Shown piece after piece: positions 1 through 64,000 of a stretch of DNA of 64,000 bases (positions are counted from its first letter, which is position 1; each line of letters opens with the position of its first letter). Under the pieces are notes generated by a model, which worked only from the letters and a program-made list of their open reading frames with translations, was not told the DNA's origin and did not search any database. Source of the DNA: Solirubrobacterales bacterium (GTDB taxonomy: Bacteria > Actinomycetota > Thermoleophilia > Solirubrobacterales > 70-9); assembly GCA_020438355.1 (NCBI GenBank), contig JAGQUT010000002.1:1-64000 (forward strand), written 5' to 3'. The translations under genes and the position numbers were made by a program.

Positions 1-854
1 GCAAGCGAGCACAGCCTCTGCAAGGCCTCCACCCGGACTTCGCGGGGTGGCCAGAAGTTGCGGAAACCGAGGATTGAAACGAGGCCTCCACGAAGCTGTC
101 CGGCTGAAATCGGAGCTTCCACCCCGGCTGAGTTTCCGACCTGCACCAGCCTCCCTCGTGGCTTCATGGTCCTCAGGGCGGCCGCAGCCGGAATTCCCCA
201 CAGCCCGTCGATCACCAGGTCCGGCCCGCCTTCGGTCGCCTGGTGGATCTGTTCCACGAGTTGTTCCAGATCTCCGTCCGATCCGATCGCAGCGTCGGCA
301 CCCAGAGCCAGAACCTTTTCCCGACCCCGTTCGCTTCGTGCCATGCCGACAACCCTGCCCGCACCCATCATGCGGGCAGCCTGGACGGCCACCTGCCCCA
401 CGGATCCGCTCGCGCCCAGTACAAGCACCGTCTCGCCGTCCTTGAGCTGTCCCCGCCAGTCAAGGGAAAGCCAGGCCGCAAGACCGGCAACGCCGAAGCC
501 GATCGCCTTCTCCGGGGTGATGCCCGGGGGCAGGGTGATTCCGCCTCCCTCGGTTATCACCGCTCGATCTGCCATGGAGCCCCACGGGAAATGGGAGCCG
601 TCGAACCAGACCACCTCTCCGTCGGCCATCCGACCTATGCCCTCGGTTCCGGGCACGTAAGGCAGGGGAGGTGCACCGGCATCGAATTTGCCGGATGCGA
701 TCGCCAGGTCGACCGGGTTGATTCCAGCCACAAGCACGTCGACTATCTCTGCCGGGCCGGCAATCGAGTCGGCGTATGGACCGGGCTCTCCGGGCGCATC
801 GATGTCAACGAGTTCCGGGGGTTCACCGTAGGCGGTGATGCGGGCGGCTCTCAT
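1..854 (-). CDS. Quinone oxidoreductase-like MDR protein (3' end outside window)
   Basis: This zinc-independent medium-chain dehydrogenase/reductase probably reduces quinones or enones with NADPH. About 284 residues are visible and the C-terminus lies beyond base 1. It begins [12 protein letters not shown], has the GroES-like segment with NPVDLAIASG and YVPGTEGIG, then the Rossmann motif VLVLGASGSVGQVA near residue 145, typical of the QOR/zinc-binding dehydrogenase superfamily. I see no structural zinc cysteine cluster. The ATG overlaps the uvrA stop by one base (TGATG), so it is the second gene of a uvrA transcript. The substrate cannot be deduced. Confidence 0.85.
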   Translation of the reverse strand, partial: MRAARITAYGEPPELVDIDAPGEPGPYADSIAGPAEIVDVLVAGINPVDLAIASGKFDAGAPPLPYVPGTEGIGRMADGEVVWFDGSHFPWGSMADRAVITEGGGITLPPGITPEKAIGFGVAGLAAWLSLDWRGQLKDGETVLVLGASGSVGQVAVQAARMMGAGRVVGMARSERGREKVLALGADAAIGSDGDLEQLVEQIHQATEGGPDLVIDGLWGIPAAAALRTMKPRGRLVQVGNSAGVEAPISAGQLRGGLVSILGFRNFWPPREVRVEALQRLCSL

Positions 855-3691
855 CAGGCGGCCAAAGCTACCGGCTCGAGCACACCCCTGAGGAAGTCAC
901 CGGTGTAGGAACCTTCGGTGGCAGCGATCTCCTCCGGGGTGCCGGTCGCCACGATCTCGCCGCCTCCGTCCCCCCCTTCGGGCCCGAGGTCGACGATCCA
1001 GTCGGCGCTCTTGATCACGTCGAGGTCGTGCTCGATCACGACGACGGTGTTCCCCGCATCGACCAGCCTGCTCAGAACCTCAAGAAGGCGACGAACGTCA
1101 CCGAAATGGAGGCCCGTGGTCGGCTCGTCAAGGATGTAGAGAGTGTTGCCGGTCGCCACCTTCGAGAGTTCGGCCGCCAGCTTGATCCGCTGCGCCTCGC
1201 CCCCGGAGAGCGTGGTTGCCGGCTGTCCCAGCCTCACGTAGCCCAGGCCAACATCGTTCAGGGTCCGCAGTCTGCGGGCCACCTTGGGAATCGATTCGAA
1301 GAAGGGAAGTGCCTCCTCGATCGACATCTCGAGCACGTCGGCGATCGACTTGCCCTTGAACCTGACCTCGAGGGTCTCACGGTTGTAACGATGCCCGTGA
1401 CACTGCTCGCACGGCACATAGACATCCGGAAGGAAGTGCATCTCGATCTTGATCTGGCCGTCGCCCTTGCACACCTCGCAGCGCCCGCCCTTCACATTGA
1501 AACTGAAGCGTCCCGGCTTGTAGCCACGGGCCCTGGATTCCTGGGTGGCGGCGAACAACTGACGAATCTGGTCGAACACGCCGGTGTATGTGGCCGGATT
1601 CGACCTCGGGGTCCGGCCGATCGGTGACTGGTCGATGTTGATGATCTTGTCGATCTTCTCCATCCCGTCGATTCCGTCATGCGGACCGGGGCGCATCTTC
1701 GCCTTGTGGAGACGGTTGGCGACTGCCGGGTAAAGAGTCTCGTTCACGAGGGTTGACTTGCCCGATCCCGAAACGCCAGTCACACAGGTCAGCACTCCCA
1801 GGGGGAACTCGGCATCCACTCCGGTCAGGTTGTGCTGCCTCGCACCCCGGACCGTGAGGGCGTCGCTCCAGCTTCTCCGCTCCCCGGGGACCGATATCTG
1901 CTCGGTGCCAGCCAGGTAGCGGCCGGTCAGTGAATCGGGGTTGGCGGAGACCGACTTCGGCGGGCCGGCGGCGACCACGTCTCCCCCGTGCTCGCCGGCT
2001 CCCGGGCCGAGGTCCACCAGGTAGTCGGCTGCACGCATCGTTCCTTCGTCGTGCTCGACGACGATCACCGTGTTGCCGAGGTCCCGAAGTCTTTCGAGGG
2101 TCGCGATCAGCTTCTCGTTGTCACGCTGGTGAAGCCCGATCGACGGTTCGTCGAGGACGTACATCACCCCTACAAGGCTCGAGCCGATCTGTGTCGCGAG
2201 CCGGATCCGCTGCGCTTCGCCACCGGAGAGCGTCCGGGCCGACCGGGCCAGTGACAGGTAGCCAATACCGACGTTGACAAGGAAGGACAGCCGCTCGGCG
2301 ACCTCCTTGACGATCAGCCGGGCGATTGCCCTTTCGGTCTTCGTCATCTCGAGCGATTCGATCCAGTCCCGGGCAGACGTGGCGGACATGTCGGTGAAGT
2401 CCCGGATCGAGAGGCCTCCGACAGTAACCGCGAGGCTCTCGGGTCGGAGTCTGGCGCCGTGGCAACTGGGGCAGGGCTGCTCCGCCATGTAATCCTCGAT
2501 CTTCTCCCTGACGGCCTCCGAGTCGGACTCCTGGTATCGCCGTTCGAGATTGTTGACCAGTCCTTCGAACTTGACCTGGTAACTGCGCTGGCGTCCGGCC
2601 CGGCTGCGGGTCCGGATCGTGTGGCGCTCGGTCCCGGTTCCGTAAAGGAAAACATCACGTTCCTTCTGGGTCAGGTCCTTCCAGGGTGCGTCGATGTCGA
2701 TGCCGTAGCTGTCGGCCACGGCTTTGTTGAGCCGCCGCCAGTAGCCCGAATAGCCGGTGCGCCAGGGCTGGATCGCGCCTTCGGCGACCGAGAGGGTCGG
2801 GTCCGGAACCACCAGCTCCGGATCAATCACCTTCTTGAAGCCGAGACCGGTGCAAGTCTGGCAGGCCCCGTGTGGGGCGTTGAAGGAGAAGATCCTTGGT
2901 TCGAGTTCCGGCATCGATGTGCCGCATTCGAGGCAGGCGAAATTCTCCGAGAAGGTCATTCTCTCGCCGTCTATCACCTCGATCTCGACCAGACCGTCGG
3001 CCAGGGAAGCGGCGGCTTCGACAGATTCGGACAGTCTGCGACGAAGGTCTGTCTTCATGATCAGGCGGTCGACGACGAGGGAAATGTCGTGCTTGTACTT
3101 CTTGTCGAGTTCGAACTCCTCGTCGAGCATTCGCATCTCGCCGTCGACCTCGACCCTCGAGTAGCCATCGGCGCGGAACTGCTCGAAGAGCTTTCCGTAC
3201 TCACCCTTCCGGCCACGCACCACTGGCGCAAGGACCATGAACCGGGTGCCTTCCTCCATGGTCATCAGCTGGTCGGTGATCTGCTCCTGGGTCTGGCCCG
3301 TGATCGGCTTGCCACAGTTGGGGCAGTGAGGTTTGCCGATTCTGGCCCAGAGAAGTCGCAGGTAGTCGTAAATCTCGGTGACGGTTCCGACAGTTGACCT
3401 CGGGTTCCGCGATGTCGTCTTCTGGTCGATCGAGATTGCCGGGGACAGTCCTTCGATCGAATCGACATCGGGCTTCTCCATCAGCCCGAGGAACTGCCTC
3501 GCATAGGCGGATAGCGACTCGACGTAACGGCGCTGGCCCTCGGCGTAAATCGTGTCGAAGGCAAGGCTGGATTTGCCGGAACCGGAAAGGCCGGTGACGA
3601 CGATCAGCGAGTCCCGGGGCAGGTCAAGGTCGATCCCCTTGAGGTTGTGCTCGCGGGCCCCGGTGATGAGGATACGTTCGGAACGGGTCAC
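854..3691 (-). CDS. uvrA: Excinuclease ABC subunit A
   Basis: UvrA is the damage-recognition ATPase of nucleotide excision repair; it loads UvrB on lesions. At 945 aa it has the family's normal length. The first Walker [10 protein letters not shown] lies at about residues 34-42 and the second, GVSGSGKST, near 645. Two ABC signatures LSGGEAQRI are present, as are zinc-binding cysteine pairs CPNC near 122, CPSC near 408, and CEVC/CEQC near 740-765. The start is GTG at 3691. It sits 7 nt after a TAGAAT -10 hexamer, and a LexA-type box lies just upstream, so damage-induced, leaderless expression is expected. uvrB is encoded nearby on the same strand but from its own promoter. Confidence 0.98.
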
Positions 3692-3698
3692 TCAGAGC

Positions 3699-3704
3699 AT
3701 TCTA
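3699..3704 (-). promoter_or_regulatory. -10 element of uvrA
   Basis: TAGAAT, 7 nt before the GTG start, predicting a transcript that begins at the start codon. The LexA-type box occupies the spacer region upstream. Confidence 0.65.
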
Positions 3705-3710
3705 GGGAAC

Positions 3711-3724
3711 CGAACACACGTTCG
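3711..3724. promoter_or_regulatory. LexA (SOS) operator of uvrA
   Basis: CGAACACACGTTCG matches the Gram-positive/actinobacterial SOS box, which is GAAC-N4-GTTC with flanking C and G. It lies about 20 nt upstream of the uvrA start codon, immediately behind the -10 hexamer, so a bound repressor would block RNA polymerase. uvrA is a known LexA target in related phyla. Confidence 0.75.
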
Positions 3725-3750
3725 TTCGGGGGCTTGCCGGTCGGCGGCGC

Positions 3751-4185
3751 TCAGGCGAGGTGGGAAAGCACTTCGTCCACCAGTGCCCCGGGATCGGCCA
3801 CATCGTGCTCGGCCGCGACCTGCATCACGATCGTGTCGCGGCTCTTGCCTTCCAGGGCCAGCTTCGAGGCAAGCAGCTTCGCGGCAACTTCAGCCTCGTC
3901 TGGCGTGGCCTTTCCGGCATCCGCTGCCTCGTCCAGCACCTCGGCTTCGACGAGCGGGTCCGGGCCGGGGTCGGGCAGGCCGCTGGGCCCCTCTTCGTGA
4001 GCCCGGGCGTCTTCGAGCTGCTGCCTGAGGAGGTCACGTTCGACCTCGAGGGCCGTGATCCTCGCCTCAAGCGCGGCGACGTGGGCGGCGACCGCGGCCA
4101 GGTGGGCGCCGACCGAGTCGACGTCGAAACCCTCGCTGCCGTGGGCTCGCGGAAAGTCGTCTCGAATCAGCTTCTCTCGCTCCAT
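3751..4185 (-). CDS. DivIVA-like coiled-coil protein
   Basis: A 144-aa acidic protein. Residues 8-30 (DFPRAH...GFDVDSVGAHL) resemble the short N-terminal DivIVA-like motif common in small actinobacterial coiled-coil proteins. A coiled coil at about 28-65 is rich in A, E, L and R, followed by a Pro/Gly linker and a helical C-terminal half ending in VDEVLSHLA. Such proteins are usually linked to cell poles or division, but the exact role is unknown. It is encoded between uvrB and uvrA on their strand. It has its own start-proximal -10 and is therefore not necessarily co-transcribed with uvrB. Confidence 0.7.
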   Translation of the reverse strand: MEREKLIRDDFPRAHGSEGFDVDSVGAHLAAVAAHVAALEARITALEVERDLLRQQLEDARAHEEGPSGLPDPGPDPLVEAEVLDEAADAGKATPDEAEVAAKLLASKLALEGKSRDTIVMQVAAEHDVADPGALVDEVLSHLA

Positions 4186-4191
4186 GACGCC

Positions 4192-4197
4192 AGCCTA
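4192..4197 (-). promoter_or_regulatory. -10 element of the DivIVA-like gene
   Basis: TAGGCT followed by 6 nt and ATG at 4185. It falls in the 21-nt gap after uvrB. Confidence 0.5.
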
Positions 4198-4206
4198 CAG
4201 TCGGAG

Positions 4207-6204
4207 TCAGGCTCCGGCTTTCATTGCGTCGAGGTCGCGCCTGAGCTCGCGGATCTCGTCGCGAAGCCTTGCTGCCTGCTCGAAACGGAGGTCTTCGGCG
4301 GCGGCGTGCATTTCTTCTTCCATGGCGACGATCGACTTCTCCAGCTCGTCCGGGCCCTCGAACTCGTCCTCCCTGCGGCGGCGACGGCGGGCCGGAGCCC
4401 GGTCCTCGATCGCGAGCAGGTTCCCCTCGGCCGCGACACCCTTGACGATCGTGGTCGGGGTCACGCCGTGACGCTCGTTGTAGGCCACCTGGATCGCCCG
4501 GCGACGGTCGGTCTCGGAAATCGCCGACCGCATCGCCTCGGTCTCCTTGTCGCCGTACATCAGCACCCTGCCGCCAGTGTTCCGGGCGGCACGGCCAATT
4601 GTCTGGATGAGGCTGGTCTCGCCGCGGAGGAAGCCTTCCTTGTCGGCGTCGAGGATCGCGACCAGGGACACCTCCGGCATGTCGAGCCCCTCCCGCAGCA
4701 GGTTCACCCCGACCAGCACGTCGTACTCGCCGAGTCGCAGCTCGCGGATGATCTGGATCCTCTCCAGAGTGTCGATGTCCGAATGCAGGTAGCGGACCTT
4801 CACCCCGTGTTCGATCAGGTAGTTGGTCAGGTCCTCCGCCATCTTCTTGGTCAGCGTCGTGACCAGGGTCCGCTCGCCGGCCTCGGTCGTGGTCCGGATC
4901 TCGTTCATCAGATCGTCGATCTGGTTGGCGGTGGGGCGAACTTCGATCTCCGGGTCGACGATCCCGGTCGGACGCACGATCTGCTCGACGACCCGGTTCG
5001 ACTCGGTCCGTTCGAACTCCCCGGGGGTAGCCGACACCAGTACCAGCTGGTTCATCCGGTCCATGAACTCCTCGAACTTGAGCGGTCGGTTGTCGATAGC
5101 CGAAGGCAGCCGGAATCCGTAGTCGACAAGTGTCTGTTTGCGTGAACGGTCCCCCATGTACATGCCCCCGATCTGGGGAATGGTCTGGTGGGACTCGTCG
5201 ATGAAGGTGATGAAGTCCTCGGGGAAGTAATCGATCAACGTATGTGGCGGGGTCCCGGCCGCCCTTCCCTCGAACAGCCGCGAATAGTTCTCGATGCCGG
5301 AGGTAAAGCCGGTCTCCTTGATCATCTCCAGGTCGTAGAGAGTCCTCTGCCGCAGCCGGTGGGCTTCCAGCTCCTTGCCTTCCGATTCGAGTTCCCCGAG
5401 CCGCTGATCCAGTTCGGATTTGATGGCTTCGAGGGTTCGCTCGACCGAATCCTCTTCCGTCACGTAGTGCGTTGCCGGCCAGATCGAGACATGCTGGACC
5501 TCGTCGAGGATTTCGCCGGTCAGCGGATCGAAATGGTGGATCGCCTCGATCTCGTCCCCGAAGAGCATGATCCGGAAGGCCGATTCAGCGTACGAAGGCA
5601 TGATCTCGAGCACTTCTCCCTTCACACGGAAGGAACCGCGACTGAGTACCGCGTCGTTTCGCTCGTACTGGAGCCGGACCAGCTTGCGAAGCACCTTGTC
5701 GCGGTCGATCCACTCGCCAACCTTGAAGAGCTGCATCTGCTCCTGGTAAAGGGCCGGCGAACCGATGCCGTAAATGCAGGAGACCGAGGCGACGATGATC
5801 ACATCCCGTCGCGCCAGCAGAGAGGCTGTGGCCGCATGCCGTAGGCGGTCGATCTCGTCGTTGATCGAGGAGTCCTTCTCGATGTAGAGATCCTGCGCCG
5901 GGACATAGGCCTCGGGCTGGTAGTAGTCGTAATAGGAGACGAAATACTCGACGACGTTGTCCGGAAAGAACTCCCGGAACTCGTTGCAGAGCTGCGCCGC
6001 GAGGGTCTTGTTGTGAGCCATGACCAGAGCTGGGCGCTGCGCCTCGGCGATCACCCCGGCCATCGTGAAAGTCTTGCCGGTGCCGGTTGCGCCAAGCAGG
6101 GTCTGGATCTTCTCTCCCTGTTCGAGACCCTCCGAAAGCTGTGCGATCGCCGTCGGCTGGTCGGCCAGGGGCTTGAAGGCGGGATTCAGTTTGAACTCGG
6201 CCAC
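4207..6204 (-). CDS. uvrB: Excinuclease ABC subunit B
   Basis: UvrB is the helicase-fold damage-verification subunit that recruits UvrC. Walker A GATGTGKT is at about residues 38-45. The damage-clamping beta-hairpin carries [13 protein letters not shown] near residue 90, the Walker B region reads DESHQ, and a UvrC-binding UVR motif ([13 protein letters not shown]) closes the C-terminus. The chosen start is GTG at 6204, giving 665 aa beginning with AEFKLNPAF. An upstream in-frame start at 6255 would add 17 unconserved residues, whereas TATGGT lies exactly 6 nt before the GTG. No GAAC-N4-GTTC box is seen here, unlike uvrA. Confidence 0.97.
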
Positions 6205-6210
6205 CCGCTC

Positions 6211-6216
6211 ACCATA
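6211..6216 (-). promoter_or_regulatory. -10 element of uvrB
   Basis: TATGGT, 6 nt before the GTG at 6204. It supports the shorter uvrB reading and a leaderless message. Confidence 0.6.
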
Positions 6217-6254
6217 ACGACCCGTCCGGTCCGGCTCGACCCGTCCGCAAAACA

Positions 6255-6286
6255 CCCGGCGAGACGGAACGTTCCGTCTCGTCGGG
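6255..6286. promoter_or_regulatory. Palindromic operator candidate between uvrB and doxX
   Basis: A perfect 20-bp palindrome, GAGACGGAACGTTCCGTCTC at 6261-6280, extends to 32 bp with one mismatch. It lies between divergent promoters and ends 8 bp before the doxX -10. The symmetry (AGACGG...CCGTCT) resembles TetR-family operators. It lacks the N4 spacer of an SOS box. The regulator is not in the window. Confidence 0.6.
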
Positions 6287-6293
6287 TCTTGTC

Positions 6294-6299
6294 TAGGGT
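6294..6299 (+). promoter_or_regulatory. -10 element of the DoxX gene
   Basis: TAGGGT followed by GTGCCC and ATG at 6306. This favours the ATG over the GTG at 6300. Confidence 0.6.
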
Positions 6300-6305
6300 G
6301 TGCCC

Positions 6306-6671
6306 ATGCGCATCTTCCGCCGCGTCCTGGGTCTCGCCTTCATCGGCGTCGGGATCCTCCACTTCACCCGGCCGAAGTTCTTCCTCGCGATGATGCCTCC
6401 GTGGATTCCGATGCACAAGGAAGCAGTGGCCATAAGCGGTGTCGCGGAGATCGCTGGCGGGGCGGCCCTGCTGCCGGACGCCACCGCGAAGTTCGCCGGG
6501 CCTTGGCTGACCGCCCTCCTGCTGGCAGTTTTTCCCGCCAACATCCACATGGCGGTCGATCCGGGCCAGGTCGAGCGCATGGCGAAGGCGGGAATCCCGA
6601 AGTGGGCGCTCTACGCTCGCCTCCCGCTTCAGCCGGTTCTGATCCTCCTGGTACTAAGAGCTACCCGGTAG
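6306..6671 (+). CDS. DoxX family membrane protein
   Basis: A small integral membrane protein of 121 aa with four predicted hydrophobic segments. The first, [14 protein letters not shown], has the G-x-x-H-F pattern typical of DoxX/DoxD-like proteins (compare [12 protein letters not shown]), and an N-P/PANIHM motif follows later. The family is loosely linked to redox or thiol stress, and the function here is not established. Its last 11 bases overlap the end of the converging gene that stops at 6661. The upstream 32-bp palindrome suggests repressor control. Confidence 0.8.
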
Positions 6672-7611
6672 GGCCAAACAGATCGTTCAGGCCCTGCTCA
6701 AGGGCATCCGTGGCCTGCTGCTCCAGCTGTTCCCTGGTTTCTTCTGGAATCAGCTGCTGAAGGTCGTCGGTGCTTCCTTCCGGCAGCGCCCCTTCGATCG
6801 CGTCTCCGAGGCCACCAAGCGGGTCTTCCGAGCTGCCGGTGCCGAGATCCCCCACTCCGCCGCCGATCGCGTCGATCGCGTCACCGATGCCGCCCAGGGA
6901 CCCCAGGTCACCACTGAAGATGCCATCCGCATTCTCGAGCAGACCGAGCATGGTGGACATCGGCATCACCCGGATCGCGAGCCGCACCCCGGCGGCGGCA
7001 AGCGGGGTCAGTGCCCCTGCGTTCTCGGCATCGTCGACGGCTCGGTTGAGCCCGGCGCGAAGTGCTTCCTCGAGCTCGGCATCGGTGATGTCGTTCTCGG
7101 CCATGAAATCCATGCGGGTCTGATCGTCGGCGATCGCCCGGGTCAGTTCTTCACGACTCACTCCCAGCTCGCAGGCGGCACCGTCTGCGGCTGAGAGAGC
7201 GAATTGCTGGGCGGTCTCTTCGAGGTTGCCGGGATCGGTCCACGGACGCGGATCGCATGGATCTGCGGCGGCGTCGGGGCCGACCGGTCCGCCCGCGGCG
7301 ACATACGCCCCGACCAGGAGCAGGGAGGCGACGATCGCCGCGACGAGCACTCCGATGCCTTTGCCGCCGGGTGAAGCCCCTTGCCCGGCCGGAGTGCCTG
7401 CGGGGGCCGCTGGCCCTGGCCTAGCCTCGGTCGGCTCCTGGCCCGTCTGCGGAAGCGGCTCGGTCGGATTCTCGTTGCCTTCAGGGATTACGTCAGTCGG
7501 GTTCTCGTTACCCTCGGGAATCCGGCCCGTTTCTTCCTCACCCGGAGGCGTCACCTCGGTCGGATCCTCGGAACCACCCGGGATCTCGTCTGTCGGATCT
7601 TCCGGACTCAC
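6661..7611 (-). CDS. Pro/Glu-rich single-span membrane protein, unknown
   Basis: I do not recognise this 316-aa protein. The N-terminal 75 residues are low-complexity and acidic, with near-repeats of the form EGNENPT(D/E) and PEDPT(D/E). A single transmembrane helix lies at about 88-110 (GIGVLVAAIVASLLLVGAYVA). The C-terminal 200 residues are probably exported. They include a helical stretch around EELTRAIADDQTRMDF, a Gly/Asp-rich segment and a Gln-rich end. The start codon overlaps the stop of the MFS gene by 4 nt, so it is translationally coupled as the last gene of coaE-SLT-MFS. Confidence 0.75.
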   Translation of the reverse strand: MSPEDPTDEIPGGSEDPTEVTPPGEEETGRIPEGNENPTDVIPEGNENPTEPLPQTGQEPTEARPGPAAPAGTPAGQGASPGGKGIGVLVAAIVASLLLVGAYVAAGGPVGPDAAADPCDPRPWTDPGNLEETAQQFALSAADGAACELGVSREELTRAIADDQTRMDFMAENDITDAELEEALRAGLNRAVDDAENAGALTPLAAAGVRLAIRVMPMSTMLGLLENADGIFSGDLGSLGGIGDAIDAIGGGVGDLGTGSSEDPLGGLGDAIEGALPEGSTDDLQQLIPEETREQLEQQATDALEQGLNDLFGPTG

Positions 7612-8972
7612 AGGTCAAGCCTCCTGGTCAAGCCGATCGGAATCAGGGCAAGCAACCCGAACAGCGCGGAAATCAGGAACGAAAGCGAGAACGCCCTGGT
7701 CGCTGCGTCCCGAAGCTGCTCCTCTATCCCCGAGAGGATCTGCTCGTACTGGTCACGTTCGACCGGGTCGGTCGGCAAAGGATCAAAGGCCGGAGAGAGG
7801 TCCGGAACCCGCTCTCCCTGACTCTCGACCTCGTCGGCGAGCCGCCCTCCCAGCTCGATCTTTTCCGATGGGTCGATCGGCGAGTCGAGCACGATGGCGG
7901 TTCCCGCGTCGAGCGCCGCGTCCCGCTGCTGGTCGAGCTGGTTGGTGAAGATCGGCGTGAGGATCAGCAGCCCGACCACGACTCCGAGGTGGCGGGCCGA
8001 GATCGTCCAGCCACCGTGGACCGCCGCAAACGAGCGACCGTGGAGGGCGGCCTCGGTCAGTGCGGAAAGCACGAGCGAGAGCCCGATGCCGGCAAGGATC
8101 TGGGGCGGGATCACGAGCCACACCTCGGACCTGGGCAGCAGGCCGAGCGCAGCCAGTCCCCCGGCCAGAAGAATCGCCCCCGATGCCGCACGGATCCGCT
8201 CCGATTCGATTCCGTGGCCGATCCTCGACCCGATCAGCGCCGCGACTGGCAGGACCGTGACCACGAGGGCGGCTTCGATCGGGGTAAGGAGCCAGCCCTC
8301 GATCAGCATCAGGACGATCAGGAAAAGCGTTGCGGCGATCGACGCTGACACCAGCGCCAGGGCCAGATTTGCTGGCAGATGAGGCTTGTTGCCGTCGATG
8401 GCCTGTACCGGGTCCGGTACCCGCCACTCCCGTGTCTCCTGGATCACGATGTCCTTGAGCGGCACGCCGGCGATGATCGCGACCGGCACCTGAACCAGGA
8501 AGATCGACTGCCACGAAACGAGCTCGGTCAGAAGTCCGCCCAGCCCCGGACCCACAGCGGCCCCGATCGCGCCGGCCCCGACCCAGGTCGCGATCGCCTT
8601 CCGGTTGTCCCCGAAGGTGGAAACCATGAGCTCCAGAGCTGCAACGACGGCCACCGCGCCTCCTGCTGCCTGGACGGCCCTGCCGGTCAGCAGCGGGCCG
8701 AGACCGGTCGCCAGCCCGCAGACAAGGCTTCCGCCGGCAAAGACAGCCAGGCCGAGCGCCGCCGACCTGCCTGGCCCGAAACGCCGGGCAAGGTGCGCCG
8801 CCGGGACCGCGAGGATCGCCAGCACCAGGTTGAAGATGATCAGCACCCAGGAAACACCGGAGATCGTCGTGTCGAACTCCCTGAAGATCTCCGGAAGGGC
8901 GAGGACGACTATCGATGAGTCAGCCAGAACCAGCCCGACCGCACCGGCGAGTGCGATCGTCCGCAGGTTCAT
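7608..8972 (-). CDS. MFS transporter, DHA2-like (drug:H+ antiporter type)
   Basis: A 454-aa polytopic protein with about 14 hydrophobic segments. It starts directly with TM1 (IALAGAVGLVLADSSIVVLALPEI), where the D-S-x-(I/V)-V-x-x-A-L-P pattern is typical of 14-TM DHA2 exporters. It also has the cytoplasmic loop RRFGPGR and motif-C-like GAVGPGLGG. A hydrophilic acidic loop of about 90 residues precedes the last helix. The substrate is unknown. The ATG overlaps the preceding transglycosylase stop by one base and its own stop overlaps the next gene by 4 nt. Confidence 0.88.
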   Translation of the reverse strand: MNLRTIALAGAVGLVLADSSIVVLALPEIFREFDTTISGVSWVLIIFNLVLAILAVPAAHLARRFGPGRSAALGLAVFAGGSLVCGLATGLGPLLTGRAVQAAGGAVAVVAALELMVSTFGDNRKAIATWVGAGAIGAAVGPGLGGLLTELVSWQSIFLVQVPVAIIAGVPLKDIVIQETREWRVPDPVQAIDGNKPHLPANLALALVSASIAATLFLIVLMLIEGWLLTPIEAALVVTVLPVAALIGSRIGHGIESERIRAASGAILLAGGLAALGLLPRSEVWLVIPPQILAGIGLSLVLSALTEAALHGRSFAAVHGGWTISARHLGVVVGLLILTPIFTNQLDQQRDAALDAGTAIVLDSPIDPSEKIELGGRLADEVESQGERVPDLSPAFDPLPTDPVERDQYEQILSGIEEQLRDAATRAFSLSFLISALFGLLALIPIGLTRRLDL

Positions 8973-9616
8973 CAGTACCCCAGTTCCAGTGAGTACTCGT
9001 GCTTGTACTCGCGCTGCTTCTCAAGCACCTTCTTCACGTACGCCTCGGTCTCCGGGAAGGTGATGTCCTCGATCGTCATGCTGGATCCGCCCCACTCGTC
9101 GGCGTTGCCAGGACCAGCGTTGTATGCGGCGAGGGCAGCGACGACATCGCCGTCGTACATCTCGATCAGGTGGGCCAGGTAGAAGGTCCCGTAGCGGATG
9201 TTCAGCTCCGGATCGCGAAGGTCCTCGAGCCTGAAGGTGGTGCCTCCGCTCAGCTTCTCGATCTCTTCCGCGGTCTGCGGGGTGATCTGCATGAGGCCCC
9301 GTGCGTCGGCATGCGAAGTCTGGTCCACAAACTGGGATTCGGAATAGATCACTGCGGCGATCAGCGCCGCGTCGACTCCCTTCTCCTGGGACTGCTGGCG
9401 GATCACGTCCTCATGCTTCAGGGGCAGGGTCACTTCCTTGATGCCCTTGCCGGCCAGTCCACTAATGATCAGGATCGCGACGATTCCCACCATGATCAGA
9501 CCAACCAGGATCAGGAAGGCACGGCCGGCGCCTGTGCGCGGCTTGGCGTCCCTTGAGCGAGGAGCCGGATTCGAGCGGCGCCTGGCGCCCGAGGTTGAGG
9601 ATCGGTTCTGGGCCAT
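8972..9616 (-). CDS. Membrane-anchored lytic transglycosylase (SLT domain)
   Basis: This enzyme cleaves peptidoglycan glycan strands on the outer face of the membrane, giving 1,6-anhydro-muramyl ends. The N-terminus is basic and Ser/Arg-rich, and one membrane helix spans about 33-53. The SLT domain follows, with the catalytic glutamate in IYSESQF (Glu93), then GLMQITP at about 107-113 and AAYNAGPG near 173. Domain order and 214-aa length fit small Slt70-type enzymes. It sits between coaE and an MFS gene on one strand, in a run also containing rpsA. Confidence 0.92.
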   Translation of the reverse strand: MAQNRSSTSGARRRSNPAPRSRDAKPRTGAGRAFLILVGLIMVGIVAILIISGLAGKGIKEVTLPLKHEDVIRQQSQEKGVDAALIAAVIYSESQFVDQTSHADARGLMQITPQTAEEIEKLSGGTTFRLEDLRDPELNIRYGTFYLAHLIEMYDGDVVAALAAYNAGPGNADEWGGSSMTIEDITFPETEAYVKKVLEKQREYKHEYSLELGY

Positions 9617-9634
9617 TCGGGGTGGCCTCTAAGA

Positions 9635-10231
9635 CTAGCTTTGTCCGCCGGTCGCCAACTCTGACTCGAGGGATTCGAGCAGTGCTGCCAGCTTCGCCTC
9701 AAGGTCCGCCGGGGTTCCGTCGTTCTTGATCACCGTGTCGGCTCGCGCGGCCTTCTCGGCCTGACTGAGTTGCCTGGCCTCACGGCCCTCCACGCCTTCG
9801 TGCCCACGGGAGCGGGCCCTTTCCTGCCTCAGGTCCTCATGGGCGACGATCGCAACGGTGTGATCGAAGCGCTGATGCATCTCGCCTTCGAACAGGAGCG
9901 GTATCTCGGCCACGGCGAACTTCGTGTCGGGATCAAGGCGGTCGATCCAGCCGAGCAGCTCACCCCCGACCAGGGGATGAATGCGGGCTTCCAGCCAGGC
10001 CAGTTCCTCGGGATCATTGAAGACCCTCGCCCCGACAACTGAACGGTCCACCCGGCCACCGGGCGCGACCTCGTCGCCCCAGCGCTCCTTGAGGCGACTC
10101 AGCAGCGGCTCCTGGTCGAGCAGGTCGTGAACGACCTGATCGGCAGAGATTGTGGCCGCGCCGAGTCGCCCAAAGGCGCTCAGTGCCTCGGACTTACCGG
10201 CAGCTACGCCCCCGGTCAGCCCGATGGTCAG
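9635..10231 (-). CDS. coaE: Dephospho-CoA kinase, probable CTG start
   Basis: CoaE performs the last step of coenzyme A synthesis, phosphorylating the 3'-OH of dephospho-CoA. The P-loop GLTGGVAAGKS is at residues 5-15. ADQVVHDLL and the lid-region motif PLLFE follow, and the protein is 198 aa, the family norm. The reading frame from the P-loop back to rpsA contains no ATG, GTG or TTG at a sensible place. The CTG at 10231 gives the canonical N-terminus (M)TIGLTGG, has AAGGAG 10 nt upstream, and overlaps the rpsA stop as CTGA. An internal GTG near 10051 would delete the P-loop and is not credible. Confidence 0.88.
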   Translation of the reverse strand: MTIGLTGGVAAGKSEALSAFGRLGAATISADQVVHDLLDQEPLLSRLKERWGDEVAPGGRVDRSVVGARVFNDPEELAWLEARIHPLVGGELLGWIDRLDPDTKFAVAEIPLLFEGEMHQRFDHTVAIVAHEDLRQERARSRGHEGVEGREARQLSQAEKAARADTVIKNDGTPADLEAKLAALLESLESELATGGQS

Positions 10232-11739
10232 GACTGTTCTTCTCCTTCAGCGGAGTCGGCCTCGGCGGCCTCTTCGGTGATCTCTTCAGCTTCCTCGACA
10301 ACTGCCTCCTCGGCAGCTGCCTCATCAGCGGCAGCTTCGATCTCGACCTCTGCGACGGCATCCTCGACGACCTCTTCGGGTGTCTCGTCTTCGGCCGCGG
10401 CTTCTTCAGCAGCGTCGGCCACGGCGGCTTCAGCCATCGCTTCCTCGACTACTTCCTGGACTTCCGGAGCGACTTCTTCGCCGGTGTCGGCTTCAGCTTC
10501 CTCCGAGAAGACCTCCTCGGAAAGACCGAGCTCGGGAGACTCTTCATCTGCTTCCGGGGTTCCGGAGGCGGCGGCGAGCGCAGCACCGAGGTCCTTCAGC
10601 AGCATGTTCTGGCCTTCGACCCGCTTGATCGAGAGCGAGAGACGGCGACGCTCTTCGTCGATCTCGAGGATCTTGACGTTGAGGCTGGCCCCGAGTTCGA
10701 CAACCTCGCTCGGGTTCTCGACGTGATGGTCGGCGAGCTCCGAGATGTGAACCAGGCCTTCGACCCCGTCGAGAATCTCGACGAAAGCACCGAAAGAAAC
10801 AACCTTGGTGACCGTGCCCTCGAGCACGTCGCCGGAACGGTAGGTCGAAACAACACGCTGCCACGGGTCCTCCTGGGTCTGCTTGAGACCCAGCGAGATC
10901 CGCTGGCGGTCGCGGTCGATGTCGAGCACCTTGATCTTGACCGTGTCGCCGATCGCAACCACCTCTGACGGGTGGTTGACATGGCTCCAGGAAAGCTCGG
11001 AGATGTGGATGAGACCGTCGATGCCTTCGAGGTCCACGAACGCGCCGAAGTCGACGATGTTCGAGATCTTGCCCTCGACGACCTCGCCGGGCTGCAGCCG
11101 GTCCAGGATCTGGTCACGGACTTCCTTGCGCTCCTCTTCGAGGACGGCGCGGCGGGAGAGCACGACGTTGTTGCGGCTGCGATTGAGCTCGATGACCTTG
11201 CATTCGAGAGTGGTCGACATGAACTCGTCCAGGTTGTGGACCCGGCGGATGTCGACAAGCGATGCGGGCAGGAAGCCGCGGATGCCGAGGTCGAGGATCA
11301 GGCCGCCCTTGACGACTTCGATCACGTTGCCTTCGACCGGCTCGCCATTCTCGGCGGCAGTCTCGATCTTGCGCCAGGCCTTCTCGAAGCGGGCACGCTT
11401 CTTGGAAAGGATCAGGCGGCCTTCGGAATCTTCCTTGGTGACGACGAGGGCGTCGATTTCTTCGCCTAGCTCGACTTCCTCGGAGGTGTCGACGTTCTTG
11501 CGGATCGACAGCTCGCCGGCAGGGATGACCCCTTCGGACTTGTAGCCGATGTCGAGCAGAACCTCGTCACGGTCGATGCGAACGACCTTGCCGTTGACGA
11601 CGTCGCCTTCCTCGAAGGAGACCATCGTCGCTGCGTAGTTCGGAATGATCCGGCCATCAACATTGATGAGGAGGCCATTTGAGCCTTCGACCGGAACCCC
11701 CTCTGGGGCGGGTTGGAGTGTGGTTTCAGTAGTAGTCAC
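10228..11739 (-). CDS. rpsA: 30S ribosomal protein S1
   Basis: This protein binds mRNA on the small subunit. Four S1 (OB-fold) repeats lie at about residues 43-112, 128-196, 213-283 and 300-370. The last two are the best conserved (VDFGAFVDLEGIDGLIHISEL, then VSFGAFVEILDGVEGLVHISEL with a small gap). The C-terminal 120 residues are an acidic Ala/Glu tail (EEAAAEDETPEE and similar). The 503-aa, four-domain form is usual for actinobacteria. The start is GTG at 11739. A copy of the dispersed repeat lies in the 177-bp gap upstream. The gene leads a run with coaE, the transglycosylase and an MFS exporter. Confidence 0.96.
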   Translation of the reverse strand: MTTTETTLQPAPEGVPVEGSNGLLINVDGRIIPNYAATMVSFEEGDVVNGKVVRIDRDEVLLDIGYKSEGVIPAGELSIRKNVDTSEEVELGEEIDALVVTKEDSEGRLILSKKRARFEKAWRKIETAAENGEPVEGNVIEVVKGGLILDLGIRGFLPASLVDIRRVHNLDEFMSTTLECKVIELNRSRNNVVLSRRAVLEEERKEVRDQILDRLQPGEVVEGKISNIVDFGAFVDLEGIDGLIHISELSWSHVNHPSEVVAIGDTVKIKVLDIDRDRQRISLGLKQTQEDPWQRVVSTYRSGDVLEGTVTKVVSFGAFVEILDGVEGLVHISELADHHVENPSEVVELGASLNVKILEIDEERRRLSLSIKRVEGQNMLLKDLGAALAAASGTPEADEESPELGLSEEVFSEEAEADTGEEVAPEVQEVVEEAMAEAAVADAAEEAAAEDETPEEVVEDAVAEVEIEAAADEAAAEEAVVEEAEEITEEAAEADSAEGEEQS

Positions 11740-11767
11740 AGTCCGGGGATGATGGCAGAAAACAGGA

Positions 11768-11850
11768 AGTCGGCGAGCTTCGCTTCGCTCGCCCCGCCTC
11801 CAGGCTCAACCCGCCCCACCCATCCGCATCAAGGAATGTTTGGGTGGGGC
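11768..11850. repeat. Dispersed structured repeat, copy 1
   Basis: The box AGTCGGCGAGCTTCGC is at 11768-11783. Its GGCGAGC pairs with GCTCGCC at 11787-11793. Next come CCGCCTCCAGGCTCAACCCG and a 10-bp hairpin, GCCCCACCCA (11813) with TGGGTGGGGC (11841). The same order of box, spacer and hairpin occurs at 33021, where the hairpin stem has changed on both sides. The element lies between divergent rpsA and the flavoprotein gene. Confidence 0.8.
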
Positions 11851-11903
11851 TCGGTGGAAGCACCTCGGGCTTGGCCTTCGATGCTTCCAGACCGGCTCTT
11901 CAT

Positions 11904-11909
11904 TACCCT
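11904..11909 (+). promoter_or_regulatory. -10 element of the flavoprotein gene
   Basis: TACCCT followed by 7 nt and ATG at 11917. It supports this start over ATG 11881 or the far upstream frame opening at 11713. Confidence 0.55.
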
Positions 11910-11916
11910 CTCCCGG

Positions 11917-13080
11917 ATGGCGAAAAGGGCTACAAAGCGTGGTGAGGAGCGGACCGATCTGAGTGGTTCGCGGGACGTTCTGATTTGTGGAGCCAGTTTC
12001 GCCGGTCTGATGGCCGCAAGGCAGCTGTCTGGCTCCGGGGCCGACGTACTGGTCATCGACCGTTACGAGATCGGCGAGCGCCAGACCTCGGCCTGCGCGA
12101 TTCCCACCGCCTGGCTGGAGGAACTCGGCCTGATCGAGTCTGAAAAGCAGCGGTTTGATTCGGTCCTGATTCACACTGCGCATGGCTCGATCCGGCTCCC
12201 GGTGCCGTGGTCGTTCTCTACCTTCGACTATCCGGCCTTCTGCGAGATGCTCTGGGCCCAGTGCGATGCCGAATTCGAGACCGCCAAGGTCAACGGACGC
12301 GCCGCCGAAGGTGCCCCTTCCCCGGGTACGCCACTGGTTATCGACACAGATCGCGGCGAGATCGAAGCTCCTCTGGTGGTCGATTCACTTGGCTGGAAGC
12401 GGGTTCTGGCCGCGGGGGCCCATTACCAGCCGCCCGATGCCCCGCTTTCCCGCGGGCTGGAAGTCCACCCTCCGGGTGGCAACATCGACCTCGAAGTGTT
12501 CATCAACCGGCGCTATGTGCCGGCCGGATACGGCTGGTCCTTCCCCGCCGATGACGAGGTCAGGGTTGGCGTCGGATCGTTCGATCCCCATTTCCCGGTT
12601 CGCCCCACCACCGACTTGCTGGCCGATGACATCGAGGTCGGCAAGTCCGCCTACCAGGGGAACTGGATCCCCCACAAGCTCAGGCCTGCCACCGGAGACG
12701 GAGTCTTCTTCGCCGGCGATTCGGCAGGTCACTGCTTTCCCCTCACGGCTGAAGGCATTCGCCCCGCCCTCTACTTTGGCGCTGCGCTCGGCCTCGAGCT
12801 TCGAGATGTTGTGGACGGCCGGAAGTCCCGCGAGGAAGCACTGAAGGGCTACCACGAGTTCAGCGCCGGCCACCAGTGGGCGTTCGACTGGCTGCTCCGG
12901 TCACAGAAGTTGCTTCCGAAGATTCCGCCCCGGCTGGTCAAACCGACCCTGGCCGCCTCCTTCAAACTCGGCGGCTCCGGCGACTACGCCTTCAACCGCT
13001 ATCTGGACATAGCCCCGCCAGAGTTCGCAACCCTCGCCACCCGCCAGCTCACCGGCAAACTGCCCCTAACGCCCGCCTGA
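11917..13080 (+). CDS. Geranylgeranyl reductase-family FAD-dependent oxidoreductase
   Basis: A flavoprotein of 387 aa. The FAD-binding Rossmann motif VLICGASFAGLMAA is at about residues 20-33 and the ribose-binding acidic end is VIDRYE. The late FAD motif FFAGDSAGHCFPLTAEGIRPAL, broken here by one relaxed position, is characteristic of the geranylgeranyl reductase/digeranylglycerophospholipid reductase group. Such enzymes hydrogenate isoprenoid chains (for example on menaquinone or lipids) or act as monooxygenases; the substrate is not evident. It stands alone, divergent from rpsA and convergent with mmsA. The ATG at 11917 is chosen from the -10 position and from where homology-like sequence begins. 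Confidence 0.82.
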   Translation: MAKRATKRGEERTDLSGSRDVLICGASFAGLMAARQLSGSGADVLVIDRYEIGERQTSACAIPTAWLEELGLIESEKQRFDSVLIHTAHGSIRLPVPWSFSTFDYPAFCEMLWAQCDAEFETAKVNGRAAEGAPSPGTPLVIDTDRGEIEAPLVVDSLGWKRVLAAGAHYQPPDAPLSRGLEVHPPGGNIDLEVFINRRYVPAGYGWSFPADDEVRVGVGSFDPHFPVRPTTDLLADDIEVGKSAYQGNWIPHKLRPATGDGVFFAGDSAGHCFPLTAEGIRPALYFGAALGLELRDVVDGRKSREEALKGYHEFSAGHQWAFDWLLRSQKLLPKIPPRLVKPTLAASFKLGGSGDYAFNRYLDIAPPEFATLATRQLTGKLPLTPA

Positions 13081-13141
13081 CGGGTCCCGACGAAGCCCGG
13101 GAAGGCGACGTGAACGGGGTCCCGGAACACCCGATTTCAAA

Positions 13142-13186
13142 CTGTGTTCGACTTGCATGGGTATAGCCCATACAGATCGAACACAG
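13142..13186. terminator. Nested palindrome between convergent genes
   Basis: The outer arms CTGTGTTCGA and TCGAACACAG (10 bp, perfect) enclose the inner arms ATGGG and CCCAT with loop TATAG. It lies between the stops of the flavoprotein gene (+) and mmsA (-), so a two-way terminator is the simplest reading. It lacks a U-tract. Confidence 0.55.
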
Positions 13187-13228
13187 ATCAAGCCCGGGGC
13201 CCGTTGCATCAAGCCCGGGGCCTGTTAC
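13187..13228. repeat. Tandem 21-bp direct repeat
   Basis: Two adjacent 21-bp units start ATCAAGCCCGGGGCC and differ at two positions near their ends (CGTTGC versus TGTTAC). The second unit overlaps the mmsA stop codon, and the pair directly abuts the nested palindrome. Confidence 0.85.
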
Positions 13229-14733
13229 CTCTCCACGAAGTAGCTGCCAGACTCGTGGCCACCGCTGAAGTAGCGGCTGGTGATGGTCTTCTTTCGGGTG
13301 AAGAACTCGACGCCGTCGAGACCGTGGGCGTGAAGGTCACCGAGGAAAGAGGCCTTCCAGCCTGAGAACGGGAAGAAGGCGACGGGTGCGGCGACACCGA
13401 TGTTCACGCCAACCATTCCGACCTCGATGTCGTGGCGGAATTTACGGACCGCGGAGGCGGACTCGGTGAAGATCGAGACGCCGTTGCCGAACGGGCTGGC
13501 GTTGACCATTTCAATCGCTTCCTCGAGTGTGTCGACATTGACGACCGCCAGGACCGGGCCGAACACCTCCTCGGAAATGATCGGATCGTCCTTCTTCACC
13601 TTGTCGAGGATGGTCGGACCGACATAGGAGCCCTCGGGGTCGGCTCCGTCAGGGTTGCGTCCGTCAAGCAGGATCTCTGCGCCGTCCTTGACGGCCCGGT
13701 CGATCCAGCCGTTGATCCGGTCACGGGCGTCGCAGGAGATCACCGGCCCGACATCGGTCCCTTCTTCGAGTCCGTCGCCGACCGAAAGCTTCTTCGACTG
13801 TTCGACCAGGGCCGGGATGACGCTGTCGTGAGCTGAACCGACGGTGACGATCACCGATCCCGCCATGCAGCGCTGTCCGGCAGCTCCAAAGCCTGAGCCG
13901 ATCAGACCGTTGACCGTTGGTTCGACCACCGCATCCGGGCAGATCACCATGTGGTTCTTGGCTCCGCCGAGGGCCTGGACGCGCTTGCCGGTCTGTGCCG
14001 AACGTTCGTAGACGAGTTTGGCTACCGGGGCCGACCCGACGAAGGAAATCGCGTCGATGTCCGGGTGGTCGAGCATCCCTTCAACCACTTCGCGACTGCC
14101 GTTGACAAGGTTGACGACTCCTTCGGGCAGACCGAGTTCGTCGATGATTCCGAAGACCATCTGCTGGGTCATCGGTACCTGTTCGGAAGGCTTGAGGACG
14201 ATCGTGTTGCCGCAGGCGATCGCGAAGGGCAGGAACCAGAACGGCACCATCGCGGGGAAATTGAACGGGGCGATGATCCCGCAGACACCAACCGGCTGGC
14301 GGATCGTTTCGGCATCGACTCCGCGGGCCACGTCTTCGAGGACCTTGCCCTGCATCGTGGTCGGGATGGCGGTCGCGGCTTCGACCATTTCGATCATGCG
14401 GCCGACCTCGGCGGTGGCATCCGGCAGGGTCTTGCCCATTTCGGTCACCACCACCCGAGCGATCTCGTCCTTGCGGGCCTCGAGTTTCTCGCGGAGGGTG
14501 AAGAGCGTGCGGGCTCTGGCGATCGTGCTGACACCCCGCCAGGCCGGCAGGGCCGCCCGGGCAGCGCGGACTGCCTCGTCGAGGTGTGCGGCAGTCGAGT
14601 AGGGAACCCGGCCGATGACGGCGCCGTTGGCCGGGTTGATCACATCGTGGAGTTCCGCCCCCTCGGCCTCGACCCACTTGCCTCCGACGTAATTCTTCAG
14701 CGTGGTCGTTGCGGTCTCGGTAGTGACGGTCAT
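13225..14733 (-). CDS. mmsA: CoA-acylating methylmalonate-semialdehyde dehydrogenase
   Basis: An aldehyde dehydrogenase-fold enzyme of 502 aa. Its MmsA-type motifs suggest oxidation of methylmalonate semialdehyde to propionyl-CoA (valine and thymine degradation, also inositol). Visible motifs are NFPAMVPFWFLPFAIACGN at about 173-191, substrate-pocket sequence AKNHM, catalytic Cys in GAAGQRCMA near 283, and EEVFGPVL near 385. Use of CoA is inferred from this subfamily. The ATG at 14733 has a strong ribosome site GAGGAGG 5-6 nt upstream, unlike the many leaderless starts around it. It stands alone; no other valine-pathway gene is adjacent. Confidence 0.9.
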   Translation of the reverse strand: MTVTTETATTTLKNYVGGKWVEAEGAELHDVINPANGAVIGRVPYSTAAHLDEAVRAARAALPAWRGVSTIARARTLFTLREKLEARKDEIARVVVTEMGKTLPDATAEVGRMIEMVEAATAIPTTMQGKVLEDVARGVDAETIRQPVGVCGIIAPFNFPAMVPFWFLPFAIACGNTIVLKPSEQVPMTQQMVFGIIDELGLPEGVVNLVNGSREVVEGMLDHPDIDAISFVGSAPVAKLVYERSAQTGKRVQALGGAKNHMVICPDAVVEPTVNGLIGSGFGAAGQRCMAGSVIVTVGSAHDSVIPALVEQSKKLSVGDGLEEGTDVGPVISCDARDRINGWIDRAVKDGAEILLDGRNPDGADPEGSYVGPTILDKVKKDDPIISEEVFGPVLAVVNVDTLEEAIEMVNASPFGNGVSIFTESASAVRKFRHDIEVGMVGVNIGVAAPVAFFPFSGWKASFLGDLHAHGLDGVEFFTRKKTITSRYFSGGHESGSYFVER

Positions 14734-14856
14734 GCGGCCTCCTCAGGGGAATCGGGTCAGTTTCAGGCTAACGCCCCTCACCCCGCACGAAAGTTGGACA
14801 GAGCGTGAAACCCTGAACTGAGATTTGACGGGAGGTAAAGCGAGAGACTGGTTCGG

Positions 14857-15306
14857 CTACTCGGGCGGTGTGTAGACGAGGCTGTCGCCATTTCGCTCGA
14901 CCACGAGGAAGCCGTCCGCATTCACCTCGTATGTGACCTGACCCTGAATGACCTTGTTGACCAGGAACTCGATCTGGTTCTGGACCTGATCACAGGATTT
15001 CTCCGTCATTGCGATTGGCCCGAAGTCCATGGTCGTCTCAGTCAACTCGACTTCGCCCGAGCCGCTGTTGCAGCCGGCGAAGATATTCGCCATGCCATCG
15101 CTGATCTCGAGCGTCGGAGCTTCCACACCCTTCGGCAGGCTGGTCGCGGAACCCTGTGTGGCGATGTTCATCACCGTCCAGGTCACGCCCTCGACCTCGG
15201 AGTTGCCGGAATCGCCATCAGAACCGGAATCGGAGCCGCAGGCAGCGATGCCCACCCCGGTCAGCAGCACGAAAAGGACAGCCAGAAGTCTCCTCGCCTC
15301 AGTCAT
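14857..15306 (-). CDS. META-domain lipoprotein (HslJ-like)
   Basis: A secreted lipoprotein of 149 aa. It has a lipoprotein signal peptide with lipobox GIAAC (Cys23), then a Ser/Gly/Asp-rich linker. The META domain starts at about residue 38: VTWTVMNI, FAGCNSGSG and the paired-cysteine motif MTEKSCD. META/HslJ proteins are envelope proteins of unclear role in stress or drug tolerance. It is divergent from the MFS gene at 15384, with the two -10 hexamers about 55 bp apart. Confidence 0.85.
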   Translation of the reverse strand: MTEARRLLAVLFVLLTGVGIAACGSDSGSDGDSGNSEVEGVTWTVMNIATQGSATSLPKGVEAPTLEISDGMANIFAGCNSGSGEVELTETTMDFGPIAMTEKSCDQVQNQIEFLVNKVIQGQVTYEVNADGFLVVERNGDSLVYTPPE

Positions 15307-15313
15307 GGCCTGC

Positions 15314-15319
15314 AGGTTA
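15314..15319 (-). promoter_or_regulatory. -10 element of the META lipoprotein gene
   Basis: TAACCT followed by 7 nt and ATG at 15306. Confidence 0.55.
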
Positions 15320-15371
15320 GGCGAAAGGTTGGCTGATTGGTAGCCGGGAATTGGCCGGAGGCCCCGACGGG

Positions 15372-15377
15372 TACGGT
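15372..15377 (+). promoter_or_regulatory. -10 element of the MFS gene at 15384
   Basis: TACGGT followed by CTCACG and GTG at 15384. It decides in favour of this GTG rather than the TTG at 15351. Confidence 0.55.
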
Positions 15378-15383
15378 CTCACG

Positions 15384-16640
15384 GTGGACACAGGCCCGAA
15401 AAAGGTCCAGCGCACCTACCTGACCCTGATGCTCGGAAACACCCTGGCGGCCTCCTTCATCTGGGGCATCAACACGATCTTCCTGCTCGATGCCGGTCTC
15501 TCCAATCTCGAAGCCTTCGCAGCAAACGCCTTCTTCACGGCCGGGATGGTGATCTTCGAGATCCCGACCGGCGTCGTTGCAGACACGATCGGCCGGCGTG
15601 TTTCCTACATGGCAGGCACGCTGACCCTGACGGTCACCACCCTCCTTTACGTGCTCCTGTGGCAGATGGGCGGCCCGTTCTGGGCCTGGGCGATCGTGTC
15701 GCTCCTGCTGGGACTTGGATTCACTTTTTTCTCGGGAGCCGTCGAAGCCTGGCTGGTAGATGCGTTGGACGCGACGGGATTCACGGGTGACCTCGAGCAG
15801 GTGTTCGGGCGGGGACAGATCGTGACTGGCATCGGGATGCTGACCGGCTCGGTTGCCGGCGGTTACATCGCGCAGATCACGAACCTCGGGGTTCCCTTCC
15901 TGCTGAGGGCAGCCGTCCTTGTCTTCATGTTCGGCTTCGCGGCCTGGGCGATGAAGGACATCGGTTTCACACCGCACCGTGCTGAAAGCACGCTCGGTGA
16001 AATGAAGAAGATCACGTCGAACTCGATCCGGTATGGATGGGATGTGCCCTCGGTCAAGTGGATCATGCTCGCCGCGCCGTTCACGGCCGGGGTCGGCATC
16101 TACGCCTTCTACGCACTTCAGCCGTACCTGCTCGAACTGGTGGGCGACCCGGAGGCATACGGCATCGCCGGTGTGACCGCGGCTCTGGTTGCCGGATCGC
16201 AGATCGTCGGAGGGTTCCTCGCCCCCCGCATCCGTCGGGCATTCCGTCTGCGCACAACCGCCCTGCTGCTGGCTGTATCCGCCGGAGCGATCGCTCTGGC
16301 TGTCATCGGCCTGGTCGGCAACTTCTGGCTCGCGGTCGCCCTGATCGCCATCTGGGCGATGCTCTCGGCGGCTTCGATGCCGATCCGCCAGTCGTACATC
16401 AACGGCATGATTCCCTCCCGTCAGAGAGCGACGATCCTCTCCTTCGACTCGATGCTCGGTTCGGCCGGAGGAGTGGCCACCCAGCCCGCACTCGGACGGG
16501 TTGCCGACGTTTCCGGCTACGCCACCACTTACGTGTACGGCGCGGTCATCACCGTGCTGGCTCTCCCCTTCATCGCGCTGTCCCGGAGGCAGCACCCGGA
16601 GGCGGACAGCTCGACGGGGACGGCCCGGCCTCCCGAGTAG
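15384..16640 (+). CDS. MFS transporter (12-TM type)
   Basis: A major facilitator superfamily permease of about 418 aa with 12 hydrophobic segments. After a short basic start (DTGPKKVQRTYLTLMLGNTL) comes TM1. The loop after TM2 carries GVVADTIGRRVSYM, the classic G-x-x-x-D-x-x-G-R-R motif A, and TM5 has GSVAGGYIA. Substrate unknown. It is convergent with the DMT transporter, with a hairpin in the junction. Confidence 0.88.
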   Translation: MDTGPKKVQRTYLTLMLGNTLAASFIWGINTIFLLDAGLSNLEAFAANAFFTAGMVIFEIPTGVVADTIGRRVSYMAGTLTLTVTTLLYVLLWQMGGPFWAWAIVSLLLGLGFTFFSGAVEAWLVDALDATGFTGDLEQVFGRGQIVTGIGMLTGSVAGGYIAQITNLGVPFLLRAAVLVFMFGFAAWAMKDIGFTPHRAESTLGEMKKITSNSIRYGWDVPSVKWIMLAAPFTAGVGIYAFYALQPYLLELVGDPEAYGIAGVTAALVAGSQIVGGFLAPRIRRAFRLRTTALLLAVSAGAIALAVIGLVGNFWLAVALIAIWAMLSAASMPIRQSYINGMIPSRQRATILSFDSMLGSAGGVATQPALGRVADVSGYATTYVYGAVITVLALPFIALSRRQHPEADSSTGTARPPE

Positions 16641-16658
16641 GCGTGGTCCCGACTGCTT

Positions 16659-16681
16659 CGGCTGCCGCAGGCGGTCAGCCG
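16659..16681. terminator. Hairpin between convergent transporter genes
   Basis: CGGCTG-CCG-CAGG-CGG-T-CAGCCG forms a 9-bp stem with a single bulged T. It overlaps the stop codon of the DMT gene and follows the MFS stop by 19 nt. No U-tract is present. Confidence 0.45.
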
Positions 16682-17619
16682 GTGGCCAGGAAGGTTCCGA
16701 GGAGCAGGGAACCAGCGGCGGCGACCCGGACCCGGTCTACGGGAATCCGGGTCAGACCGAAAACGCCAAAACGGTCGAGAAGAAGAGAACCGACCATCTG
16801 ACCGGTGACCAGGGCAGCGGTCAGGCCGGCCGCGCCGATCACGGTGACCGCCGAGAGCGAGGTGACGACGACGATCACTCCGATGAAGCCACCAAGGAAG
16901 TACTGGGGCCTCGCCGCCTTGGCCTTGAGTACGGACCCGATCTGACCGGTTGCGATTACCAGCACCGCCAGCAGGAAGGAGCCGACGGTGAAATTGACCA
17001 GTCCTGCGGGCAGATCACCGATCGTCCCGGCCAGCTCCGAATTCAGGGGGTGCTGGATACCAACCGCAAGGGAAGCGAGGAAGATCACCGCGCAGATCAC
17101 CAGTCGCTCACGGTTGTCGGTCCCCGACGCGAACAGCCTGAGGCCGCGGACCCTGCCTCCTTCCGAAGAGGCTTCCTCGCGGCTGTAGAGCATCGCCATC
17201 GCACCAGCGAGCAACAGCAACAGTCCGAGAATCCGGAGGCCGGAGACGTCATGGACATCGATGCCGAACCAGCCGTAGTGATCGACCACTACCGAGCAGG
17301 CGAGCTGTCCGGTAACGGTGACAGCCGCAATGACCCCGGCACCGATACGGGCGATTGTCGTTGCCGCAAGGGCGACATAGGTCGCGCCGATTACACCTCC
17401 GGCCAGTTGCCAGAGAGGTGCGTCGCCGATCGACGAGAAGTTGCCCATCTGGCCGGCCCCGAGAACGATCAGAAGCAGGACGACGTTGCCGACGAGAAAC
17501 GAGATCAGTGCCGCGACGAGCGGTCCGGTCGTTCGGCCGAGGCCTCCGTTCACGGGAGCCTGGGCAGCAAACTGGACCCCCACGAGGACCATCAGCAGCA
17601 CGACAAGCGAGTCGCTCAC
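16675..17619 (-). CDS. DMT-family transporter, YdcZ/DUF606 tandem type
   Basis: A 314-aa membrane protein with about 10 hydrophobic helices built from two similar halves. Each half has the DUF606 pattern: P-V-N-G-x-L (APVNGGLG near 21; HPLNSEL near 191), then a helix with GxxxA, then a VTVTGQ or VTGQMVGS helix ending in a D-H-Y-G-W-F-G or DRFGVFG motif. DUF606 proteins belong to the drug/metabolite transporter clan, and the substrate is unknown. The GTG start lies 22 nt after the polA stop, so it may be read through from polA. Confidence 0.85.
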   Translation of the reverse strand: MSDSLVVLLMVLVGVQFAAQAPVNGGLGRTTGPLVAALISFLVGNVVLLLIVLGAGQMGNFSSIGDAPLWQLAGGVIGATYVALAATTIARIGAGVIAAVTVTGQLACSVVVDHYGWFGIDVHDVSGLRILGLLLLLAGAMAMLYSREEASSEGGRVRGLRLFASGTDNRERLVICAVIFLASLAVGIQHPLNSELAGTIGDLPAGLVNFTVGSFLLAVLVIATGQIGSVLKAKAARPQYFLGGFIGVIVVVTSLSAVTVIGAAGLTAALVTGQMVGSLLLDRFGVFGLTRIPVDRVRVAAAGSLLLGTFLATG

Positions 17620-17641
17620 GGGAACGGCTTCCGCAGGTCGG

Positions 17642-20254
17642 CTACTTCGCGGCCAGCCAGCTGTCGCCCTTGCCGGCGTCGACCTCGAGCGGAGGATCGA
17701 GCTCGTAGGCGCCGACCATCTCCCGTCGCGCCAGTTCGGTCACGGCGTCGGCCTCTTCGGCGGGCCCCTCGAAAAGAAGCTCATCGTGGATCTGGAGGAC
17801 GAGGCGACTGGAGAGCCCCTGCTCCAGCAGTGAGTCGTGGCAGCGGATCATCGCGATCTTGATGATGTCGGCAGCAGTGCCCTGGACCACCGTGTTCATG
17901 GCCAGTCGCACGCCCTGGGCGCGGGTCTGGGCCTGGTTTGAACGAAGTTCCGGCAGCGGTCGGCGCCTCCCGAGGAGGGTCTTGACGAAACCGGTTTCCG
18001 TCGCCTCCTCGACGACTCTCTCGCGGAATGCAGTCACGGCCGGGAATCGCTCGTGATAGCGCTTCACGAACTCCTCCCCTTCGGAGCGGGGGATGTTCAG
18101 CCGGTCGGCGAGCCCGAAACCGGTCAGGCCGTAGACGATCCCGAAATTGACCATCTTCGCCTTCGATCGCTGCGCTTCGTCGACCTCCGAGGGGTCGATT
18201 TCGAAGACCTGGGCGGCCGTCGCCGAATGGACGTCCTCCCCCGCGCGGAAGAACCCCTTGAGGACTTCCTCCTCGGCGACGTGAGCGAGGACGCGCAGTT
18301 CGACCTGGCTGTAGTCGAGCGAAACAAGCAGGTTGCCCGGCTCAGCCACGAAACAGCCCCGCAGCGGGCGGCCAACCTCTGACCTGATCGGAATGCTCTG
18401 GAGATTCGGCTGGATTGAGGAGATCCGCCCGGTCGGAGCGGCGGTCTGCATGAAGGTCGTGTGAACACGGCCCGTGGCCGGGTCGATCGCTGCTGGCAAG
18501 GGCTCGAGATAGGTGTTCTTCAGCTTCGTGAGCTCCCGCCATTCCTCGATCAGGGCGACGATCGCGTGTTCGCCCCGGATCTGCGCGAGGACCCTGGCGT
18601 CGGTCGAGAAGCCGGTCTTTCCTCTCCGCTTCCGGGTCAGCCCGAGCTCCTCGAAAAGGACCTGTCCGACCTGCTGCGGGGAGCCGATCGTGAACTCGCG
18701 ACCTGCAAGCTCGTGAATCTCGCGTTCGAGCTCAAGGATGCGGTCTTCGAGTCCGGCGGCCATCTCGGCAACCCGCTCCCGGTCGAGCTTCAGACCGATC
18801 CTCTCCATCGCGGCGAGGACCCTGATCAAGGGTTGTTCGATCTTCTCGAGCAGGTCGACCAGACCGGCTTCCTCCAGTTTCGGCCTCTGAACCTGAGCCA
18901 GGTTCCAGACGGTCGCGGCGATCTCCGGGGCAATCGAACCGGAGTCCTGCTCATCGGCGATCAGGGACATCTGCCCCTCTTCGCCGTCGATCCCGGATGG
19001 AGCGAGCCCGGCCTGAACCGCCAGCTCGTCGAGGTGGTAGTTGCGTCGGGCGGGTTCCAGCAGGTAGGCGGCAACGAGCGTGTCGTGGGCGATCAACGGA
19101 CCCTGCTCGGTCGCTTCAAGCTCGGCGAGAAGCCCGACCCGCTGACCACCGATGGCCTTGATGTCATGGCCCACGAGTGGCTTGCCCTGGACCATCGCCG
19201 CGAACTGTGCGGCATCCGCTTCTCCGCCGACGACCTTCCTGCCGTCGGTGGCCGCCCAGCCCCCGTAAAGCTCGACCGCGATCGGGCCTTCTTCCAGGTC
19301 GCCCACTCCTCCGTCGGAAACCTCGACTTCGGTCGGGGCGGGAGCATCCTCCGAGACGCCGGGTATCTCCCCGTCCCCGAGGGCTTCCTCGAGCCGGTTC
19401 ATGGCAGCACGGAGTTCGAACTCGGTCATGAAGGCCCTGAGTCCCTCCCGATCAGGCACCTGGGCCATCAGCTCGTCGATGTCGATGCCCGTCTCGACTT
19501 CGAAATCCATCGTCGCCAGCTGCTTCGAGATGCGGGCGTCCTCGGCGAACTCGGTCAGATTCTCCTTGCGCTTCTTGCCCGATACCTGATCGACGTTGGC
19601 GAGTATCTCCTCCAGTGAACCGAACTGGTCGAGCAGCTGGGCAGCCGTCTTCTCGCCGATGCCCGGAACGCCGGGGATGTTGTCGGATGTGTCTCCCCGC
19701 AAACCCATCAGGTCGGTGACCAGTTCCGGATACACGCCGTAACGCTCCCGCACGGCTTCCCGGTCGTAGATCTTCGTTTCGGTGACGCCGCGGGACGTGC
19801 TCATAACCTGAACCGAGTCGGTCACCAGCTGATACGCGTCGCGGTCTCCGGTCACGACCACGACCGGTATGTTCACCGCGCTTGCCTTGCGGGTCAGCGT
19901 CGCGATCACATCATCCGCCTCGTAACCGTCGACCTTCACGTTCGTGTACCCGAAGGCCTCGACCATCTCGAGCAGGTGGGGCCACTGCTGGCGAAGCAGG
20001 TCCGGTTTGGGAGGGCGCTGTGCCTTGTACTCCGGATAGACCACCTCGCGCCCCGACATCCCGGCATCCCAGGCAACGGCGATCTGGCGGGGCCGGTAGT
20101 CCGAGATCAGCTTGACCAGCATCGAGGCCAGGCCGAAGATCGCGTTGGTGGGCCTTCCGTCAGCCGTGGCCATCGAATCCGGCAGGGCGAAGAAGGCCCG
20201 GTAGGCCATGCTGTTGCCGTCGATAAGGAACAGTGATGGGTTCTCTTCAGGCAC
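17642..20254 (-). CDS. polA: DNA polymerase I
   Basis: An 870-aa repair polymerase that also processes Okazaki fragments. The N-terminal 5' nuclease (about 1-290) has LFLIDGNSMAYRAFFAL, GYEADDVIATL, GDRDAYQL and the GLRGDTSDNIPGVPG loop, here with intact metal-binding Asp residues. The 3'-5' exonuclease-like domain (about 320-470) lacks the DxE motif: the strand reads VELYGGW, so proofreading is probably absent, as in several actinobacteria and Thermus. The polymerase motifs A (SLDYSQVELR), B (RSKAKMVNFGIVYG) and C (QIHDELLFEG) are complete. The GTG start at 20254 is set by TATGAT 6 nt upstream. Confidence 0.97.
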   Translation of the reverse strand: MPEENPSLFLIDGNSMAYRAFFALPDSMATADGRPTNAIFGLASMLVKLISDYRPRQIAVAWDAGMSGREVVYPEYKAQRPPKPDLLRQQWPHLLEMVEAFGYTNVKVDGYEADDVIATLTRKASAVNIPVVVVTGDRDAYQLVTDSVQVMSTSRGVTETKIYDREAVRERYGVYPELVTDLMGLRGDTSDNIPGVPGIGEKTAAQLLDQFGSLEEILANVDQVSGKKRKENLTEFAEDARISKQLATMDFEVETGIDIDELMAQVPDREGLRAFMTEFELRAAMNRLEEALGDGEIPGVSEDAPAPTEVEVSDGGVGDLEEGPIAVELYGGWAATDGRKVVGGEADAAQFAAMVQGKPLVGHDIKAIGGQRVGLLAELEATEQGPLIAHDTLVAAYLLEPARRNYHLDELAVQAGLAPSGIDGEEGQMSLIADEQDSGSIAPEIAATVWNLAQVQRPKLEEAGLVDLLEKIEQPLIRVLAAMERIGLKLDRERVAEMAAGLEDRILELEREIHELAGREFTIGSPQQVGQVLFEELGLTRKRRGKTGFSTDARVLAQIRGEHAIVALIEEWRELTKLKNTYLEPLPAAIDPATGRVHTTFMQTAAPTGRISSIQPNLQSIPIRSEVGRPLRGCFVAEPGNLLVSLDYSQVELRVLAHVAEEEVLKGFFRAGEDVHSATAAQVFEIDPSEVDEAQRSKAKMVNFGIVYGLTGFGLADRLNIPRSEGEEFVKRYHERFPAVTAFRERVVEEATETGFVKTLLGRRRPLPELRSNQAQTRAQGVRLAMNTVVQGTAADIIKIAMIRCHDSLLEQGLSSRLVLQIHDELLFEGPAEEADAVTELARREMVGAYELDPPLEVDAGKGDSWLAAK

Positions 20255-20260
20255 CTGACG

Positions 20261-20266
20261 ATCATA
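20261..20266 (-). promoter_or_regulatory. -10 element of polA
   Basis: TATGAT, the nearest to consensus in the window, followed by CGTCAG and GTG at 20254. Confidence 0.65.
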
Positions 20267-20308
20267 GGTCTTCAGCCAGTCGGGACAGGTCCGGTGGCAA
20301 GTCCCAAA

Positions 20309-20314
20309 TAAGAT
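20309..20314 (+). promoter_or_regulatory. -10 element of the malic enzyme gene
   Basis: TAAGAT followed by GTACGG and ATG at 20321, divergent from the polA promoter 43 bp away. Confidence 0.6.
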
Positions 20315-20320
20315 GTACGG

Positions 20321-21772
20321 ATGCCACCAGTTTCAGCCCAGTACAGCGTCACCGTCAGAGTCGAACTCGATGCCCGCCAGGAGCCCCTTGGCAAGCTGAC
20401 GGCATCGGTAGCGGAAGCGGGTGGCCAGCTCGTAGGAGTGGACCTGATTCCCGGCGCCGGTGGCGAGGGAAAGCGGGTCCGTGAGTTCACGATCGACGCG
20501 GTCGACCAGGAACACTGGGAGCGGATCCTGCGCGGCCTTGGATCGATCCGGGGCGCCCGGGTCATGGAGTACACCGACCGGACGATGCAGATGCACCGCG
20601 GCGGCAAGGTCTCGGTCGAGAACAAGTACCCGCTGAAGACCCGCGACGACCTCTCGATGGCTTACACCCCTGGCGTCGCCCGGGTCTGCACCGCGATCAA
20701 CAAGGACCCCCAGCTCGCATTCGAGTACACGATCAAGAAGAACACGGTTGCAGTGGTCTCGGACGGCACCGCCGTGCTGGGCCTCGGAGACATCGGCCCC
20801 GAGGCGGCGATGCCGGTGATGGAGGGCAAGGCGATGCTCTTCAAGGAATTTGCGGGTGTCGATGCCTTCCCGATCTGCCTGAACACCAAGGATCCGGACG
20901 AGATCGTTCGCGCCGTCGAACTGATGGCCCCGACCTTTGGCGGGATCAACCTCGAGGACATCTCCGCCCCGCGCTGCTTCGAGATCGAAGACCGGCTCAA
21001 GGAATCGATCAACATCCCCGTGTTCCATGACGACCAGCACGGCACCGCCGTGGTCACCATGGCCGCGTTGTTCAACGCCCTGAAGATCATTGACAAGCCG
21101 ATCGAGGAGCTTCGGGTGCTGATGGTCGGTCTCGGCGCGGCCGGGATAGCCGTGACCAAGATGATGCTTGCTGCCGGCCTGACTCATGTGATCGGCTGCG
21201 ACCGCAAGGGTGCCCTTTCCACCACCCGCGAGGATTACCAGGCCGGTGAGTTGACCGGGATCAAGAAGTGGTTCGCCGAAAACTCGAATCCGGACCACCT
21301 GCTTGGCACTCCGGACGAGGTAATCGAGGGCATGGATGTCTTCGTCGGCCTGTCGGGACCCGGAATCATTCAGCCGGAATCGCTGGGCAAGATGAACCGT
21401 GACCCGATCGTCTTCGCCATGTCGAACCCGGACCCGGAGGTTTCACCGGAAGAAGCAGCGAAGTACGTCCGGATCATGGCCACCGGCCGCTCCGATTACC
21501 CGAACCAGATCAACAACGTGCTCTGCTTCCCCGGCATTTTCCGTGGGGCGCTGGATGCCGGTGCGCCCCAGATCACCGAAGAGATGAAGATGGCCGCGGC
21601 ACGCGGGATCGCGGACGTAGTCGGCGACGACCTGTCAGAGGACTACATCATCCCCTCGGTGTTCGACCGTGACGTTGCCCCCAGGGTTGCGGAAGCAGTC
21701 GTTCAGGAAGCCAAGCGGGCCGGGGACGCCAGGTTCAACGTCGAAACCGGCGCCTTCGCCACTCTCGGCTAG
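20321..21772 (+). CDS. NAD-dependent malic enzyme with N-terminal ACT domain
   Basis: This enzyme decarboxylates malate to pyruvate with NAD(P)+ reduction. The protein is 483 aa. The first 85 residues form an ACT-like regulatory domain ([19 protein letters not shown]). The malic enzyme core follows: [12 protein letters not shown] with the catalytic Tyr, [29 protein letters not shown] (metal site), [11 protein letters not shown] and the Rossmann motif [11 protein letters not shown]. Domain order matches bacterial small-subunit malic enzymes carrying ACT. NAD versus NADP preference is not certain. The gene is divergent from polA, and its stop overlaps the flavin reductase stop region by 4 nt. 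Confidence 0.94.
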
Positions 21773-22401
21773 TCGCCGGAACGCCTCGCCTGATCAAGCG
21801 GGATCCGGTCGATCCGGTGGATCCGGCCGATCTCTGACCACTCGTTTCTGCCCAGGCGGGCCATCGGCGCCAGTCGACCGATATCCGGATGGTCACCGTC
21901 AAGCACGGACTCGCTGATCGCCACGTGGACGACCTTTCCGAAGACGACAACAGACTCGCCGAATTCCACGGTCTCGTGTGTGAGGCACTCAATCGCCACC
22001 GGTGACCCCGCCACACGAGGTGGCTTCACGACAACTGAGGGCTCCCTCTCGATCCCCAGGGCAGCGAACTCGTCCTCGTCCGGCGGGTACTCGGTTCCCG
22101 ACTCGTTGATCGCCTCGAGATTCTCCAGGTTGGCCAGGTTGACCACGAATTCCCCGGTTTCGGTCGCGTTCTCCCAGGAGTCCTTGCGGCCGATCGAGGT
22201 GAACTGGATGATCGGCGGCACCTCCGAGGCGAAAGTGAAGAACGAGTGCGGTGCGAGGTTGTCGATCCCGTCGGTCGACGTCGTCGAAACCCAGGCGATC
22301 GGTCTCGGAACCACAACCGACTTCAGCAGGCCCGCGAACTGGCGCTCGGGGAGCTCATCCGGCGCGAGTTCGCGCCGCCGGTCTTGACCTGGACTGCCCA
22401 T
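21769..22401 (-). CDS. Flavin reductase-like (FMN-binding split-barrel) protein
   Basis: A 210-aa protein of the flavin reductase/DIM6-NTAB type. Residues 25-60 read LKSVVVPRPIAWVST then NLAPHSFFTFAS, the standard FMN-contacting region, followed by KDSWENATETGEFVVNLA. It may supply reduced flavin or bind FMN for an unknown reaction. The ATG overlaps the stop of the upstream RTX-like gene as TGATG, so it is the third gene of that transcript, a pairing with no obvious biochemical reason. Confidence 0.85.
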   Translation of the reverse strand: MGSPGQDRRRELAPDELPERQFAGLLKSVVVPRPIAWVSTTSTDGIDNLAPHSFFTFASEVPPIIQFTSIGRKDSWENATETGEFVVNLANLENLEAINESGTEYPPDEDEFAALGIEREPSVVVKPPRVAGSPVAIECLTHETVEFGESVVVFGKVVHVAISESVLDGDHPDIGRLAPMARLGRNEWSEIGRIHRIDRIPLDQARRSGD

Positions 22402-24584
22402 CAGAAAGCGGCCAGACCCCAGCCCCAGACCACCTTGTCGATGCGGTCCCGGATCACCTTGTTGCGGCGCGCGGCGGGGCCCGTCGTCACGGTGTCCCGG
22501 CGGCCGTTCTTCGAGTCGAGAATGTTGATGCCCTCACGGCCCAGGAGCGAAGACTTGCCCTGCTGCGCCCGGTGACGCTTGCCGAGGATCAGCCAGTCGG
22601 CATGGGGGCTGCCTTCGAGCCGTTCGATGGTTGGCGCGAAACGCGTACGAGAAGCACAGTTGCCGTTCATCCACTCGACGTATCCCTTCCCGAGGTCAGC
22701 CTTCACGCCCCGTGGGGAACCGGCAAAGACTGCGCTGTCGTTGCCTGGCCCGCCGTCCGCGAAAGAACCGGAGCAGGGGGCGAGAATGTGGGCGTGGTCG
22801 GTGCCCTCTCCACCGTGCACCTCGACCCTGTCGTTCACGTAGATCAGGTCGTTGTTGCCCCCGCCGAACATCACGCTGCCGGCACTTCCGTAGCTGGTCG
22901 AGATGAAGTCCTTGCTGGGTCCGCCCCGGATCTCGTTGCGACCGGTCCCGCCGTTCAGGGTCGTCGACAGGTTCTTCGGGATCGAACTGGCCAGCCGGAT
23001 CTCGTCGGCTCCTTCGTCGCCGTAGACCAGCATGCCGTCGAGATTGTTCTTGTCAGCAGGGCAGTCGATGATCTCGGGGAGGTTCTCGTTGGCATCCGTC
23101 CCGGCCGCTCTGCATTGACCGGAGGGGACTCCCCCGCCCGCGACCTTGACGCGGAAAGTCTGGCTTCCGACGCTGTAGCTGATCGTCACCTGGTCCCCGG
23201 CAGCTCCCCCCATCACGACGGGGAAGCCACCTTCGTTGATGTCGACCAGGGTGCGCTGCCGGCCATAGTTGCCCGGCGAGTCCCCGTTGCACCGGCTGGA
23301 TTTCGAAAGGCCGGAACAGTCGTTGTTTCCAAGTCCGCCGTCGCCGGTGTCGTCGTCGCGGCCGTTGCCGATGATCAGGTCATCTCCGAGACCGCCCTGG
23401 ATCTCGTTGTTGACACCGGGTGCAGCAGTGATCTCATCGTCGAAAGCCGAACCGATCACGTTTTCAAGCGAAGCGAGCTGATAGCGAGTGGTGCCGAGTG
23501 AGGTTCCGGCCGCAAGGTCAATGATCACGCCGTCTATCCGGCGCCCTCCGGGCGGCGTGTGAGCTGCGTAGGAGATCGTGTCGCGCCCCGCCCCGCCGTT
23601 CACCCGGGCAAGGCCCCTGCCGGTGGTGACGAAGAGGTCATCGCCGTTGTTTCCGTAGAGCTTCTTGATCCCGGAGTGGGTGATGATCGTGTCGTCCCGG
23701 GGCGTCCCCCACGCCCAGTCGTCGCCTTCGCCACCGTCCAGGTATGCCGGTCCGTTGTTGTTTGGCCGGTCAGCCCTGAGTCGGTCGTTGCCCTGCTCCC
23801 CGAAGAGTTTCTCCCTGACGCCGCCAGCCGTCACGCCGCCATTCGAGAAAAGGAAGTCGGTGCCGTTTCCGCCGTGGATTTCCGAGACGGCGTTGCCGAG
23901 ACTGTGGATCTGATCGGAGCCGGTCAACCCGTAAAGACGATTGCCGATTCCGGAGTAGTCGAAGATCCGGTCGTTGCCACCCTTGCCGAAGATAATGTCC
24001 CGATCCGCAACTCCCCGTGGATTCCGGGTCGGGCTGGCGTAGATACGGTCGTGACTCTTTGATCCCTTGACGGTGTCGTTGCCGAGCCCGGCGTAGACCA
24101 CTCCCCTGGTTGTGTTCGAGTGCAGGGTTATCCGGTCATTTCCGGGGCCGCCTTCGATTCTTACGCTGTTTCCGCGGCCGGTTCTGATCCGGTCGTTTCC
24201 CTCATCCCCGTAGACCCTGAGCTTGTTCCCTTTCTCGGTCTGAATCCGGTCGTTGCCCGGTCCACCGTAGACGGTGGCGTCGCCCTTTTCGGCGTAGATG
24301 CGATCGTTGCCCGGCCCCGCGCTGGTGAACGAGATTCCCTTGCCAGCCCTGATCGTTTGTGAGCCTTCCCAGGCGCAAATCCGGCTGAAGGGCTTGCCGA
24401 TGACCGTGATGCGGTCACCAGCGACCCAGGTCACGTCCCTGAACTTGAGGCGAACTGTCTTGTTCTGGCCGGTGACGACCCGATTTATCTTCTTGCCGAA
24501 GCATTTCGAAGGCCGGGCATCTGCCGTGCCGACGGAGGCCGCGAACAGCACCAATGCCAGCAGGCCGATACAGATCGCCAGCAC
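22401..24584 (-). CDS. Secreted RTX-like repeat protein B
   Basis: A probable exported calcium-binding protein of about 727 aa. A hydrophobic signal segment (IGLLALVLFAASVGTADA) leads to a conserved module SKCFGKKINRVVTGQNK. Many RTX-type GGxGxD nonapeptide repeats follow (GGPGNDRI and similar, in tandem). A non-repeat insert at about 440-530 has SPGN, GGFPVVMG and GMLVYGDEG. The end reads VWGWGLAAF. The start is uncertain. GTG 24584 avoids overlap but gives an uncharged signal n-region, CTG 24626 would give a better signal, and ATG 24731 would overlap the upstream paralogue by 116 nt. It is a tandem paralogue of the gene ending at 24616. Confidence 0.78.
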   Translation of the reverse strand: MLAICIGLLALVLFAASVGTADARPSKCFGKKINRVVTGQNKTVRLKFRDVTWVAGDRITVIGKPFSRICAWEGSQTIRAGKGISFTSAGPGNDRIYAEKGDATVYGGPGNDRIQTEKGNKLRVYGDEGNDRIRTGRGNSVRIEGGPGNDRITLHSNTTRGVVYAGLGNDTVKGSKSHDRIYASPTRNPRGVADRDIIFGKGGNDRIFDYSGIGNRLYGLTGSDQIHSLGNAVSEIHGGNGTDFLFSNGGVTAGGVREKLFGEQGNDRLRADRPNNNGPAYLDGGEGDDWAWGTPRDDTIITHSGIKKLYGNNGDDLFVTTGRGLARVNGGAGRDTISYAAHTPPGGRRIDGVIIDLAAGTSLGTTRYQLASLENVIGSAFDDEITAAPGVNNEIQGGLGDDLIIGNGRDDDTGDGGLGNNDCSGLSKSSRCNGDSPGNYGRQRTLVDINEGGFPVVMGGAAGDQVTISYSVGSQTFRVKVAGGGVPSGQCRAAGTDANENLPEIIDCPADKNNLDGMLVYGDEGADEIRLASSIPKNLSTTLNGGTGRNEIRGGPSKDFISTSYGSAGSVMFGGGNNDLIYVNDRVEVHGGEGTDHAHILAPCSGSFADGGPGNDSAVFAGSPRGVKADLGKGYVEWMNGNCASRTRFAPTIERLEGSPHADWLILGKRHRAQQGKSSLLGREGINILDSKNGRRDTVTTGPAARRNKVIRDRIDKVVWGWGLAAF

Positions 24585-24615
24585 CGGCGACCTCGTTCGC
24601 TCACGGGTGTTGAAA

Positions 24616-26751
24616 CTAGTAGCCAGCGAGACCGTAACCCCAGGTGATCTTGTCGATCTTGTCGGCGATGACCTTGTTCTTTCGCCCGCCAGCACCGGTC
24701 GTGATCGTATCGGCGGAACCGTTGCGGGCATCGAAGGTGTCGATACCGCCCCGGCCGAACAGGACGCTCCGCCCTTGTTGGGCGGAGCTGCGGCGACCGA
24801 CGATCAACCAGTCGTTCATCTCGCTGCCCTCAAGCTTCTCTATGTCCTTTCCGATTGCGGTCCGTGATCCCCCGCATCCGCCGTCCCGCCACTCCGCGTA
24901 GCCACCCGCCAGACTCGCCTTGACTCCTCTCTCTGCGCCGGCGAAAACGACACCGTCCGTTCCGTTACCCCCCCTCAGGGTCGCTCCGAGGCACGGATCC
25001 ACCACTCGGAAGACGTCGGTGTCCGCACCGCCATTGATCGAAACCTGGTCAACCGCATAGAGGACGTCCAGGCCAACACCCCCGTTGATCGTACTTCCGG
25101 CACTGCCGGGCGCGGTCGAAATGAAGTCCTTGCTCGGCCCTCCGTTTATGAGGTTGGCACCGGCTCCACCATTCACCGTCGTGGTCATCGTCCTCGGCAG
25201 CGAAGACTCGAGATCAATCGTGTCGTTCCCGTCGTCACCGTAGACGAGCATGCCGTTCAGGTTGTTGGGATCAACCGGGCAGCTGATCTCCTGTCCGACG
25301 TCGTCGCAAAGCCCGGAGGGCAGCGAATCACCTGATACGTCGACCATGAAGTTGCCGGTGGACCCGGAGTAGCCAATCGAGATCCCGTCGGCTGACTCGC
25401 TGCCCATCACGATCAGCAAGCCGCCGTCGGTTATGTCGACCTGAGTCTGGCTCACCCTCGAGTTGCCCGGGGAATCCTGATTGCAGTTGATCAACTGGCC
25501 ACCGGAGCACTCGTTCTCGCCAAGACCGCCATCGACGGTGTCAGTGTCCTGCCCTTCGATCACGTCGTCTCCGAGGCCGCCTTCAATCTCGTTCGCCACG
25601 CCCTGGGCGCCAACGATCTCGTCGTCGAAGGCTGAACCGATCACGTTCTCAATCCCGTTGAGGTCGTAGCCGGAGAATCCGAGTGAGGTTCCCTCTTCCA
25701 GGTCAACCTTCACTCCGCTGATCGAGCCCGGGCGTTCCGAGGGGGTGTGAGCGGCGAACGAGATCGTGTCACGACCGTCGCCACCTTCGAACGTTCCCTG
25801 GCCACGCCCACTGGTCACGAAGAGATCGTCACCTCCGTATCCCCAGAACTTCTTGATCCCTGAATTGTTGATAATCGTGTCGCCCTGCGAAGTGCCGTGA
25901 ACCTGGTCGTCACCTTCGCCGCCGTCGAGATACGCGGGACCGAAGCTGCCGGGCTGATTAGCGAAGAGGCGGTCGTTGCCCTGCTCCCCGAAGAGTTTCT
26001 CGAGCACGCCGTCAGCTGTCCTGCCCCCGTTGGAGTAGAGAAAGTCCGAGCCGTTGCCGCCGTGAAGCTCCGAGACTGCGCGCCCGAGGCTGTAGAACTT
26101 GTCCGAACCGTTTTGTCCGTACATCCGGTTGGCGGTTCCACCGTAGTCGTACATCTGGTCGTTGCCGCCACCGCCGACCATGCGATCGGAATCTCCGGGG
26201 CCGGCCGCAGCGTTGACCGGAGATCCGTAGATGAAGTCATGGCCGTTCGAGCCAATGATCTCGTCGTCGCCGAGTCCGCCGTAAGCCTTGTTGTTATTGC
26301 TCTTGGGATGGAGAACGATCCTGTCGTCCCCGGATCCGGTATCGGTGAAAGAGGTTCCCTTGCCGGCGAAGACGATCTGGCGGCCATCATCTGCGCAGAT
26401 CCGGCTGTATGGCTTGCCGACCACGGTGACCTTGTTTCCGGCGATCCAGGCGACATCCTTGAAGTCGAGTTCGACTTTCTTGTTGTTCCCCTTGATCACG
26501 GTGTTGACCTTCTTGCCGAAACACTTCGAGGGCGCCGAACGGGCCTGACCAGGCAGAATCATCAGGCCCAGAGCGACAAACGCCAGCAAGATTGATGCTT
26601 GCACCATGGTGAACCGATGGCCTGCCACGGGTGTAGCGACACTCGGTCTGGGATGTTCGGGAGCGGAATTCATCGAGTCGGTGGACGGGACGGCCGGGAC
26701 GATAGTGCTGGAACTCGCCTTAACAACACGCTTCAAGGCCGAAAGATTCAC
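24616..26751 (-). CDS. Secreted RTX-like repeat protein A
   Basis: A 711-aa paralogue of the downstream gene with the same plan. After a polar N-terminus of about 48 residues comes a signal helix ILLAFVALGLMILPGQARS, then SKCFGKKVNTVIKGNNK. RTX-like GGxGxD repeats follow (YGGLGDDEI, GGAGANLI and others), then the same non-repeat insert (SPGN, GGLLIVMG, GMLVYGDDG) and a WGYGLAGY end. The GTG at 26751 has AGGGAG 10 nt upstream; ATG 26673 and ATG 26607 are alternatives. RTX repeats bind Ca2+ outside the cell, but no protease, lipase or other catalytic domain is visible. The two genes share an exact 32-nt stretch (25970-26001 and 23782-23813). Confidence 0.82.
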   Translation of the reverse strand: MNLSALKRVVKASSSTIVPAVPSTDSMNSAPEHPRPSVATPVAGHRFTMVQASILLAFVALGLMILPGQARSAPSKCFGKKVNTVIKGNNKKVELDFKDVAWIAGNKVTVVGKPYSRICADDGRQIVFAGKGTSFTDTGSGDDRIVLHPKSNNNKAYGGLGDDEIIGSNGHDFIYGSPVNAAAGPGDSDRMVGGGGNDQMYDYGGTANRMYGQNGSDKFYSLGRAVSELHGGNGSDFLYSNGGRTADGVLEKLFGEQGNDRLFANQPGSFGPAYLDGGEGDDQVHGTSQGDTIINNSGIKKFWGYGGDDLFVTSGRGQGTFEGGDGRDTISFAAHTPSERPGSISGVKVDLEEGTSLGFSGYDLNGIENVIGSAFDDEIVGAQGVANEIEGGLGDDVIEGQDTDTVDGGLGENECSGGQLINCNQDSPGNSRVSQTQVDITDGGLLIVMGSESADGISIGYSGSTGNFMVDVSGDSLPSGLCDDVGQEISCPVDPNNLNGMLVYGDDGNDTIDLESSLPRTMTTTVNGGAGANLINGGPSKDFISTAPGSAGSTINGGVGLDVLYAVDQVSINGGADTDVFRVVDPCLGATLRGGNGTDGVVFAGAERGVKASLAGGYAEWRDGGCGGSRTAIGKDIEKLEGSEMNDWLIVGRRSSAQQGRSVLFGRGGIDTFDARNGSADTITTGAGGRKNKVIADKIDKITWGYGLAGY

Positions 26752-26793
26752 CCGAAATGCGGCTCCCTGACCGTGACCGGTAGTACATAACTC

Positions 26794-26799
26794 TAAACT
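26794..26799 (+). promoter_or_regulatory. -10 element of the TIGR01777 gene
   Basis: TAAACT followed by 8 nt and ATG at 26808. It argues against the GTG at 26802. Confidence 0.55.
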
Positions 26800-26807
26800 A
26801 GGTGTCG

Positions 26808-27743
26808 ATGTCTGAACCGAATTCCAAGCGGCATGACCGCATTCTCGTCACCGGCGGAACCGGCCTGATCGGCTCCACACTCTGCAACGCACTGATCGAC
26901 CGGGGTGACTCGGTGGTCGGGCTTAGCCGGGACCCCGAACGGGCTGCGAAATCGCTCCCCCGGGTTCAGTGGCACGGCTGGGAGGCTGTGCGCGAACGCC
27001 CGCCGCGGGAAGCTTTCGATGGCGTCGATGCGGTAATCAACCTTGCCGGCGAGCCGATCAACCAGCGCTGGAACGACGAGGTGAAGGACATGATCGCCCG
27101 CAGCCGGATCAAGGCGACCCAGAATCTCGTGGCGAAGATCGCGGCTCTGGACGAGCGTCCGAAGACTCTTATCTCGGGGTCGGCGATCGGCTACTACGGC
27201 AACCGGGGTGACGAGTTGCTCTACGAGGACGCCGAACCGGGTGACGATTTTCTGGCTGGCGTGGTGGTTCGATGGGAGGAAGCCGCGAAGGCAGCCGAGG
27301 AACACGGACTGCGGGTCGCCATGATCCGTTCGGGCCATGTTCTGGATCCCCGGGGGGGCCTTCTGAAGGAGCTGCTGCTTCCGTTCAAGATGGGTGTCGG
27401 CGGACCGATTGCCGGCGGCAAGCAGTACATGTCGTGGATCCACCGGCACGACGAAATCGGAATCCTGCTTTGGGCTCTCGACAACGAGGCGGCAAGCGGG
27501 CCGATCAACGCGACCGCCCCCAATCCGGTGACCAACAAGGATTTCTCCAAGGCCCTGGGCAAGGAACTGGGCCGACCGTCTTTCCTGCCCACACCCGGGT
27601 TTGCGATTGACCTGGTCAAGGGCAGCGGAGTGGGACACGCGGCGAGGGAAGGCCAGCGTGTCTTTCCGAAGAAGGCCACCGACGAGGGTTACGAGTTCAA
27701 ACAGCCGGAGTTGGCCGGAGCTCTCGCGAACCTGTTGGGCTGA
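26808..27743 (+). CDS. TIGR01777-family NAD-dependent epimerase-like protein
   Basis: A 311-aa extended short-chain dehydrogenase/reductase-like protein. The nucleotide motif ILVTGGTGLIGSTL is near residue 11. VINLAGEPI, then SGSAIGYYGNRGDE with a YxxxD-type active-site region, and the family-specific MSWIHRHDEIGIL near 205 follow. The C-terminal DUF1731-like end reads VFPKKATDEGYEFKQPEL. Family members (YfcH and plant homologues) have no settled substrate. It is monocistronic, divergent from the RTX-like gene A and convergent with pfkA. Confidence 0.92.
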   Translation: MSEPNSKRHDRILVTGGTGLIGSTLCNALIDRGDSVVGLSRDPERAAKSLPRVQWHGWEAVRERPPREAFDGVDAVINLAGEPINQRWNDEVKDMIARSRIKATQNLVAKIAALDERPKTLISGSAIGYYGNRGDELLYEDAEPGDDFLAGVVVRWEEAAKAAEEHGLRVAMIRSGHVLDPRGGLLKELLLPFKMGVGGPIAGGKQYMSWIHRHDEIGILLWALDNEAASGPINATAPNPVTNKDFSKALGKELGRPSFLPTPGFAIDLVKGSGVGHAAREGQRVFPKKATDEGYEFKQPELAGALANLLG

Positions 27744-27746
27744 GGT

Positions 27747-28775
27747 TCAGCCCGGATAGCCGTTGTCGGCTTCTCTGAGCCGCTCCAGCGGAACGATCTT
27801 GGATTCGTCCACGGCGTCGGCCAGCGGTGCAAGCTCGATCGAAGTACCTCGGAGAGTGGTCATGTTGCCCCAGTCGCCCGCGGTGGCGGCTTCGATCGCC
27901 CGGTAGCCGAGACGAGTCGCCAGGACCCGGTCGAATGCGGTCGGTGTCCCACCTCTCTGCAGATGCCCGAGGACGACCGATCTGGTTTCGTGCCCGGTCT
28001 TTTCCTCGATCTGGTCGGCCAGCCACTTGGCGATGCCTCCCAGCCTGATGTGCCCGAAGGCGTCGGTCCCTTCGGCAGCCGTCCACTCGCTGCCCTCAAG
28101 CGGCATCGCACCTTCGGAAGCGACGATCAGGGGGGCCACTCCGGCTGAAAACGCCGCTTCAACCCGTTCACAGACCTCTTCCAGGTTAAATTTCTCTTCA
28201 GGCACAAGGATCAGGTCGGCTCCCCCGGCCATGCCGCCGTGAAGAGCGATCCAGCCGGCGTGGCGGCCCATGACCTCGACCACAAGGGCCCTGTGGTGGC
28301 TCGCCCCGGTGGTACGGAGGCGATCGAGCGAATCCATGACGATGTTCACTGCAGTGTCGAAGCCGAACGTGTAATCGGTCGCATTCAGGTCGTTGTCGAT
28401 CGTCTTGGGAACTCCGATCACACCGAGGCCACGATCGGTCAGTACCCGGGCGACGCCAAGTGTGTCGTCGCCACCGATTGCGACCAGACCGTCGATCCCG
28501 GCACCTCTGACGTTCTCGATCACTGCTTCGATGCCGCCGTCGACCGCCTCCGGGTTGGTGCGGGAAGAACCGAGGATGGTCCCGCCTTCGGTGAGGATGC
28601 CCCGAACCCGGTCAACGTCCAGCTCGGTTGTCAGGTTCTCAAGCGGACCCTTCCAGCCGTCCTGATAGCCGATGAACTCGTGCCCCCACTCACGGGTGCC
28701 ACGAAGGACCACGGCACGGATAACGGCGTTGAGGCCGGGACAGTCGCCCCCGCCAGTCAACAGCCCGATCCGCAT
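27747..28775 (-). CDS. Phosphofructokinase, probable PPi-dependent type
   Basis: This enzyme interconverts fructose-6-phosphate and fructose-1,6-bisphosphate. It is 342 aa from the ATG at 28775, where GGAG lies upstream; the frame continues upstream but reads unrelated sequence. GGGDCPGLN is at 8-16, substrate motif MGRHAGWIALH near 178, and HLQRGG near 280. In the phosphoryl-donor site residues 101-105 are GGDDT and 123-129 are PKTIDND. Asp104 and Lys124 replace the two glycines of ATP-dependent enzymes and are the known markers of pyrophosphate-dependent PFK. It is the last gene of the trpF-trpB-trpA run. Confidence 0.92.
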   Translation of the reverse strand: MRIGLLTGGGDCPGLNAVIRAVVLRGTREWGHEFIGYQDGWKGPLENLTTELDVDRVRGILTEGGTILGSSRTNPEAVDGGIEAVIENVRGAGIDGLVAIGGDDTLGVARVLTDRGLGVIGVPKTIDNDLNATDYTFGFDTAVNIVMDSLDRLRTTGASHHRALVVEVMGRHAGWIALHGGMAGGADLILVPEEKFNLEEVCERVEAAFSAGVAPLIVASEGAMPLEGSEWTAAEGTDAFGHIRLGGIAKWLADQIEEKTGHETRSVVLGHLQRGGTPTAFDRVLATRLGYRAIEAATAGDWGNMTTLRGTSIELAPLADAVDESKIVPLERLREADNGYPG

Positions 28776-28780
28776 GGAAG

Positions 28781-28969
28781 CTACTCCTTGGAGGAGCGGC
28801 TCGGAAGGGCTTCTTTGACCTTGAGGATGGTCGGGTGCGTCACGTGGATGAACGCTCCGAGGAAGAGCACACCAAAGAACACGAGACCGGCGATGGGACC
28901 GCCCTGACCCTGCGAGTACGAGAACACCGCCAGAGCGACTGCGACGAAGAATGAGACCGGGATCAACAT
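28781..28969 (-). CDS. Small two-helix membrane protein, unknown
   Basis: A 62-aa protein with two hydrophobic segments, MLIPVSFFVAVALAVFSY (1-18) and GPIAGLVFFGVLFLGAFIHV (24-43), and a charged tail KVKEALPSRSSKE. I do not recognise a family. It fits tightly between trpA (11 nt gap) and pfkA (5 nt gap) on the same strand, which supports it being real. A -10-like hexamer overlaps the trpA stop, so it may also be transcribed separately with pfkA. Confidence 0.65.
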   Translation of the reverse strand: MLIPVSFFVAVALAVFSYSQGQGGPIAGLVFFGVLFLGAFIHVTHPTILKVKEALPSRSSKE

Positions 28970-28977
28970 TGGCGAGA

Positions 28978-28983
28978 ATCCTA
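28978..28983 (-). promoter_or_regulatory. Possible internal -10 at the trpA stop
   Basis: TAGGAT, whose TAG is the trpA stop codon, lies 8 nt before the ATG of the 62-aa protein. It would allow separate expression of the small protein and pfkA. Confidence 0.35.
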
Positions 28984-29820
28984 CAGAACGCCGGAGCGGG
29001 CCGATGCCACGGCAGCAGCAGCATCGGAAATGAATTCAGCCGTCGGACCTGCCACCTCTCCGGCGGGCGCCTCGGCGGCCAGGCGAACCAGTTTCGAACC
29101 GATGATCACCCCGTCGGCCACCTGTCCGACGGTTGCCGCGTGCTCGGGGGAACCGATCCCGAAACCAACAGCGACGGGCACTTCGGACTTCGACTCCACG
29201 TCTTCCACCAGCTCCTTCAGATGGGCCGGGACCTCGGACCGCTCTCCGGTTGTGCCGACGCTGGAGACGACATATACGAAGCCGTAGGCGATGCCACATA
29301 TCTCGGCCCGGCGTTCCCCCAGCGTGGTCGGTGCAATCAGGGGCACCACTGCCAGTCCCGCTTCTGTCAGGGTCTTGCGGATCGACTCGTCCTCACCCAG
29401 CGGCAGGTCGGGGATGATCACCCCGGATGCGCCTGCCTCGACCGCTCGATCGGCGAAGGATTCAGCGCCCAGGCCCCCGAGGATGGAGTTTGTGTAGACC
29501 ATCAGGACCACCGGCACCTGGGCGGAAACCTCGGCACATATCGAAAGTACGTCCTCGAGCCGTGTTCCGGACTCGAGAGCCTTGACGGCCGCTTCGTGGA
29601 TCACCGGTCCATCCGCGAGCGGGTCCGAGAAAGGTATTCCAAGCTCGATCAGATCGGCACCGTTCTCCGCGTAGGCCCTGGCAATCGCCCGGGAGGATTC
29701 GAGATCGGGAAAGCCACCCATCATGTACGGCATCAGGGCCGCCCGGTTCTCGGCTTTGGCCTTTTCGAAGGCGGCAAGAATCCGGGTTTCGCCCGTGTTT
29801 CGCCCCTCGCCCCTGTTCAC
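28981..29820 (-). CDS. trpA: Tryptophan synthase alpha chain
   Basis: TrpA cleaves indole-3-glycerol phosphate to indole and glyceraldehyde-3-phosphate and channels indole to TrpB. It is a 279-aa TIM barrel. [10 protein letters not shown] near 29 is followed by the catalytic region [16 protein letters not shown], then IIPDLPLGE, then the phosphate-binding [10 protein letters not shown]. The first 12 residues are a polar extension. The GTG start at 29820 overlaps the trpB stop by 4 nt (GTGA), keeping the two subunits coupled. Confidence 0.97.
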
Positions 29821-31022
29821 TGGACCTCTTCCATGCCCAGTACCTCAGCCAGGTCCTTGTCCCCCCGGCCCGAAAGGCAGAGCACGTCGTAAGTACCGTC
29901 GTCGCCCTTGCTGCCCTCACCGAGCAGCCAGGCGATCGCGTGGGAAGACTCGAGGGCGGGAATTATTCCCTCAAGCTCACTCAGTTTCCGGAACGCCTTG
30001 AGCGCATCGGAATCGCTCACCGCCACATACTTCGCGCGTCCGATGTCGCGAAGGTGAGCGTGTTCCGGTCCGGTACCCGGATAGTCGAGTCCGGCCGAGA
30101 TCGAGTGGGCCTCGAGGATCTGCCCTTCCCGGTCAGTCAGCACCGCCGAAAGCGAGCCATGAAGAACCGAGGTCGTACCAGCGGTTAGCGAGGCGCCGTG
30201 TTTGTCGGTATCGAGACCGTGTCCGGCCGCCTCGACGCCGATCAGCTCGACTTCCTCGTCGGGAACGAAGGCCGTGAAGGTGCCGATCGCATTCGAGCCG
30301 CCACCTACGCAGGCGATCACGCGCGCCGGCAACGTACCCTCGGCCTCCAGCGACTGGGCGCGAGCCTCGTCGCCGATCACTCTCTGAAGATCACGAACAA
30401 GTTCCGGGAACGGAGCCGGCCCGACTGCGGAGCCGATTATGTAGTGGGTGTTCGCGACGTTGGTGACCCAGTCCCGAATCGCGGCGCTGACCGCTTCCTT
30501 GAGTGTGCGGGCACCCGCCTCGACCGGTACAACTTCCGCGCCGAGCAGCTTCATGCGCTCGACGTTCGGCTTCTGCCGACGGATGTCCTCGCTGCCCATG
30601 TAGACGATGCATTCGAGGTCGAGCAGGGCACAGGCAGTCGCGCTCGCCACGCCGTGCTGGCCGGCACCGGTCTCGGCAATGATTCTCGGCTTGCCCATGC
30701 GCTTGGCAAGGAGGGCCTGGCCGATCGCGTTGTTGATCTTGTGGGCGCCGGTGTGGTTCAGGTCCTCGCGTTTCAGGTAGACCTTCCGGCCTGCCTCGGC
30801 GCTCAGCCGGGATGCCAGGTAGAGCGGACTGGGACGACCCACGTAGTCCCTGAGGAGGACCCTGAACTCGTCCAGGAACACCGGGTCCTCGCGGGCCTCG
30901 GCCCAGGCCTCGGTGAGCTCGTCAAGGGCCGGGATCAGGGTCTCCGGCACGTACCGGCCACCGTACGGACCGAATCGCCCGGGAATCTCGCCTGCGGTTG
31001 ACTGCGCGATGTCCTGGCTCAT
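29817..31022 (-). CDS. trpB: Tryptophan synthase beta chain
   Basis: TrpB is the PLP enzyme condensing indole with serine. The protein is 401 aa. PLP-binding Lys95 is in [10 protein letters not shown], the GAGQHGVA motif follows, and the phosphate-binding loop GGGSNAIG lies near 232. [13 protein letters not shown] at 17-29 is typical of TrpB1, the form that partners with TrpA. It overlaps trpF and trpA by 4 nt each. Confidence 0.98.
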
Positions 31023-31657
31023 GCTCCGGCCACCGGTGTGTAGCGGGCCGCCTGGAAGAAGCTCGCGAGTTTTCCGTGATCCTTGATTCCCGGTTCCTTT
31101 TCGACACCCGAGGCCACGTCAACCGCGTCTGGACGTACCACCCGGATCGCTTCGGTCACGTTGTCCGGGGTAAGCCCACCGGCGAGAATGAACGGGATCA
31201 CCGAGTGATGGTTAGCAAGGAGGTCCCAGTCGAAGGTCTCGCCGGTGCCCCCGTAGCTTCCCTTACGGGCGGTGTCATACAGGTGGAAATCGGTGAAACG
31301 GTAGGCGACGCTTTTCTTCACGTCTGCCTGGTTACCGATGTGGAAGGCCTTGATCACTTTGAGGCCCGTGCGGCGGTTCACTTCGGAGCAGAAGTTCGAA
31401 CCCTCGTTGCCGCTGAGCTGGATCATTGTCAGCTGCGCATTCTCGGCTGCCTGGACAACCCGCTCGATGGTCGGGTTCACGAAAACACCCACGACCTCAC
31501 AACGGCGGCGGAACTCCTCGCCGATCCCGGCGGCCACTGATGCCTTGACGAACCTGGGACTTTCCTTGTGATGGATCAGCCCGATCGCCCAGGCGCCATG
31601 CTCCACGGCGGCCTCGGCATCTTCACGATTGGTGATTCCACAGACTTTTACCTTCAC
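31019..31657 (-). CDS. trpF: Phosphoribosylanthranilate isomerase
   Basis: TrpF isomerises N-(5-phosphoribosyl)anthranilate in tryptophan synthesis. It is a 212-aa TIM barrel: VKVCGITN at 3-10 with catalytic Cys6, VGVFVNPT near 57, QLSGNE near 80, and [12 protein letters not shown] then [15 protein letters not shown] at the phosphate site. Catalytic Asp is expected within the FHLYD segment. The start is GTG at 31657, 6 nt after a TACCCT hexamer. It is the first gene of trpF-trpB-trpA. Confidence 0.96.
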
Positions 31658-31663
31658 CAGTCA

Positions 31664-31669
31664 AGGGTA
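31664..31669 (-). promoter_or_regulatory. -10 element of trpF
   Basis: TACCCT followed by TGACTG and GTG at 31657. It lies immediately past the htrA terminator hairpin, so trpFBA has its own promoter. Confidence 0.6.
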
Positions 31670-31673
31670 TGAC

Positions 31674-31704
31674 AACGGCCCGCCCGGCTGCCGGACGGAC
31701 CGTT
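31674..31704 (-). terminator. Terminator hairpin after htrA
   Basis: Arms of 14 nt (AACGGTCCGTCCGG and CCGGGCGGGCCGTT) with a CAG loop pair fully with two G-U pairs on the minus-strand RNA. It starts 20 nt past the htrA stop. No U-tract follows. Confidence 0.65.
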
Positions 31705-31724
31705 GACTACACCTCAGACTGCGT

Positions 31725-32954
31725 TTACTGACCGGACTGGGTCTGAGCGGCCTGTTCGGTTGTCGCGTCAGGGCGCTCACCGAGTGTGACCGTGACTTCG
31801 CGGGTTTCGCCGTCTCTCATTACCTCGAGGTTGATCTCCTCGCCGACCTCCGAGTCATTGATTATCCGGATCAGGTCTTCCATCGAGCCAAGCTCTTCTC
31901 CATTGGCCTTGACGATGATGTCGCCGCCGGTCAGGACCTGCTGACCACCAACCGTGACCGGCTCATCGCCAGCCTTGATTCCGGCCTCGGCTGCGGGGCC
32001 ATCCTCCGGGGCTTCCTGAACGATCACGCCGGTATCGGTGCCAAGGTTCAGTGCATCGGAAAGCTGACCGCTGATCGTCGCGCCGCTGATCCCGAGGTAG
32101 GCATGCTTGACCTCACCGGTTTCGAGCAGCTGGTCGACAACATCCTTGACGGTGTTGGAAGGCACGGCGAAGCCGATACCGACGTTTCCGTTGCTGGTGC
32201 CGCCGGTCGCGATCTGGGAGTTGACTCCGATCACCTGGCCGTCGGTGTTGATCAGCGGCCCACCCGAGTTGCCCGGGTTGATCGCCGCGTCGGTCTGGAT
32301 CACGTTCGAGATTGCGTACTGGTTGAGGCTTGAGATCTCTCGCTGCAGCGCGGAGACGATGCCTGTTGTCACAGTGCGGTCAAGCCCGAACGGATTTCCG
32401 ATCGCGACGACTGGGTCACCGACCTTGACGTCGGTCGAGTCGGCAAGCCGGAGTGGCTTCATTGCACTTTCGGGTGCGTCCACCTTGATCAGGGCGAGGT
32501 CGGTCGAGGGGTCGGTGCCCACAACTTCGGCTTCGTAAACCTCATCCGAGTCCCCGAGGGTGACCGTAATGTCCTCGGCTCCCTCGATCACGTGATTGTT
32601 CGTGACCATGTGCCCTTCGGCGTCGATCAGGAAGCCGGAACCGGTCGCCGTTCCCTGCTGGGACTGTCCGTAGGGGTCAAACGGATTGCTCGATCCCGAT
32701 GAGATGCCGGAGGCCGTAATGAAGCCGACGCCGTCACCGTCCCGTTCATAGATCTGGTTGACGAGGTTCTGGTCGTTTGTGTTGGAGGCTGGCGCCGTGG
32801 TGGCCGTTATGGACTGGACGGTGGTCTCGTCCTTGCCTATCCAGCCGGCCGCGATTGCGGCGTAGCCAGCTATGGCGACGACGAGACCACCCATGAGGGC
32901 AGCCACGAAAACGGAGCGCAGCGAGCGCTTATGGGAATTGGATGCGTCATTCAT
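31725..32954 (-). CDS. HtrA/DegP-like membrane-anchored serine protease
   Basis: An envelope quality-control protease of 409 aa. The N-terminus has one membrane anchor at about 15-38 (VFVAALMGGLVVAIAGYAAIAAGW), then a Ser/Thr/Asn-rich linker. The trypsin-like domain has His in VTNNHVIEG, Asp in STDLALIKV and Ser in NPGNSGGPL, so the triad is complete. One PDZ domain (about 300-390) includes the LGIS carboxylate loop region. It is encoded between trpC and trpF with its own terminator, apparently interrupting a tryptophan cluster. A stem enclosing its start codon is described separately. Confidence 0.93.
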   Translation of the reverse strand: MNDASNSHKRSLRSVFVAALMGGLVVAIAGYAAIAAGWIGKDETTVQSITATTAPASNTNDQNLVNQIYERDGDGVGFITASGISSGSSNPFDPYGQSQQGTATGSGFLIDAEGHMVTNNHVIEGAEDITVTLGDSDEVYEAEVVGTDPSTDLALIKVDAPESAMKPLRLADSTDVKVGDPVVAIGNPFGLDRTVTTGIVSALQREISSLNQYAISNVIQTDAAINPGNSGGPLINTDGQVIGVNSQIATGGTSNGNVGIGFAVPSNTVKDVVDQLLETGEVKHAYLGISGATISGQLSDALNLGTDTGVIVQEAPEDGPAAEAGIKAGDEPVTVGGQQVLTGGDIIVKANGEELGSMEDLIRIINDSEVGEEINLEVMRDGETREVTVTLGERPDATTEQAAQTQSGQ

Positions 32955-32979
32955 GACGGGTATCCAAATCCACCGTCAT
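32953..32979 (-). promoter_or_regulatory. Stem enclosing the htrA start codon
   Basis: ATGACGG and CCGTCAT form a perfect 7-bp stem with a 13-nt loop. The htrA start ATG lies at its edge. It might mask initiation or act as a DNA operator; the data do not separate these. Confidence 0.35.
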
Positions 32980-32995
32980 TGACAGTTCCTAAGCC

Positions 32996-33012
32996 AGAAA
33001 ACAAGGTTTTCT
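32996..33012. promoter_or_regulatory. AT-rich palindrome upstream of htrA
   Basis: AGAAAACAAGGTTTTCT has 7-bp perfect arms and stands out in GC-rich surroundings. It lies about 45 bp before the htrA start. A regulator site for htrA is plausible. Confidence 0.4.
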
Positions 33013-33020
33013 AAATCAGT

Positions 33021-33260
33021 AGTCGGCGAGCTTCGCTCCGCCTCCAAGCTCAACCCGCCGGCCCACAAGACAATGAATGGATGGGCCGGCTCCATCAGGC
33101 GCAGCCCGGACTGAGGACGCCCAGACAACCGTGGGGGCGGGTGGCCCTTCCAAAGTGGCTTCCGATTACTGCTCCGGTCAGCGAGCGACTGGGTACAAGC
33201 GCGACGGGTGGGCCATCTTTGGGAGGGCTGCCCGCCTCCACGGGGCGAAGCTCGCCGACT
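33021..33260. repeat. 240-nt structured intergenic element (dispersed repeat copy 2; possible small RNA)
   Basis: It fills most of the gene-free stretch 32955-33264. It is closed by perfect 16-bp inverted ends, AGTCGGCGAGCTTCGC (33021-33036) and its complement (33245-33260). Inside are a 9-bp hairpin, GCCGGCCCA/TGGGCCGGC at 33057-33090, and a long hairpin whose arms 33131-33159 and 33212-33241 make 29 pairs with one bulge. All four non-Watson-Crick positions in the long stem are G-U on the plus-strand RNA and would be A-C on the minus strand. This suggests a plus-strand RNA, antisense to the flanking genes. No credible ORF, ribosome site or target-site duplication was found. A non-autonomous mobile element is the alternative. 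Confidence 0.75.
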
Positions 33261-33264
33261 GTGG

Positions 33265-34071
33265 TTAAGGAAGGAAGTGTTCGGTGGTGCTGTCGGAGGT
33301 GCCCGCGAGGGTTCGGACCATTTCCTCGGGGTCTTCCGATCGCATAAGGGACTCGCCGATCAGGGCCGCGTCGACACCGACTCTTTCGAGTTCGACCAGC
33401 TCTTCCCGGTTGGAGATGCCCGACTCCGAAACGACCGTGGTGCCGGTCGGAACGTCGGTGATCAGGTCGTAGGTGGTCTGGATGTCGACCACACCTGTGT
33501 CGAGATTCCGGTTGTTGATGCCGATCACCTCGGCTCCGGATTCAACGGCGAGGTCCAGTTCCCGCTCGTCATGAACTTCGACCAGGCAATCAAGGTCGAG
33601 CTGGGCGGCCTTGAGCTGGAACTCGCGGAGGCGCTCGTCGTGAAGCACGGCGACGATAAGCAGGACCGCGTCGGCGCCCCCGACCGCAGCCTCGTACAGC
33701 TGGTACTCGTCGACTACGAAATCCTTCCGGATAATCGGCAGGCTGCATGCGGCCCGGGCGGCGGCAAGGTCATCGAGCCGTCCGTCGAAGTGGGTCTCGT
33801 CGGTAAGCACCGAGAGTGCGGCAGCACCGCCAGCCTCATAGGCCTTCACCTGGTCGGCCAGCTCGACACCGGGAGCGATCTCTCCGGCGCTCGGTGACTT
33901 GCGCTTGTATTCGCAGATCAGCGACATGCCCGGGCGGGTGAGGGCCTCCCGGAAGGGACGGTCCTGGTCGCGCTCGCCAAGCCTGGCCTCCAGGTCTGCG
34001 AGCGGCACCTGCCGGCTTCGGGCTTTGACGCCCTGGCTGGCGGCCGAGATCAGTTGCTCAAGAATCCCCAC
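33265..34071 (-). CDS. trpC: Indole-3-glycerol phosphate synthase
   Basis: TrpC closes the indole ring in tryptophan synthesis. It is a 268-aa TIM barrel with the family signature CEYKRKSPSAG (about 51-61), catalytic Lys in IIRKDFVVDEYQ, EVHDERELDLA, GINNRNLDT and SESGISNREELV. The start is GTG at 34071, 17 nt after the trpD stop. It is the last gene of the first trp transcript, and the structured 240-nt element begins 4 nt past its stop. Confidence 0.97.
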   Translation of the reverse strand: MGILEQLISAASQGVKARSRQVPLADLEARLGERDQDRPFREALTRPGMSLICEYKRKSPSAGEIAPGVELADQVKAYEAGGAAALSVLTDETHFDGRLDDLAAARAACSLPIIRKDFVVDEYQLYEAAVGGADAVLLIVAVLHDERLREFQLKAAQLDLDCLVEVHDERELDLAVESGAEVIGINNRNLDTGVVDIQTTYDLITDVPTGTTVVSESGISNREELVELERVGVDAALIGESLMRSEDPEEMVRTLAGTSDSTTEHFLP

Positions 34072-34088
34072 GGTGTGCCCGGACCTTA

Positions 34089-35108
34089 CTAAGCCTGCCC
34101 CGTGAAACTGACGAGACGGGCCAGTACTGCAGCGGCTGAACCGGAGTCGATCGCCTGCTCTGCAGCATTGACGCCAGCGGCAAGGTCGTCTGCCTTTCCA
34201 CCGACCGTGATCGCTGCGGCGGCGTTCAGGACAACGAGGTCACGACGCGGCCCCTGCTCCCCTTCGAGGACCGCCCTCGTCGCTGCGGCGTTCTCTGCGG
34301 GGGTTCCTCCTGCCACATCGCCCAGTTCAGCGGTTTCCAAGCCGAAGTCACCGGGGCTGACGAAAGCCTCGCTGGTCCCTCCGTCTTTCACCTCGATGAT
34401 CCTGGTCGGGCCGGTGATCGAGATCTCGTCAATGCCGTCATCTCCGGAAACCACCAGTGCCCGCTCGGTACCGAGGCCGACCAGCGCCTCGGCGATTGAC
34501 TCCTGATAACGCCGGTCGGAGACCCCGAGAAGCTGCCTCTTTGCCCCTGCCGGATTGGTCAGGGGGCCGAGAAAGTTGAAGATCGTTCTGACCGCTAGTG
34601 CCTTCCGCACCGGCACGACATGGGCCATCGCCTTGTGATGCCGGGGAGCGAACATGAAACCGAACCCGGTTTCCTCGATCGAGGCGGCGACCATCGACGG
34701 GTCGAGTTCGATGTTCACTCCGAGTGCTTCGAGCAGGTCGGCGGAGCCGCTGAGGCTGGTGCTCGAACGATTCCCGTGCTTGGCGACCGCGCAGCCCGCC
34801 CCGGCCGCCACCAGCGCCGCCGTGGTGGAAACGTTGAAGGTCGAAGGGCCGCCGCCGGTGCCGGCGGTATCGACCAGATCACCGGGAACGTCGACCGGGT
34901 CTGCCAGCGACCGCATGGTGCGGGCCAGGCCGATCAGTTCCGGGACGGTCTCGCCCTTGGTCCGGAGGGCGATCAGGAAAGCCGCCGTCTGGACTTCATC
35001 GGAGCGGCCTTCCATGATCTCGGTCAGGACAGCGGAGGCGTGGTCGGCGGTCAGGTGCTGGCCCGAGGCTGCGGCATCGATCGCCCGGGTCAGGATCTCA
35101 TTGGGCAC
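34089..35108 (-). CDS. trpD: Anthranilate phosphoribosyltransferase
   Basis: TrpD transfers a phosphoribosyl group from PRPP to anthranilate. From the GTG at 35108 it is 339 aa. PRPP-binding DTAGTGGGPSTFNVST near 80, KHGNRSSTS near 107 and the metal-site DDGIDE near 225 are present. The frame runs to 35156, but that stretch lies inside trpG coding sequence. The GTG has AGAAGGGAG upstream and gives the usual PNEILTRAI start, overlapping trpG by 11 nt. Confidence 0.96.
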   Translation of the reverse strand: MPNEILTRAIDAAASGQHLTADHASAVLTEIMEGRSDEVQTAAFLIALRTKGETVPELIGLARTMRSLADPVDVPGDLVDTAGTGGGPSTFNVSTTAALVAAGAGCAVAKHGNRSSTSLSGSADLLEALGVNIELDPSMVAASIEETGFGFMFAPRHHKAMAHVVPVRKALAVRTIFNFLGPLTNPAGAKRQLLGVSDRRYQESIAEALVGLGTERALVVSGDDGIDEISITGPTRIIEVKDGGTSEAFVSPGDFGLETAELGDVAGGTPAENAAATRAVLEGEQGPRRDLVVLNAAAAITVGGKADDLAAGVNAAEQAIDSGSAAAVLARLVSFTGQA

Positions 35109-35721
35109 TGCTGCTCCCTTCTGTTCCACCGGGAATTCCGGCGCAGGCTTCCTCAAGCGAGAGTTCGACCCCGATGAAGCTGGCGATCATTCGCTTGCCG
35201 TAGGGCGTGAGTACGGATTCGGGATGAAACTGGACTCCTTCGGCCGGAAGTTCCCGGTGACGTACACCCATCACTATGTCGCCGTAGCGTGAAGCGACTT
35301 CCAGCTCTTCTGGCACGACCCCGGCGATCAGCGAGTGGTAGCGGCCGACCGTCAGAGGGTTCGGTAGGCCGTCGTAGATCGTCCTCCCGTCGTGTTCGAT
35401 CTCGGCGCTCTTGCCGTGGATCGGCTCGCCCTGGATGACGGTGCCCCCAAAGGTCTGGACCATCGCCTGGTGACCGAGGCAGACGCCGAGGACCGGGGTT
35501 CCCGCTTCGGCAAAGGCCGGGATCACATCGAGCGAGATACCGGCCTGGTCAGGGGTGCAGGGTCCGGGGGAAACGACCAGCCGGTCGTGGCCTTCGGCCA
35601 GCAGCTCATCGACCGGGCGAACGTCGTTTCGAACCGTGGTTACCTCGGCACCCAGCTCGCCCAGGTACTGGACCAGGTTGTAGGTGAAGGAGTCGTAGTT
35701 GTCGATTACGAGAACCCGCAT
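35098..35721 (-). CDS. trpG: Anthranilate synthase glutamine amidotransferase component
   Basis: TrpG releases ammonia from glutamine for TrpE. It is a 207-aa class I amidotransferase with the opening motif VIDNYDSFTYNLVQYLG, oxyanion region VSPGPCTP, nucleophile Cys81 in GVCLGHQA, and the His-Glu pair in VQFHPES. Many bacteria share this subunit with para-aminobenzoate synthase (PabA), and no other copy is visible here. The ATG overlaps the trpE stop by one base. Confidence 0.96.
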   Translation of the reverse strand: MRVLVIDNYDSFTYNLVQYLGELGAEVTTVRNDVRPVDELLAEGHDRLVVSPGPCTPDQAGISLDVIPAFAEAGTPVLGVCLGHQAMVQTFGGTVIQGEPIHGKSAEIEHDGRTIYDGLPNPLTVGRYHSLIAGVVPEELEVASRYGDIVMGVRHRELPAEGVQFHPESVLTPYGKRMIASFIGVELSLEEACAGIPGGTEGSSSAQ

Positions 35722-37247
35722 CAGGCCCAGTCCGGGTTCTCGCAGGCGATCTCGACGGCTTTGAACATGGCCTTCGCCTTGTTGACGGACTCTTCGTACT
35801 CGTAATCGGGCCTTGCGTCGGCGACGGTCCCGCCACCGGCCTGGATGTGGACCATCCCGTCCTTGATCAGTGCGGTCCGGATGTGAATCGCGGTATCGAG
35901 GTCACCGTTCCAGGAGAGATAGCCGACCGCGCCGCCGTAGGAGCAGCGCTTCACCTTCTCCATCTCGTCGATTATCTGCATTGCCCGCACCTTTGGCGCC
36001 CCGGAAAGGGTGCCGGCAGGAAGGGCTGATCGAAGGACATCGAGGGCACCGCGGCCTTCGGGCAGGCGACCGGCGACCCGGCTGACGATGTGCATCACAT
36101 GCGAGTAAGTCTCGACCACCATCAGTTCCTCGACTTCGACGGTGCCGTACTCGGCTTCCCTGCCGATGTCGTTTCGAGCCAGGTCGACCAGCATCACGTG
36201 TTCCGAGCGCTCCTTGGGGTCGGAGATCATCTTCTCGGCCAGGCGACGGTCCTCTTCCTCGTTGGCTCCCCGCGGAGAGGTGCCGGCGATCGGCCGGATC
36301 TCGACCCGGTCGCCGTTGACCTTCAGCAGAGGCTCGGGCGAGGCCCCGGCAATCTGGAAGTCCCCGAACTCGAAGAAGTACATGTAGGGCGAAGGGTTGA
36401 TCGAACGGAGGCCCCGGTAGATGGAGAGCGCCTCGGCCTTCTGGTCAGCGCTGAATCGCTGGGACGGAACCACCTGGAAGGCGTCGCCGGCATGGATGTA
36501 CTCGACGATCCGGGCGACCATCCCCTCGAACTCCTCGCGGGTGACGTTGGAGGTGAACTCCGGCGCTTCCACGGCTTCGGTCGGGCCCGGCTCGGGCACC
36601 GGACCCCGAAGCCGCTCCCGGACCTCGCCGATCCTTTCGGCCGCAGCATTCCATGCCTCTTCGAAGCTCTCGTGCTCCTCAGCCCAGGCGCAACTGATGA
36701 TCGTGAGTTCGTTGTGGAGGTGATCGAAGGCGATCAGGACATCCGTGATCATCAGAGCCAGGTCCGGAAGCCCGAGCGGGTCCGGGTTCGGGTCACCCAG
36801 GGGTTCGATCGCCCGGACGAGGTCGTAACCGAAGAGCCCCACCGCACCACCCGCAAACGGCGGCAGGCCCTCGAGTTCGGCCACCCGGTACTGCTCCAGG
36901 TACTGCTTCACTCCGTCGTAGGGGTCGGGCGCACCGGTTCTCGAGAGAGGTTCACCCTCACCGGACATCGCGTCACCCGCAAATTCGCTGAGCTCCCCGG
37001 CCACCCACCGGATAACCCGGTGTGGACTCACCCCGACGAACGAATAGCGACCAACCTGACCGCGCTCGGCCGATTCGAGCAGGAAGCAGGGTCCGGCTCC
37101 GCGCAGCTTCAGGAGGGCGGAAACGGGAGTCTCGGTGTCATCGGTGTAGCGGAGAGCCACCGGGACGACGTTCGACCCGGGAACCAGCTTCGAGGCGCTC
37201 TCGAGGTCCGGGGTGAGGCGAGCAGCGAGATCAGGCGCGACGGCCAT
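35721..37247 (-). CDS. trpE: Anthranilate synthase component I
   Basis: TrpE converts chorismate plus ammonia to anthranilate. The 508-aa protein has the N-terminal regulatory region with the feedback-related LLESAERGQVGRYSFVG (about 55-71) and the chorismate-binding core. That core includes FQVVPSQRF, IAGTSPRGAN, LVDLARNDIGR, LPAGTLSGAPKVRAM and IRTALIKDG near the end. The LLESA motif suggests tryptophan feedback inhibition. Its first 17 nt overlap hisIE. No leader peptide rich in Trp codons and no T-box precede it. Confidence 0.96.
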   Translation of the reverse strand: MAVAPDLAARLTPDLESASKLVPGSNVVPVALRYTDDTETPVSALLKLRGAGPCFLLESAERGQVGRYSFVGVSPHRVIRWVAGELSEFAGDAMSGEGEPLSRTGAPDPYDGVKQYLEQYRVAELEGLPPFAGGAVGLFGYDLVRAIEPLGDPNPDPLGLPDLALMITDVLIAFDHLHNELTIISCAWAEEHESFEEAWNAAAERIGEVRERLRGPVPEPGPTEAVEAPEFTSNVTREEFEGMVARIVEYIHAGDAFQVVPSQRFSADQKAEALSIYRGLRSINPSPYMYFFEFGDFQIAGASPEPLLKVNGDRVEIRPIAGTSPRGANEEEDRRLAEKMISDPKERSEHVMLVDLARNDIGREAEYGTVEVEELMVVETYSHVMHIVSRVAGRLPEGRGALDVLRSALPAGTLSGAPKVRAMQIIDEMEKVKRCSYGGAVGYLSWNGDLDTAIHIRTALIKDGMVHIQAGGGTVADARPDYEYEESVNKAKAMFKAVEIACENPDWA

Positions 37248-37848
37248 TCAGGACCTCCCCCACGTCCGCAAGCGTGATCCCCCGGCTGCGAATCAGAGCG
37301 GCGAGGTGGAAAAGCTCATCTGCCGCTTCCTCCGCAACCCGGTCATCGGTCTCCTCCCTGACGGCCCGGCTGACCTCCTCTGCCTCTTCCATGACCTTCT
37401 CGCCGGCAAATTCGGGGTCCTCGAGCAGCCTCACGACATAGCTGCCTTCCGGCTTCTCTGCCAGACGCGAATCGAGGGTGCGTGAGAGCTCTGCGAGGGC
37501 TTCGGCATTGACCGGTTCCGGTGTCTCGCCAGTGGAAAGTTCGCGGTAGAAGCAGGTGCGTTCACCCGTATGGCAGGCCGGTCCAGCCGGCTCGACCAGC
37601 GCGAGGATCGCGTCGCCATCGCAGTCGACCCTGAGCTGTCTGACACGCTGAACGTTTCCTGACTCTTCGCCTTTCTGCCAGATCTTCTGTCGTGAGCGGC
37701 TGAAATAGGTGACCAGACCGGTCTCTTCGGTCAGGCGGAGAGATTCCTGGTTCATGTATGCAAGGGTCAGGACTTCACCGGAATCGGCGTCCTGGGTGAC
37801 GCAGGGGACGAGCCCGTGCTCGTCAAAATTGATCTCCACGGCGGCCAT
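37231..37848 (-). CDS. hisIE: Bifunctional phosphoribosyl-AMP cyclohydrolase / phosphoribosyl-ATP pyrophosphatase
   Basis: Histidine biosynthesis steps 2 and 3 in one protein of 205 aa. The HisI half (1-112) has TLAYMNQESL, TYFSRSRQKIWQKGEESG, DCDGDAIL and the zinc motif ACHTGERTCFY. The HisE half (about 115-205) has the MazG-like helices with GEKVMEEAEEVSRAV and EEAADELFHL. Its place ahead of trpE ties histidine and tryptophan synthesis, both of which use PRPP. The ATG overlaps the stop of the preceding lipoprotein gene (TAATG). Confidence 0.95.
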   Translation of the reverse strand: MAAVEINFDEHGLVPCVTQDADSGEVLTLAYMNQESLRLTEETGLVTYFSRSRQKIWQKGEESGNVQRVRQLRVDCDGDAILALVEPAGPACHTGERTCFYRELSTGETPEPVNAEALAELSRTLDSRLAEKPEGSYVVRLLEDPEFAGEKVMEEAEEVSRAVREETDDRVAEEAADELFHLAALIRSRGITLADVGEVLNGRRA

Positions 37849-38297
37849 TACTGGCCGTCCCCAGTCGGGGCGGGCAGTTCGCTGCCCGCCGGCTCACCAG
37901 CCTCGGCGCCGTTCAGGAGCGGGACGTACCAGCGGCCCTGCTCCCTCACGAAGTTGGCCGCGCCCCCCGCGCTTCCGGAGAACTGGACGGTGGCAACATC
38001 GCCATCCACCTCGATCGACTCCACCGTCAGTTTCGGTTGCTCGCCGACCTGCTTCAGGATCGCCCTCGTCTCGCTGACACAGCGGTCGATGTCATAGAAG
38101 GTCTCCTCGATGGCGCTCGGCTGGATCAGCAGGCAGAAAGCCGAAGCATCCTTCTCCGCGGTCGCCTGGTTCACGTCGGCGACCAGTTCGCGGATCTCCT
38201 TTTCGTCGGCTTCCGAAGTGGAGTCCTCAGAGCTGCCACAGCCACCCGCCACGAGGGCGGCTCCGAGCAGGGCACAGATTGCGGCTTTGCGCAGCAT
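37848..38297 (-). CDS. Small secreted lipoprotein, NTF2-like, unknown role
   Basis: A 149-aa lipoprotein with signal peptide and lipobox VAGGC (Cys20), then an acidic Ser/Asp/Glu linker. The domain at about 33-130 resembles NTF2-like lipoproteins: a helix ADEKEIRELVADVNQA, then DASAFC and a cysteine pair (Cys55 and the Cys of DRCVSE), and final beta strands VESIEVDGDVATVQF and GRWYVPLL. Its function is unknown. It heads the hisIE-trpEGDC operon, an odd place for a lipoprotein, and has its own -10 element. Confidence 0.75.
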   Translation of the reverse strand: MLRKAAICALLGAALVAGGCGSSEDSTSEADEKEIRELVADVNQATAEKDASAFCLLIQPSAIEETFYDIDRCVSETRAILKQVGEQPKLTVESIEVDGDVATVQFSGSAGGAANFVREQGRWYVPLLNGAEAGEPAGSELPAPTGDGQ

Positions 38298-38303
38298 GCG
38301 GCA

Positions 38304-38309
38304 ATCCTA
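38304..38309 (-). promoter_or_regulatory. -10 element of the lipoprotein-hisIE-trpEGDC operon
   Basis: TAGGAT followed by TGCCGC and ATG at 38297. This is the only promoter seen for the six overlapping or near-abutting genes downstream. Confidence 0.6.
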
Positions 38310-38347
38310 AAGAAGCCATGGTGAGACAGCAGACGGAGCCGGCCAGT

Positions 38348-38362
38348 CGAAGCTCGCCGACT
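38348..38362. repeat. Dispersed 15-mer box, isolated copy
   Basis: CGAAGCTCGCCGACT, the exact complement of the box that ends the 33021-33260 element, lies here between era and the lipoprotein gene. In this copy it is embedded in CAGTCG...CGACTG arms that can form their own hairpin. Confidence 0.7.
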
Positions 38363-38367
38363 GCTGA

Positions 38368-39297
38368 TCAGTCGATGCCGAGGCGGTCGAGCATGTCTTC
38401 GTCACGGCGCCATTTGCGCTTCACCTTGACCTGGAGGTCGAGGTGGACCTTGCCGCCGAGTTCCTGCTCGATGTCCTTGCGGGCACCGGTGCCGATCTCG
38501 CCCACCTTGAAGCCGTTCTTTCCGATCAGGATTCGTTTCTGGGAGTCAGTCTCGACCCAGAGTTCGGCTTCGACCAGCCAGAGCCCGTCGTCACGCTGGT
38601 AAATGTGGGTGACCCTGACTTCGACCGAATGAGGGATCTCGTCGCGGGTGCGGATCAGGGCCTGGCCACGGATCAGTTCGGCCAGGAGCAGCTCACGTGG
38701 CTGGTCGGAGCGTTCCTCCGGCGGATACATGTACGGACTTTCAGGAACAATCGATGCGAGGTAGGAAGCCAGCTCCGGCACCCCTTCCCCGGTCAGGGCG
38801 CTGACTGGAAAGACCTCGTCCACTCCCTCCAGACCGGCCGCCTCGACCAGCACAGGCACGATGTTCCGCCCAAGGCGGTCTGCCTTGTTGACTGCGCAGA
38901 TAATCGGCAACTGCCGTTCACCGGACCGGGCCCTGAGCAGGATACTGGCAATGAACCGGTCCCCGGCACCAACGCCCTCTTCGCCGTTGACAACCAAAAG
39001 GGCCACGTCGGCACCAGCCAGTTCGGCCTCGACCTTGTGCTGCATGCGACTGGTCAGCTCGTCCCTGGGCCGCTGGACTCCCGGCAGGTCGACCAGGACC
39101 AGTTGGGTACCTGCTTCGAGGTCGGTCGCAACACCGCGGATCGCCCGACGGGTGGTCTGCGGACGGACGGACGAGATCGCGACCTTTGCACCGACGATCG
39201 CGTTGACGAGGGTCGACTTGCCGACGTTCGGGCGACCGGCCAGACCGACGAAACCCGATCGGGTCCCCGAGCCGGCGTCATCCGGATGTTCAGTCAA
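38368..39297 (-). CDS. era: GTPase Era
   Basis: An essential GTPase that binds 16S rRNA near its 3' end during 30S assembly. It is 309 aa. G1 is GRPNVGKST (about 21-29), the switch region is TTRRAIRG, G3 is DLPGV and G4 is NKAD. The C-terminal KH domain contains KRILIGKNGFKVGEIGTGARKDIE. The start is TTG at 39297, overlapping ybeY by 8 nt. It is the last gene of yqeY-phoH-ybeY-era. Confidence 0.96.
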   Translation of the reverse strand: MTEHPDDAGSGTRSGFVGLAGRPNVGKSTLVNAIVGAKVAISSVRPQTTRRAIRGVATDLEAGTQLVLVDLPGVQRPRDELTSRMQHKVEAELAGADVALLVVNGEEGVGAGDRFIASILLRARSGERQLPIICAVNKADRLGRNIVPVLVEAAGLEGVDEVFPVSALTGEGVPELASYLASIVPESPYMYPPEERSDQPRELLLAELIRGQALIRTRDEIPHSVEVRVTHIYQRDDGLWLVEAELWVETDSQKRILIGKNGFKVGEIGTGARKDIEQELGGKVHLDLQVKVKRKWRRDEDMLDRLGID

Positions 39298-39688
39298 CTT
39301 CGGCCTCGACCGTCATTGCGGGGTCAATCCCGAGGCTGGTGACGATTCGGTCCTGCAGATCCAGCATCTCGCCCTGGTCGGTCTCATGGTCGTAGCCGCA
39401 AAGGTGAAGCACTCCGTGAACGGCTGCCTCGATCTCATTGACACAGAACTCGGGGCAGATGATCACATCACCGAGCTCAACGGGAGCGGGTGCTGTCGGG
39501 TCATCAACCGGAAAGGAAAGGACGTCGGTCGCCTTGTCCTTTCCCCGGTGTTCAAGGTTGAGTTCCCGGATCCGGGTTTCGTCCACGACTTCGATCGCGA
39601 GATGTCCTTCGGATACGCCGATCTCCTCGAGGGTCGCCGTCACGGCCGGACGGTAGACCGCCGGCACATCCTCGAGATCGAAGCTCAA
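39290..39688 (-). CDS. ybeY: Endoribonuclease YbeY
   Basis: A metal-dependent RNase involved in 16S rRNA 3' maturation and ribosome quality control. The 132-aa protein has the UPF0054 signature HGVLHLCGYDHETDQGEM with its three zinc-binding histidines, and DVLSFPVDD earlier. The TTG start overlaps the phoH stop (TTGA), and phoH-ybeY-era is a widely conserved order. Confidence 0.95.
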   Translation of the reverse strand: MSFDLEDVPAVYRPAVTATLEEIGVSEGHLAIEVVDETRIRELNLEHRGKDKATDVLSFPVDDPTAPAPVELGDVIICPEFCVNEIEAAVHGVLHLCGYDHETDQGEMLDLQDRIVTSLGIDPAMTVEAEVD

Positions 39689-40680
39689 TGGTCCTCGCTC
39701 GTTCCGGGGCGCGAGGGCACGCTCGCCTTCTTGGCCTTGCCGCGCTCCGAGTACTCGCCGTAGGCGGCGACGATCTTCTGGACGAGGCGGTGGCGGACGA
39801 CGTCCTTCCCGCCGAACCGGATGAACTTGACGTCCTCGATCCCGGTCAGGATGTCGCGGACCACGACCAGGCCGGAGTCCCGGTCGCGGGGAAGGTCGAT
39901 CTGGGTGACGTCCCCGGTCACGACCATCTTGGAGTTGAAACCGAGCCGGGTGAGGAACATCTTCATCTGCTCGGGGGTCGTGTTCTGGGCCTCGTCGAGA
40001 ATCACGAAGGCATCGTTCAGGGTCCGCCCGCGCATGAAGGCAAGCGGCGCCACTTCGATCACGCCGCGATCGAAGTATCCGTTGACCCGGTCGGGATCGA
40101 GCATGTCGTAGAGCGCGTCGAAAAGCGGGCGGAGGTATGGGTCGACCTTGGCCTGAAGGTCTCCCGGTAGGAAGCCCAGGCTCTCCCCCGCCTCTACCGC
40201 GGGCCGGGTGAGAATGATCCGCTGAACTTCCCCTTCGATCAGGGCCGCTGCGGCCATCGCCACGGCAAGAAAGGTCTTGCCGGTACCGGCTGGCCCGATC
40301 CCGAAGGTGACCGTGTTCTCGCGGATCGAGTCGACGTAAAGCTTCTGGTTGACGGTCTTCGGAACGACCCTCGTGTTGCGGTTGTGCCAGACGACGTCGT
40401 CGAGCACCTCGGCCGGGCGCCTTGAAGACTGGATCGCGTTGGTGACTGAATCGACAGTCGCCGCTTCGACCTCGTGACCGCCTTCGATCAGGCCGATCAT
40501 TTCGTCGACCAGACGAGCGGCCCGATCGTTCTCGGCGTCATCGCCCTCGAGAGTGAGCTGGTTGCCGCGCAAGTGAACGCGACTTGAGGTGCTGTCCCGC
40601 AACGCCCGGAGGACCGAATCCTCCGCACCGGCAAGATCCGCCGCGACGTCGTTGTCCAAGGTCAGGGTTCTACGCGCCAA
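39685..40680 (-). CDS. PhoH-like ATPase
   Basis: A PhoH/YbeZ-type ATPase, functionally linked to YbeY in rRNA processing. From the TTG at 40680 it is 331 aa. An N-terminal KH-like region reads VHLRGNQLTLEGDD. The PhoH domain has Walker A FGIGPAGTGKT (near 130), RPAVEAGESLGFLPGD, Walker B FVILDEAQNTTPEQMKM and VVTGDVTQIDLP. The upstream part of the frame (to 40833) overlaps yqeY and is Arg/Ser-rich, so it is not coding. TTG 40680 overlaps yqeY by 11 nt; TTG 40659 is the alternative. Confidence 0.93.
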   Translation of the reverse strand: MARRTLTLDNDVAADLAGAEDSVLRALRDSTSSRVHLRGNQLTLEGDDAENDRAARLVDEMIGLIEGGHEVEAATVDSVTNAIQSSRRPAEVLDDVVWHNRNTRVVPKTVNQKLYVDSIRENTVTFGIGPAGTGKTFLAVAMAAAALIEGEVQRIILTRPAVEAGESLGFLPGDLQAKVDPYLRPLFDALYDMLDPDRVNGYFDRGVIEVAPLAFMRGRTLNDAFVILDEAQNTTPEQMKMFLTRLGFNSKMVVTGDVTQIDLPRDRDSGLVVVRDILTGIEDVKFIRFGGKDVVRHRLVQKIVAAYGEYSERGKAKKASVPSRPGTSEDH

Positions 40681-41101
40681 GCTGCTTCCGAACCTCCGTG
40701 CTGACCCGCTTCCCGTCTGCCCTGCCGGCAACCCGATCTTTGAGCAGGCCCATGACCTGGCCCATCTGCTTCTGCTCGGTCGCGCCGCTCTCGGTGATCG
40801 CCTCGGCGACCAGCTCCGAAAGGTCCTCATCACTGAGCTGGGCGGGCAGGTAGGCGGTGATCAGTTCAGCCTCGAATCGTTCGTCCTCGGCCTGCTCGTA
40901 GCGCCCGGCATCCGCGAAGGCCTCGGCGGCTTCCATCCGCTTCTTGCGTTCACGCTGGAGAGCACCGACCTCGTCGCCCTTGCCGAGTTTGGCCTCCTGC
41001 TGGAGCACGTCCTGGATCATCCGCAGGGCGGAGGCACGCTTGCGATCGCCGTCCTTGAGCGCGGCCTGCGCATCTTCGCGAATCTTTTCGGCAACTGACA
41101 T
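40670..41101 (-). CDS. yqeY: GatB/YqeY domain protein
   Basis: A 143-aa helical protein related to the tRNA-binding tail of the GatB amidotransferase subunit. Starting at MSVAEKIREDAQAALK, it has the family pattern R-x-S-A-L-R-M-I (KRASALRMIQ), AYLPAQLSDEDL and GxVMGLLKDRVAGRADG. A role in tRNA-dependent amidation or translation is suggested for the family but is not proven. An upstream start at 41239 would add 46 unrelated residues. Confidence 0.93.
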   Translation of the reverse strand: MSVAEKIREDAQAALKDGDRKRASALRMIQDVLQQEAKLGKGDEVGALQRERKKRMEAAEAFADAGRYEQAEDERFEAELITAYLPAQLSDEDLSELVAEAITESGATEQKQMGQVMGLLKDRVAGRADGKRVSTEVRKQLGA

Positions 41102-41107
41102 GCGTCT

Positions 41108-41113
41108 AGCGTA
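41108..41113 (-). promoter_or_regulatory. -10 element of yqeY
   Basis: TACGCT followed by AGACGC and ATG at 41101. This is the promoter for yqeY-phoH-ybeY-era. Confidence 0.55.
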
Positions 41114-41150
41114 CCTGCCTCGCCCGGAGACGCTCTCGGGCGCGCTCGCC

Positions 41151-41468
41151 TCAGCCGCCCGAGGGCGGATCGGCATGGGAAGTGCGGGGCCCGAACGCGG
41201 CGAAGAAGACGGCTCCACCACCAACCAGGACCGAGCCATAGAGCAGCATGATCACGTAGGTGCCATTGACCAGGCCCAGACAGATCAGGGTCACTCCGAG
41301 CCCGAAGACGAAAGCGAAAAAGTAGCGCGGAGAACGCATTCCGAACCCGATCAGTGCTCCGGCGAGAATTGCCGCCGGAATCCAGAAGATGAAACCCACC
41401 GGCGTGATGCAGCCGAGCAGAAACAGGACTCCCACCGCGGCCCAGGCTGCGAATCGGACAGCTGTCAT
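41151..41468 (-). CDS. Small integral membrane protein, unknown
   Basis: A 105-aa protein with three to four hydrophobic segments (about 5-23, 24-45, 50-70, 72-92) and a short polar tail SHADPPSGG. I recognise no family. The ATG overlaps the murI stop by one base, so it is the last gene of hrcA-dnaJ-prmA-murI. Confidence 0.65.
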   Translation of the reverse strand: MTAVRFAAWAAVGVLFLLGCITPVGFIFWIPAAILAGALIGFGMRSPRYFFAFVFGLGVTLICLGLVNGTYVIMLLYGSVLVGGGAVFFAAFGPRTSHADPPSGG

Positions 41469-42283
41469 CAGACCTCCACTTTCACGGCCCGGCCCGCCAG
41501 CGGAAGCTGGAGGAACCTGGTGCCCACTTCGACAAATGAATCCACATCACCGGTCACGAGGAACCTGTAATCGCCTTCGACCTGACCGCTCGCCAGCTCG
41601 CCCCGGCTGGCCAGTTCACGCTGGATGGCGGCGGCGATGGCGTGACCTGCAGTCACGAGACTCACATCCCTGCCCAGCATCCGCTGAAGCATCGGCGCTA
41701 CAAGCGGGTAGTGGGTGCAGCCCAGAATCAGGGTGTCCGTTCCGGCTTCCCTCAGTGGCTGGCAATAGCCGCGAACCAGGTCGAGAACCTCCTCGTCGAA
41801 GGTCGGGCCGTCCTGGATTATCGGGGCGAGGTCCGGGGCCGCGACCTCGGTGACGGTCAGAGGCCTGCCCATCGAGTCGAGAGCCCTTCGATACGCCCCG
41901 CTCGCGACGGTGGCGGGGGTGGCGAGAACCCCGACCCTGCCGTTGCCACTGATTGTGGCCGCTATCTCGGCTTCCGGGCCCACGACGGTCACCACGGGGA
42001 CACCTGCTTGCTCTCCAAGCTTCCGGATCTCGTCGCCCGCTGCGGCGGTGGCCGAGTTGCAGGCGATGACAAGCATCTTGACGCCCCGGCCGAGCAGCTC
42101 TCCGGCGATCGCGGCGGCCCGGTCTCGGAGTTCTTCGGCGCTCTTGGTGCCGTACGGGAAGTGTCCACTGTCCCCCAGGTAGAGAAAGTCTTCGGCCGGC
42201 AGCGAAACCAGGCATTCGTGGAGGACGGTAAGCCCCCCCACCCCGGAATCAAAGACACCTATTGGAAGCTCCGAACGGCTCAA
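41468..42283 (-). CDS. murI: Glutamate racemase
   Basis: MurI makes D-glutamate for peptidoglycan. It is 271 aa. Substrate motifs are GVFDSGVGGLTVL (8-20) and YLGDSGHFPYG. Catalytic Cys residues are in VIACNSATA (about 73) and LGCTHYPL (about 188), both present. The TTG start overlaps the prmA stop (TTGA). Its place behind hrcA-dnaJ-prmA puts cell-wall precursor supply under a heat-shock-type operon. Confidence 0.96.
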   Translation of the reverse strand: MSRSELPIGVFDSGVGGLTVLHECLVSLPAEDFLYLGDSGHFPYGTKSAEELRDRAAAIAGELLGRGVKMLVIACNSATAAAGDEIRKLGEQAGVPVVTVVGPEAEIAATISGNGRVGVLATPATVASGAYRRALDSMGRPLTVTEVAAPDLAPIIQDGPTFDEEVLDLVRGYCQPLREAGTDTLILGCTHYPLVAPMLQRMLGRDVSLVTAGHAIAAAIQRELASRGELASGQVEGDYRFLVTGDVDSFVEVGTRFLQLPLAGRAVKVEV

Positions 42284-43125
42284 CTGTTTCTCCCATTATT
42301 GAACACGAGTGAGCCCCAGTCGCCCATTGCTCCGCGGCGGGTTTCGGTGAATCCGTGGCGGCCGAAAGCGTCGATGACCCTTTCGTATTCGGTTGTCAGG
42401 AGCCCGGAGCAGATCAGGGTGCGTGGCAGGTTGCCCGAGGTCAGGCCGTCCGCTACCGCTTCGAGCAGAGGCGCGGTGAGGTTGGCGACGGTGGTCGATG
42501 CCAACTGCGGAAGACCCGATTTGAGGTCGATTCGCTCGAAATGCGCGTCGACACCATTCACCTTGGCGTTTTCGCGGGCAGCGTTCACGGCGGCAATCTC
42601 GTTGTCGCAGCCTTCGAGAGGGCCCCAGCCGAGCGTTCCGGCCGCGATCGCAAGGACCCCTGAGCCGCAACCGAGATCGGTCAGGGCGCCGAACGGACCT
42701 CCCGCTGCGGCGATCTCGATCAGCGCCTCGACACAGAGCCGGGTGGTCGGATGGGCACCGGTTCCGAAAGCCTGGCCCGGATCGACCACTACCTCGGCGA
42801 GGCCTTCTCTCGCGGGCTCCCAGGGGGGCCGGATCCAGACCGCGGGCCCATGGTCCGGGTCTCCGATCAGCAGCGGCTTGTGAAAAGTCCGCCAGCGGTC
42901 GGCCCAGTCGTCGGCAACCTCGGTCGCTTCAACCTCGACGGTGCCCCCGGCGATCACGGCCTCCTCCTCGCCGAGGTCGGGCAGTTCTCCTTCGGCGCCG
43001 TAGATCGCGTATTCGACGTAGCCATCGCCGGCAACCTCCTCGACCCCGCCGGGAGCCAGAACCGTCAGTTCGGCGAGCACGAGTTCGGCCTGTTCAGGCT
43101 GGCAGCGGACCGCGAGCCTGATCAA
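42280..43125 (-). CDS. prmA: Ribosomal protein L11 methyltransferase-like
   Basis: An S-adenosylmethionine-dependent methyltransferase of 281 aa. The N-terminal substrate-recognition domain precedes [12 protein letters not shown]-like sequence ([13 protein letters not shown]), then the PrmA signature [17 protein letters not shown] and SAM motif [24 protein letters not shown] replaces the usual VANIL motif. The dnaJ-prmA order is standard. The TTG start overlaps the dnaJ stop (TTGA). Confidence 0.92.
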
Positions 43126-44237
43126 CCGAAAGCCCTGCGCATCCGGGAGAAGATCCCGGATTCTTTCGGTGCCCGGTTCTCCTCGGTCAGCGAGCCGTCG
43201 AGTTCACCGGCCAGCCGGAGCTGCTCCTCGCTCAGGTTCGAAGGGACGATCACGTTGAATATGAAGCGGTGATCTCCGCGGCGACGCGAGCTGCCGAGAC
43301 GTGGAAGTCCCTTGCCCTTGAGCCGGGTTTCGGCGCCCGGCTGTGTACCCGGCTGGAGCTCGATCTCATCCTCGCCGTCGAGCGTCTCGACTCCGATCCG
43401 GTCTCCGATCATCGCAGCGGTCGCGTCGACGGGGACCACGGTGATCAGGTCCTGGCCGTCCCGCACCATTCCTTCGCGATCGGCGACCGCCACCTCGACG
43501 TAGAGGTCCCCCGGTGGTGCGCCGGTTTCGCCGGCATGCCCAGCCCCGGCGATCCGGATCCGCTGGCCCGACTCGATCCCGGCCGGAATGTCGATCCGGT
43601 GCTTTTTGGTCTTGTGCCTGCGGCCGAGCCCTGAGCACTCGGCGCAGGGCTGTTCCGGAATGCGACCGTCGCCGTGACACTGGTCGCAGGGCGTGGAGCG
43701 GACCATCTGCCCGAAGGCGGTGTTGGCGACCGTACGAAGCTCGCCGCTTCCGCCGCACCTGTCGCAGGTCCTGATCGGGGTTCCCGGTTCGGCCCCGTTC
43801 CCGCGGCAGCGATCGCAATTGGATACCGCGTCGAACTCAATCTCCCGTTCGGTCCCCTCGAGCACGTCTTCGAGTTCGATCTCGGTCTGGACCCCGATGT
43901 CGGCCCCCGGCGCTGGGCCACGGGATCCGCCAAAGCCACCCCCGAAGAACGCGCTGAAGAGATCGTCGATCGACCCGAAACCCTGGGCCTGCGACTGGTA
44001 GCCACCGGAGCGGAGCCCGTCGTGGCCGTACTGGTCGTAGGTCCGGCGCCGATCTTCATCGGAGAGCACTTCGTAGGCTTCGGCGGCTTCCTTGAACTTC
44101 TCTTCGGCCTGGGGATCGTGATCGTTGACGTCGGGATGCAGTTCCCGGGCTACCCGGCGGAACGCCTTCTTGATCTCCTGATCGTTCGCCTCGCGGGAAA
44201 CCCCGAGGATCTCGTAGTAATCGCGCTTTTCGCTCAT
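43122..44237 (-). CDS. dnaJ: Chaperone protein DnaJ
   Basis: The Hsp40 co-chaperone that delivers clients to DnaK. It is 371 aa. The J domain has the HPD motif (ELHPDVND, about 31-38). A short G/F-rich linker follows ([22 protein letters not shown]). Four CxxCxGxG zinc repeats ([32 protein letters not shown]) lie at about 140-205, followed by the C-terminal substrate domains. The ATG overlaps the hrcA stop by 4 nt. No dnaK or grpE is in the window. Confidence 0.97.
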
Positions 44238-45256
44238 GAGTCGTAGACGAACTCGAAGTAGCGGGAGAGCTCACGGGCAGCTTCATTCACGCTGGTGATC
44301 GCCCTTTCATAGTCCATCCGGGTCGGTCCGACGACCCCGACCGAACCGAGGTTGCGGTGGGCCAGACCGTAGTTGGCACCGATCACGGTCACGTCCTGAA
44401 GCTCGGGCTGCGGGTTCTCGGCGCCGATCCAGAGGAAGACCGAGCGCTCGTCGATCGCCGAGCGCATCATCCGGAGCACCGTGGCCTTCTCTTCGAGGGT
44501 GTTCATGAGGCGGTCGATCCGCGGCAGGTCGGAAGCCCGACGCTGATCGAGCAGGCGCGAAGCGCCATCCACGTAAAGGGTTCCTTCCGCGCTCTGTTCC
44601 AGATCGACGAGGGCTGGCGCGAGCTGCTCGATGAAAGCGGATTCGAGAGGCCCGAGGCTGGGATCGCCGAGCCGTGAGGCGATTCGTCGGGCGCCCAGGT
44701 CGATCCCGGTCAGGGACTCGTTCAGATAGCTCGACGCCCACTCGACCAGACCCGGATCGACCGGGGAGGAGAAGGTGAATGCCCTTCGGGTCACGTCTCC
44801 GGCCGAAGAAATGACGATCACCATCACGACCTCCGGCTGAAGCAGAAGGGCTTCGACCCGGTGGATCCTCGCGGTGCCGATCGGGGGGGCTACCACCAGT
44901 GCCAGAAGGTCGGTCATCTGGGCGAGGGCCGAGGTCGCCTCCTGCATTGCTTCGTCGACCTCGCGCCTCAGGTCGCTCAGCCCGAGACTGGTCGAGGTGG
45001 TGCTGGTGACGGCGCGTGACTTGAGGGATTCGACGTACTGCCTGTAGCCGAGGTCGGTGGGGACCCTTCCGGCAGACGTGTGCGGGTGGGTCAGGTACCC
45101 GCCCGCTTCGAGCGCGGCCAGTTCAGCCCGGACCGTGGATGCGCCCCATTCAAGGCGGGGGTCTTCCGCGATCGCCTTGGAACCCACCGGCCGACCCGTC
45201 TCACGGTACGCGTCGACCACCAGGCCAAGGATCAGTTCTTGCCGTTCAGACAGCAT
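44234..45256 (-). CDS. hrcA: Heat-inducible transcription repressor HrcA
   Basis: HrcA normally represses groE/dnaK operons by binding CIRCE. The 340-aa protein has an N-terminal winged helix ([19 protein letters not shown], then [18 protein letters not shown]) and [17 protein letters not shown], followed by the GAF-like effector domain ending in [15 protein letters not shown] found no CIRCE (TTAGCACTC-N9-GAGTGCTAA) before this gene, so it does not seem to control itself through that site. Confidence 0.96.
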
Positions 45257-45262
45257 GACTCA

Positions 45263-45268
45263 ATTGTA
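45263..45268 (-). promoter_or_regulatory. -10 element of hrcA
   Basis: TACAAT followed by TGAGTC and ATG at 45256. It drives hrcA-dnaJ-prmA-murI. Confidence 0.65.
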
Positions 45269-45288
45269 TGAACGCACGGTCTCGGCGC

Positions 45289-45353
45289 GGAGGGGATGGG
45301 GGATGGCGCCGACGACGTTTCGGGTCGAGGAGGCGGTATCCCCCATTCCCTCC
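45289..45353 (-). terminator. Long-stem hairpin after the dehydratase pair
   Basis: The arms at 45289-45304 and 45338-45353 are 16 nt each and pair with a single non-Watson-Crick position; the loop is 33 nt. It begins 11 nt past the HadB-like stop and ends 20 bp before the hrcA -10, so it can insulate the two operons. No U-tract. Confidence 0.5.
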
Positions 45354-45363
45354 GACCCGCAGA

Positions 45364-45759
45364 TCAGCCGTACGAGACGTCGGCGGTGGCGTTGCGGATC
45401 ACCTGATTGTCGTTCTGGATGGCGACCAGATCGAAGGTGACATCGGAGCCATCCGCCTCGATCACTTCTCCTGCGACCTCGATCTCCTGTTCCGGGTAGC
45501 TCATTCCGCGGAACTGGACCGAAAGGCGCTTCAGCGCGCGGGGGTCTCCCCCGGCCTCGTCGGTGGCCGCCTTGGCGACAAGTCCCATCACGTAGAGGCC
45601 GTGGAGGATGGCGCCGGGAAGGCCGACCATCTTCGCGAACTCGGCGTCGATGTGGATCGGGTTGAAGTCACCGGATGCCCCGGCGTAGCGGTGCGGAACG
45701 TACTTGTCCGGCGTGACCTTGAGTCCGGCGATCTTCTCGCCCTTGCTGGTGGCGCTCAC
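45364..45759 (-). CDS. HadB-like MaoC (3R)-hydroxyacyl dehydratase subunit
   Basis: A hotdog-fold hydratase of 131 aa. It carries the complete MaoC active-site motif, D-x4-H, in SGDFNPIHID (about 30-39), followed by the hotdog helix AILHGLYVMGLVAKA. In mycobacterial HadAB, HadB supplies the catalytic Asp and His while HadA binds the acyl chain, and this pair has the same division. Fatty-acid elongation is the likely role. The GTG overlaps the stop of the HadA-like gene by 4 nt. Confidence 0.85.
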   Translation of the reverse strand: MSATSKGEKIAGLKVTPDKYVPHRYAGASGDFNPIHIDAEFAKMVGLPGAILHGLYVMGLVAKAATDEAGGDPRALKRLSVQFRGMSYPEQEIEVAGEVIEADGSDVTFDLVAIQNDNQVIRNATADVSYG

Positions 45760-46202
45760 TCTTCAATCCCCCTGACGATGTTGGTCCAGGTGGCCCGGCA
45801 GACGAGGTCACCGTTCTGGTTCTTCGATTCGGTTTCGAAAACGTAGAAGCCCTTGCCGTCCTTGGGGTAGATGTCCTTGCAGGTGGTCGTGGTGGTGATC
45901 ACGTCCCCCGAGCAGACCGGTTCGGCCCACTCGAACTCCTGGCCACCGTGAACCATCGCGGCGAAGTTCATCCCGACCTCCGGGTCGAAGAGAACCGGAC
46001 CCATGCCCCCGGCCGCGTAGACCACGACGAACATCGGCGGCGCGACGATGTCCCGGTAGCCCGCGGACTTCGCAGCTTCAGCGTCAAAGTGGACCGGGTT
46101 GTCGAGCCCGATCACCTGCGCGTACTCGCGGATCTTTTCCCGTCCTACCTCGTACTCGTAGGCCGGCCAGCTCTTGCCAACGGCATCGGTCTTCAAAGCC
46201 AT
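45756..46202 (-). CDS. HadA-like MaoC-N dehydratase subunit
   Basis: A 148-aa hotdog protein of the N-terminal MaoC dehydratase (FAS1_DH_region/HadA) type: VGREKIREYAQVIGLDNPVHFD, APPMFVVVYA, VHGGQEFEWAEPVCSGD. The spacing D-N-P-V-H is D-x3-H, not the catalytic D-x4-H of its partner, fitting a structural and substrate-binding subunit. It is encoded 38 nt downstream of lepA, with its own -10, and leads the two-gene unit. Confidence 0.85.
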   Translation of the reverse strand: MALKTDAVGKSWPAYEYEVGREKIREYAQVIGLDNPVHFDAEAAKSAGYRDIVAPPMFVVVYAAGGMGPVLFDPEVGMNFAAMVHGGQEFEWAEPVCSGDVITTTTTCKDIYPKDGKGFYVFETESKNQNGDLVCRATWTNIVRGIEE

Positions 46203-46208
46203 GCCGGA

Positions 46209-46214
46209 AATCTA
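46209..46214 (-). promoter_or_regulatory. -10 element of the HadA-like gene
   Basis: TAGATT followed by 6 nt and ATG at 46202. The overlapping TATAGA, 8 nt away, is an equally good reading. Confidence 0.55.
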
Positions 46215-46240
46215 TACCTGTGCTGGCGAGAACGTCCGGA

Positions 46241-48034
46241 CTATTCGTCCAGCTCGAGGACGGCCAGGAAGGCCTCCTGCGGAACTTCGACCCGTCCGAC
46301 GTTCTTCATCCGCTTCTTGCCCTTCTTCTGCTTGTCCAGCAGCTTGTTCTTCCGGGTCACGTCACCGCCGTACAGCTTTGCGGTGACGTCCTTGCGGACC
46401 GCCTTGACGGTCTCGCGGGCCAGGATGTTCGATCCGATTGCTGCCTGGACCGGAATGTCGAACTGCTGACGCGGGATCGTCTTGCGTAGCCTCGCGACGA
46501 GATCCTTGCCCTGGTTGTAGGCGAACTCCTTGTGGGTGATGACAGAAAGGGCGTCGACCTTCTCGCCGGCCAGCAGCACATCCACCTTGACCAGCTCCGA
46601 TGGACGGAGACCGATCGGCTCGTAATCCAGCGAGGCGTAGCCCCTGGTCGAAGACTTGAGGACATCGAAGAAGTCGAGGACGATCTCGCCGAGCGGAAGG
46701 TCGTACCTGATCTGGACCCTGGTCGGGCTGAGGTAATCCATATCCACGTGGGTTCCCCGGCGGGACTGGCAAAGCTCCATGACCGGGCCGACGTACTCGG
46801 TCGGGGTAATCACCGTGGCCCGGATGTACGGCTCCTCGATCCGGTCGATCGAGCCGGGGTCGGGCATCTGGTTCGGGCTCGAGATCTCGGTCATCTCGCC
46901 GTTGGTCATGTGGACCTCGTAGCGGACGGTCGGGCTCGTGGCCATCAGTTCCAGGCCGTACTCCCTCTCGAGCCGCTCGCGGACGATCTCCATGTGAAGA
47001 AGCCCGAGGAAACCGCAACGAAAACCGAATCCCAGGGCCTCGGAAGTCTCCGGCTCCCAGGAGAGTGCCGCATCGTTCAGTCCCATCTTGTCGAGGGCGT
47101 CGCGGAGGTCCTCGTAGCGGTCCGTGTCAATCGGAAAGAGTCCGCAGAAGACCATCGGCTTCACGTCCCGGTAGCCGGCCAGGGCTTCGGACGCGGGATT
47201 GTCGAGGTTGGTCAGGGTGTCGCCTACGCGGAGCTTCGAGACGTCCTTGATGCCGGTGATCACGTATCCGACCTCACCCGTGCCGATCCCTTCGACAGGG
47301 GTCATGACCGGACGGAAGAAACCGATGTCATCCAGCTCGGCCTCGGTTCCGTTCTGCATCGCGAGCACCTTGCCGTGCTTTTTAAAGCTGCCGTCCACCA
47401 TCCTCACGTAGGCGATCACGCCCCGGTACTGGTCGAACTCGGAGTCGAAGATCAGTGCCCGGGCCGGCGCGACCGGCTCGCCCTCAGGGGGCGGGATCCG
47501 GTCGACCACTGCTTCGAGCACGTCGATCACGCCTTCGCCCGTTTTGGCGGAGATCCTGAGGATTTCGTCGGGATCGACCCCAATAAGGTCGGAGACCTCG
47601 GCAGCCACCCGGTCGGGCTCTGCGCCGGGCAAGTCCACCTTGTTGAGCACGGGGATCAGCTCAAGGCCGTTCTCGATCGCCAGGTAGGTGTTGGCGACCG
47701 TCTGCGCTTCGACCCCCTGGGCCGCGTCGACGACCAGCAGGGCACCTTCGCAGGCTGCCAGGGAGCGCGAAACCTCGTACGAGAAGTCGACGTGGCCCGG
47801 AGTGTCGATCAGGTGAAGGTGGTAGGTCACACCGTCGGATGCGGTGAACTCGACCCGTACGGCCTGGGCCTTGATCGTGATTCCCCGCTCTCGCTCGAGA
47901 TCCATCGAGTCCAGAACCTGAGCCTGCATCTTGAGCGGGTCAACGGCCTTGGTCAGTTCAAGGATGCGGTCGGCCAGGGTCGACTTGCCGTGGTCGATGT
48001 GGGCGATGATCGAGAAGTTGCGAATCAGTTCCAT
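46241..48034 (-). CDS. lepA: Elongation factor 4 (LepA)
   Basis: A ribosome-bound GTPase related to EF-G and involved in initiation or stalled-complex handling. At 597 aa it is full length: G1 AHIDHGKST (11-19), [26 protein letters not shown]. The LepA-specific C-terminal domain ends with [23 protein letters not shown]. In many actinobacteria hemW and hrcA follow lepA; here the HadAB-like pair is interposed and hemW is absent from this spot. Confidence 0.97.
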
Positions 48035-48072
48035 GCGGGACAGAGGAGTATGCCGGGGCGCGGCCGCCGGGG

Positions 48073-50157
48073 TCAGTTGACGCAGGTGGTGGCGCTCAGA
48101 GGACCGTCCAGGGAGAACACGACGTCGCTCTCCCTCGCGCTCACGCTCCCCAGATTCGGGTCATCGATGATCCAGTCGACTTCGCGCGGTCTTTCCAGGG
48201 TCCGTCCTTCGCGGTCGAGTGCGAGCACGAGGTAGTCGTAGTCGCCGGCATTGACTGCATCGACGAACTCCCGGCAGGTTTCGGCCTCGACATAGCCTCC
48301 GTGCGGCCCGGGTACCCCGATGAACTGCACCTCGTTGTCGAGCTCGGGACCCCAGAGCGGGTATTGGCGGGTGACGATCGTGCCGATCGACTGGCCCTGC
48401 TGTCCGTCTGCCCAGAGGATCGCAGCGGCGATTTCGGGAGTTGTGAAGTCGGGGTTCTCGTACCGGTTGTCGAAGTAGTAGCGCTGTACGCCGAAGCCGC
48501 AGAGGATTCCCAGGATCAGGACTGTCCCGCCCGTCCAGGCGAGCACTTTTCGGGCACCCTTCCGGGAAAGCCTCTGCTGCCGTGAGCCGATGCGCCACAC
48601 GCCGAGGGCCAGGAGCAGCGACGACCATGTGGCCAGCCCGACGACGATCGCAACCAGCCAGGTCTTGATGTCCCAGCTTTCTCCGACCGCGATCGTGACC
48701 GGGGCGAGTATCAGCAACAGTCCGGCAATAACCCATCTGGCCCCCGGTCCTCGCTGACCGACCCCGGCACCGAGCAGGGCCATGCAGACGGCCAGGGCCG
48801 GGGCCAGGTAGCGAAGCCCCGAGACGAACCCGTTGGGCTCGCCTGCCGGGCCAGAAGCCGATGTGGGAGCGACCATCCAGGCAAAGACGAGGGCGAGCCC
48901 GACGAAGGCGCCCGTTCGGCGGGCCGGCCCTGAACCCCGTTCCAGGCAAAGCACGAGTCCGGCAATGGCGAGCAGTCCGAGCAGTATCCAGCCGGAGCCG
49001 AATCCGTCCCCGAAACCGGGCAGGAACCAGTCTCCGATCACGTCCAGATCAGTCAGGTAGCCCCAGACCGAACCGGCGTCCCTGCCACCCACGTCCTGGT
49101 CGGGTCCGGGAAGCGACAGAGGTCCGATGTGGTTGACCCAGGGCAGAGGATTGCCGCCGTGGATCAGGTTCCTCAGGTACCAGTAACCCCCGCCGAGGAT
49201 CAAGGCACCCGATCCGGCCAGGGAGTTCCTGAGCCGCCTGGACGGTTCACTGAGCACCACGGCGCCCGCCAGCAGGACCAGCGCAGCCGGGATGAAGTTC
49301 ACCTTCGTTCCGGCGGCGAGACCTGCCGCGAGCGTCACCACCAGAAGTGGGCCAAGGGTGATTCGCCTCCCTCCCGCCGCCGCGTTGACCATCACGGCAA
49401 CCGCCGCAAGCAGGAAGAAAGTGCCGACTATGTCGTTCCGAGCTTCGCCCGCCTGGTCTGCCATCGCGGCCGAACCGATCACCAGGGCAACCCCGGCCAG
49501 CGAAAGGGGTGCCGCCCCGTACGGCCGGCCGATGCACCAAGCGGCCAGCAGACACCCGGAGAACCAGGCCAGGTTGATGAAGATGGAAAGCAGGTCGTTT
49601 CCAAAGCCGGCCATCCCGATCGCGTGGATGACCTCCGAGTTCTGAGGGTAGAACCAGCTCAGGAACTGCGGTGCCAGGAAGTGAAGTGACCAGGTGTCGC
49701 CGCTCTGGGCGATACCGGCCGCGAAGGGCCCGTGGTACCAGGTCGAATCGAAGCCGGTCATTCCAGTGCCGAGCCTTTCGACGATGCCCGCCACGAAAGC
49801 GCCAAACGCGCCCGCGGCGATCGCCGTGCCGACCATTGTCAGCCCGGGAGTGGCGGGCACGGAAACGATCTCGGGGCGCGCCCTGGCGGTAGGCAGACGG
49901 TCCTGCCAGCGCCAGATCGAAGCGGCCAGGATCACCGTCAGGAGCAGCCAGCTCCAGGCGGTGAAAAGCCCGAAGGTGCCCAGGACGAGCGAGGTACCAA
50001 TCGCTGTCGCAACGGCGAGAAGCGCAGTCGCAACCCAGGCGACGGGACCCGACCAGCCCGGCAGGAGCCGGCTTCTGAGCACGGCACCGGCCACCACGGC
50101 TGCCCCGACTCCGGCCAGGGTGAACAGGCAGCCGGCCAGGTAGGCCAGGAAGCTCAC
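48073..50157 (-). CDS. Polytopic membrane protein resembling GT-C glycosyltransferases
   Basis: A 694-aa protein with about 13 hydrophobic helices and a soluble C-terminal domain of about 130 residues. After the third or fourth helix, [22 protein letters not shown] places an acidic residue in the first large outer loop, where GT-C enzymes carry their catalytic Asp. [15 protein letters not shown] later is also typical of mannosyl/arabinosyl-transferase-like proteins. It may add sugars from a polyprenyl donor to envelope glycans, but I cannot name a product. The GTG start overlaps the murJ stop by 4 nt, linking it to the flippase. Confidence 0.68.
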
Positions 50158-52025
50158 GAGGACCGCCGTCGGACCAGTGATGCCACCTGTTCCAGCTCCG
50201 GCACCCGAAGAATCTGGCAGACCGCCACGTAAGCGATTCCCCCGAGTCCGAGACCCGCGCCGAGAGAAATGATCTGACTGATCAGGCCCCGGCCGAGTGC
50301 CTGATCGAGAAGGTCCCAGATCTCGTAGGAAACACCGGCCAGCACGAGTGAAGCGACCGCGATCCTCGCGCAGGACGAAAGGAATCGACCGAACTCGATG
50401 CCGCCCAGCCGGGTCCGCAGCATGATCGTCTGGATCGCCACGGAGACGGCAGTGGCGATCGCGGTCGCGGCGACGATGCCGGCGACGCCGAAGGGCTTGT
50501 AGAGCAGGAACGAGCCGATCGCGGTCACGGCCAGGTTGGCACCGGCAATCCAGGTCGGGATCCAGGGCTTCTGCAGCCCGAAGAAGGTGCGGCTTAGCAG
50601 CAGGTACATGCCGTTGGTGGGAAGCGAGAATGCGAACCAGAAGAGGGCTGTCGCCACAACTGTCGTCTCGGCCGCGTCGAACTCGCCTCGCTGGTAGACC
50701 AGGCGGATCATCGGCTCGGCGAGCACCAGGATGGCCGCACTGGCCGGAATCAGGACGAAGATGATCTGCCTCATGCCCTTGGCGAGCGTGCTGCGCAGCG
50801 AATCGAAATCCCGCCGGTTGGCGAAGCGGGCGAGGGTCGGGAACAGCACGGTGGCGATCGCCACGGAGAAGACCCCCTGCGGCAGCTGGTAGATCCTGAA
50901 CGCCTTGTCGATCGCAGCTGGCGCTTCGTCACTGACGAGAGACCCGAAGAAACTGTTGACCAGAAGGTTGAAATTGATCAGCCCGAGACTGAGCGTCACC
51001 GGGATCATCATGAGCAGAACCCGCCTCACGTTCGGGTCCTTGAAGTTGACCTTGAACGTGAACCTGAATGGCGTATGTCTCAGGTCCCAGGTCGGGATAA
51101 GTAACTGGACGACCGTGCCGGCGACAACTCCGATCGCGTACGCGTAGATCTGCTTCTCCTCGGGAAAGAGCGGAACCGTCGCGATTACCACCGCGATGAT
51201 GGTCAGGTTCCAGAAGAGCGGCGAAATCGCAAAGGCGCCGAAGCGGTCGTAGCTGTTGAGAATCCCGACAACGACCCCGGTGACCCCCAGGAGGATCAGG
51301 ATCGGGAAGAGGATCTGGGACAGCACGATCATCAGGTCCTTGGTCTCTCCCGTGAAGCCGGGAGCGAAAAGAGGCATGACGATCGGGGCGGCGAGGATAA
51401 AGAAGGCGGTGATCGCCCCAAGCACCATGGTCACGAGGAGCAGCAGGGTCGAAGCCATCCGGAATGCTTCGCGGATCTTTCCCTTCTCGATCTGCTCGGT
51501 GAAAATCGGAACGAAGGCGGGCTGCAGGGCCGCGTCGGCAAACAGGGCGCGGATCAGGTTCGGCACCTGGAAGGCGACGGTGAAGGCCGACATCGGTCCG
51601 GTGATACCGAAGTAGCCGGCCGCCACGACTTCCCTGGCCAGACCGGCGATCCGGGATGCGGCCGTGGCTACCGAGAAGAAAGCGGTCGACCGGGCGAGTC
51701 TTCCGGGCTTTCCCGGCTTGACCGCTCCGTCAGGTTCGGGAGCACTCTCCGCTTCCTCGAATACGGGAACGGGGGCTATCGCTCCCCCCTCCTCGGACAT
51801 GTTCGCGGCCGTCTCGATCAGGACTTCTTCGCGTTCAGCGACCGGCTCAGGCTCCCGGACCGGGTGACTGATCACGTCCTCTGCCTTGCGGGAAGTCGAA
51901 CGAATCGCCTCTTCAGCGGCGCGAGCTGCCGCTTCGAAGGGGTCGAGATGGGGGTCAGAGGGCGCGTTCAAGCTGGCAACGGTATAGTCGCTGGCCGCTC
52001 GTCGGCGGAAATCCTCCGCGAGCAC
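50154..52025 (-). CDS. murJ: Lipid II flippase MurJ/MviN family
   Basis: A polytopic MOP-superfamily protein of up to 623 aa. A hydrophilic acidic N-terminal region of about 110 residues precedes the MviN core: STAFFSVATAASRIAGLAREVVAAGYFG, VPNLIRALFADAALQPAFVPIF and PQGVFSVAIATVLFP. MurJ exports lipid II for peptidoglycan; other actinobacterial MviN proteins serve other glycolipids. The start is unsure. GTG 52025 reads into the region shared with rpsT's upstream sequence, while TTG 51971 lies 9 nt after a TATACC hexamer. It is divergent from rpsT and overlaps the GT-C-like gene by 4 nt. Confidence 0.88.
   Translation of the reverse strand: MLAEDFRRRAASDYTVASLNAPSDPHLDPFEAAARAAEEAIRSTSRKAEDVISHPVREPEPVAEREEVLIETAANMSEEGGAIAPVPVFEEAESAPEPDGAVKPGKPGRLARSTAFFSVATAASRIAGLAREVVAAGYFGITGPMSAFTVAFQVPNLIRALFADAALQPAFVPIFTEQIEKGKIREAFRMASTLLLLVTMVLGAITAFFILAAPIVMPLFAPGFTGETKDLMIVLSQILFPILILLGVTGVVVGILNSYDRFGAFAISPLFWNLTIIAVVIATVPLFPEEKQIYAYAIGVVAGTVVQLLIPTWDLRHTPFRFTFKVNFKDPNVRRVLLMMIPVTLSLGLINFNLLVNSFFGSLVSDEAPAAIDKAFRIYQLPQGVFSVAIATVLFPTLARFANRRDFDSLRSTLAKGMRQIIFVLIPASAAILVLAEPMIRLVYQRGEFDAAETTVVATALFWFAFSLPTNGMYLLLSRTFFGLQKPWIPTWIAGANLAVTAIGSFLLYKPFGVAGIVAATAIATAVSVAIQTIMLRTRLGGIEFGRFLSSCARIAVASLVLAGVSYEIWDLLDQALGRGLISQIISLGAGLGLGGIAYVAVCQILRVPELEQVASLVRRRSS
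51981..51988. promoter_or_regulatory. Overlapping divergent -10 elements for murJ and rpsT
   Basis: GGTATAGT reads TATAGT on the plus strand (51983-51988, toward rpsT, leader about 42 nt) and TATACC on the minus strand (51986-51981, toward TTG 51971 of murJ). Polymerase could occupy only one direction at a time. Confidence 0.4.
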
Positions 52026-52036
52026 ACCAATAGATC

Positions 52037-52297
52037 ATGGCCAACATAGCCTCACAGAAAAAGAGAATCCTCCGCACCGAGCGTGAGCGCGTCGAGAACC
52101 GACGGCTGACCTCCGCGATCAAGACTTACTTCAACCGCCTCGAGAAGGCCGCCGACGAGGGCGACGCCGACTCCGTGAAGGCCGAGCATCGCGCTCTGGT
52201 CTCCCGCATCGACAAGGCGGTCCAGAAGGGTGCGATCCATCGCAACAACGGCGCCCGCAAGAAGGCTCGCGCGGCCCGTCTCGCTTCCGGCTCCTAG
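52037..52297 (+). CDS. rpsT: 30S ribosomal protein S20
   Basis: An 86-aa helical 16S rRNA-binding protein: NIASQKKRILRTERERVENR, then IHRNNGARKKARAARLASGS. Composition and length are standard. It is the only plus-strand gene between 27.7 and 59.9 kb. No Shine-Dalgarno sequence precedes it. The predicted leader has a GCGGA-AATCC-TCCGC hairpin at about 52006-52020, a possible site for autoregulation. Confidence 0.96.
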   Translation: MANIASQKKRILRTERERVENRRLTSAIKTYFNRLEKAADEGDADSVKAEHRALVSRIDKAVQKGAIHRNNGARKKARAARLASGS

Positions 52298-52308
52298 GGC
52301 CCACGCAG

Positions 52309-53268
52309 TCACGCGGTAGCGGCCAACAGGGCCAGGTCGAGCGCCAGCTCGTCCGGGTATTCGGCACCTCCGCGGGTCCACAGTTCCAGCTCCGCCATCG
52401 CGATCGAGGCATCGCGCATGGACTCCACGGTCGTTCCCGAAAGGGAATTGATCAGTTTCCGGGCGAGGAAGGGCGGCATTCCCATCTCCCTTTCCAGCCT
52501 TGAAGGGTCAGCTCCCTCCTCAAGCCGGACCAGCGCCTTGTGGGCCCTGCGCACAGAGGTGGCCGTGCTGTAGACCGTGCTCCCGGCCGTGACCCCCTGA
52601 GCCAGAAGTCGCTCGGCTACTGCAAGCACTATCGCCCTGTCGCCGGTCACCAGAGCATCACCGAGCGCGAAGTTGCTCGTCTCGGAGGTGTCGGCGACCA
52701 TCTCCTCCAGATCCTCGACATCAACCGAGCCTTCCGGTCCGGCCCAGAGGGCGAGCCGATCGAGCTCGGCCGCCAGCCGCGGAAGACTCTCTCCCATTCT
52801 GCCGATCATGAAACGGGCCGCTTCGGGGGTGAGTTCGAAGCCCCTGGCTTCCGCCCCTTCAACCAGGTGAGCCGGCAGCCTCGCGCCTTCCGGTGCGTCG
52901 TAGTTCAGTTTTTCGCCGCCGACCTTGCCGACCGCATCGGCGATCCCGGCTGGAACCTTTCCCCGGGCGATCAGCACGACAGTCGTCTCTTCGGGTGCCG
53001 CCAGGAGTGCCTCGATGACCGTTGCAGTCTGGTTCTTGCCCCACTTTTCGATGCGGTCCGCCAGCAGGTACCGGCGGCCGGGCATCAGCGAGAGCGAACC
53101 GATCGAAGCCGCCAGGGCATCCGCATCCGGGCTTCCCTTGCCCTCGGCAGGCTCGAAAACCTCCAGCCCTCCCGCACCGCTCTCGGCCTCGGCCCGCTGC
53201 CGCAGCCGGGTGCGCGCCTGGTCAATCTTGGCGCTGTCGGTTCCCGAAATGAGGTAGGCCGCTTTCAC
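52309..53268 (-). CDS. holA: DNA polymerase III subunit delta
   Basis: The clamp-loader delta subunit, which opens the beta clamp. From the GTG at 53268 it is 319 aa beginning KAAYLISGTDSAKI. Segments include RYLLADRIEKWGK, TSETSNFALGDALVTGD and a C-terminal collar with PPFLARKLINSL, matching HolA (DNA_pol3_delta) organisation. The frame continues upstream to 53340 but that part is Arg-rich and overlaps comEC. comEC-holA adjacency is common in Gram-positive bacteria. Confidence 0.93.
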   Translation of the reverse strand: MKAAYLISGTDSAKIDQARTRLRQRAEAESGAGGLEVFEPAEGKGSPDADALAASIGSLSLMPGRRYLLADRIEKWGKNQTATVIEALLAAPEETTVVLIARGKVPAGIADAVGKVGGEKLNYDAPEGARLPAHLVEGAEARGFELTPEAARFMIGRMGESLPRLAAELDRLALWAGPEGSVDVEDLEEMVADTSETSNFALGDALVTGDRAIVLAVAERLLAQGVTAGSTVYSTATSVRRAHKALVRLEEGADPSRLEREMGMPPFLARKLINSLSGTTVESMRDASIAMAELELWTRGGAEYPDELALDLALLAATA

Positions 53269-53311
53269 CCGACCATCTTCCCGCAACGGGCGGCGGAGAC
53301 ACGCCCTCCGG

Positions 53312-55630
53312 TCATTCTCCCGTCTCCACCTTCCAGCCACCCCCGCCTTCGCCGAGGATGATCGAGACCGTGCCGACCTGGTCGGTCCGCAGTACCGGGA
53401 CCGAGGCCTCCTTCAGGGCGGCGAGCACCGAGGGGACCGGATGTCCGTAGGTGTTGTCCTCGCCCACCGAGATCACGGCGAGGCGAGGGCCGGTCTCGCC
53501 CAGCAGGGAGGGCAGGCCCGCGTCCTCACTCCCGTGATGCGGCACCCGGAGCACATCGATGGGCCCGGGATGGAGCGGAACCGATTCTGCCTCGGCATCC
53601 GCGGTCATCAACATGCGAAATCCCCTCCATTCAAGCAGCGCCACCACCGATCGGAGATTCGACTCGGTCTCCGAGCCCGAAGCAGGCACCGGCCCTCCGT
53701 TGGCGGGAGGCCAGAGGATCTCGAGGTCCACATTCCCGACCTTCAGCGTCGTTCCGGCGGCTACCCTGACCAGTGTCGACCCGGCAGCACGCGCGCGGGA
53801 GACCAGCGCCGGCGGGGAGCGGTCGTAGAGGTAGCGGTCAACCCTGATCGAGTCGAACAGTTCGAAGAAGCCGCCATAGTGGTCGAGGTCGGGATGGGTG
53901 AGCAGCGCCGCGGCGAGGTGGTCCACCCCTGCCGACTCGAGGCCACCGACCAGGTCACCGTCGGGAGGCCCTCCGTCGATCAGCACGGGATCCCCCTCGT
54001 CCGGCCGGATCAGCGTTGCGTCACCCTGACCGATGTCCAGGACTTCCACCCTGGCTCCCCCGGGGGGCGGTTCGGCCAGATCGCGGCGACCACCACCGAC
54101 GAGGTCCGGCACCAGGAGGACCAGAGCGAGCAGGACCGCCAGCAGTGGCGGCGCCCACTTGCCGGGCCTTGGCGGGATCCCCGTCGATGGCCAGTAACGC
54201 AGCAGAAGGTAGGTGGCGGCACCGACCGCGAATGCCGAGATCGCCAGTCCCTCGTACCCGATGGAACCTGTTTCGATGACTGCCCAGTCGGGGCGGCCAA
54301 ACCACTCGGCAACCTGGGCGATCCAGGCCAGGAAGAGCGAGCCGGCAAGGTTGAATGGTGTGGCGAGCAGTGGGCTGAGCTGCCCCACGGCGATCGAGAT
54401 CATTCCGAACCACATCGCCGGGGCGACCGCCAGCATCGCAATCAGATTCGCGGGCAGGGTCGCGACCGGGAAACGCTCGAAGTGAAATGCGGTGAGCGGT
54501 GCCGTGGCCAGCGTTGCTGCCAGGGTCACGGCGATTCCTTCCGAGAGGAGTCGTCTCCAGCCTCCCTCTCCCAGTATTCGCTCCAGCCTCACCTGCAGGG
54601 GCCGGGCGATCAGCATGATGCCGATCACCGCACAGAAGCTGAGCTGCCAGCCGATGTCAGCCGTCGCCCTTGGGTCGAGGAGCAAGGTGATCATTGCCGC
54701 CAGGGCCAGTGCGTAGGCCCGGGAGGGTGCCCGGGTGGCGGCCAGGGCAGCCAGACTGGCCAGTCCCATCACCCCTGCGCGCTGGATCGAGGGACCGCCG
54801 CCGGCGAGAGGGATGTAGATCAGGATCAGGATCGCGACGGTCGCCAGCCTCGCTCCGGGGGCGAATCCGAGCAGCGACAGCATGGGCGTTGCGAGCAGTG
54901 CAAGCAACACGATGTTCTGGCCCGAGACGGCAAGCAGATGGCCGAGCCCGGAGCGCCGGAAGTCCTCGGTTGTCCGGTTGTCTATCCCCGTTTCGTCCCC
55001 GAGAACGAAGCCCTTCGATAATGCGGCTTCACGAGGTGGAACCGATTGATCCAGTGCCGCCGAGGCCGCGTTCCGCAGGCTGTCGATCCACCCGGCCAAT
55101 CCACCTCTGGCTAATCCGTTTGGCCTGATCGAGTCGGCGCGGAGGACCATCGAGATCCCGTCCCTCGCCAGATCTTCACGCAACCATTCCGGTGCGGGAT
55201 CAAGTTCCCCGCGTATCGCAAGCCCCAGACCCGGCTGCAGGTCCCGGACCTTGCCGGTCCGGAACTCCACGAGAACCCGCCCAGCTTCGCTGCCGAACTC
55301 GAATCGACTCACGGGCCCGGCTTCGCGGGCCGGTTCCAGCACGAAGCCCTCCAGTGAAGCCGGTCCGGGTGCGAGATCGAGGGCTGAATTCTCGATCGTC
55401 TGGATTCGGGCAGCCCCGGCCAGCAGTCCCGCGACGGCAGCTGACAGACCGAACAGCAGGAGCGCAGGACCTCGAAGCCGGGCGTGATTGATCAAGAGCA
55501 CGCCGACAAGCACGAGGCAGAGCAGGGGCCGGATCCAGTCGCTCCCCATGCCGGTCAGGAACGGTGAGGCGGCCAGTCCGGCCGCCCCGCCCGCAGCTAT
55601 GACCAGCCGCCAGTCGGCGGCCGGGTTCAT
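53312..55630 (-). CDS. comEC: ComEC/Rec2 DNA-uptake channel
   Basis: A 772-aa inner-membrane protein that passes single-stranded DNA into the cell during natural transformation. Two N-terminal helices are followed by the OB-like DUF4131 region. The competence core comes next (GLGHLLAVSGQNIVLLALL near 230 and about eight more helices), then a metallo-beta-lactamase-like domain from about 505 with DIGQGDATLI, LTHPDLDHYGG and VPHHGSEDAG. All parts seem intact. It overlaps comEA by 4 nt (ATGA). Confidence 0.95.
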   Translation of the reverse strand: MNPAADWRLVIAAGGAAGLAASPFLTGMGSDWIRPLLCLVLVGVLLINHARLRGPALLLFGLSAAVAGLLAGAARIQTIENSALDLAPGPASLEGFVLEPAREAGPVSRFEFGSEAGRVLVEFRTGKVRDLQPGLGLAIRGELDPAPEWLREDLARDGISMVLRADSIRPNGLARGGLAGWIDSLRNAASAALDQSVPPREAALSKGFVLGDETGIDNRTTEDFRRSGLGHLLAVSGQNIVLLALLATPMLSLLGFAPGARLATVAILILIYIPLAGGGPSIQRAGVMGLASLAALAATRAPSRAYALALAAMITLLLDPRATADIGWQLSFCAVIGIMLIARPLQVRLERILGEGGWRRLLSEGIAVTLAATLATAPLTAFHFERFPVATLPANLIAMLAVAPAMWFGMISIAVGQLSPLLATPFNLAGSLFLAWIAQVAEWFGRPDWAVIETGSIGYEGLAISAFAVGAATYLLLRYWPSTGIPPRPGKWAPPLLAVLLALVLLVPDLVGGGRRDLAEPPPGGARVEVLDIGQGDATLIRPDEGDPVLIDGGPPDGDLVGGLESAGVDHLAAALLTHPDLDHYGGFFELFDSIRVDRYLYDRSPPALVSRARAAGSTLVRVAAGTTLKVGNVDLEILWPPANGGPVPASGSETESNLRSVVALLEWRGFRMLMTADAEAESVPLHPGPIDVLRVPHHGSEDAGLPSLLGETGPRLAVISVGEDNTYGHPVPSVLAALKEASVPVLRTDQVGTVSIILGEGGGGWKVETGE

Positions 55631-56223
55631 GGAGCCAGGGCTGCCCGGAGGGACTCCATTGTGACCGGGCCGATGCCGCTGATCTGGTCGAGCTCATCTA
55701 TCGAGGAGAGACCACCCTGCGAGTTTCGGAACTCGACGATCTTCGCCGCGGTAACCGGGCCAATTCCGTCGATCTCCTCGAGTTGCTCAGTGGTTGCCGT
55801 GCCGAGACTGACGGGTGCGGTCCCGGCCCCCGAAGTGGTGGCCGCTCCGACCTGGACAGCCGACTCCCGCGAGGGAACCACTACCTGCTGGCCATCGGTC
55901 AGGGTCGCCGCCCGGTTGATCGAGCCGACCATCGCCGAGCGGGTTGCCCCGCCGGCCCGGGCGATCGCGTCGATGACCCGCTCACCCTGATCGAACCTGT
56001 AGACGCCCGGCTTGCGGACCGCGCCAGAGACATCAACCGTGAGCTTGCGCGAGGCCGCGCTGACGACGAAACCGTCTCCGGCTCCGGCACCTTTCGTTGC
56101 GCCCGCTTCCGAGTCGAAGACTGCGGACTCGGACTGCTCTCCCCTGATCGAGTTGAAGCCGACCAGGATCAGAACGGCTCCGATGACGAGGTAGACGACG
56201 AGTTGTCCATTGATGCGAGGCAT
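55627..56223 (-). CDS. comEA: ComEA-like DNA-binding competence protein
   Basis: The membrane-anchored DNA receptor for transformation. The 198-aa protein has one N-terminal membrane helix (VVYLVIGAVLILVGFNSI, about 9-26), an SLBB domain (about 63-117: VDVSGAVRKPGVYRFDQGERVIDAI, with internal breaks) and two C-terminal helix-hairpin-helix motifs (EEIDGIGPVTAAKIVEFR and DQISGIGPVTMESL). Domain order matches ComEA. Upstream is a 90-bp gap holding the leuS terminator. Confidence 0.94.
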   Translation of the reverse strand: MPRINGQLVVYLVIGAVLILVGFNSIRGEQSESAVFDSEAGATKGAGAGDGFVVSAASRKLTVDVSGAVRKPGVYRFDQGERVIDAIARAGGATRSAMVGSINRAATLTDGQQVVVPSRESAVQVGAATTSGAGTAPVSLGTATTEQLEEIDGIGPVTAAKIVEFRNSQGGLSSIDELDQISGIGPVTMESLRAALAP

Positions 56224-56288
56224 GGACCGAGCCTGCCACCGAAGGCCTCACGGGTGGCTCGACGGGCGCAACGATTCCGTTACATGCG

Positions 56289-56313
56289 GGGCTCATCGGC
56301 CCCGAGGGAGCCC
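56289..56313 (-). terminator. Terminator after leuS
   Basis: On the minus strand GGGCTC starts directly after the leuS stop and pairs with GAGCCC. An overlapping alternative stem, CGGGGC-CGATGA-GCCCCG, is also possible. No U-tract. Confidence 0.5.
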
Positions 56314-58815
56314 TCAGGAGGGCTTGACGACGAGGTTGACCAGCTTGCCCGGTACGACGATCTCCTTGACGATCGTCATTCCTTCCAGATGCCGGGCCAC
56401 GTTTTCGGCACTCTTCGCGGCAGAGAGAATTTCCGCTTCTTCTGCACCCTCGGGAACCTCGACACGGTCGCGGACCTTGCCACCAACCTGGACGACGATC
56501 GTCACCGTTTCGGATCTGAGCATGTCCGGATCGGCCTCGGGCCAACTGACTTCCCAGACCCTTTCCCCTGTGACCCTTTCAAAGACCTCTGATGCGAGGT
56601 GGGGAGCGAAAGGCTGGATCAGCGAAGCGGCCGTCGCGGTCGCGAAGCGCACGGCCTCCAGGCCATCTCCACCATCTCCAATGAGCTGGTCCTTGACCCG
56701 GTAGATCTCGTTGACCAGTTCCATCACCGCGGCGATAACGGTGTTGAACTGGAAGCCCCGGTTGAAGTCACCGGTCGCCTTGTCGATGGCCCAATGGGCC
56801 TTGGCACCAACCGCCCGGGCATCGCCTTCCAGGCCGGAAGGCAGCGTCGCTTCAGCGGCCGGAACCTGCTCGGCGAGCTCCTCACCCAGACGCCAGAGAC
56901 GGGACAGAAAACGGTGAACGCCTTCGACGCCCTCGTCGGTCCAGTCTCCCGAGCGCTCGGGTGGACCCATAAAGCAGACGTAGGTCCGGGCCGCGTCGGC
57001 CCCGTGGCGGGCCACGATCTCCGAAGGGCTGACCGTGTTGCCTTTCGACTTGGACATCTTCGCCCCGTCGCGGGTGATCATTCCCTGGGTGAAGAGGTTC
57101 GCGAAGGGCTCGACCACTCCCACGTGCCCCATGTCCCGGAGTGCCTTGGTAAAGAACCGTGCGTAAAGCAGGTGGAGAATTGCGTGTTCGACCCCGCCGA
57201 TGTACTGGTCGACCGGCATCCAGTGGTCGACAGCCTTGCGATCCCAGGCTGCCTCCTCGTTCCTGGCATCCAGGTAGCGCAGGAAGTACCAGGACGAGTC
57301 GACGAAAGTGTCCATCGTGTCCGTCTCGCGCTCGGCCTCTCCCCCGCAGGACGGGCAGGTCGTGCTGACCCAGTCGGTGGCTGCGGCCAGCGGGCTCTTG
57401 CCCTTGGGGGCATAGTCGTCGATGTCCGGGAGACGGACCGGGAGCTGCTCCTCGGGCACCGGAACCATCCCGCACTGATCGCAGTAGACGATCGGGATCG
57501 GTGCCCCCCAGTAGCGCTGCCTGGAGACCAGCCAGTCCCGGAGGCGGAAGTTGACCGATGAGTCTCCCCGGCCCTCGAGCTTCAGCCAGTCGACTATCTC
57601 GGAGTAGGCCTCCCGGTTGTTCATGCCGTCGAAACGGCCGGAGCCGGTCATCGGCCCGTCCCCTGTGAACGGCAGGCCTTCCTCGTCGCCACCTTCTTCC
57701 GGCTCACCCTCGATGACCCGCTTGACTGGAAGGTCGAAAACCCGGGCGAACTCGTAGTCACGCTGGTCGTGGCCGGGCACGGCCATGATCGCCCCGGTGC
57801 CGTAGTCCATCAGCACGTAGTCGGCGACGAACATCGGGATCTCTTCGCCATTGACCGGGTTGGTGACCGTCCTTCCGAGCGGCACCCCGGTCTTCGGCCG
57901 GCCTTCATCCCCCCGTTCCGCGACCGACTCGCGGGCGACGCCGTTCACGTACTCGCGAACTTCTTCCTCTACTTCGGTTCCCTCGATAAGCCGGTCGAGT
58001 TCGGGATGCTCTGGAGCCATCACGAAGAAGGTCGCGCCGAACAGGGTGTCGGGCCGTGTGGTGAAAACCGGGAAGTCGATGTTCGCCGACTCGCAGCGGA
58101 AGGTGACCTCCGCCCCCTCCGAGCGGCCGATCCAGTTCTTCTGCATCGTGATCACGTGGGGCGGCCACGACTCGAGCTCGTCAAAGTCATCGAGCAACTG
58201 CTGGGCGTACTCGGTCGTCTTGAAGAACCACTGACGGAGGTTCCGGGTCTCGACCTGGGTACCGCATCTCTCGCAGCGCCCGTCGACGACCTGTTCGTTG
58301 GCGAGCACCGTCGCGTCCTTGGGGCACCACTGGACCGGGGCCTGGGTCCGGTAGGCGAGGCCGCGCTCGAAGAGCTGGAGGAAGATCCACTGGGTCCAGC
58401 GGTAGTACTCCGGGGTGTGGGTGGCGAGTTCCCGGGACCAGTCGATCGAGACGCCCCAGTCGGCGAATTGCCGGTGGAATGACTCGATCGAGCGTTCGGT
58501 GGCGACACGCGGCGGCTCGCCGGTCTTTATCGCGTTGTTCTCGGCCGGAAGTCCGAAGGAGTCGAAGCCCATCGGGTGGATCACTTCGAAGCCGTTTCTA
58601 CGCCGGAAGTGCGCGATCGCGTCGCCTAGCGAGTAGCACTTCAGGTGCCCGACATGGGGCTCGCCGGAGGGGTACGGAAGCATCTCGAGGACGTAGCTCT
58701 TGGGCTTGGCAGGATCGAAACCTTCGTCACCGGGATTGGGCACCTGCCAGGTGCCTTCTTCTTCCCAGACCTGCTGCCATTTGCCCTCGATCACCCGGGG
58801 CTCGTACCGATTCAT
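56314..58815 (-). CDS. leuS: Leucyl-tRNA synthetase
   Basis: It charges tRNA-Leu. At 833 aa it is full length for the bacterial form. The HIGH-equivalent PYPSGEPHVGH lies near 47-57 and zinc-knuckle cysteines in CPKD and CERCGTQ. The CP1 editing domain is in the middle, with the second knuckle CPSCGGEAE near 490. KMSKSKGN lies near 600, and the anticodon-binding and C-terminal domains end in VVPGKLVNLVVK. The ATG follows TAGACT by 8 nt. No T-box leader fits the 98-bp upstream gap. Confidence 0.97.
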   Translation of the reverse strand: MNRYEPRVIEGKWQQVWEEEGTWQVPNPGDEGFDPAKPKSYVLEMLPYPSGEPHVGHLKCYSLGDAIAHFRRRNGFEVIHPMGFDSFGLPAENNAIKTGEPPRVATERSIESFHRQFADWGVSIDWSRELATHTPEYYRWTQWIFLQLFERGLAYRTQAPVQWCPKDATVLANEQVVDGRCERCGTQVETRNLRQWFFKTTEYAQQLLDDFDELESWPPHVITMQKNWIGRSEGAEVTFRCESANIDFPVFTTRPDTLFGATFFVMAPEHPELDRLIEGTEVEEEVREYVNGVARESVAERGDEGRPKTGVPLGRTVTNPVNGEEIPMFVADYVLMDYGTGAIMAVPGHDQRDYEFARVFDLPVKRVIEGEPEEGGDEEGLPFTGDGPMTGSGRFDGMNNREAYSEIVDWLKLEGRGDSSVNFRLRDWLVSRQRYWGAPIPIVYCDQCGMVPVPEEQLPVRLPDIDDYAPKGKSPLAAATDWVSTTCPSCGGEAERETDTMDTFVDSSWYFLRYLDARNEEAAWDRKAVDHWMPVDQYIGGVEHAILHLLYARFFTKALRDMGHVGVVEPFANLFTQGMITRDGAKMSKSKGNTVSPSEIVARHGADAARTYVCFMGPPERSGDWTDEGVEGVHRFLSRLWRLGEELAEQVPAAEATLPSGLEGDARAVGAKAHWAIDKATGDFNRGFQFNTVIAAVMELVNEIYRVKDQLIGDGGDGLEAVRFATATAASLIQPFAPHLASEVFERVTGERVWEVSWPEADPDMLRSETVTIVVQVGGKVRDRVEVPEGAEEAEILSAAKSAENVARHLEGMTIVKEIVVPGKLVNLVVKPS

Positions 58816-58823
58816 CGGCGCTC

Positions 58824-58829
58824 AGTCTA
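58824..58829 (-). promoter_or_regulatory. -10 element of leuS
   Basis: TAGACT followed by 8 nt and ATG at 58815. Confidence 0.55.
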
Positions 58830-58832
58830 TTT

Positions 58833-58858
58833 CGCGGCCAAAATCGACGGAGGCCGCG
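58833..58858. promoter_or_regulatory. Inverted repeat upstream of leuS
   Basis: CGCGGCC and GGCCGCG (7 bp, perfect) with a 12-nt loop, directly behind the leuS -10 hexamer where a -35 contact or operator would lie. Confidence 0.4.
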
Positions 58859-58867
58859 TCGAAATGA

Positions 58868-58896
58868 CGAAAGTCAGCGATAATCGCTCACTTTCG
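58868..58896 (-). terminator. Hairpin after the VOC dioxygenase gene
   Basis: CGAAAGT-C-AGCGAT and ATCGCT-C-ACTTTCG flank a single central A, giving 13 pairs with one C-C mismatch. It starts about 18 nt past the stop codon at 58914. A DNA operator is the alternative. Confidence 0.5.
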
Positions 58897-58913
58897 GCAT
58901 CTCGGAGGTCGAT

Positions 58914-59906
58914 CTAAGGTCGCCACTGGGTGATGTCGGGAATCGGGCGAAGGTTGGGCTCGACCTGCTCGCGAACCGACTCGAAGTCGGGAGGAAGCGA
59001 AAGCCTCTCCCCCAGGTGTTCGGGATCCTCGTCCGTTGCGAAGCCGGGGCCTATGGTCGCCAGTTCGAAGAGGATTCCGCCCGGTTCGCGGAAGTAGAGC
59101 GCCTTGAAGTAGAAGCGGTCGATGACCGGAGTGATGTAGAGGCCGGTGGAGGCGACCTTCTCCCGCCAGGCGGCGTGCTGATCCATCGGCGATGCCCAGG
59201 CGATGTGATGGACCGTTCCGGCTCCCGGCACCGCCCGTTCGGCCGGCGGCTCATCGAGGATGTAGATGCCGTTCCTGGCTTCGAATACGTCCCCCGGCTC
59301 GCCCGCCAGATGCCAATGGTCGTTGCCTTCGTCGGTGAATCCCAGCACGAGTTCCAGCACCTGTCTGGTGACCGGTGGGTTGCCCGAGAACGCGCGGGCA
59401 CCATGGAAACCCTGAATCGCATGCTCGGCCGGGACTTCGCTGTGAGCCGGGACGAGGGGCTGGTCAGGGCCGTCGTAGACGAGAATCTCGTGAGTCAGTC
59501 CTTCGGGATCCTGGAACATCAGGGTGTCCCCGTCGCCAGTGGGTCCGACGCCGTAGAACCCGGCCCCTTCCTCGCTGCTTCGCCTGGTCTCTACTCCGGC
59601 CGCTCCCAGGCGCTCGGCCCAGTAGTCGAGCGATTCGGACGAGCCGACCCGCCAGAGGATGCGGTGGATCATGCCCGCTCCGGCTCTTCCCTCGCGGGAG
59701 CCCGGGTACTCGAAGAAGGTCAGGTCGAAGCCGGCGCTGCCCTTCTCGTCTCCGTAAAAGAGGTGGTAGACCGAGGGGTCGTCCTGGTTCACGGTCTTCT
59801 TCACGAGCCGCATGCCCATCAGGCCTGCGTAGAACTCGACGTTTCCGGGCGCATCACCGGTTATGCAGCTGATGTGATGAACGCCGTTGAGATTCAGATC
59901 GGTCAT
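58914..59906 (-). CDS. VOC-family ring-cleaving dioxygenase (MhqO-like)
   Basis: A 330-aa protein with two vicinal-oxygen-chelate modules. The first (about 8-150) begins GVHHISCITGDAPGNVEFYAGLMGMRLVKKTVNQDD. The second (about 160-290) has GFHGARAFSGN and GTVHHIAWASP. Metal ligands are His in HHI repeats and Glu in GGILFELAT. This layout matches hydroquinone-type dioxygenases such as MhqO, which detoxify quinones, but the substrate is not shown by sequence. It is divergent from the SRPBCC gene with a shared 51-bp control region. Confidence 0.85.
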   Translation of the reverse strand: MTDLNLNGVHHISCITGDAPGNVEFYAGLMGMRLVKKTVNQDDPSVYHLFYGDEKGSAGFDLTFFEYPGSREGRAGAGMIHRILWRVGSSESLDYWAERLGAAGVETRRSSEEGAGFYGVGPTGDGDTLMFQDPEGLTHEILVYDGPDQPLVPAHSEVPAEHAIQGFHGARAFSGNPPVTRQVLELVLGFTDEGNDHWHLAGEPGDVFEARNGIYILDEPPAERAVPGAGTVHHIAWASPMDQHAAWREKVASTGLYITPVIDRFYFKALYFREPGGILFELATIGPGFATDEDPEHLGERLSLPPDFESVREQVEPNLRPIPDITQWRP

Positions 59907-59913
59907 GAACCCA

Positions 59914-59919
59914 AGGGTA
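59914..59919 (-). promoter_or_regulatory. -10 element of the VOC gene
   Basis: TACCCT followed by 7 nt and ATG at 59906. Confidence 0.55.
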
Positions 59920-59938
59920 CCCGGGTGACATCACCGGG
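59920..59938. promoter_or_regulatory. Operator-like palindrome between divergent genes
   Basis: CCCGGGTGA-CA-TCACCGGG, symmetric apart from one extra G in the left arm, lies exactly between the two -10 elements of the VOC and SRPBCC genes. Confidence 0.45.
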
Positions 59939-59944
59939 CCGGGA

Positions 59945-59950
59945 TAGCAT
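59945..59950 (+). promoter_or_regulatory. -10 element of the SRPBCC gene
   Basis: TAGCAT followed by 7 nt and ATG at 59958. Confidence 0.55.
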
Positions 59951-59957
59951 CCATCAC

Positions 59958-60404
59958 ATGGGAATTCTTGAAGCCTCACGCACCGTGGAGATCAACGCAG
60001 ACAAGTCGACCTGTTACGCGATCATTTCCGACCTGCCGAAAACGCCGGAGTGGCAGGAGTCGATGATTTCCATCGACGTACTCGAGACCCATTCGGACGG
60101 GCTCGCGTCCCTGGTGGAAATCAGGTCGGACGGCAAGGTCAAGGAGATCACTTCCCGCATCTCGTTCGAGTATCAGCCCGAGGATGGAATGACCTGGGAG
60201 CAGCAGAAGGGTGACCTGAAGTGGCTCAAGGGAAGCTGGGCCCTCGAGGAGCTCGGCAGCGGCCTGACCAAGGCGACTTACGCGCTGAAAGCCGACACCG
60301 GCAGGATGCTCGGGTTGCTGGTCAAGGGCCCGGTCCAGGACAAGCTGAAGGAGTGGTTGACCAAGGACGCCGCCGAGGGCCTGAAGGCCCGCGCCGAGTC
60401 CTGA
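59958..60404 (+). CDS. SRPBCC (START-like) family protein
   Basis: A 148-aa helix-grip protein of the polyketide cyclase/START-like type. It opens GILEASRTVEINADKSTCYAIISDLPKTPEWQ with breaks, the usual first strand, helix and D-x-x-x-x-P-x-W segment. Strands with WEQQKGDLKWLKGSW and a C-terminal helix (DKLKEWLTKDAAEGLKARAES) follow. Such proteins bind hydrophobic ligands; the ligand here is unknown. The frame is open much further upstream (to 59016), but that part is antisense to the VOC gene. Confidence 0.87.
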   Translation: MGILEASRTVEINADKSTCYAIISDLPKTPEWQESMISIDVLETHSDGLASLVEIRSDGKVKEITSRISFEYQPEDGMTWEQQKGDLKWLKGSWALEELGSGLTKATYALKADTGRMLGLLVKGPVQDKLKEWLTKDAAEGLKARAES

Positions 60405-60422
60405 GGCACTGCCAGACGGTTT

Positions 60423-61412
60423 TCAGGCGGCCGGAATCTGCTGCGTGATGCAGTGGATTCCGCCGCCACCCAGGGCCAGCGTCCGCCCGTCGATTCCGAT
60501 CGCTTCGCGATCCGGGTAAAGGCGGCCGAGCAGTTCGAGAGCCTGCGCGTCCATGTCCGGGTCGACGCCGCTAACCGGCACGATCAGGGCTCCGTTGGCG
60601 ATGTAGAAGTTCGTGTAGGGCACGACGATCGGCTCGCCATCCCGTTCGATCCTCGGGAGCAGGTCCAGCTCTACCACCTCGATACCCGCATCGGTGAGTA
60701 GCTGGAGATTCCTCTGAGCGTTCTCGAAGTTGGGATCTCCCTCGGGTGCGCTCTGGAGAAGGACCTTCCCCGGGTCGATGAAGGCGCAGATGTTGTCGAC
60801 GTGGCCGTCGGTGTCCCCGTCCTCGACCAGCCCCTGCTCTAGCCAGACGAGCTCCGATACGCCAAGCCTGGACTTCAGTTCTGCGCCAATCGACTCCCGG
60901 TCCAGCCCGGGGTTGCGAGTCGGGTCAAGCAGGCACTGCTCGGTTGTGACCAGGGTTCCTTCCCCGTTGACCGCAATCGATCCGCCTTCAAGAACCAGAT
61001 CGGAAGGGATCCGCTCGATACCGAGGTGATCGAGCACCACGGAAGCAACGGCGGCATCGTTGTCATATGGCAGGAACGCCTCACCCCAGGAGTTGAAGAC
61101 GAAGTCAACCCCGGCGCGACGTCCGTCACCGGTGACGATGATCGGGCCGGAATCCCGCAGCCACGAGTCGTCGATCGGGGCGCTGAGCACTTCCACGTTG
61201 CCTCCCGGAAGCCGGCTGCGCGCGCTGTCGGCCTGTGACGGGTCGGCGACGACCAACACCGGCTCGAACTCGGAAATGGCAGCGATCACTTCTGTGTGGC
61301 TGTCACGCGCGTCCTCGATCGTCGTGCCGCGCCAGGTTTCGTCACGCTGCGGCCAGGCAACCAGGGTCATCTCGTGTGGCGCCCACTCGGCGGGCATGTG
61401 GAGATCGCTCAT
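60423..61412 (-). CDS. aguA: Agmatine deiminase
   Basis: This enzyme hydrolyses agmatine to N-carbamoylputrescine in polyamine synthesis or agmatine use. The 329-aa porphyromonas-type peptidyl-arginine-deiminase fold has MPAEWAPHEMTLVAWP, DDSWLRDSGPIIV, LEGGSIAVNGEGTLVTTEQCLL, EDGDTDGHVDNICAFI and the catalytic Cys321 in GGGGIHCITQQ. All active-site motifs are present. No carbamoylputrescine amidase gene is adjacent, so the pathway partner lies elsewhere. The gene is convergent with the SRPBCC gene. Confidence 0.94.
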   Translation of the reverse strand: MSDLHMPAEWAPHEMTLVAWPQRDETWRGTTIEDARDSHTEVIAAISEFEPVLVVADPSQADSARSRLPGGNVEVLSAPIDDSWLRDSGPIIVTGDGRRAGVDFVFNSWGEAFLPYDNDAAVASVVLDHLGIERIPSDLVLEGGSIAVNGEGTLVTTEQCLLDPTRNPGLDRESIGAELKSRLGVSELVWLEQGLVEDGDTDGHVDNICAFIDPGKVLLQSAPEGDPNFENAQRNLQLLTDAGIEVVELDLLPRIERDGEPIVVPYTNFYIANGALIVPVSGVDPDMDAQALELLGRLYPDREAIGIDGRTLALGGGGIHCITQQIPAA

Positions 61413-61418
61413 TGGCCG

Positions 61419-61424
61419 AGTCTA
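61419..61424 (-). promoter_or_regulatory. -10 element of aguA
   Basis: TAGACT followed by CGGCCA and ATG at 61412, 26 bp beyond the tRNA-Ala 3' end. Confidence 0.6.
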
Positions 61425-61449
61425 ATCGGCCAGCGTGATCTACATGAGA

Positions 61450-61522
61450 TGGAGCTGAGGGGGATCGAACCCCTGACCTCCGCCATGCCATGGCGGCGCT
61501 CTTCCAGCTGAGCTACAGCCCC
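61450..61522 (-). tRNA. tRNA-Ala (anticodon GGC)
   Basis: The full cloverleaf is visible. The acceptor GGGGCTG/CAGCTCC contains the G3-U70 pair that identifies alanine tRNAs. The D arm is GCTC...GAGC, and the anticodon stem CCGCC/GGCGG has loop ATGGCAT giving anticodon GGC. The T arm is AGGGG-TTCGATC-CCCCT, and the discriminator is A73. CCA is not encoded. It reads GCC and GCU codons. Confidence 0.97.
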
Positions 61523-61547
61523 GAAGGGACGAGGAATCTTACCGGGA

Positions 61548-61934
61548 TCAGGCGGCTGAGGCAGACTTGCCGGATGGCTGATCGAGCTCTAGCTCGACCC
61601 TGGGGGCCTCGTGCCAGAGGTCCTCGAGGTCGTAGCGCTCCCGCGCTTCCTCGGTGAAGACATGGAGCACGCAATCGAGATAGTCCAGGACGGTCCAGCC
61701 CACATCTCCGGACCGGTCGGGATTGACCGGCAGCAGGGACCGGTCGTGCTTCAGGCGCAGGTGGACCTCCTCGGCGATTGCCTCGGCCTGCCGTTCGTTG
61801 CGGGCCGTGCAGATGACGAGGTAATCGGTGTAGGTGACCAGCTCGCGCATGTCGAGACAGACGATGTCTTCGCCGAGCTTCTCATCCACCAGCCGGGCTA
61901 TGTCCCGGCTCAGGTCTTCACTGCTTGCTGCCAT
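61548..61934 (-). CDS. rsfS: Ribosomal silencing factor RsfS
   Basis: It binds ribosomal protein L14 (uL14) and blocks subunit joining when nutrients are scarce. The protein is 128 aa from the ATG at 61934, which has GAGGAG 4 nt upstream; an ATG 12 nt earlier is less likely. Family motifs include DIVCLDMRELVTYTDYLVICTARNERQAEAIA (with breaks), WTVLDYLDCVLHVFTEEARERYDLEDLW. It overlaps nadD by 17 nt, the usual nadD-rsfS pairing. Confidence 0.95.
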   Translation of the reverse strand: MAASSEDLSRDIARLVDEKLGEDIVCLDMRELVTYTDYLVICTARNERQAEAIAEEVHLRLKHDRSLLPVNPDRSGDVGWTVLDYLDCVLHVFTEEARERYDLEDLWHEAPRVELELDQPSGKSASAA

Positions 61935-62523
61935 ACAACTCCTCATTCTCGATCATTTCCGCCACCTCAGGCGGGACCAGGTGTTTCCAGGGGCGTGCTT
62001 CATCGATCCTTTCCCTGACCAGAGTCGACGAAACATCGACTCGTGGCATCTCGAAGAACTCGACCCGGTCGCCGGCCCCGAGGCTCTCGAAGGCTTCGGT
62101 TACGGCTTCCCGGGCGGCCTCCGACCTCGGTGCCACGCCGAAGCGGGCAAGTTCAAGGACCCGGTCAGGTCGATGCCATTTCCCGATCCCGAGGGCAGCG
62201 TCGGAGCCCGCGAGAAAGTAGATCTGGCTGTCCGGGTTCAGGGAATGGATCTCCTCAAGGGTGTCACACGTGTAGGACGGACCGTCCCGTGAGACCTCGC
62301 TCGAGGACAACTCGATGCGCTCCAGGTTCCCGAAGGCCGCTTCGGCCAGACGCATCCGCTCGGCTGCCGAAGGCGCAAAGCCGGGACGCTTGTGCCAGGC
62401 CTCGCCGGTCGGGACCACAATGACCTTTTCGAGTTCGAGTTGCCAGCCTGCTTCGGCCAGCAGGACGGCATGACCCAGGGTCGGCGGATTGAATGAAGAG
62501 CCGAAGACCCCGATCCGACTCAC
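61918..62523 (-). CDS. nadD: Nicotinate-nucleotide adenylyltransferase
   Basis: It forms deamido-NAD from nicotinate mononucleotide and ATP. The 201-aa protein has the nucleotidyltransferase motif GSSFNPPTLGHAVL (8-21), FLAGSDAALGIGKW near 105, and the second signature SSTLVRERI near 166. The start is GTG at 62523, one base beyond the proA stop, so translation is coupled. Confidence 0.95.
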   Translation of the reverse strand: MSRIGVFGSSFNPPTLGHAVLLAEAGWQLELEKVIVVPTGEAWHKRPGFAPSAAERMRLAEAAFGNLERIELSSSEVSRDGPSYTCDTLEEIHSLNPDSQIYFLAGSDAALGIGKWHRPDRVLELARFGVAPRSEAAREAVTEAFESLGAGDRVEFFEMPRVDVSSTLVRERIDEARPWKHLVPPEVAEMIENEELYGSKQ

Positions 62524-62524
62524 G

Positions 62525-63790
62525 TCAGCCGCGGACCTGACCGTCGCCGCGCACCACGTACTTGGTGGTCGTTAGCTCCCGGAGACCGACCGGTCCGCGG
62601 GCGTGAAGCTTCTGGGTGGATACGCCGATCTCCGCCCCCATCCCGAACTCGAAGCCGTCTGTGAATCGGGTCGAGGCATTCACATAAACCGCCGCCGAAT
62701 CGACCCCCTGGGTGAACAGTTCGGCTGCCTGGGCGTTCTCGGTGACGATTGCGTCGGAGTGGCCGCTGCCGTGAAGGTTGATGTGTTCGATTGCCTCTTC
62801 GACTCCATCGACCACCTTCACCGCAAGCTTGAGATCAAGGTATTCGGTGTCCCAGTCCTCTGCCGTGGCCTCGCCGACCGGCGTGTCACCGGCGTTCTCC
62901 CGGGCAATCTCATCGCCGACCAGCTCCACCCCGCCCCCGGCCAGGCTTTCCAGCGCCGGCGGCAGGAACGCGGCCGCGACTTCCGAGTCGACCAGCAGGG
63001 TCTCGGCGGCGTTGCAGACGCCGGGCCGCTGGACTTTGGCGTTGTAGGCGATCGCTCTCGCCATCTCGAGGTCGGCATCGGAGTGGACATATACGTGGCA
63101 GATGCCGGCCGCGGCGAAAATCACCGGTACGGTCGCGACTTCTTCAAGGGTCTTTTTCAGGCCCTCCCCGCCGCGGGGAATGAGCAGGTCGACCACTCCG
63201 TCCTGGGTGGCGAGTTCGGAGATCGACTCCCGGCCGCCACCAACGGACATCACGACGGCGTCCTGGGGAAGGCCCGACTCGGCAAGACCGGCGCGGACGA
63301 CTTCGGCCAGTGCGGTGTTGGTCTTTTCGGCGTAGCTGGAGCCCTTGAGGAGTATCGAGTTCCCGGATTTGATCGTCAGGGCGGCACAGTCGATGGTCAC
63401 GTTGGGCCGGGCCTCATAGACGACCGCGACAACGCCGAGCGGAACCCGGACCTTGTTCATTTCAAGGCCGTTTTCGAGCGTCTTCGTCTCCAGCAGTTCG
63501 CCGACCGGATCCTCCAGCGCTGCGACCTCGAGCACCCCGGCTGCCATGGCCTCGATCCGCTCGCGAGTGAGTGTGAGGCGGTCAATCAGGGCTGTGCTGA
63601 GACTCTGGGCCCTTTCGTCGGCAAGATCGGCCTGATTGGCCTCAAGGATGGCGTCGACCGACTCTCCAAGTCCGCGGGCTATTACTTCGAGCGCCTGATT
63701 CTTGACCGCGGTTGGAGCAGCGCCCATCGCCCGGGCGGCTCCTTTGGCCCTGAGTGTGTCTGCGGCTATGTCAGAGGCGATCGCTTCCAT
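62525..63790 (-). CDS. proA: Gamma-glutamyl phosphate reductase
   Basis: The second step of proline synthesis, reducing glutamyl-5-phosphate to the semialdehyde with NADPH. It is 421 aa: VPLGVVAVVYEARPNVT near 105, SGNSILLKGSSYA, LIPRGGEGLKKTL, catalytic Cys in QRPGVCNAAETLLVD near 255, and the end FTDGFEFGMGAEIGVSTQKLHARGPVGL, with breaks. The ATG at 63790 is chosen; the frame extends 30 codons further up, but TACCCT lies 6 nt before this ATG. Confidence 0.96.
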   Translation of the reverse strand: MEAIASDIAADTLRAKGAARAMGAAPTAVKNQALEVIARGLGESVDAILEANQADLADERAQSLSTALIDRLTLTRERIEAMAAGVLEVAALEDPVGELLETKTLENGLEMNKVRVPLGVVAVVYEARPNVTIDCAALTIKSGNSILLKGSSYAEKTNTALAEVVRAGLAESGLPQDAVVMSVGGGRESISELATQDGVVDLLIPRGGEGLKKTLEEVATVPVIFAAAGICHVYVHSDADLEMARAIAYNAKVQRPGVCNAAETLLVDSEVAAAFLPPALESLAGGGVELVGDEIARENAGDTPVGEATAEDWDTEYLDLKLAVKVVDGVEEAIEHINLHGSGHSDAIVTENAQAAELFTQGVDSAAVYVNASTRFTDGFEFGMGAEIGVSTQKLHARGPVGLRELTTTKYVVRGDGQVRG

Positions 63791-63796
63791 GCGCCA

Positions 63797-63802
63797 AGGG
63801 TA
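63797..63802 (-). promoter_or_regulatory. -10 element of proA
   Basis: TACCCT followed by TGGCGC and ATG at 63790. It gives proA-nadD-rsfS a promoter separate from proB. Confidence 0.55.
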
Positions 63803-63816
63803 CCTAACCGCCGGTA

Positions 63817-63850
63817 GCCGGCCCGACCATTCATGGTGATGCGGGCCGGC
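63817..63850. repeat. Dispersed hairpin, copy 3
   Basis: GCCGGCCCG and CGGGCCGGC (9 bp, perfect) enclose the 16-nt loop ACCATTCATGGTGATG. On the opposite strand the hairpin at 33057-33090 has the same length and matches 12 of 16 loop bases, including CCATTCAT, and its ninth stem pair changes A-T to G-C. The 15-mer box is not found next to this copy. Confidence 0.65.
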
Positions 63851-63900
63851 GGGACTCTGCTCCGACCCGAGCCGGACCAACCGGTGTCAAAGCTATTGGA

Positions 63901-63920
63901 GCGCCGGCGAAGGTCGGCGC
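63901..63920 (-). terminator. Terminator after proB
   Basis: GCGCCGAC-CTTC-GCCGGCGC on the minus strand forms 8 pairs (one non-Watson-Crick) with a 4-nt loop, starting 8 nt past the proB stop. A mildly T-containing stretch follows. Confidence 0.55.
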
Positions 63921-63928
63921 GACTGCAG

Positions 63929-64000
63929 TCACGCAAGGACGAAGTAATCGCGGTGGATCAGCTCTTCCGCCGCCTGCGGCATCAGTTCGAGCACTTCGGC
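63929..64000 (-). CDS. proB: C-terminal end of glutamate 5-kinase (partial)
   Basis: Only the last 23 residues are in the window, reading VLELMPQAAEELIHRDYFVLA before TGA. The E-x-(L/V)-I-H-R-D-x-x-V ending matches the C-terminus of ProB, whose PUA domain usually ends in (V/I)HRDD. Position immediately upstream of proA supports the call, since ProB supplies glutamyl-5-phosphate to ProA. The rest of the gene lies beyond base 64000. Confidence 0.8.
   Translation of the reverse strand, partial: AEVLELMPQAAEELIHRDYFVLA

What the first reader, a model, noticed from the sequence alone, without database searches (positions are those of the whole stretch)
33021..33260. A 240-nt closed, three-stem element in the only large gene-free gap
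Seen directly: perfect 16-nt inverted ends, a 9-bp hairpin, and a second hairpin of 29 pairs with one bulge (33131-33159 with 33212-33241). Together they fold as a three-way junction. The four imperfect positions of the long stem are all G-U on the plus-strand RNA, whereas the complementary RNA would have A-C mismatches. That bias is what selection on a plus-strand RNA would leave. It is antisense to trpC and htrA and separates the two halves of the trp locus. It matches no RNA family I know (not tmRNA, RNase P, SRP or 6S by visible motifs). A MITE-like element with terminal inverted repeats is the main alternative.
Basis: partly seen in the sequence, partly recalled or inferred. Interest (0 to 1): 0.82.

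Follow-up and report, generated by a model that had tools for sequence, protein, structure and literature searches.

The report
Mosaic of REP-like intergenic hairpin repeats
The 240-base element is not a single RNA gene but a patchwork of two kinds of folded repeat that are scattered through the genomes of a small group of uncultured actinobacteria, mostly just after the ends of genes; one of the two kinds has an unusual fixed core on a freely changing stem and matches no known RNA family.

Summary
Unit A (33021-33095) is a ~75-nt two-hairpin repeat. A covariance model finds 64 places at E<1e-3 in this 2.6-Mb genome. Its core pattern occurs in 70 stretches among 85,000 species genomes, all Solirubrobacterales/Actinomycetota MAGs. 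Its second stem covaries strongly: 6 of 9 pairs changed on both sides, 99.5% paired. It sits right after stop codons (66 of 86 within 15 nt; 26.6 expected) and seems to carry its own TAA box. Unit B (33126-33248) is a ~30-bp covarying stem around an invariant core (GGCTTCCGATTACT...CGCGACGG), kept in a fifth species with unrelated stem sequences; its plus strand is predicted more stable in 20 of 22 copies. The 16-nt inverted ends are two opposed unit-A 5' ends; other A+B composites lack the closing arm, so the three-way junction is not conserved. Ten congeners have a compact trpC-htrA gap; five others carry different insertions. No RAYT or reverse transcriptase was found in carriers. Best reading: RAYT-less, REP-like mosaic elements, mostly at gene 3' ends. 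Most novel reading not excluded: unit B is a new multicopy structured RNA.

The parts
33021..33095 (+). Unit A: two-hairpin repeat (AGTC tag, hairpin 1, CTCC-N6-AACCC linker, hairpin 2, TCC tail)
   Evidence: CM R1 hit 33021-33095, 91.8 bits; alignment A2
33025..33037 (+). hairpin 1 of unit A (GGCGA-GCT-TCGCT, last pair G-U)
   Evidence: sequence; 98.3% of cells paired in 24 copies; replaced by many unrelated hairpins in relatives
33057..33090 (+). hairpin 2 of unit A (GCCGGCCCA...TGGGCCGGC), the covarying core of the family
   Evidence: 6 of 9 pairs with changes on both sides, 99.5% paired
33096..33125 (+). linker between units A and B
   Evidence: A followed by B recurs in L002, L061, L063, L072 and L020
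33126..33248 (+). Unit B: long variable stem around the invariant core GGCTTCCGATTACT...CGCGACGG (core pattern 33157-33207)
   Evidence: CM R2 hit 33126-33248, 129.8 bits; core pattern match; 14 of 31 stem pairs change on both sides; core kept with unrelated stems in G001
33241..33260 (-). truncated 5' end of a second, inverted unit A (AGTCGGCGAGCTTCGCCCCG), 4 nt after the trpC stop codon; supplies the right 16-nt arm
   Evidence: sequence; partial minus-strand CM hit 33220-33260
33265..34071 (-). trpC (upstream gene on the minus strand), stop codon TAA at 33265-33267
   Evidence: ORF list and gene calls; 69-91% identical full-length orthologues in the genus
31725..32954 (-). htrA-like serine protease gene (downstream gene)

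Best explanation
The element is a mosaic of two short, non-coding, dispersed repeats. SHOWN: unit A is a ~75-nt two-hairpin repeat of tens of copies per genome; its stem pairing is conserved while its sequence is exchanged; it is abundant in one genus only; it lies mostly within 15 nt downstream of a stop codon and often has a TAA box of its own; it occurs as singlets and inverted doublets. SHOWN: unit B is a separate repeat whose stem covaries around an invariant core and whose plus strand folds better. SHOWN: the window's 16-nt inverted ends are two opposed unit-A 5' ends. INFERRED: both units spread as non-autonomous elements recognised as folded single strands (as REP/BIME elements are) by an enzyme not yet identified, helped by exchange between copies, and they are kept preferentially at gene 3' ends because damage there is small. 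INFERRED: where they lie on the sense strand of a message they act as 3'-untranslated hairpins that can slow terminating ribosomes or exonucleases, as E. coli REPs within 15 nt of a stop codon are reported to do. At this locus unit A is antisense to both neighbours, so any effect on trpC would come from the complementary strand, which also folds stably.
For: Copy number and dispersal. Genus restriction; 70 of 70 core-pattern stretches in Solirubrobacterales/Actinomycetota MAGs and none in viral contigs. Covariation; hairpin swapping. Stop-codon adjacency. TAA box of the element: present in 11 of 27 copies whose left neighbour does not end there, against about 2% background, and located after the host stop codon in L086 and L158. 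Compact trpC-htrA spacers in ten congeners and different insertions in five others. Inverted doublets (L078/L091, L084, L174, L177, L191). Absence of a RAYT. REP placement downstream of ORFs, CGTC-class REPs lacking a transposase, and termini supplying stop codons: PMC3733652. REPs within 15 nt of a stop codon stall ribosomes: PMC12306157, citing earlier work.
Against: No mobilising enzyme was identified and no insertion was observed directly. No target-site duplication was found, and 3' boundaries are fuzzy. Many elements occupy orthologous sites in several species, which suggests retention as much as mobility; that comparison is biased because most relatives' loci were fetched for having the core. 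The two-hairpin architecture and the invariant core of unit B are not standard REP features. No expression data exist, so the 3'-UTR effect is untested.
Confidence: 0.66

Rival explanations
1. Unit B is a new multicopy structured RNA (a functional ncRNA or protein-binding RNA) that happens to be carried in the same intergenic mosaics; unit A is an unrelated REP-like repeat.
For: The invariant core GGCTTCCGATTACT...CGCGACGG is kept while both stem arms change completely between G001 and the other species. A small internal hairpin also seems to change in a compensatory way (GCTC/GAGC to CTTCG/CGAAG; read, not counted). Plus strand more stable in 20 of 22 copies. Present in G001, which has no unit A at the model threshold. 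No Rfam match.
Against: Copies lie next to assorted housekeeping genes and sit preferentially between convergent genes, as repeats do. No promoter-like sequence was found in the region. A folded DNA strand recognised by a protein would leave the same marks, including G-T bias.
Confidence: 0.3
2. The whole 240 nt is one plus-strand three-way-junction RNA.
For: It folds as described with z = -7.75, and the long stem has only G-U imperfections on the plus strand.
Against: The closing helix is absent in the five other A+B composites checked. Units A and B mostly occur apart. Unit A shows no plus-strand bias. The trpC-htrA gap of relatives is empty or filled otherwise.
Confidence: 0.05
3. A classical MITE mobilised by a DDE transposase through its terminal inverted repeats.
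For: Perfect 16-nt inverted ends here; dispersed, with presence/absence between species.
Against: Single copies have the end sequence only at the 5' side. No target-site duplication at the trpC-htrA site or at the other sites compared. The stems covary instead of sharing one ancestral sequence.
Confidence: 0.08
4. Lineage-specific transcription terminators or processing signals of the upstream genes.
For: Directly downstream of stop codons, strong GC hairpins, retained at orthologous genes with changed sequence.
Against: No T-run follows the hairpins. Some copies are followed by a separate GC-rich hairpin with a T-run (for example L064 and L130, seen in the sequences). Only a small share of genes has one, and half of the genus lacks the family.
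Confidence: 0.15

Closest known systems
CGTC-tagged REPs (repetitive extragenic palindromes; PMC3733652)
   Same: NGTC tag before a short GC-rich hairpin (AGTC, CGTC, TGTC, GGTC here), many copies, inverted dimers, no dedicated transposase, placement within about 20 bp downstream of ORFs
   Different: Two hairpins with a fixed (A)AACCC linker instead of one 20-40 bp palindrome; stems rarely begin with AT; tail TCC rather than CCA; ~75 nt; found in an actinobacterial genus, and that paper does not mention Actinobacteria
GTAG REPs / REPINs with RAYT transposases
   Same: Dispersed palindromes, inverted doublets, end-of-gene location, termini that can supply a stop codon
   Different: No GTAG tag and no Y1 transposase (RAYT) in ten genus genomes searched
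BOX / RUP / SPRITE repeats of Streptococcus pneumoniae (PMC3049150)
   Same: Modular, stem-forming, intergenic, enriched between convergent genes, SPRITE close to gene 3' ends
   Different: [quoted passage not shown] BOX and RUP have terminal inverted repeats and target duplications; no sequence relation was tested
MITEs
   Same: Short, non-autonomous, dispersed
   Different: Terminal inverted repeats on single copies and target-site duplications not found

Membership tests
REP with RAYT (GTAG class) | RAYT / Y1 transposase gene in the genome | tested here: not met
   PF01797: no match in G000 or in 9 other genus genomes; the control rings in 5 of 14 known genomes. The genomes are incomplete.
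REP with RAYT (GTAG class) | GTAG (GTRG) tetranucleotide at the hairpin base | tested here: not met
   The tag is NGTC
CGTC-class REP | unpaired CGTC (or TGTC/CCTC) tag at one end | tested here: inconclusive
   AGTC in most copies, CGTC or TGTC in some; in the latter the GTC seems to pair within the stem
CGTC-class REP | stem starting with AT pairs, tail CCA, single 20-40 bp palindrome | tested here: not met
   Most stems start with GG; tail TCC; a second hairpin is part of the unit
REP-like behaviour in general | high copy number, intergenic, downstream of ORFs, dimers in inverted orientation | tested here: met
   64 places at E<1e-3; 66 of 86 within 15 nt of a stop codon; inverted doublets
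MITE | terminal inverted repeats on each copy | tested here: not met
   The end sequence is at the 5' side only in single copies
MITE | target-site duplication | tested here: inconclusive
   None seen at trpC-htrA or at other compared sites, but few clean empty sites
Known RNA families (Rfam 15) | covariance-model score above the gathering cut-off | tested here: not met
   Only a tRNA in the window; no hit in L061, L063, L199
Retroelement (group II intron or retron derived) | reverse transcriptase in carrier genomes | tested here: not met
   PF00078 only in G003, which has neither unit at the thresholds used

The most novel reading that the evidence does not exclude
Unit B is a previously undescribed class of multicopy structured RNA (or folded single-stranded DNA) element: a stem of about 30 base pairs that is free to change sequence around an invariant asymmetric core (GGCTTCCGATTACT-hairpin-CGCGACGG), carried in several copies per genome in a genus of uncultured Solirubrobacterales and working on its plus strand.
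Probability: 0.3. Interest if true: 0.68.

Novelty: new variant of a known kind. Interest (0 to 1): 0.5.

Why it matters
REP-type elements are best known from Proteobacteria, and the class without a dedicated transposase has no known mover. This is a REP-like family in an actinobacterial lineage with a fixed two-hairpin plan, stems that are exchanged while pairing is kept, and many copies at the same gene ends in different species. It gives a clean natural data set for asking how transposase-less palindromic repeats spread and what they do after stop codons. Unit B is a specific candidate for a new structured nucleic acid with a testable invariant core.

Tried and rejected
Rfam, gathering and permissive thresholds: no family. 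Y1 transposase/RAYT and reverse transcriptase in the genus: none in carriers. Viral origin: no match to either core in IMG/VR. A plus-strand bias for unit A seemed likely from the 24 own-genome copies but vanished with 134 copies (9:9) and was dropped; the complement of unit A is even predicted more stable in 113 of 134 copies, which I do not interpret because the copies are related. A closed three-way junction: rejected by the other A+B composites. Association of unit B with a particular gene: neighbours are unrelated housekeeping genes. Canonical promoter or terminator: no promoter-like site; two weak terminator-like minus-strand matches, one of them overlapping hairpin 2. The orthologous-site comparison is biased towards occupied sites because the loci were selected for the core; its 'empty' label also includes diverged remnants, so its ratio is not used.

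Full report
The observation. The plus strand folds to -141.9 kcal/mol, z = -7.75 against dinucleotide shuffles; the complement also folds unusually well, z = -5.62. The element fills the gap between trpC (stop codon 33265-33267, minus strand) and an htrA-like gene (start 32954, minus strand). No Rfam family matches.

It is a dispersed repeat. A DNA search of the own genome (2.62 Mb, 133 contigs) gives 41 matches, most to positions 1-75 of the element and a few to positions 110-225. The element therefore has two parts, called unit A (33021-33095) and unit B (33126-33248), which mostly occur apart; A followed by B in the same orientation recurs in L002, L061, L063, L072 and L020.

Unit A. The unit reads tag-hairpin 1-CTCC-N6-AACCC-hairpin 2-TCCG. 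In 24 own-genome copies hairpin 2 is 99.5% paired, and 6 of its 9 pairs have changes on both sides (26 cells in the whole structure against 4.8 in shuffles, 0 of 500 shuffles as high; sliding the partner by one column drops pairing to about 50%). A covariance model of unit A finds 77 places in the own genome at E up to 1, of which 64 have E below 1e-3, some of them truncated. Among 100 relatives the family is abundant only in congeners G006, G009, G010, G011, G012, G013 and G015, with single weak hits elsewhere. A gapped pattern for the hairpin-2 core, scanned over 85,000 bacterial and archaeal species genomes, matched 70 stretches, all in Solirubrobacterales MAGs (one MAG is titled only Actinomycetota) such as 67-14, HKST-UBA63 and SSF62; none in viral contigs. 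In relatives hairpin 1 is often a different hairpin (for example GGGCGGGGTCCGACCCGCCC or GTCATCCGGTCTTCGCCGGATGAC) while the linker and hairpin 2 keep their plan; 60 distinct hairpin-1 strings and about 30 hairpin-2 arm types occur among 134 copies.

Position. Genes were called with a simple codon-usage caller of my own. Of 115 copies with neighbours on both sides, 86 have the left neighbour ending towards the element, and in 66 of these the tag begins within 15 nt of the stop codon; uniform placement within the same gaps would give 26.6 (0 of 20,000 simulations as high). The upstream box (C/A)TTAA(CTGCA) or ATAAG(T/C)A seems to belong to the element: TAA lies within 12 nt of the tag in 11 of 27 copies whose left neighbour does not end there, against about 2% of intergenic background, and it follows the host's own stop codon in L086 and L158. 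The window's unit A is in the minority orientation: it is antisense to trpC and htrA. Several intergenic regions hold two inverted copies.

Evolution. Many copies sit at orthologous places in two to five species, with both flanking genes orthologous, yet with different hairpin-1 and hairpin-2 sequences, for example the set L046/L125/L162 and the set L101/L133/L183. This fits exchange between copies or repeated insertion at the same place with pairing maintained. The comparison is biased towards occupied sites because the relatives' loci were fetched for the core. At the window locus, ten congeners (G002-G005, G007, G008, G013, G014, G016, G017) have a compact trpC-htrA spacer with a conserved motif upstream of htrA (TTTAG-AA-CCTT...CTTAG), whereas G006, G009, G010, G011 and G012 carry other palindromic repeats there. 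No target-site duplication was evident.

Unit B. Seventeen copies from four species form a 31-pair stem, 95.9% paired, with 14 pairs changed on both sides (shuffle mean 4.6, 0 of 500 as high) around an invariant core. A model of unit B also finds G001, a congener without unit A at the model threshold. Its five copies keep GGCTTCCGATTACT...CGCGACGG (with small changes) while both stem arms are unrelated to those of the other species. The core pattern was absent from the other genera among 399 genomes of the class and from viral contigs. Weaker model hits in G009, G010 and at the G012 trpC-htrA site share the outer stem (TAGCCGTGGGG...CCCCACGGCGTA) with a different centre. On the plus strand there are 25 G-U against 5 A-C cells, and the plus strand is predicted more stable in 20 of 22 copies (mean 8.1 kcal/mol). 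Copies lie mostly between convergent genes or downstream of a gene on the other strand; the 20 neighbouring proteins scanned are unrelated housekeeping types.

Correction of the three-way junction and of the strand argument. The right-hand 16-nt arm is the 5' end of a truncated unit A on the minus strand, starting 4 nt after the trpC stop codon. In the five other A+B composites checked the longest complementary run between the A 5' end and the 3' flank of B is 5-7 bases, against 16 here. The closing helix is therefore a consequence of two opposed repeats, not a conserved part. The G-U argument holds for unit B but not for unit A (9 G-T and 9 A-C in 134 copies).

Mechanism. The features match REP/BIME-type elements: palindromes in many copies, inverted doublets, placement just after ORFs, and ends that can supply a stop codon; the CGTC-tagged class has no dedicated transposase (PMC3733652). 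REPs within 15 nt of a stop codon are reported to stall ribosomes (PMC12306157, citing earlier work). I infer that units A and B spread as folded single strands with the help of an unidentified enzyme and act, where transcribed in sense, as 3'-UTR hairpins. RAYT and reverse transcriptase were not found in carriers. Steps shown: repeat nature, covariation, position, genus restriction, presence/absence at the locus. Steps inferred: mobility, the enzyme, any effect on messages.

Membership and novelty. It works like a REP but is not a member of the RAYT-linked GTAG class (tag and enzyme tested, not met), and it meets the CGTC-class definition only in part. Unit B is not a standard REP. I therefore file the finding as a new variant of a known kind, with a 0.3 chance that unit B is a new structured RNA class.

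Noticed in passing
window 11768-11855 (+): Another unit A copy with a longer hairpin 1 (GGCGAGCTTCGCTTCGCTCGCC) and a different hairpin-2 stem; its orthologous site in G013 (L065) is also occupied, with different hairpins.
   Followed up: partly
window 38333-38362 (-) and 63817-63853 (-): Truncated remnants of unit A (5' end only, E = 0.014; hairpin-2 part only, E = 3.5e-4).
   Followed up: no
window ~32962-33012: Upstream of htrA a motif TTTAGaaAACCTT followed by CGGCTTAG or similar is conserved across about 15 species of the genus, probably the htrA promoter or operator; it survives all the insertions.
   Followed up: partly
L210, L211, L226 (trpC-htrA gap of G009, G010, G012): A palindromic frame TAGCCGTGGGGTCGGGT...ACCCGACCCCACGGCGTA like the outer stem of unit B encloses a different centre, as if the frame were a module that accepts different inner hairpins.
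   Followed up: partly
L021/L084 (G000), L211, L212: A further repeat around GCTTCGCTCCCCATCCAGAGGT (inverted GGATGGGGAGCGAAGC) occurs in several species; these genomes seem to hold many families of intergenic palindromes.
   Followed up: no
L134, L161, L185: At a tRNA gene (anticodon region TTTTGGT) the element sits directly after the tRNA 3' end in two species and is absent in a third; the site shares a GGTGTACCTC-like tail, so a deletion cannot be excluded.
   Followed up: partly
window 23373-23853 and 25558-26041: Two stretches 71% identical, about 2.2 kb apart, probably tandem paralogous genes.
   Followed up: no
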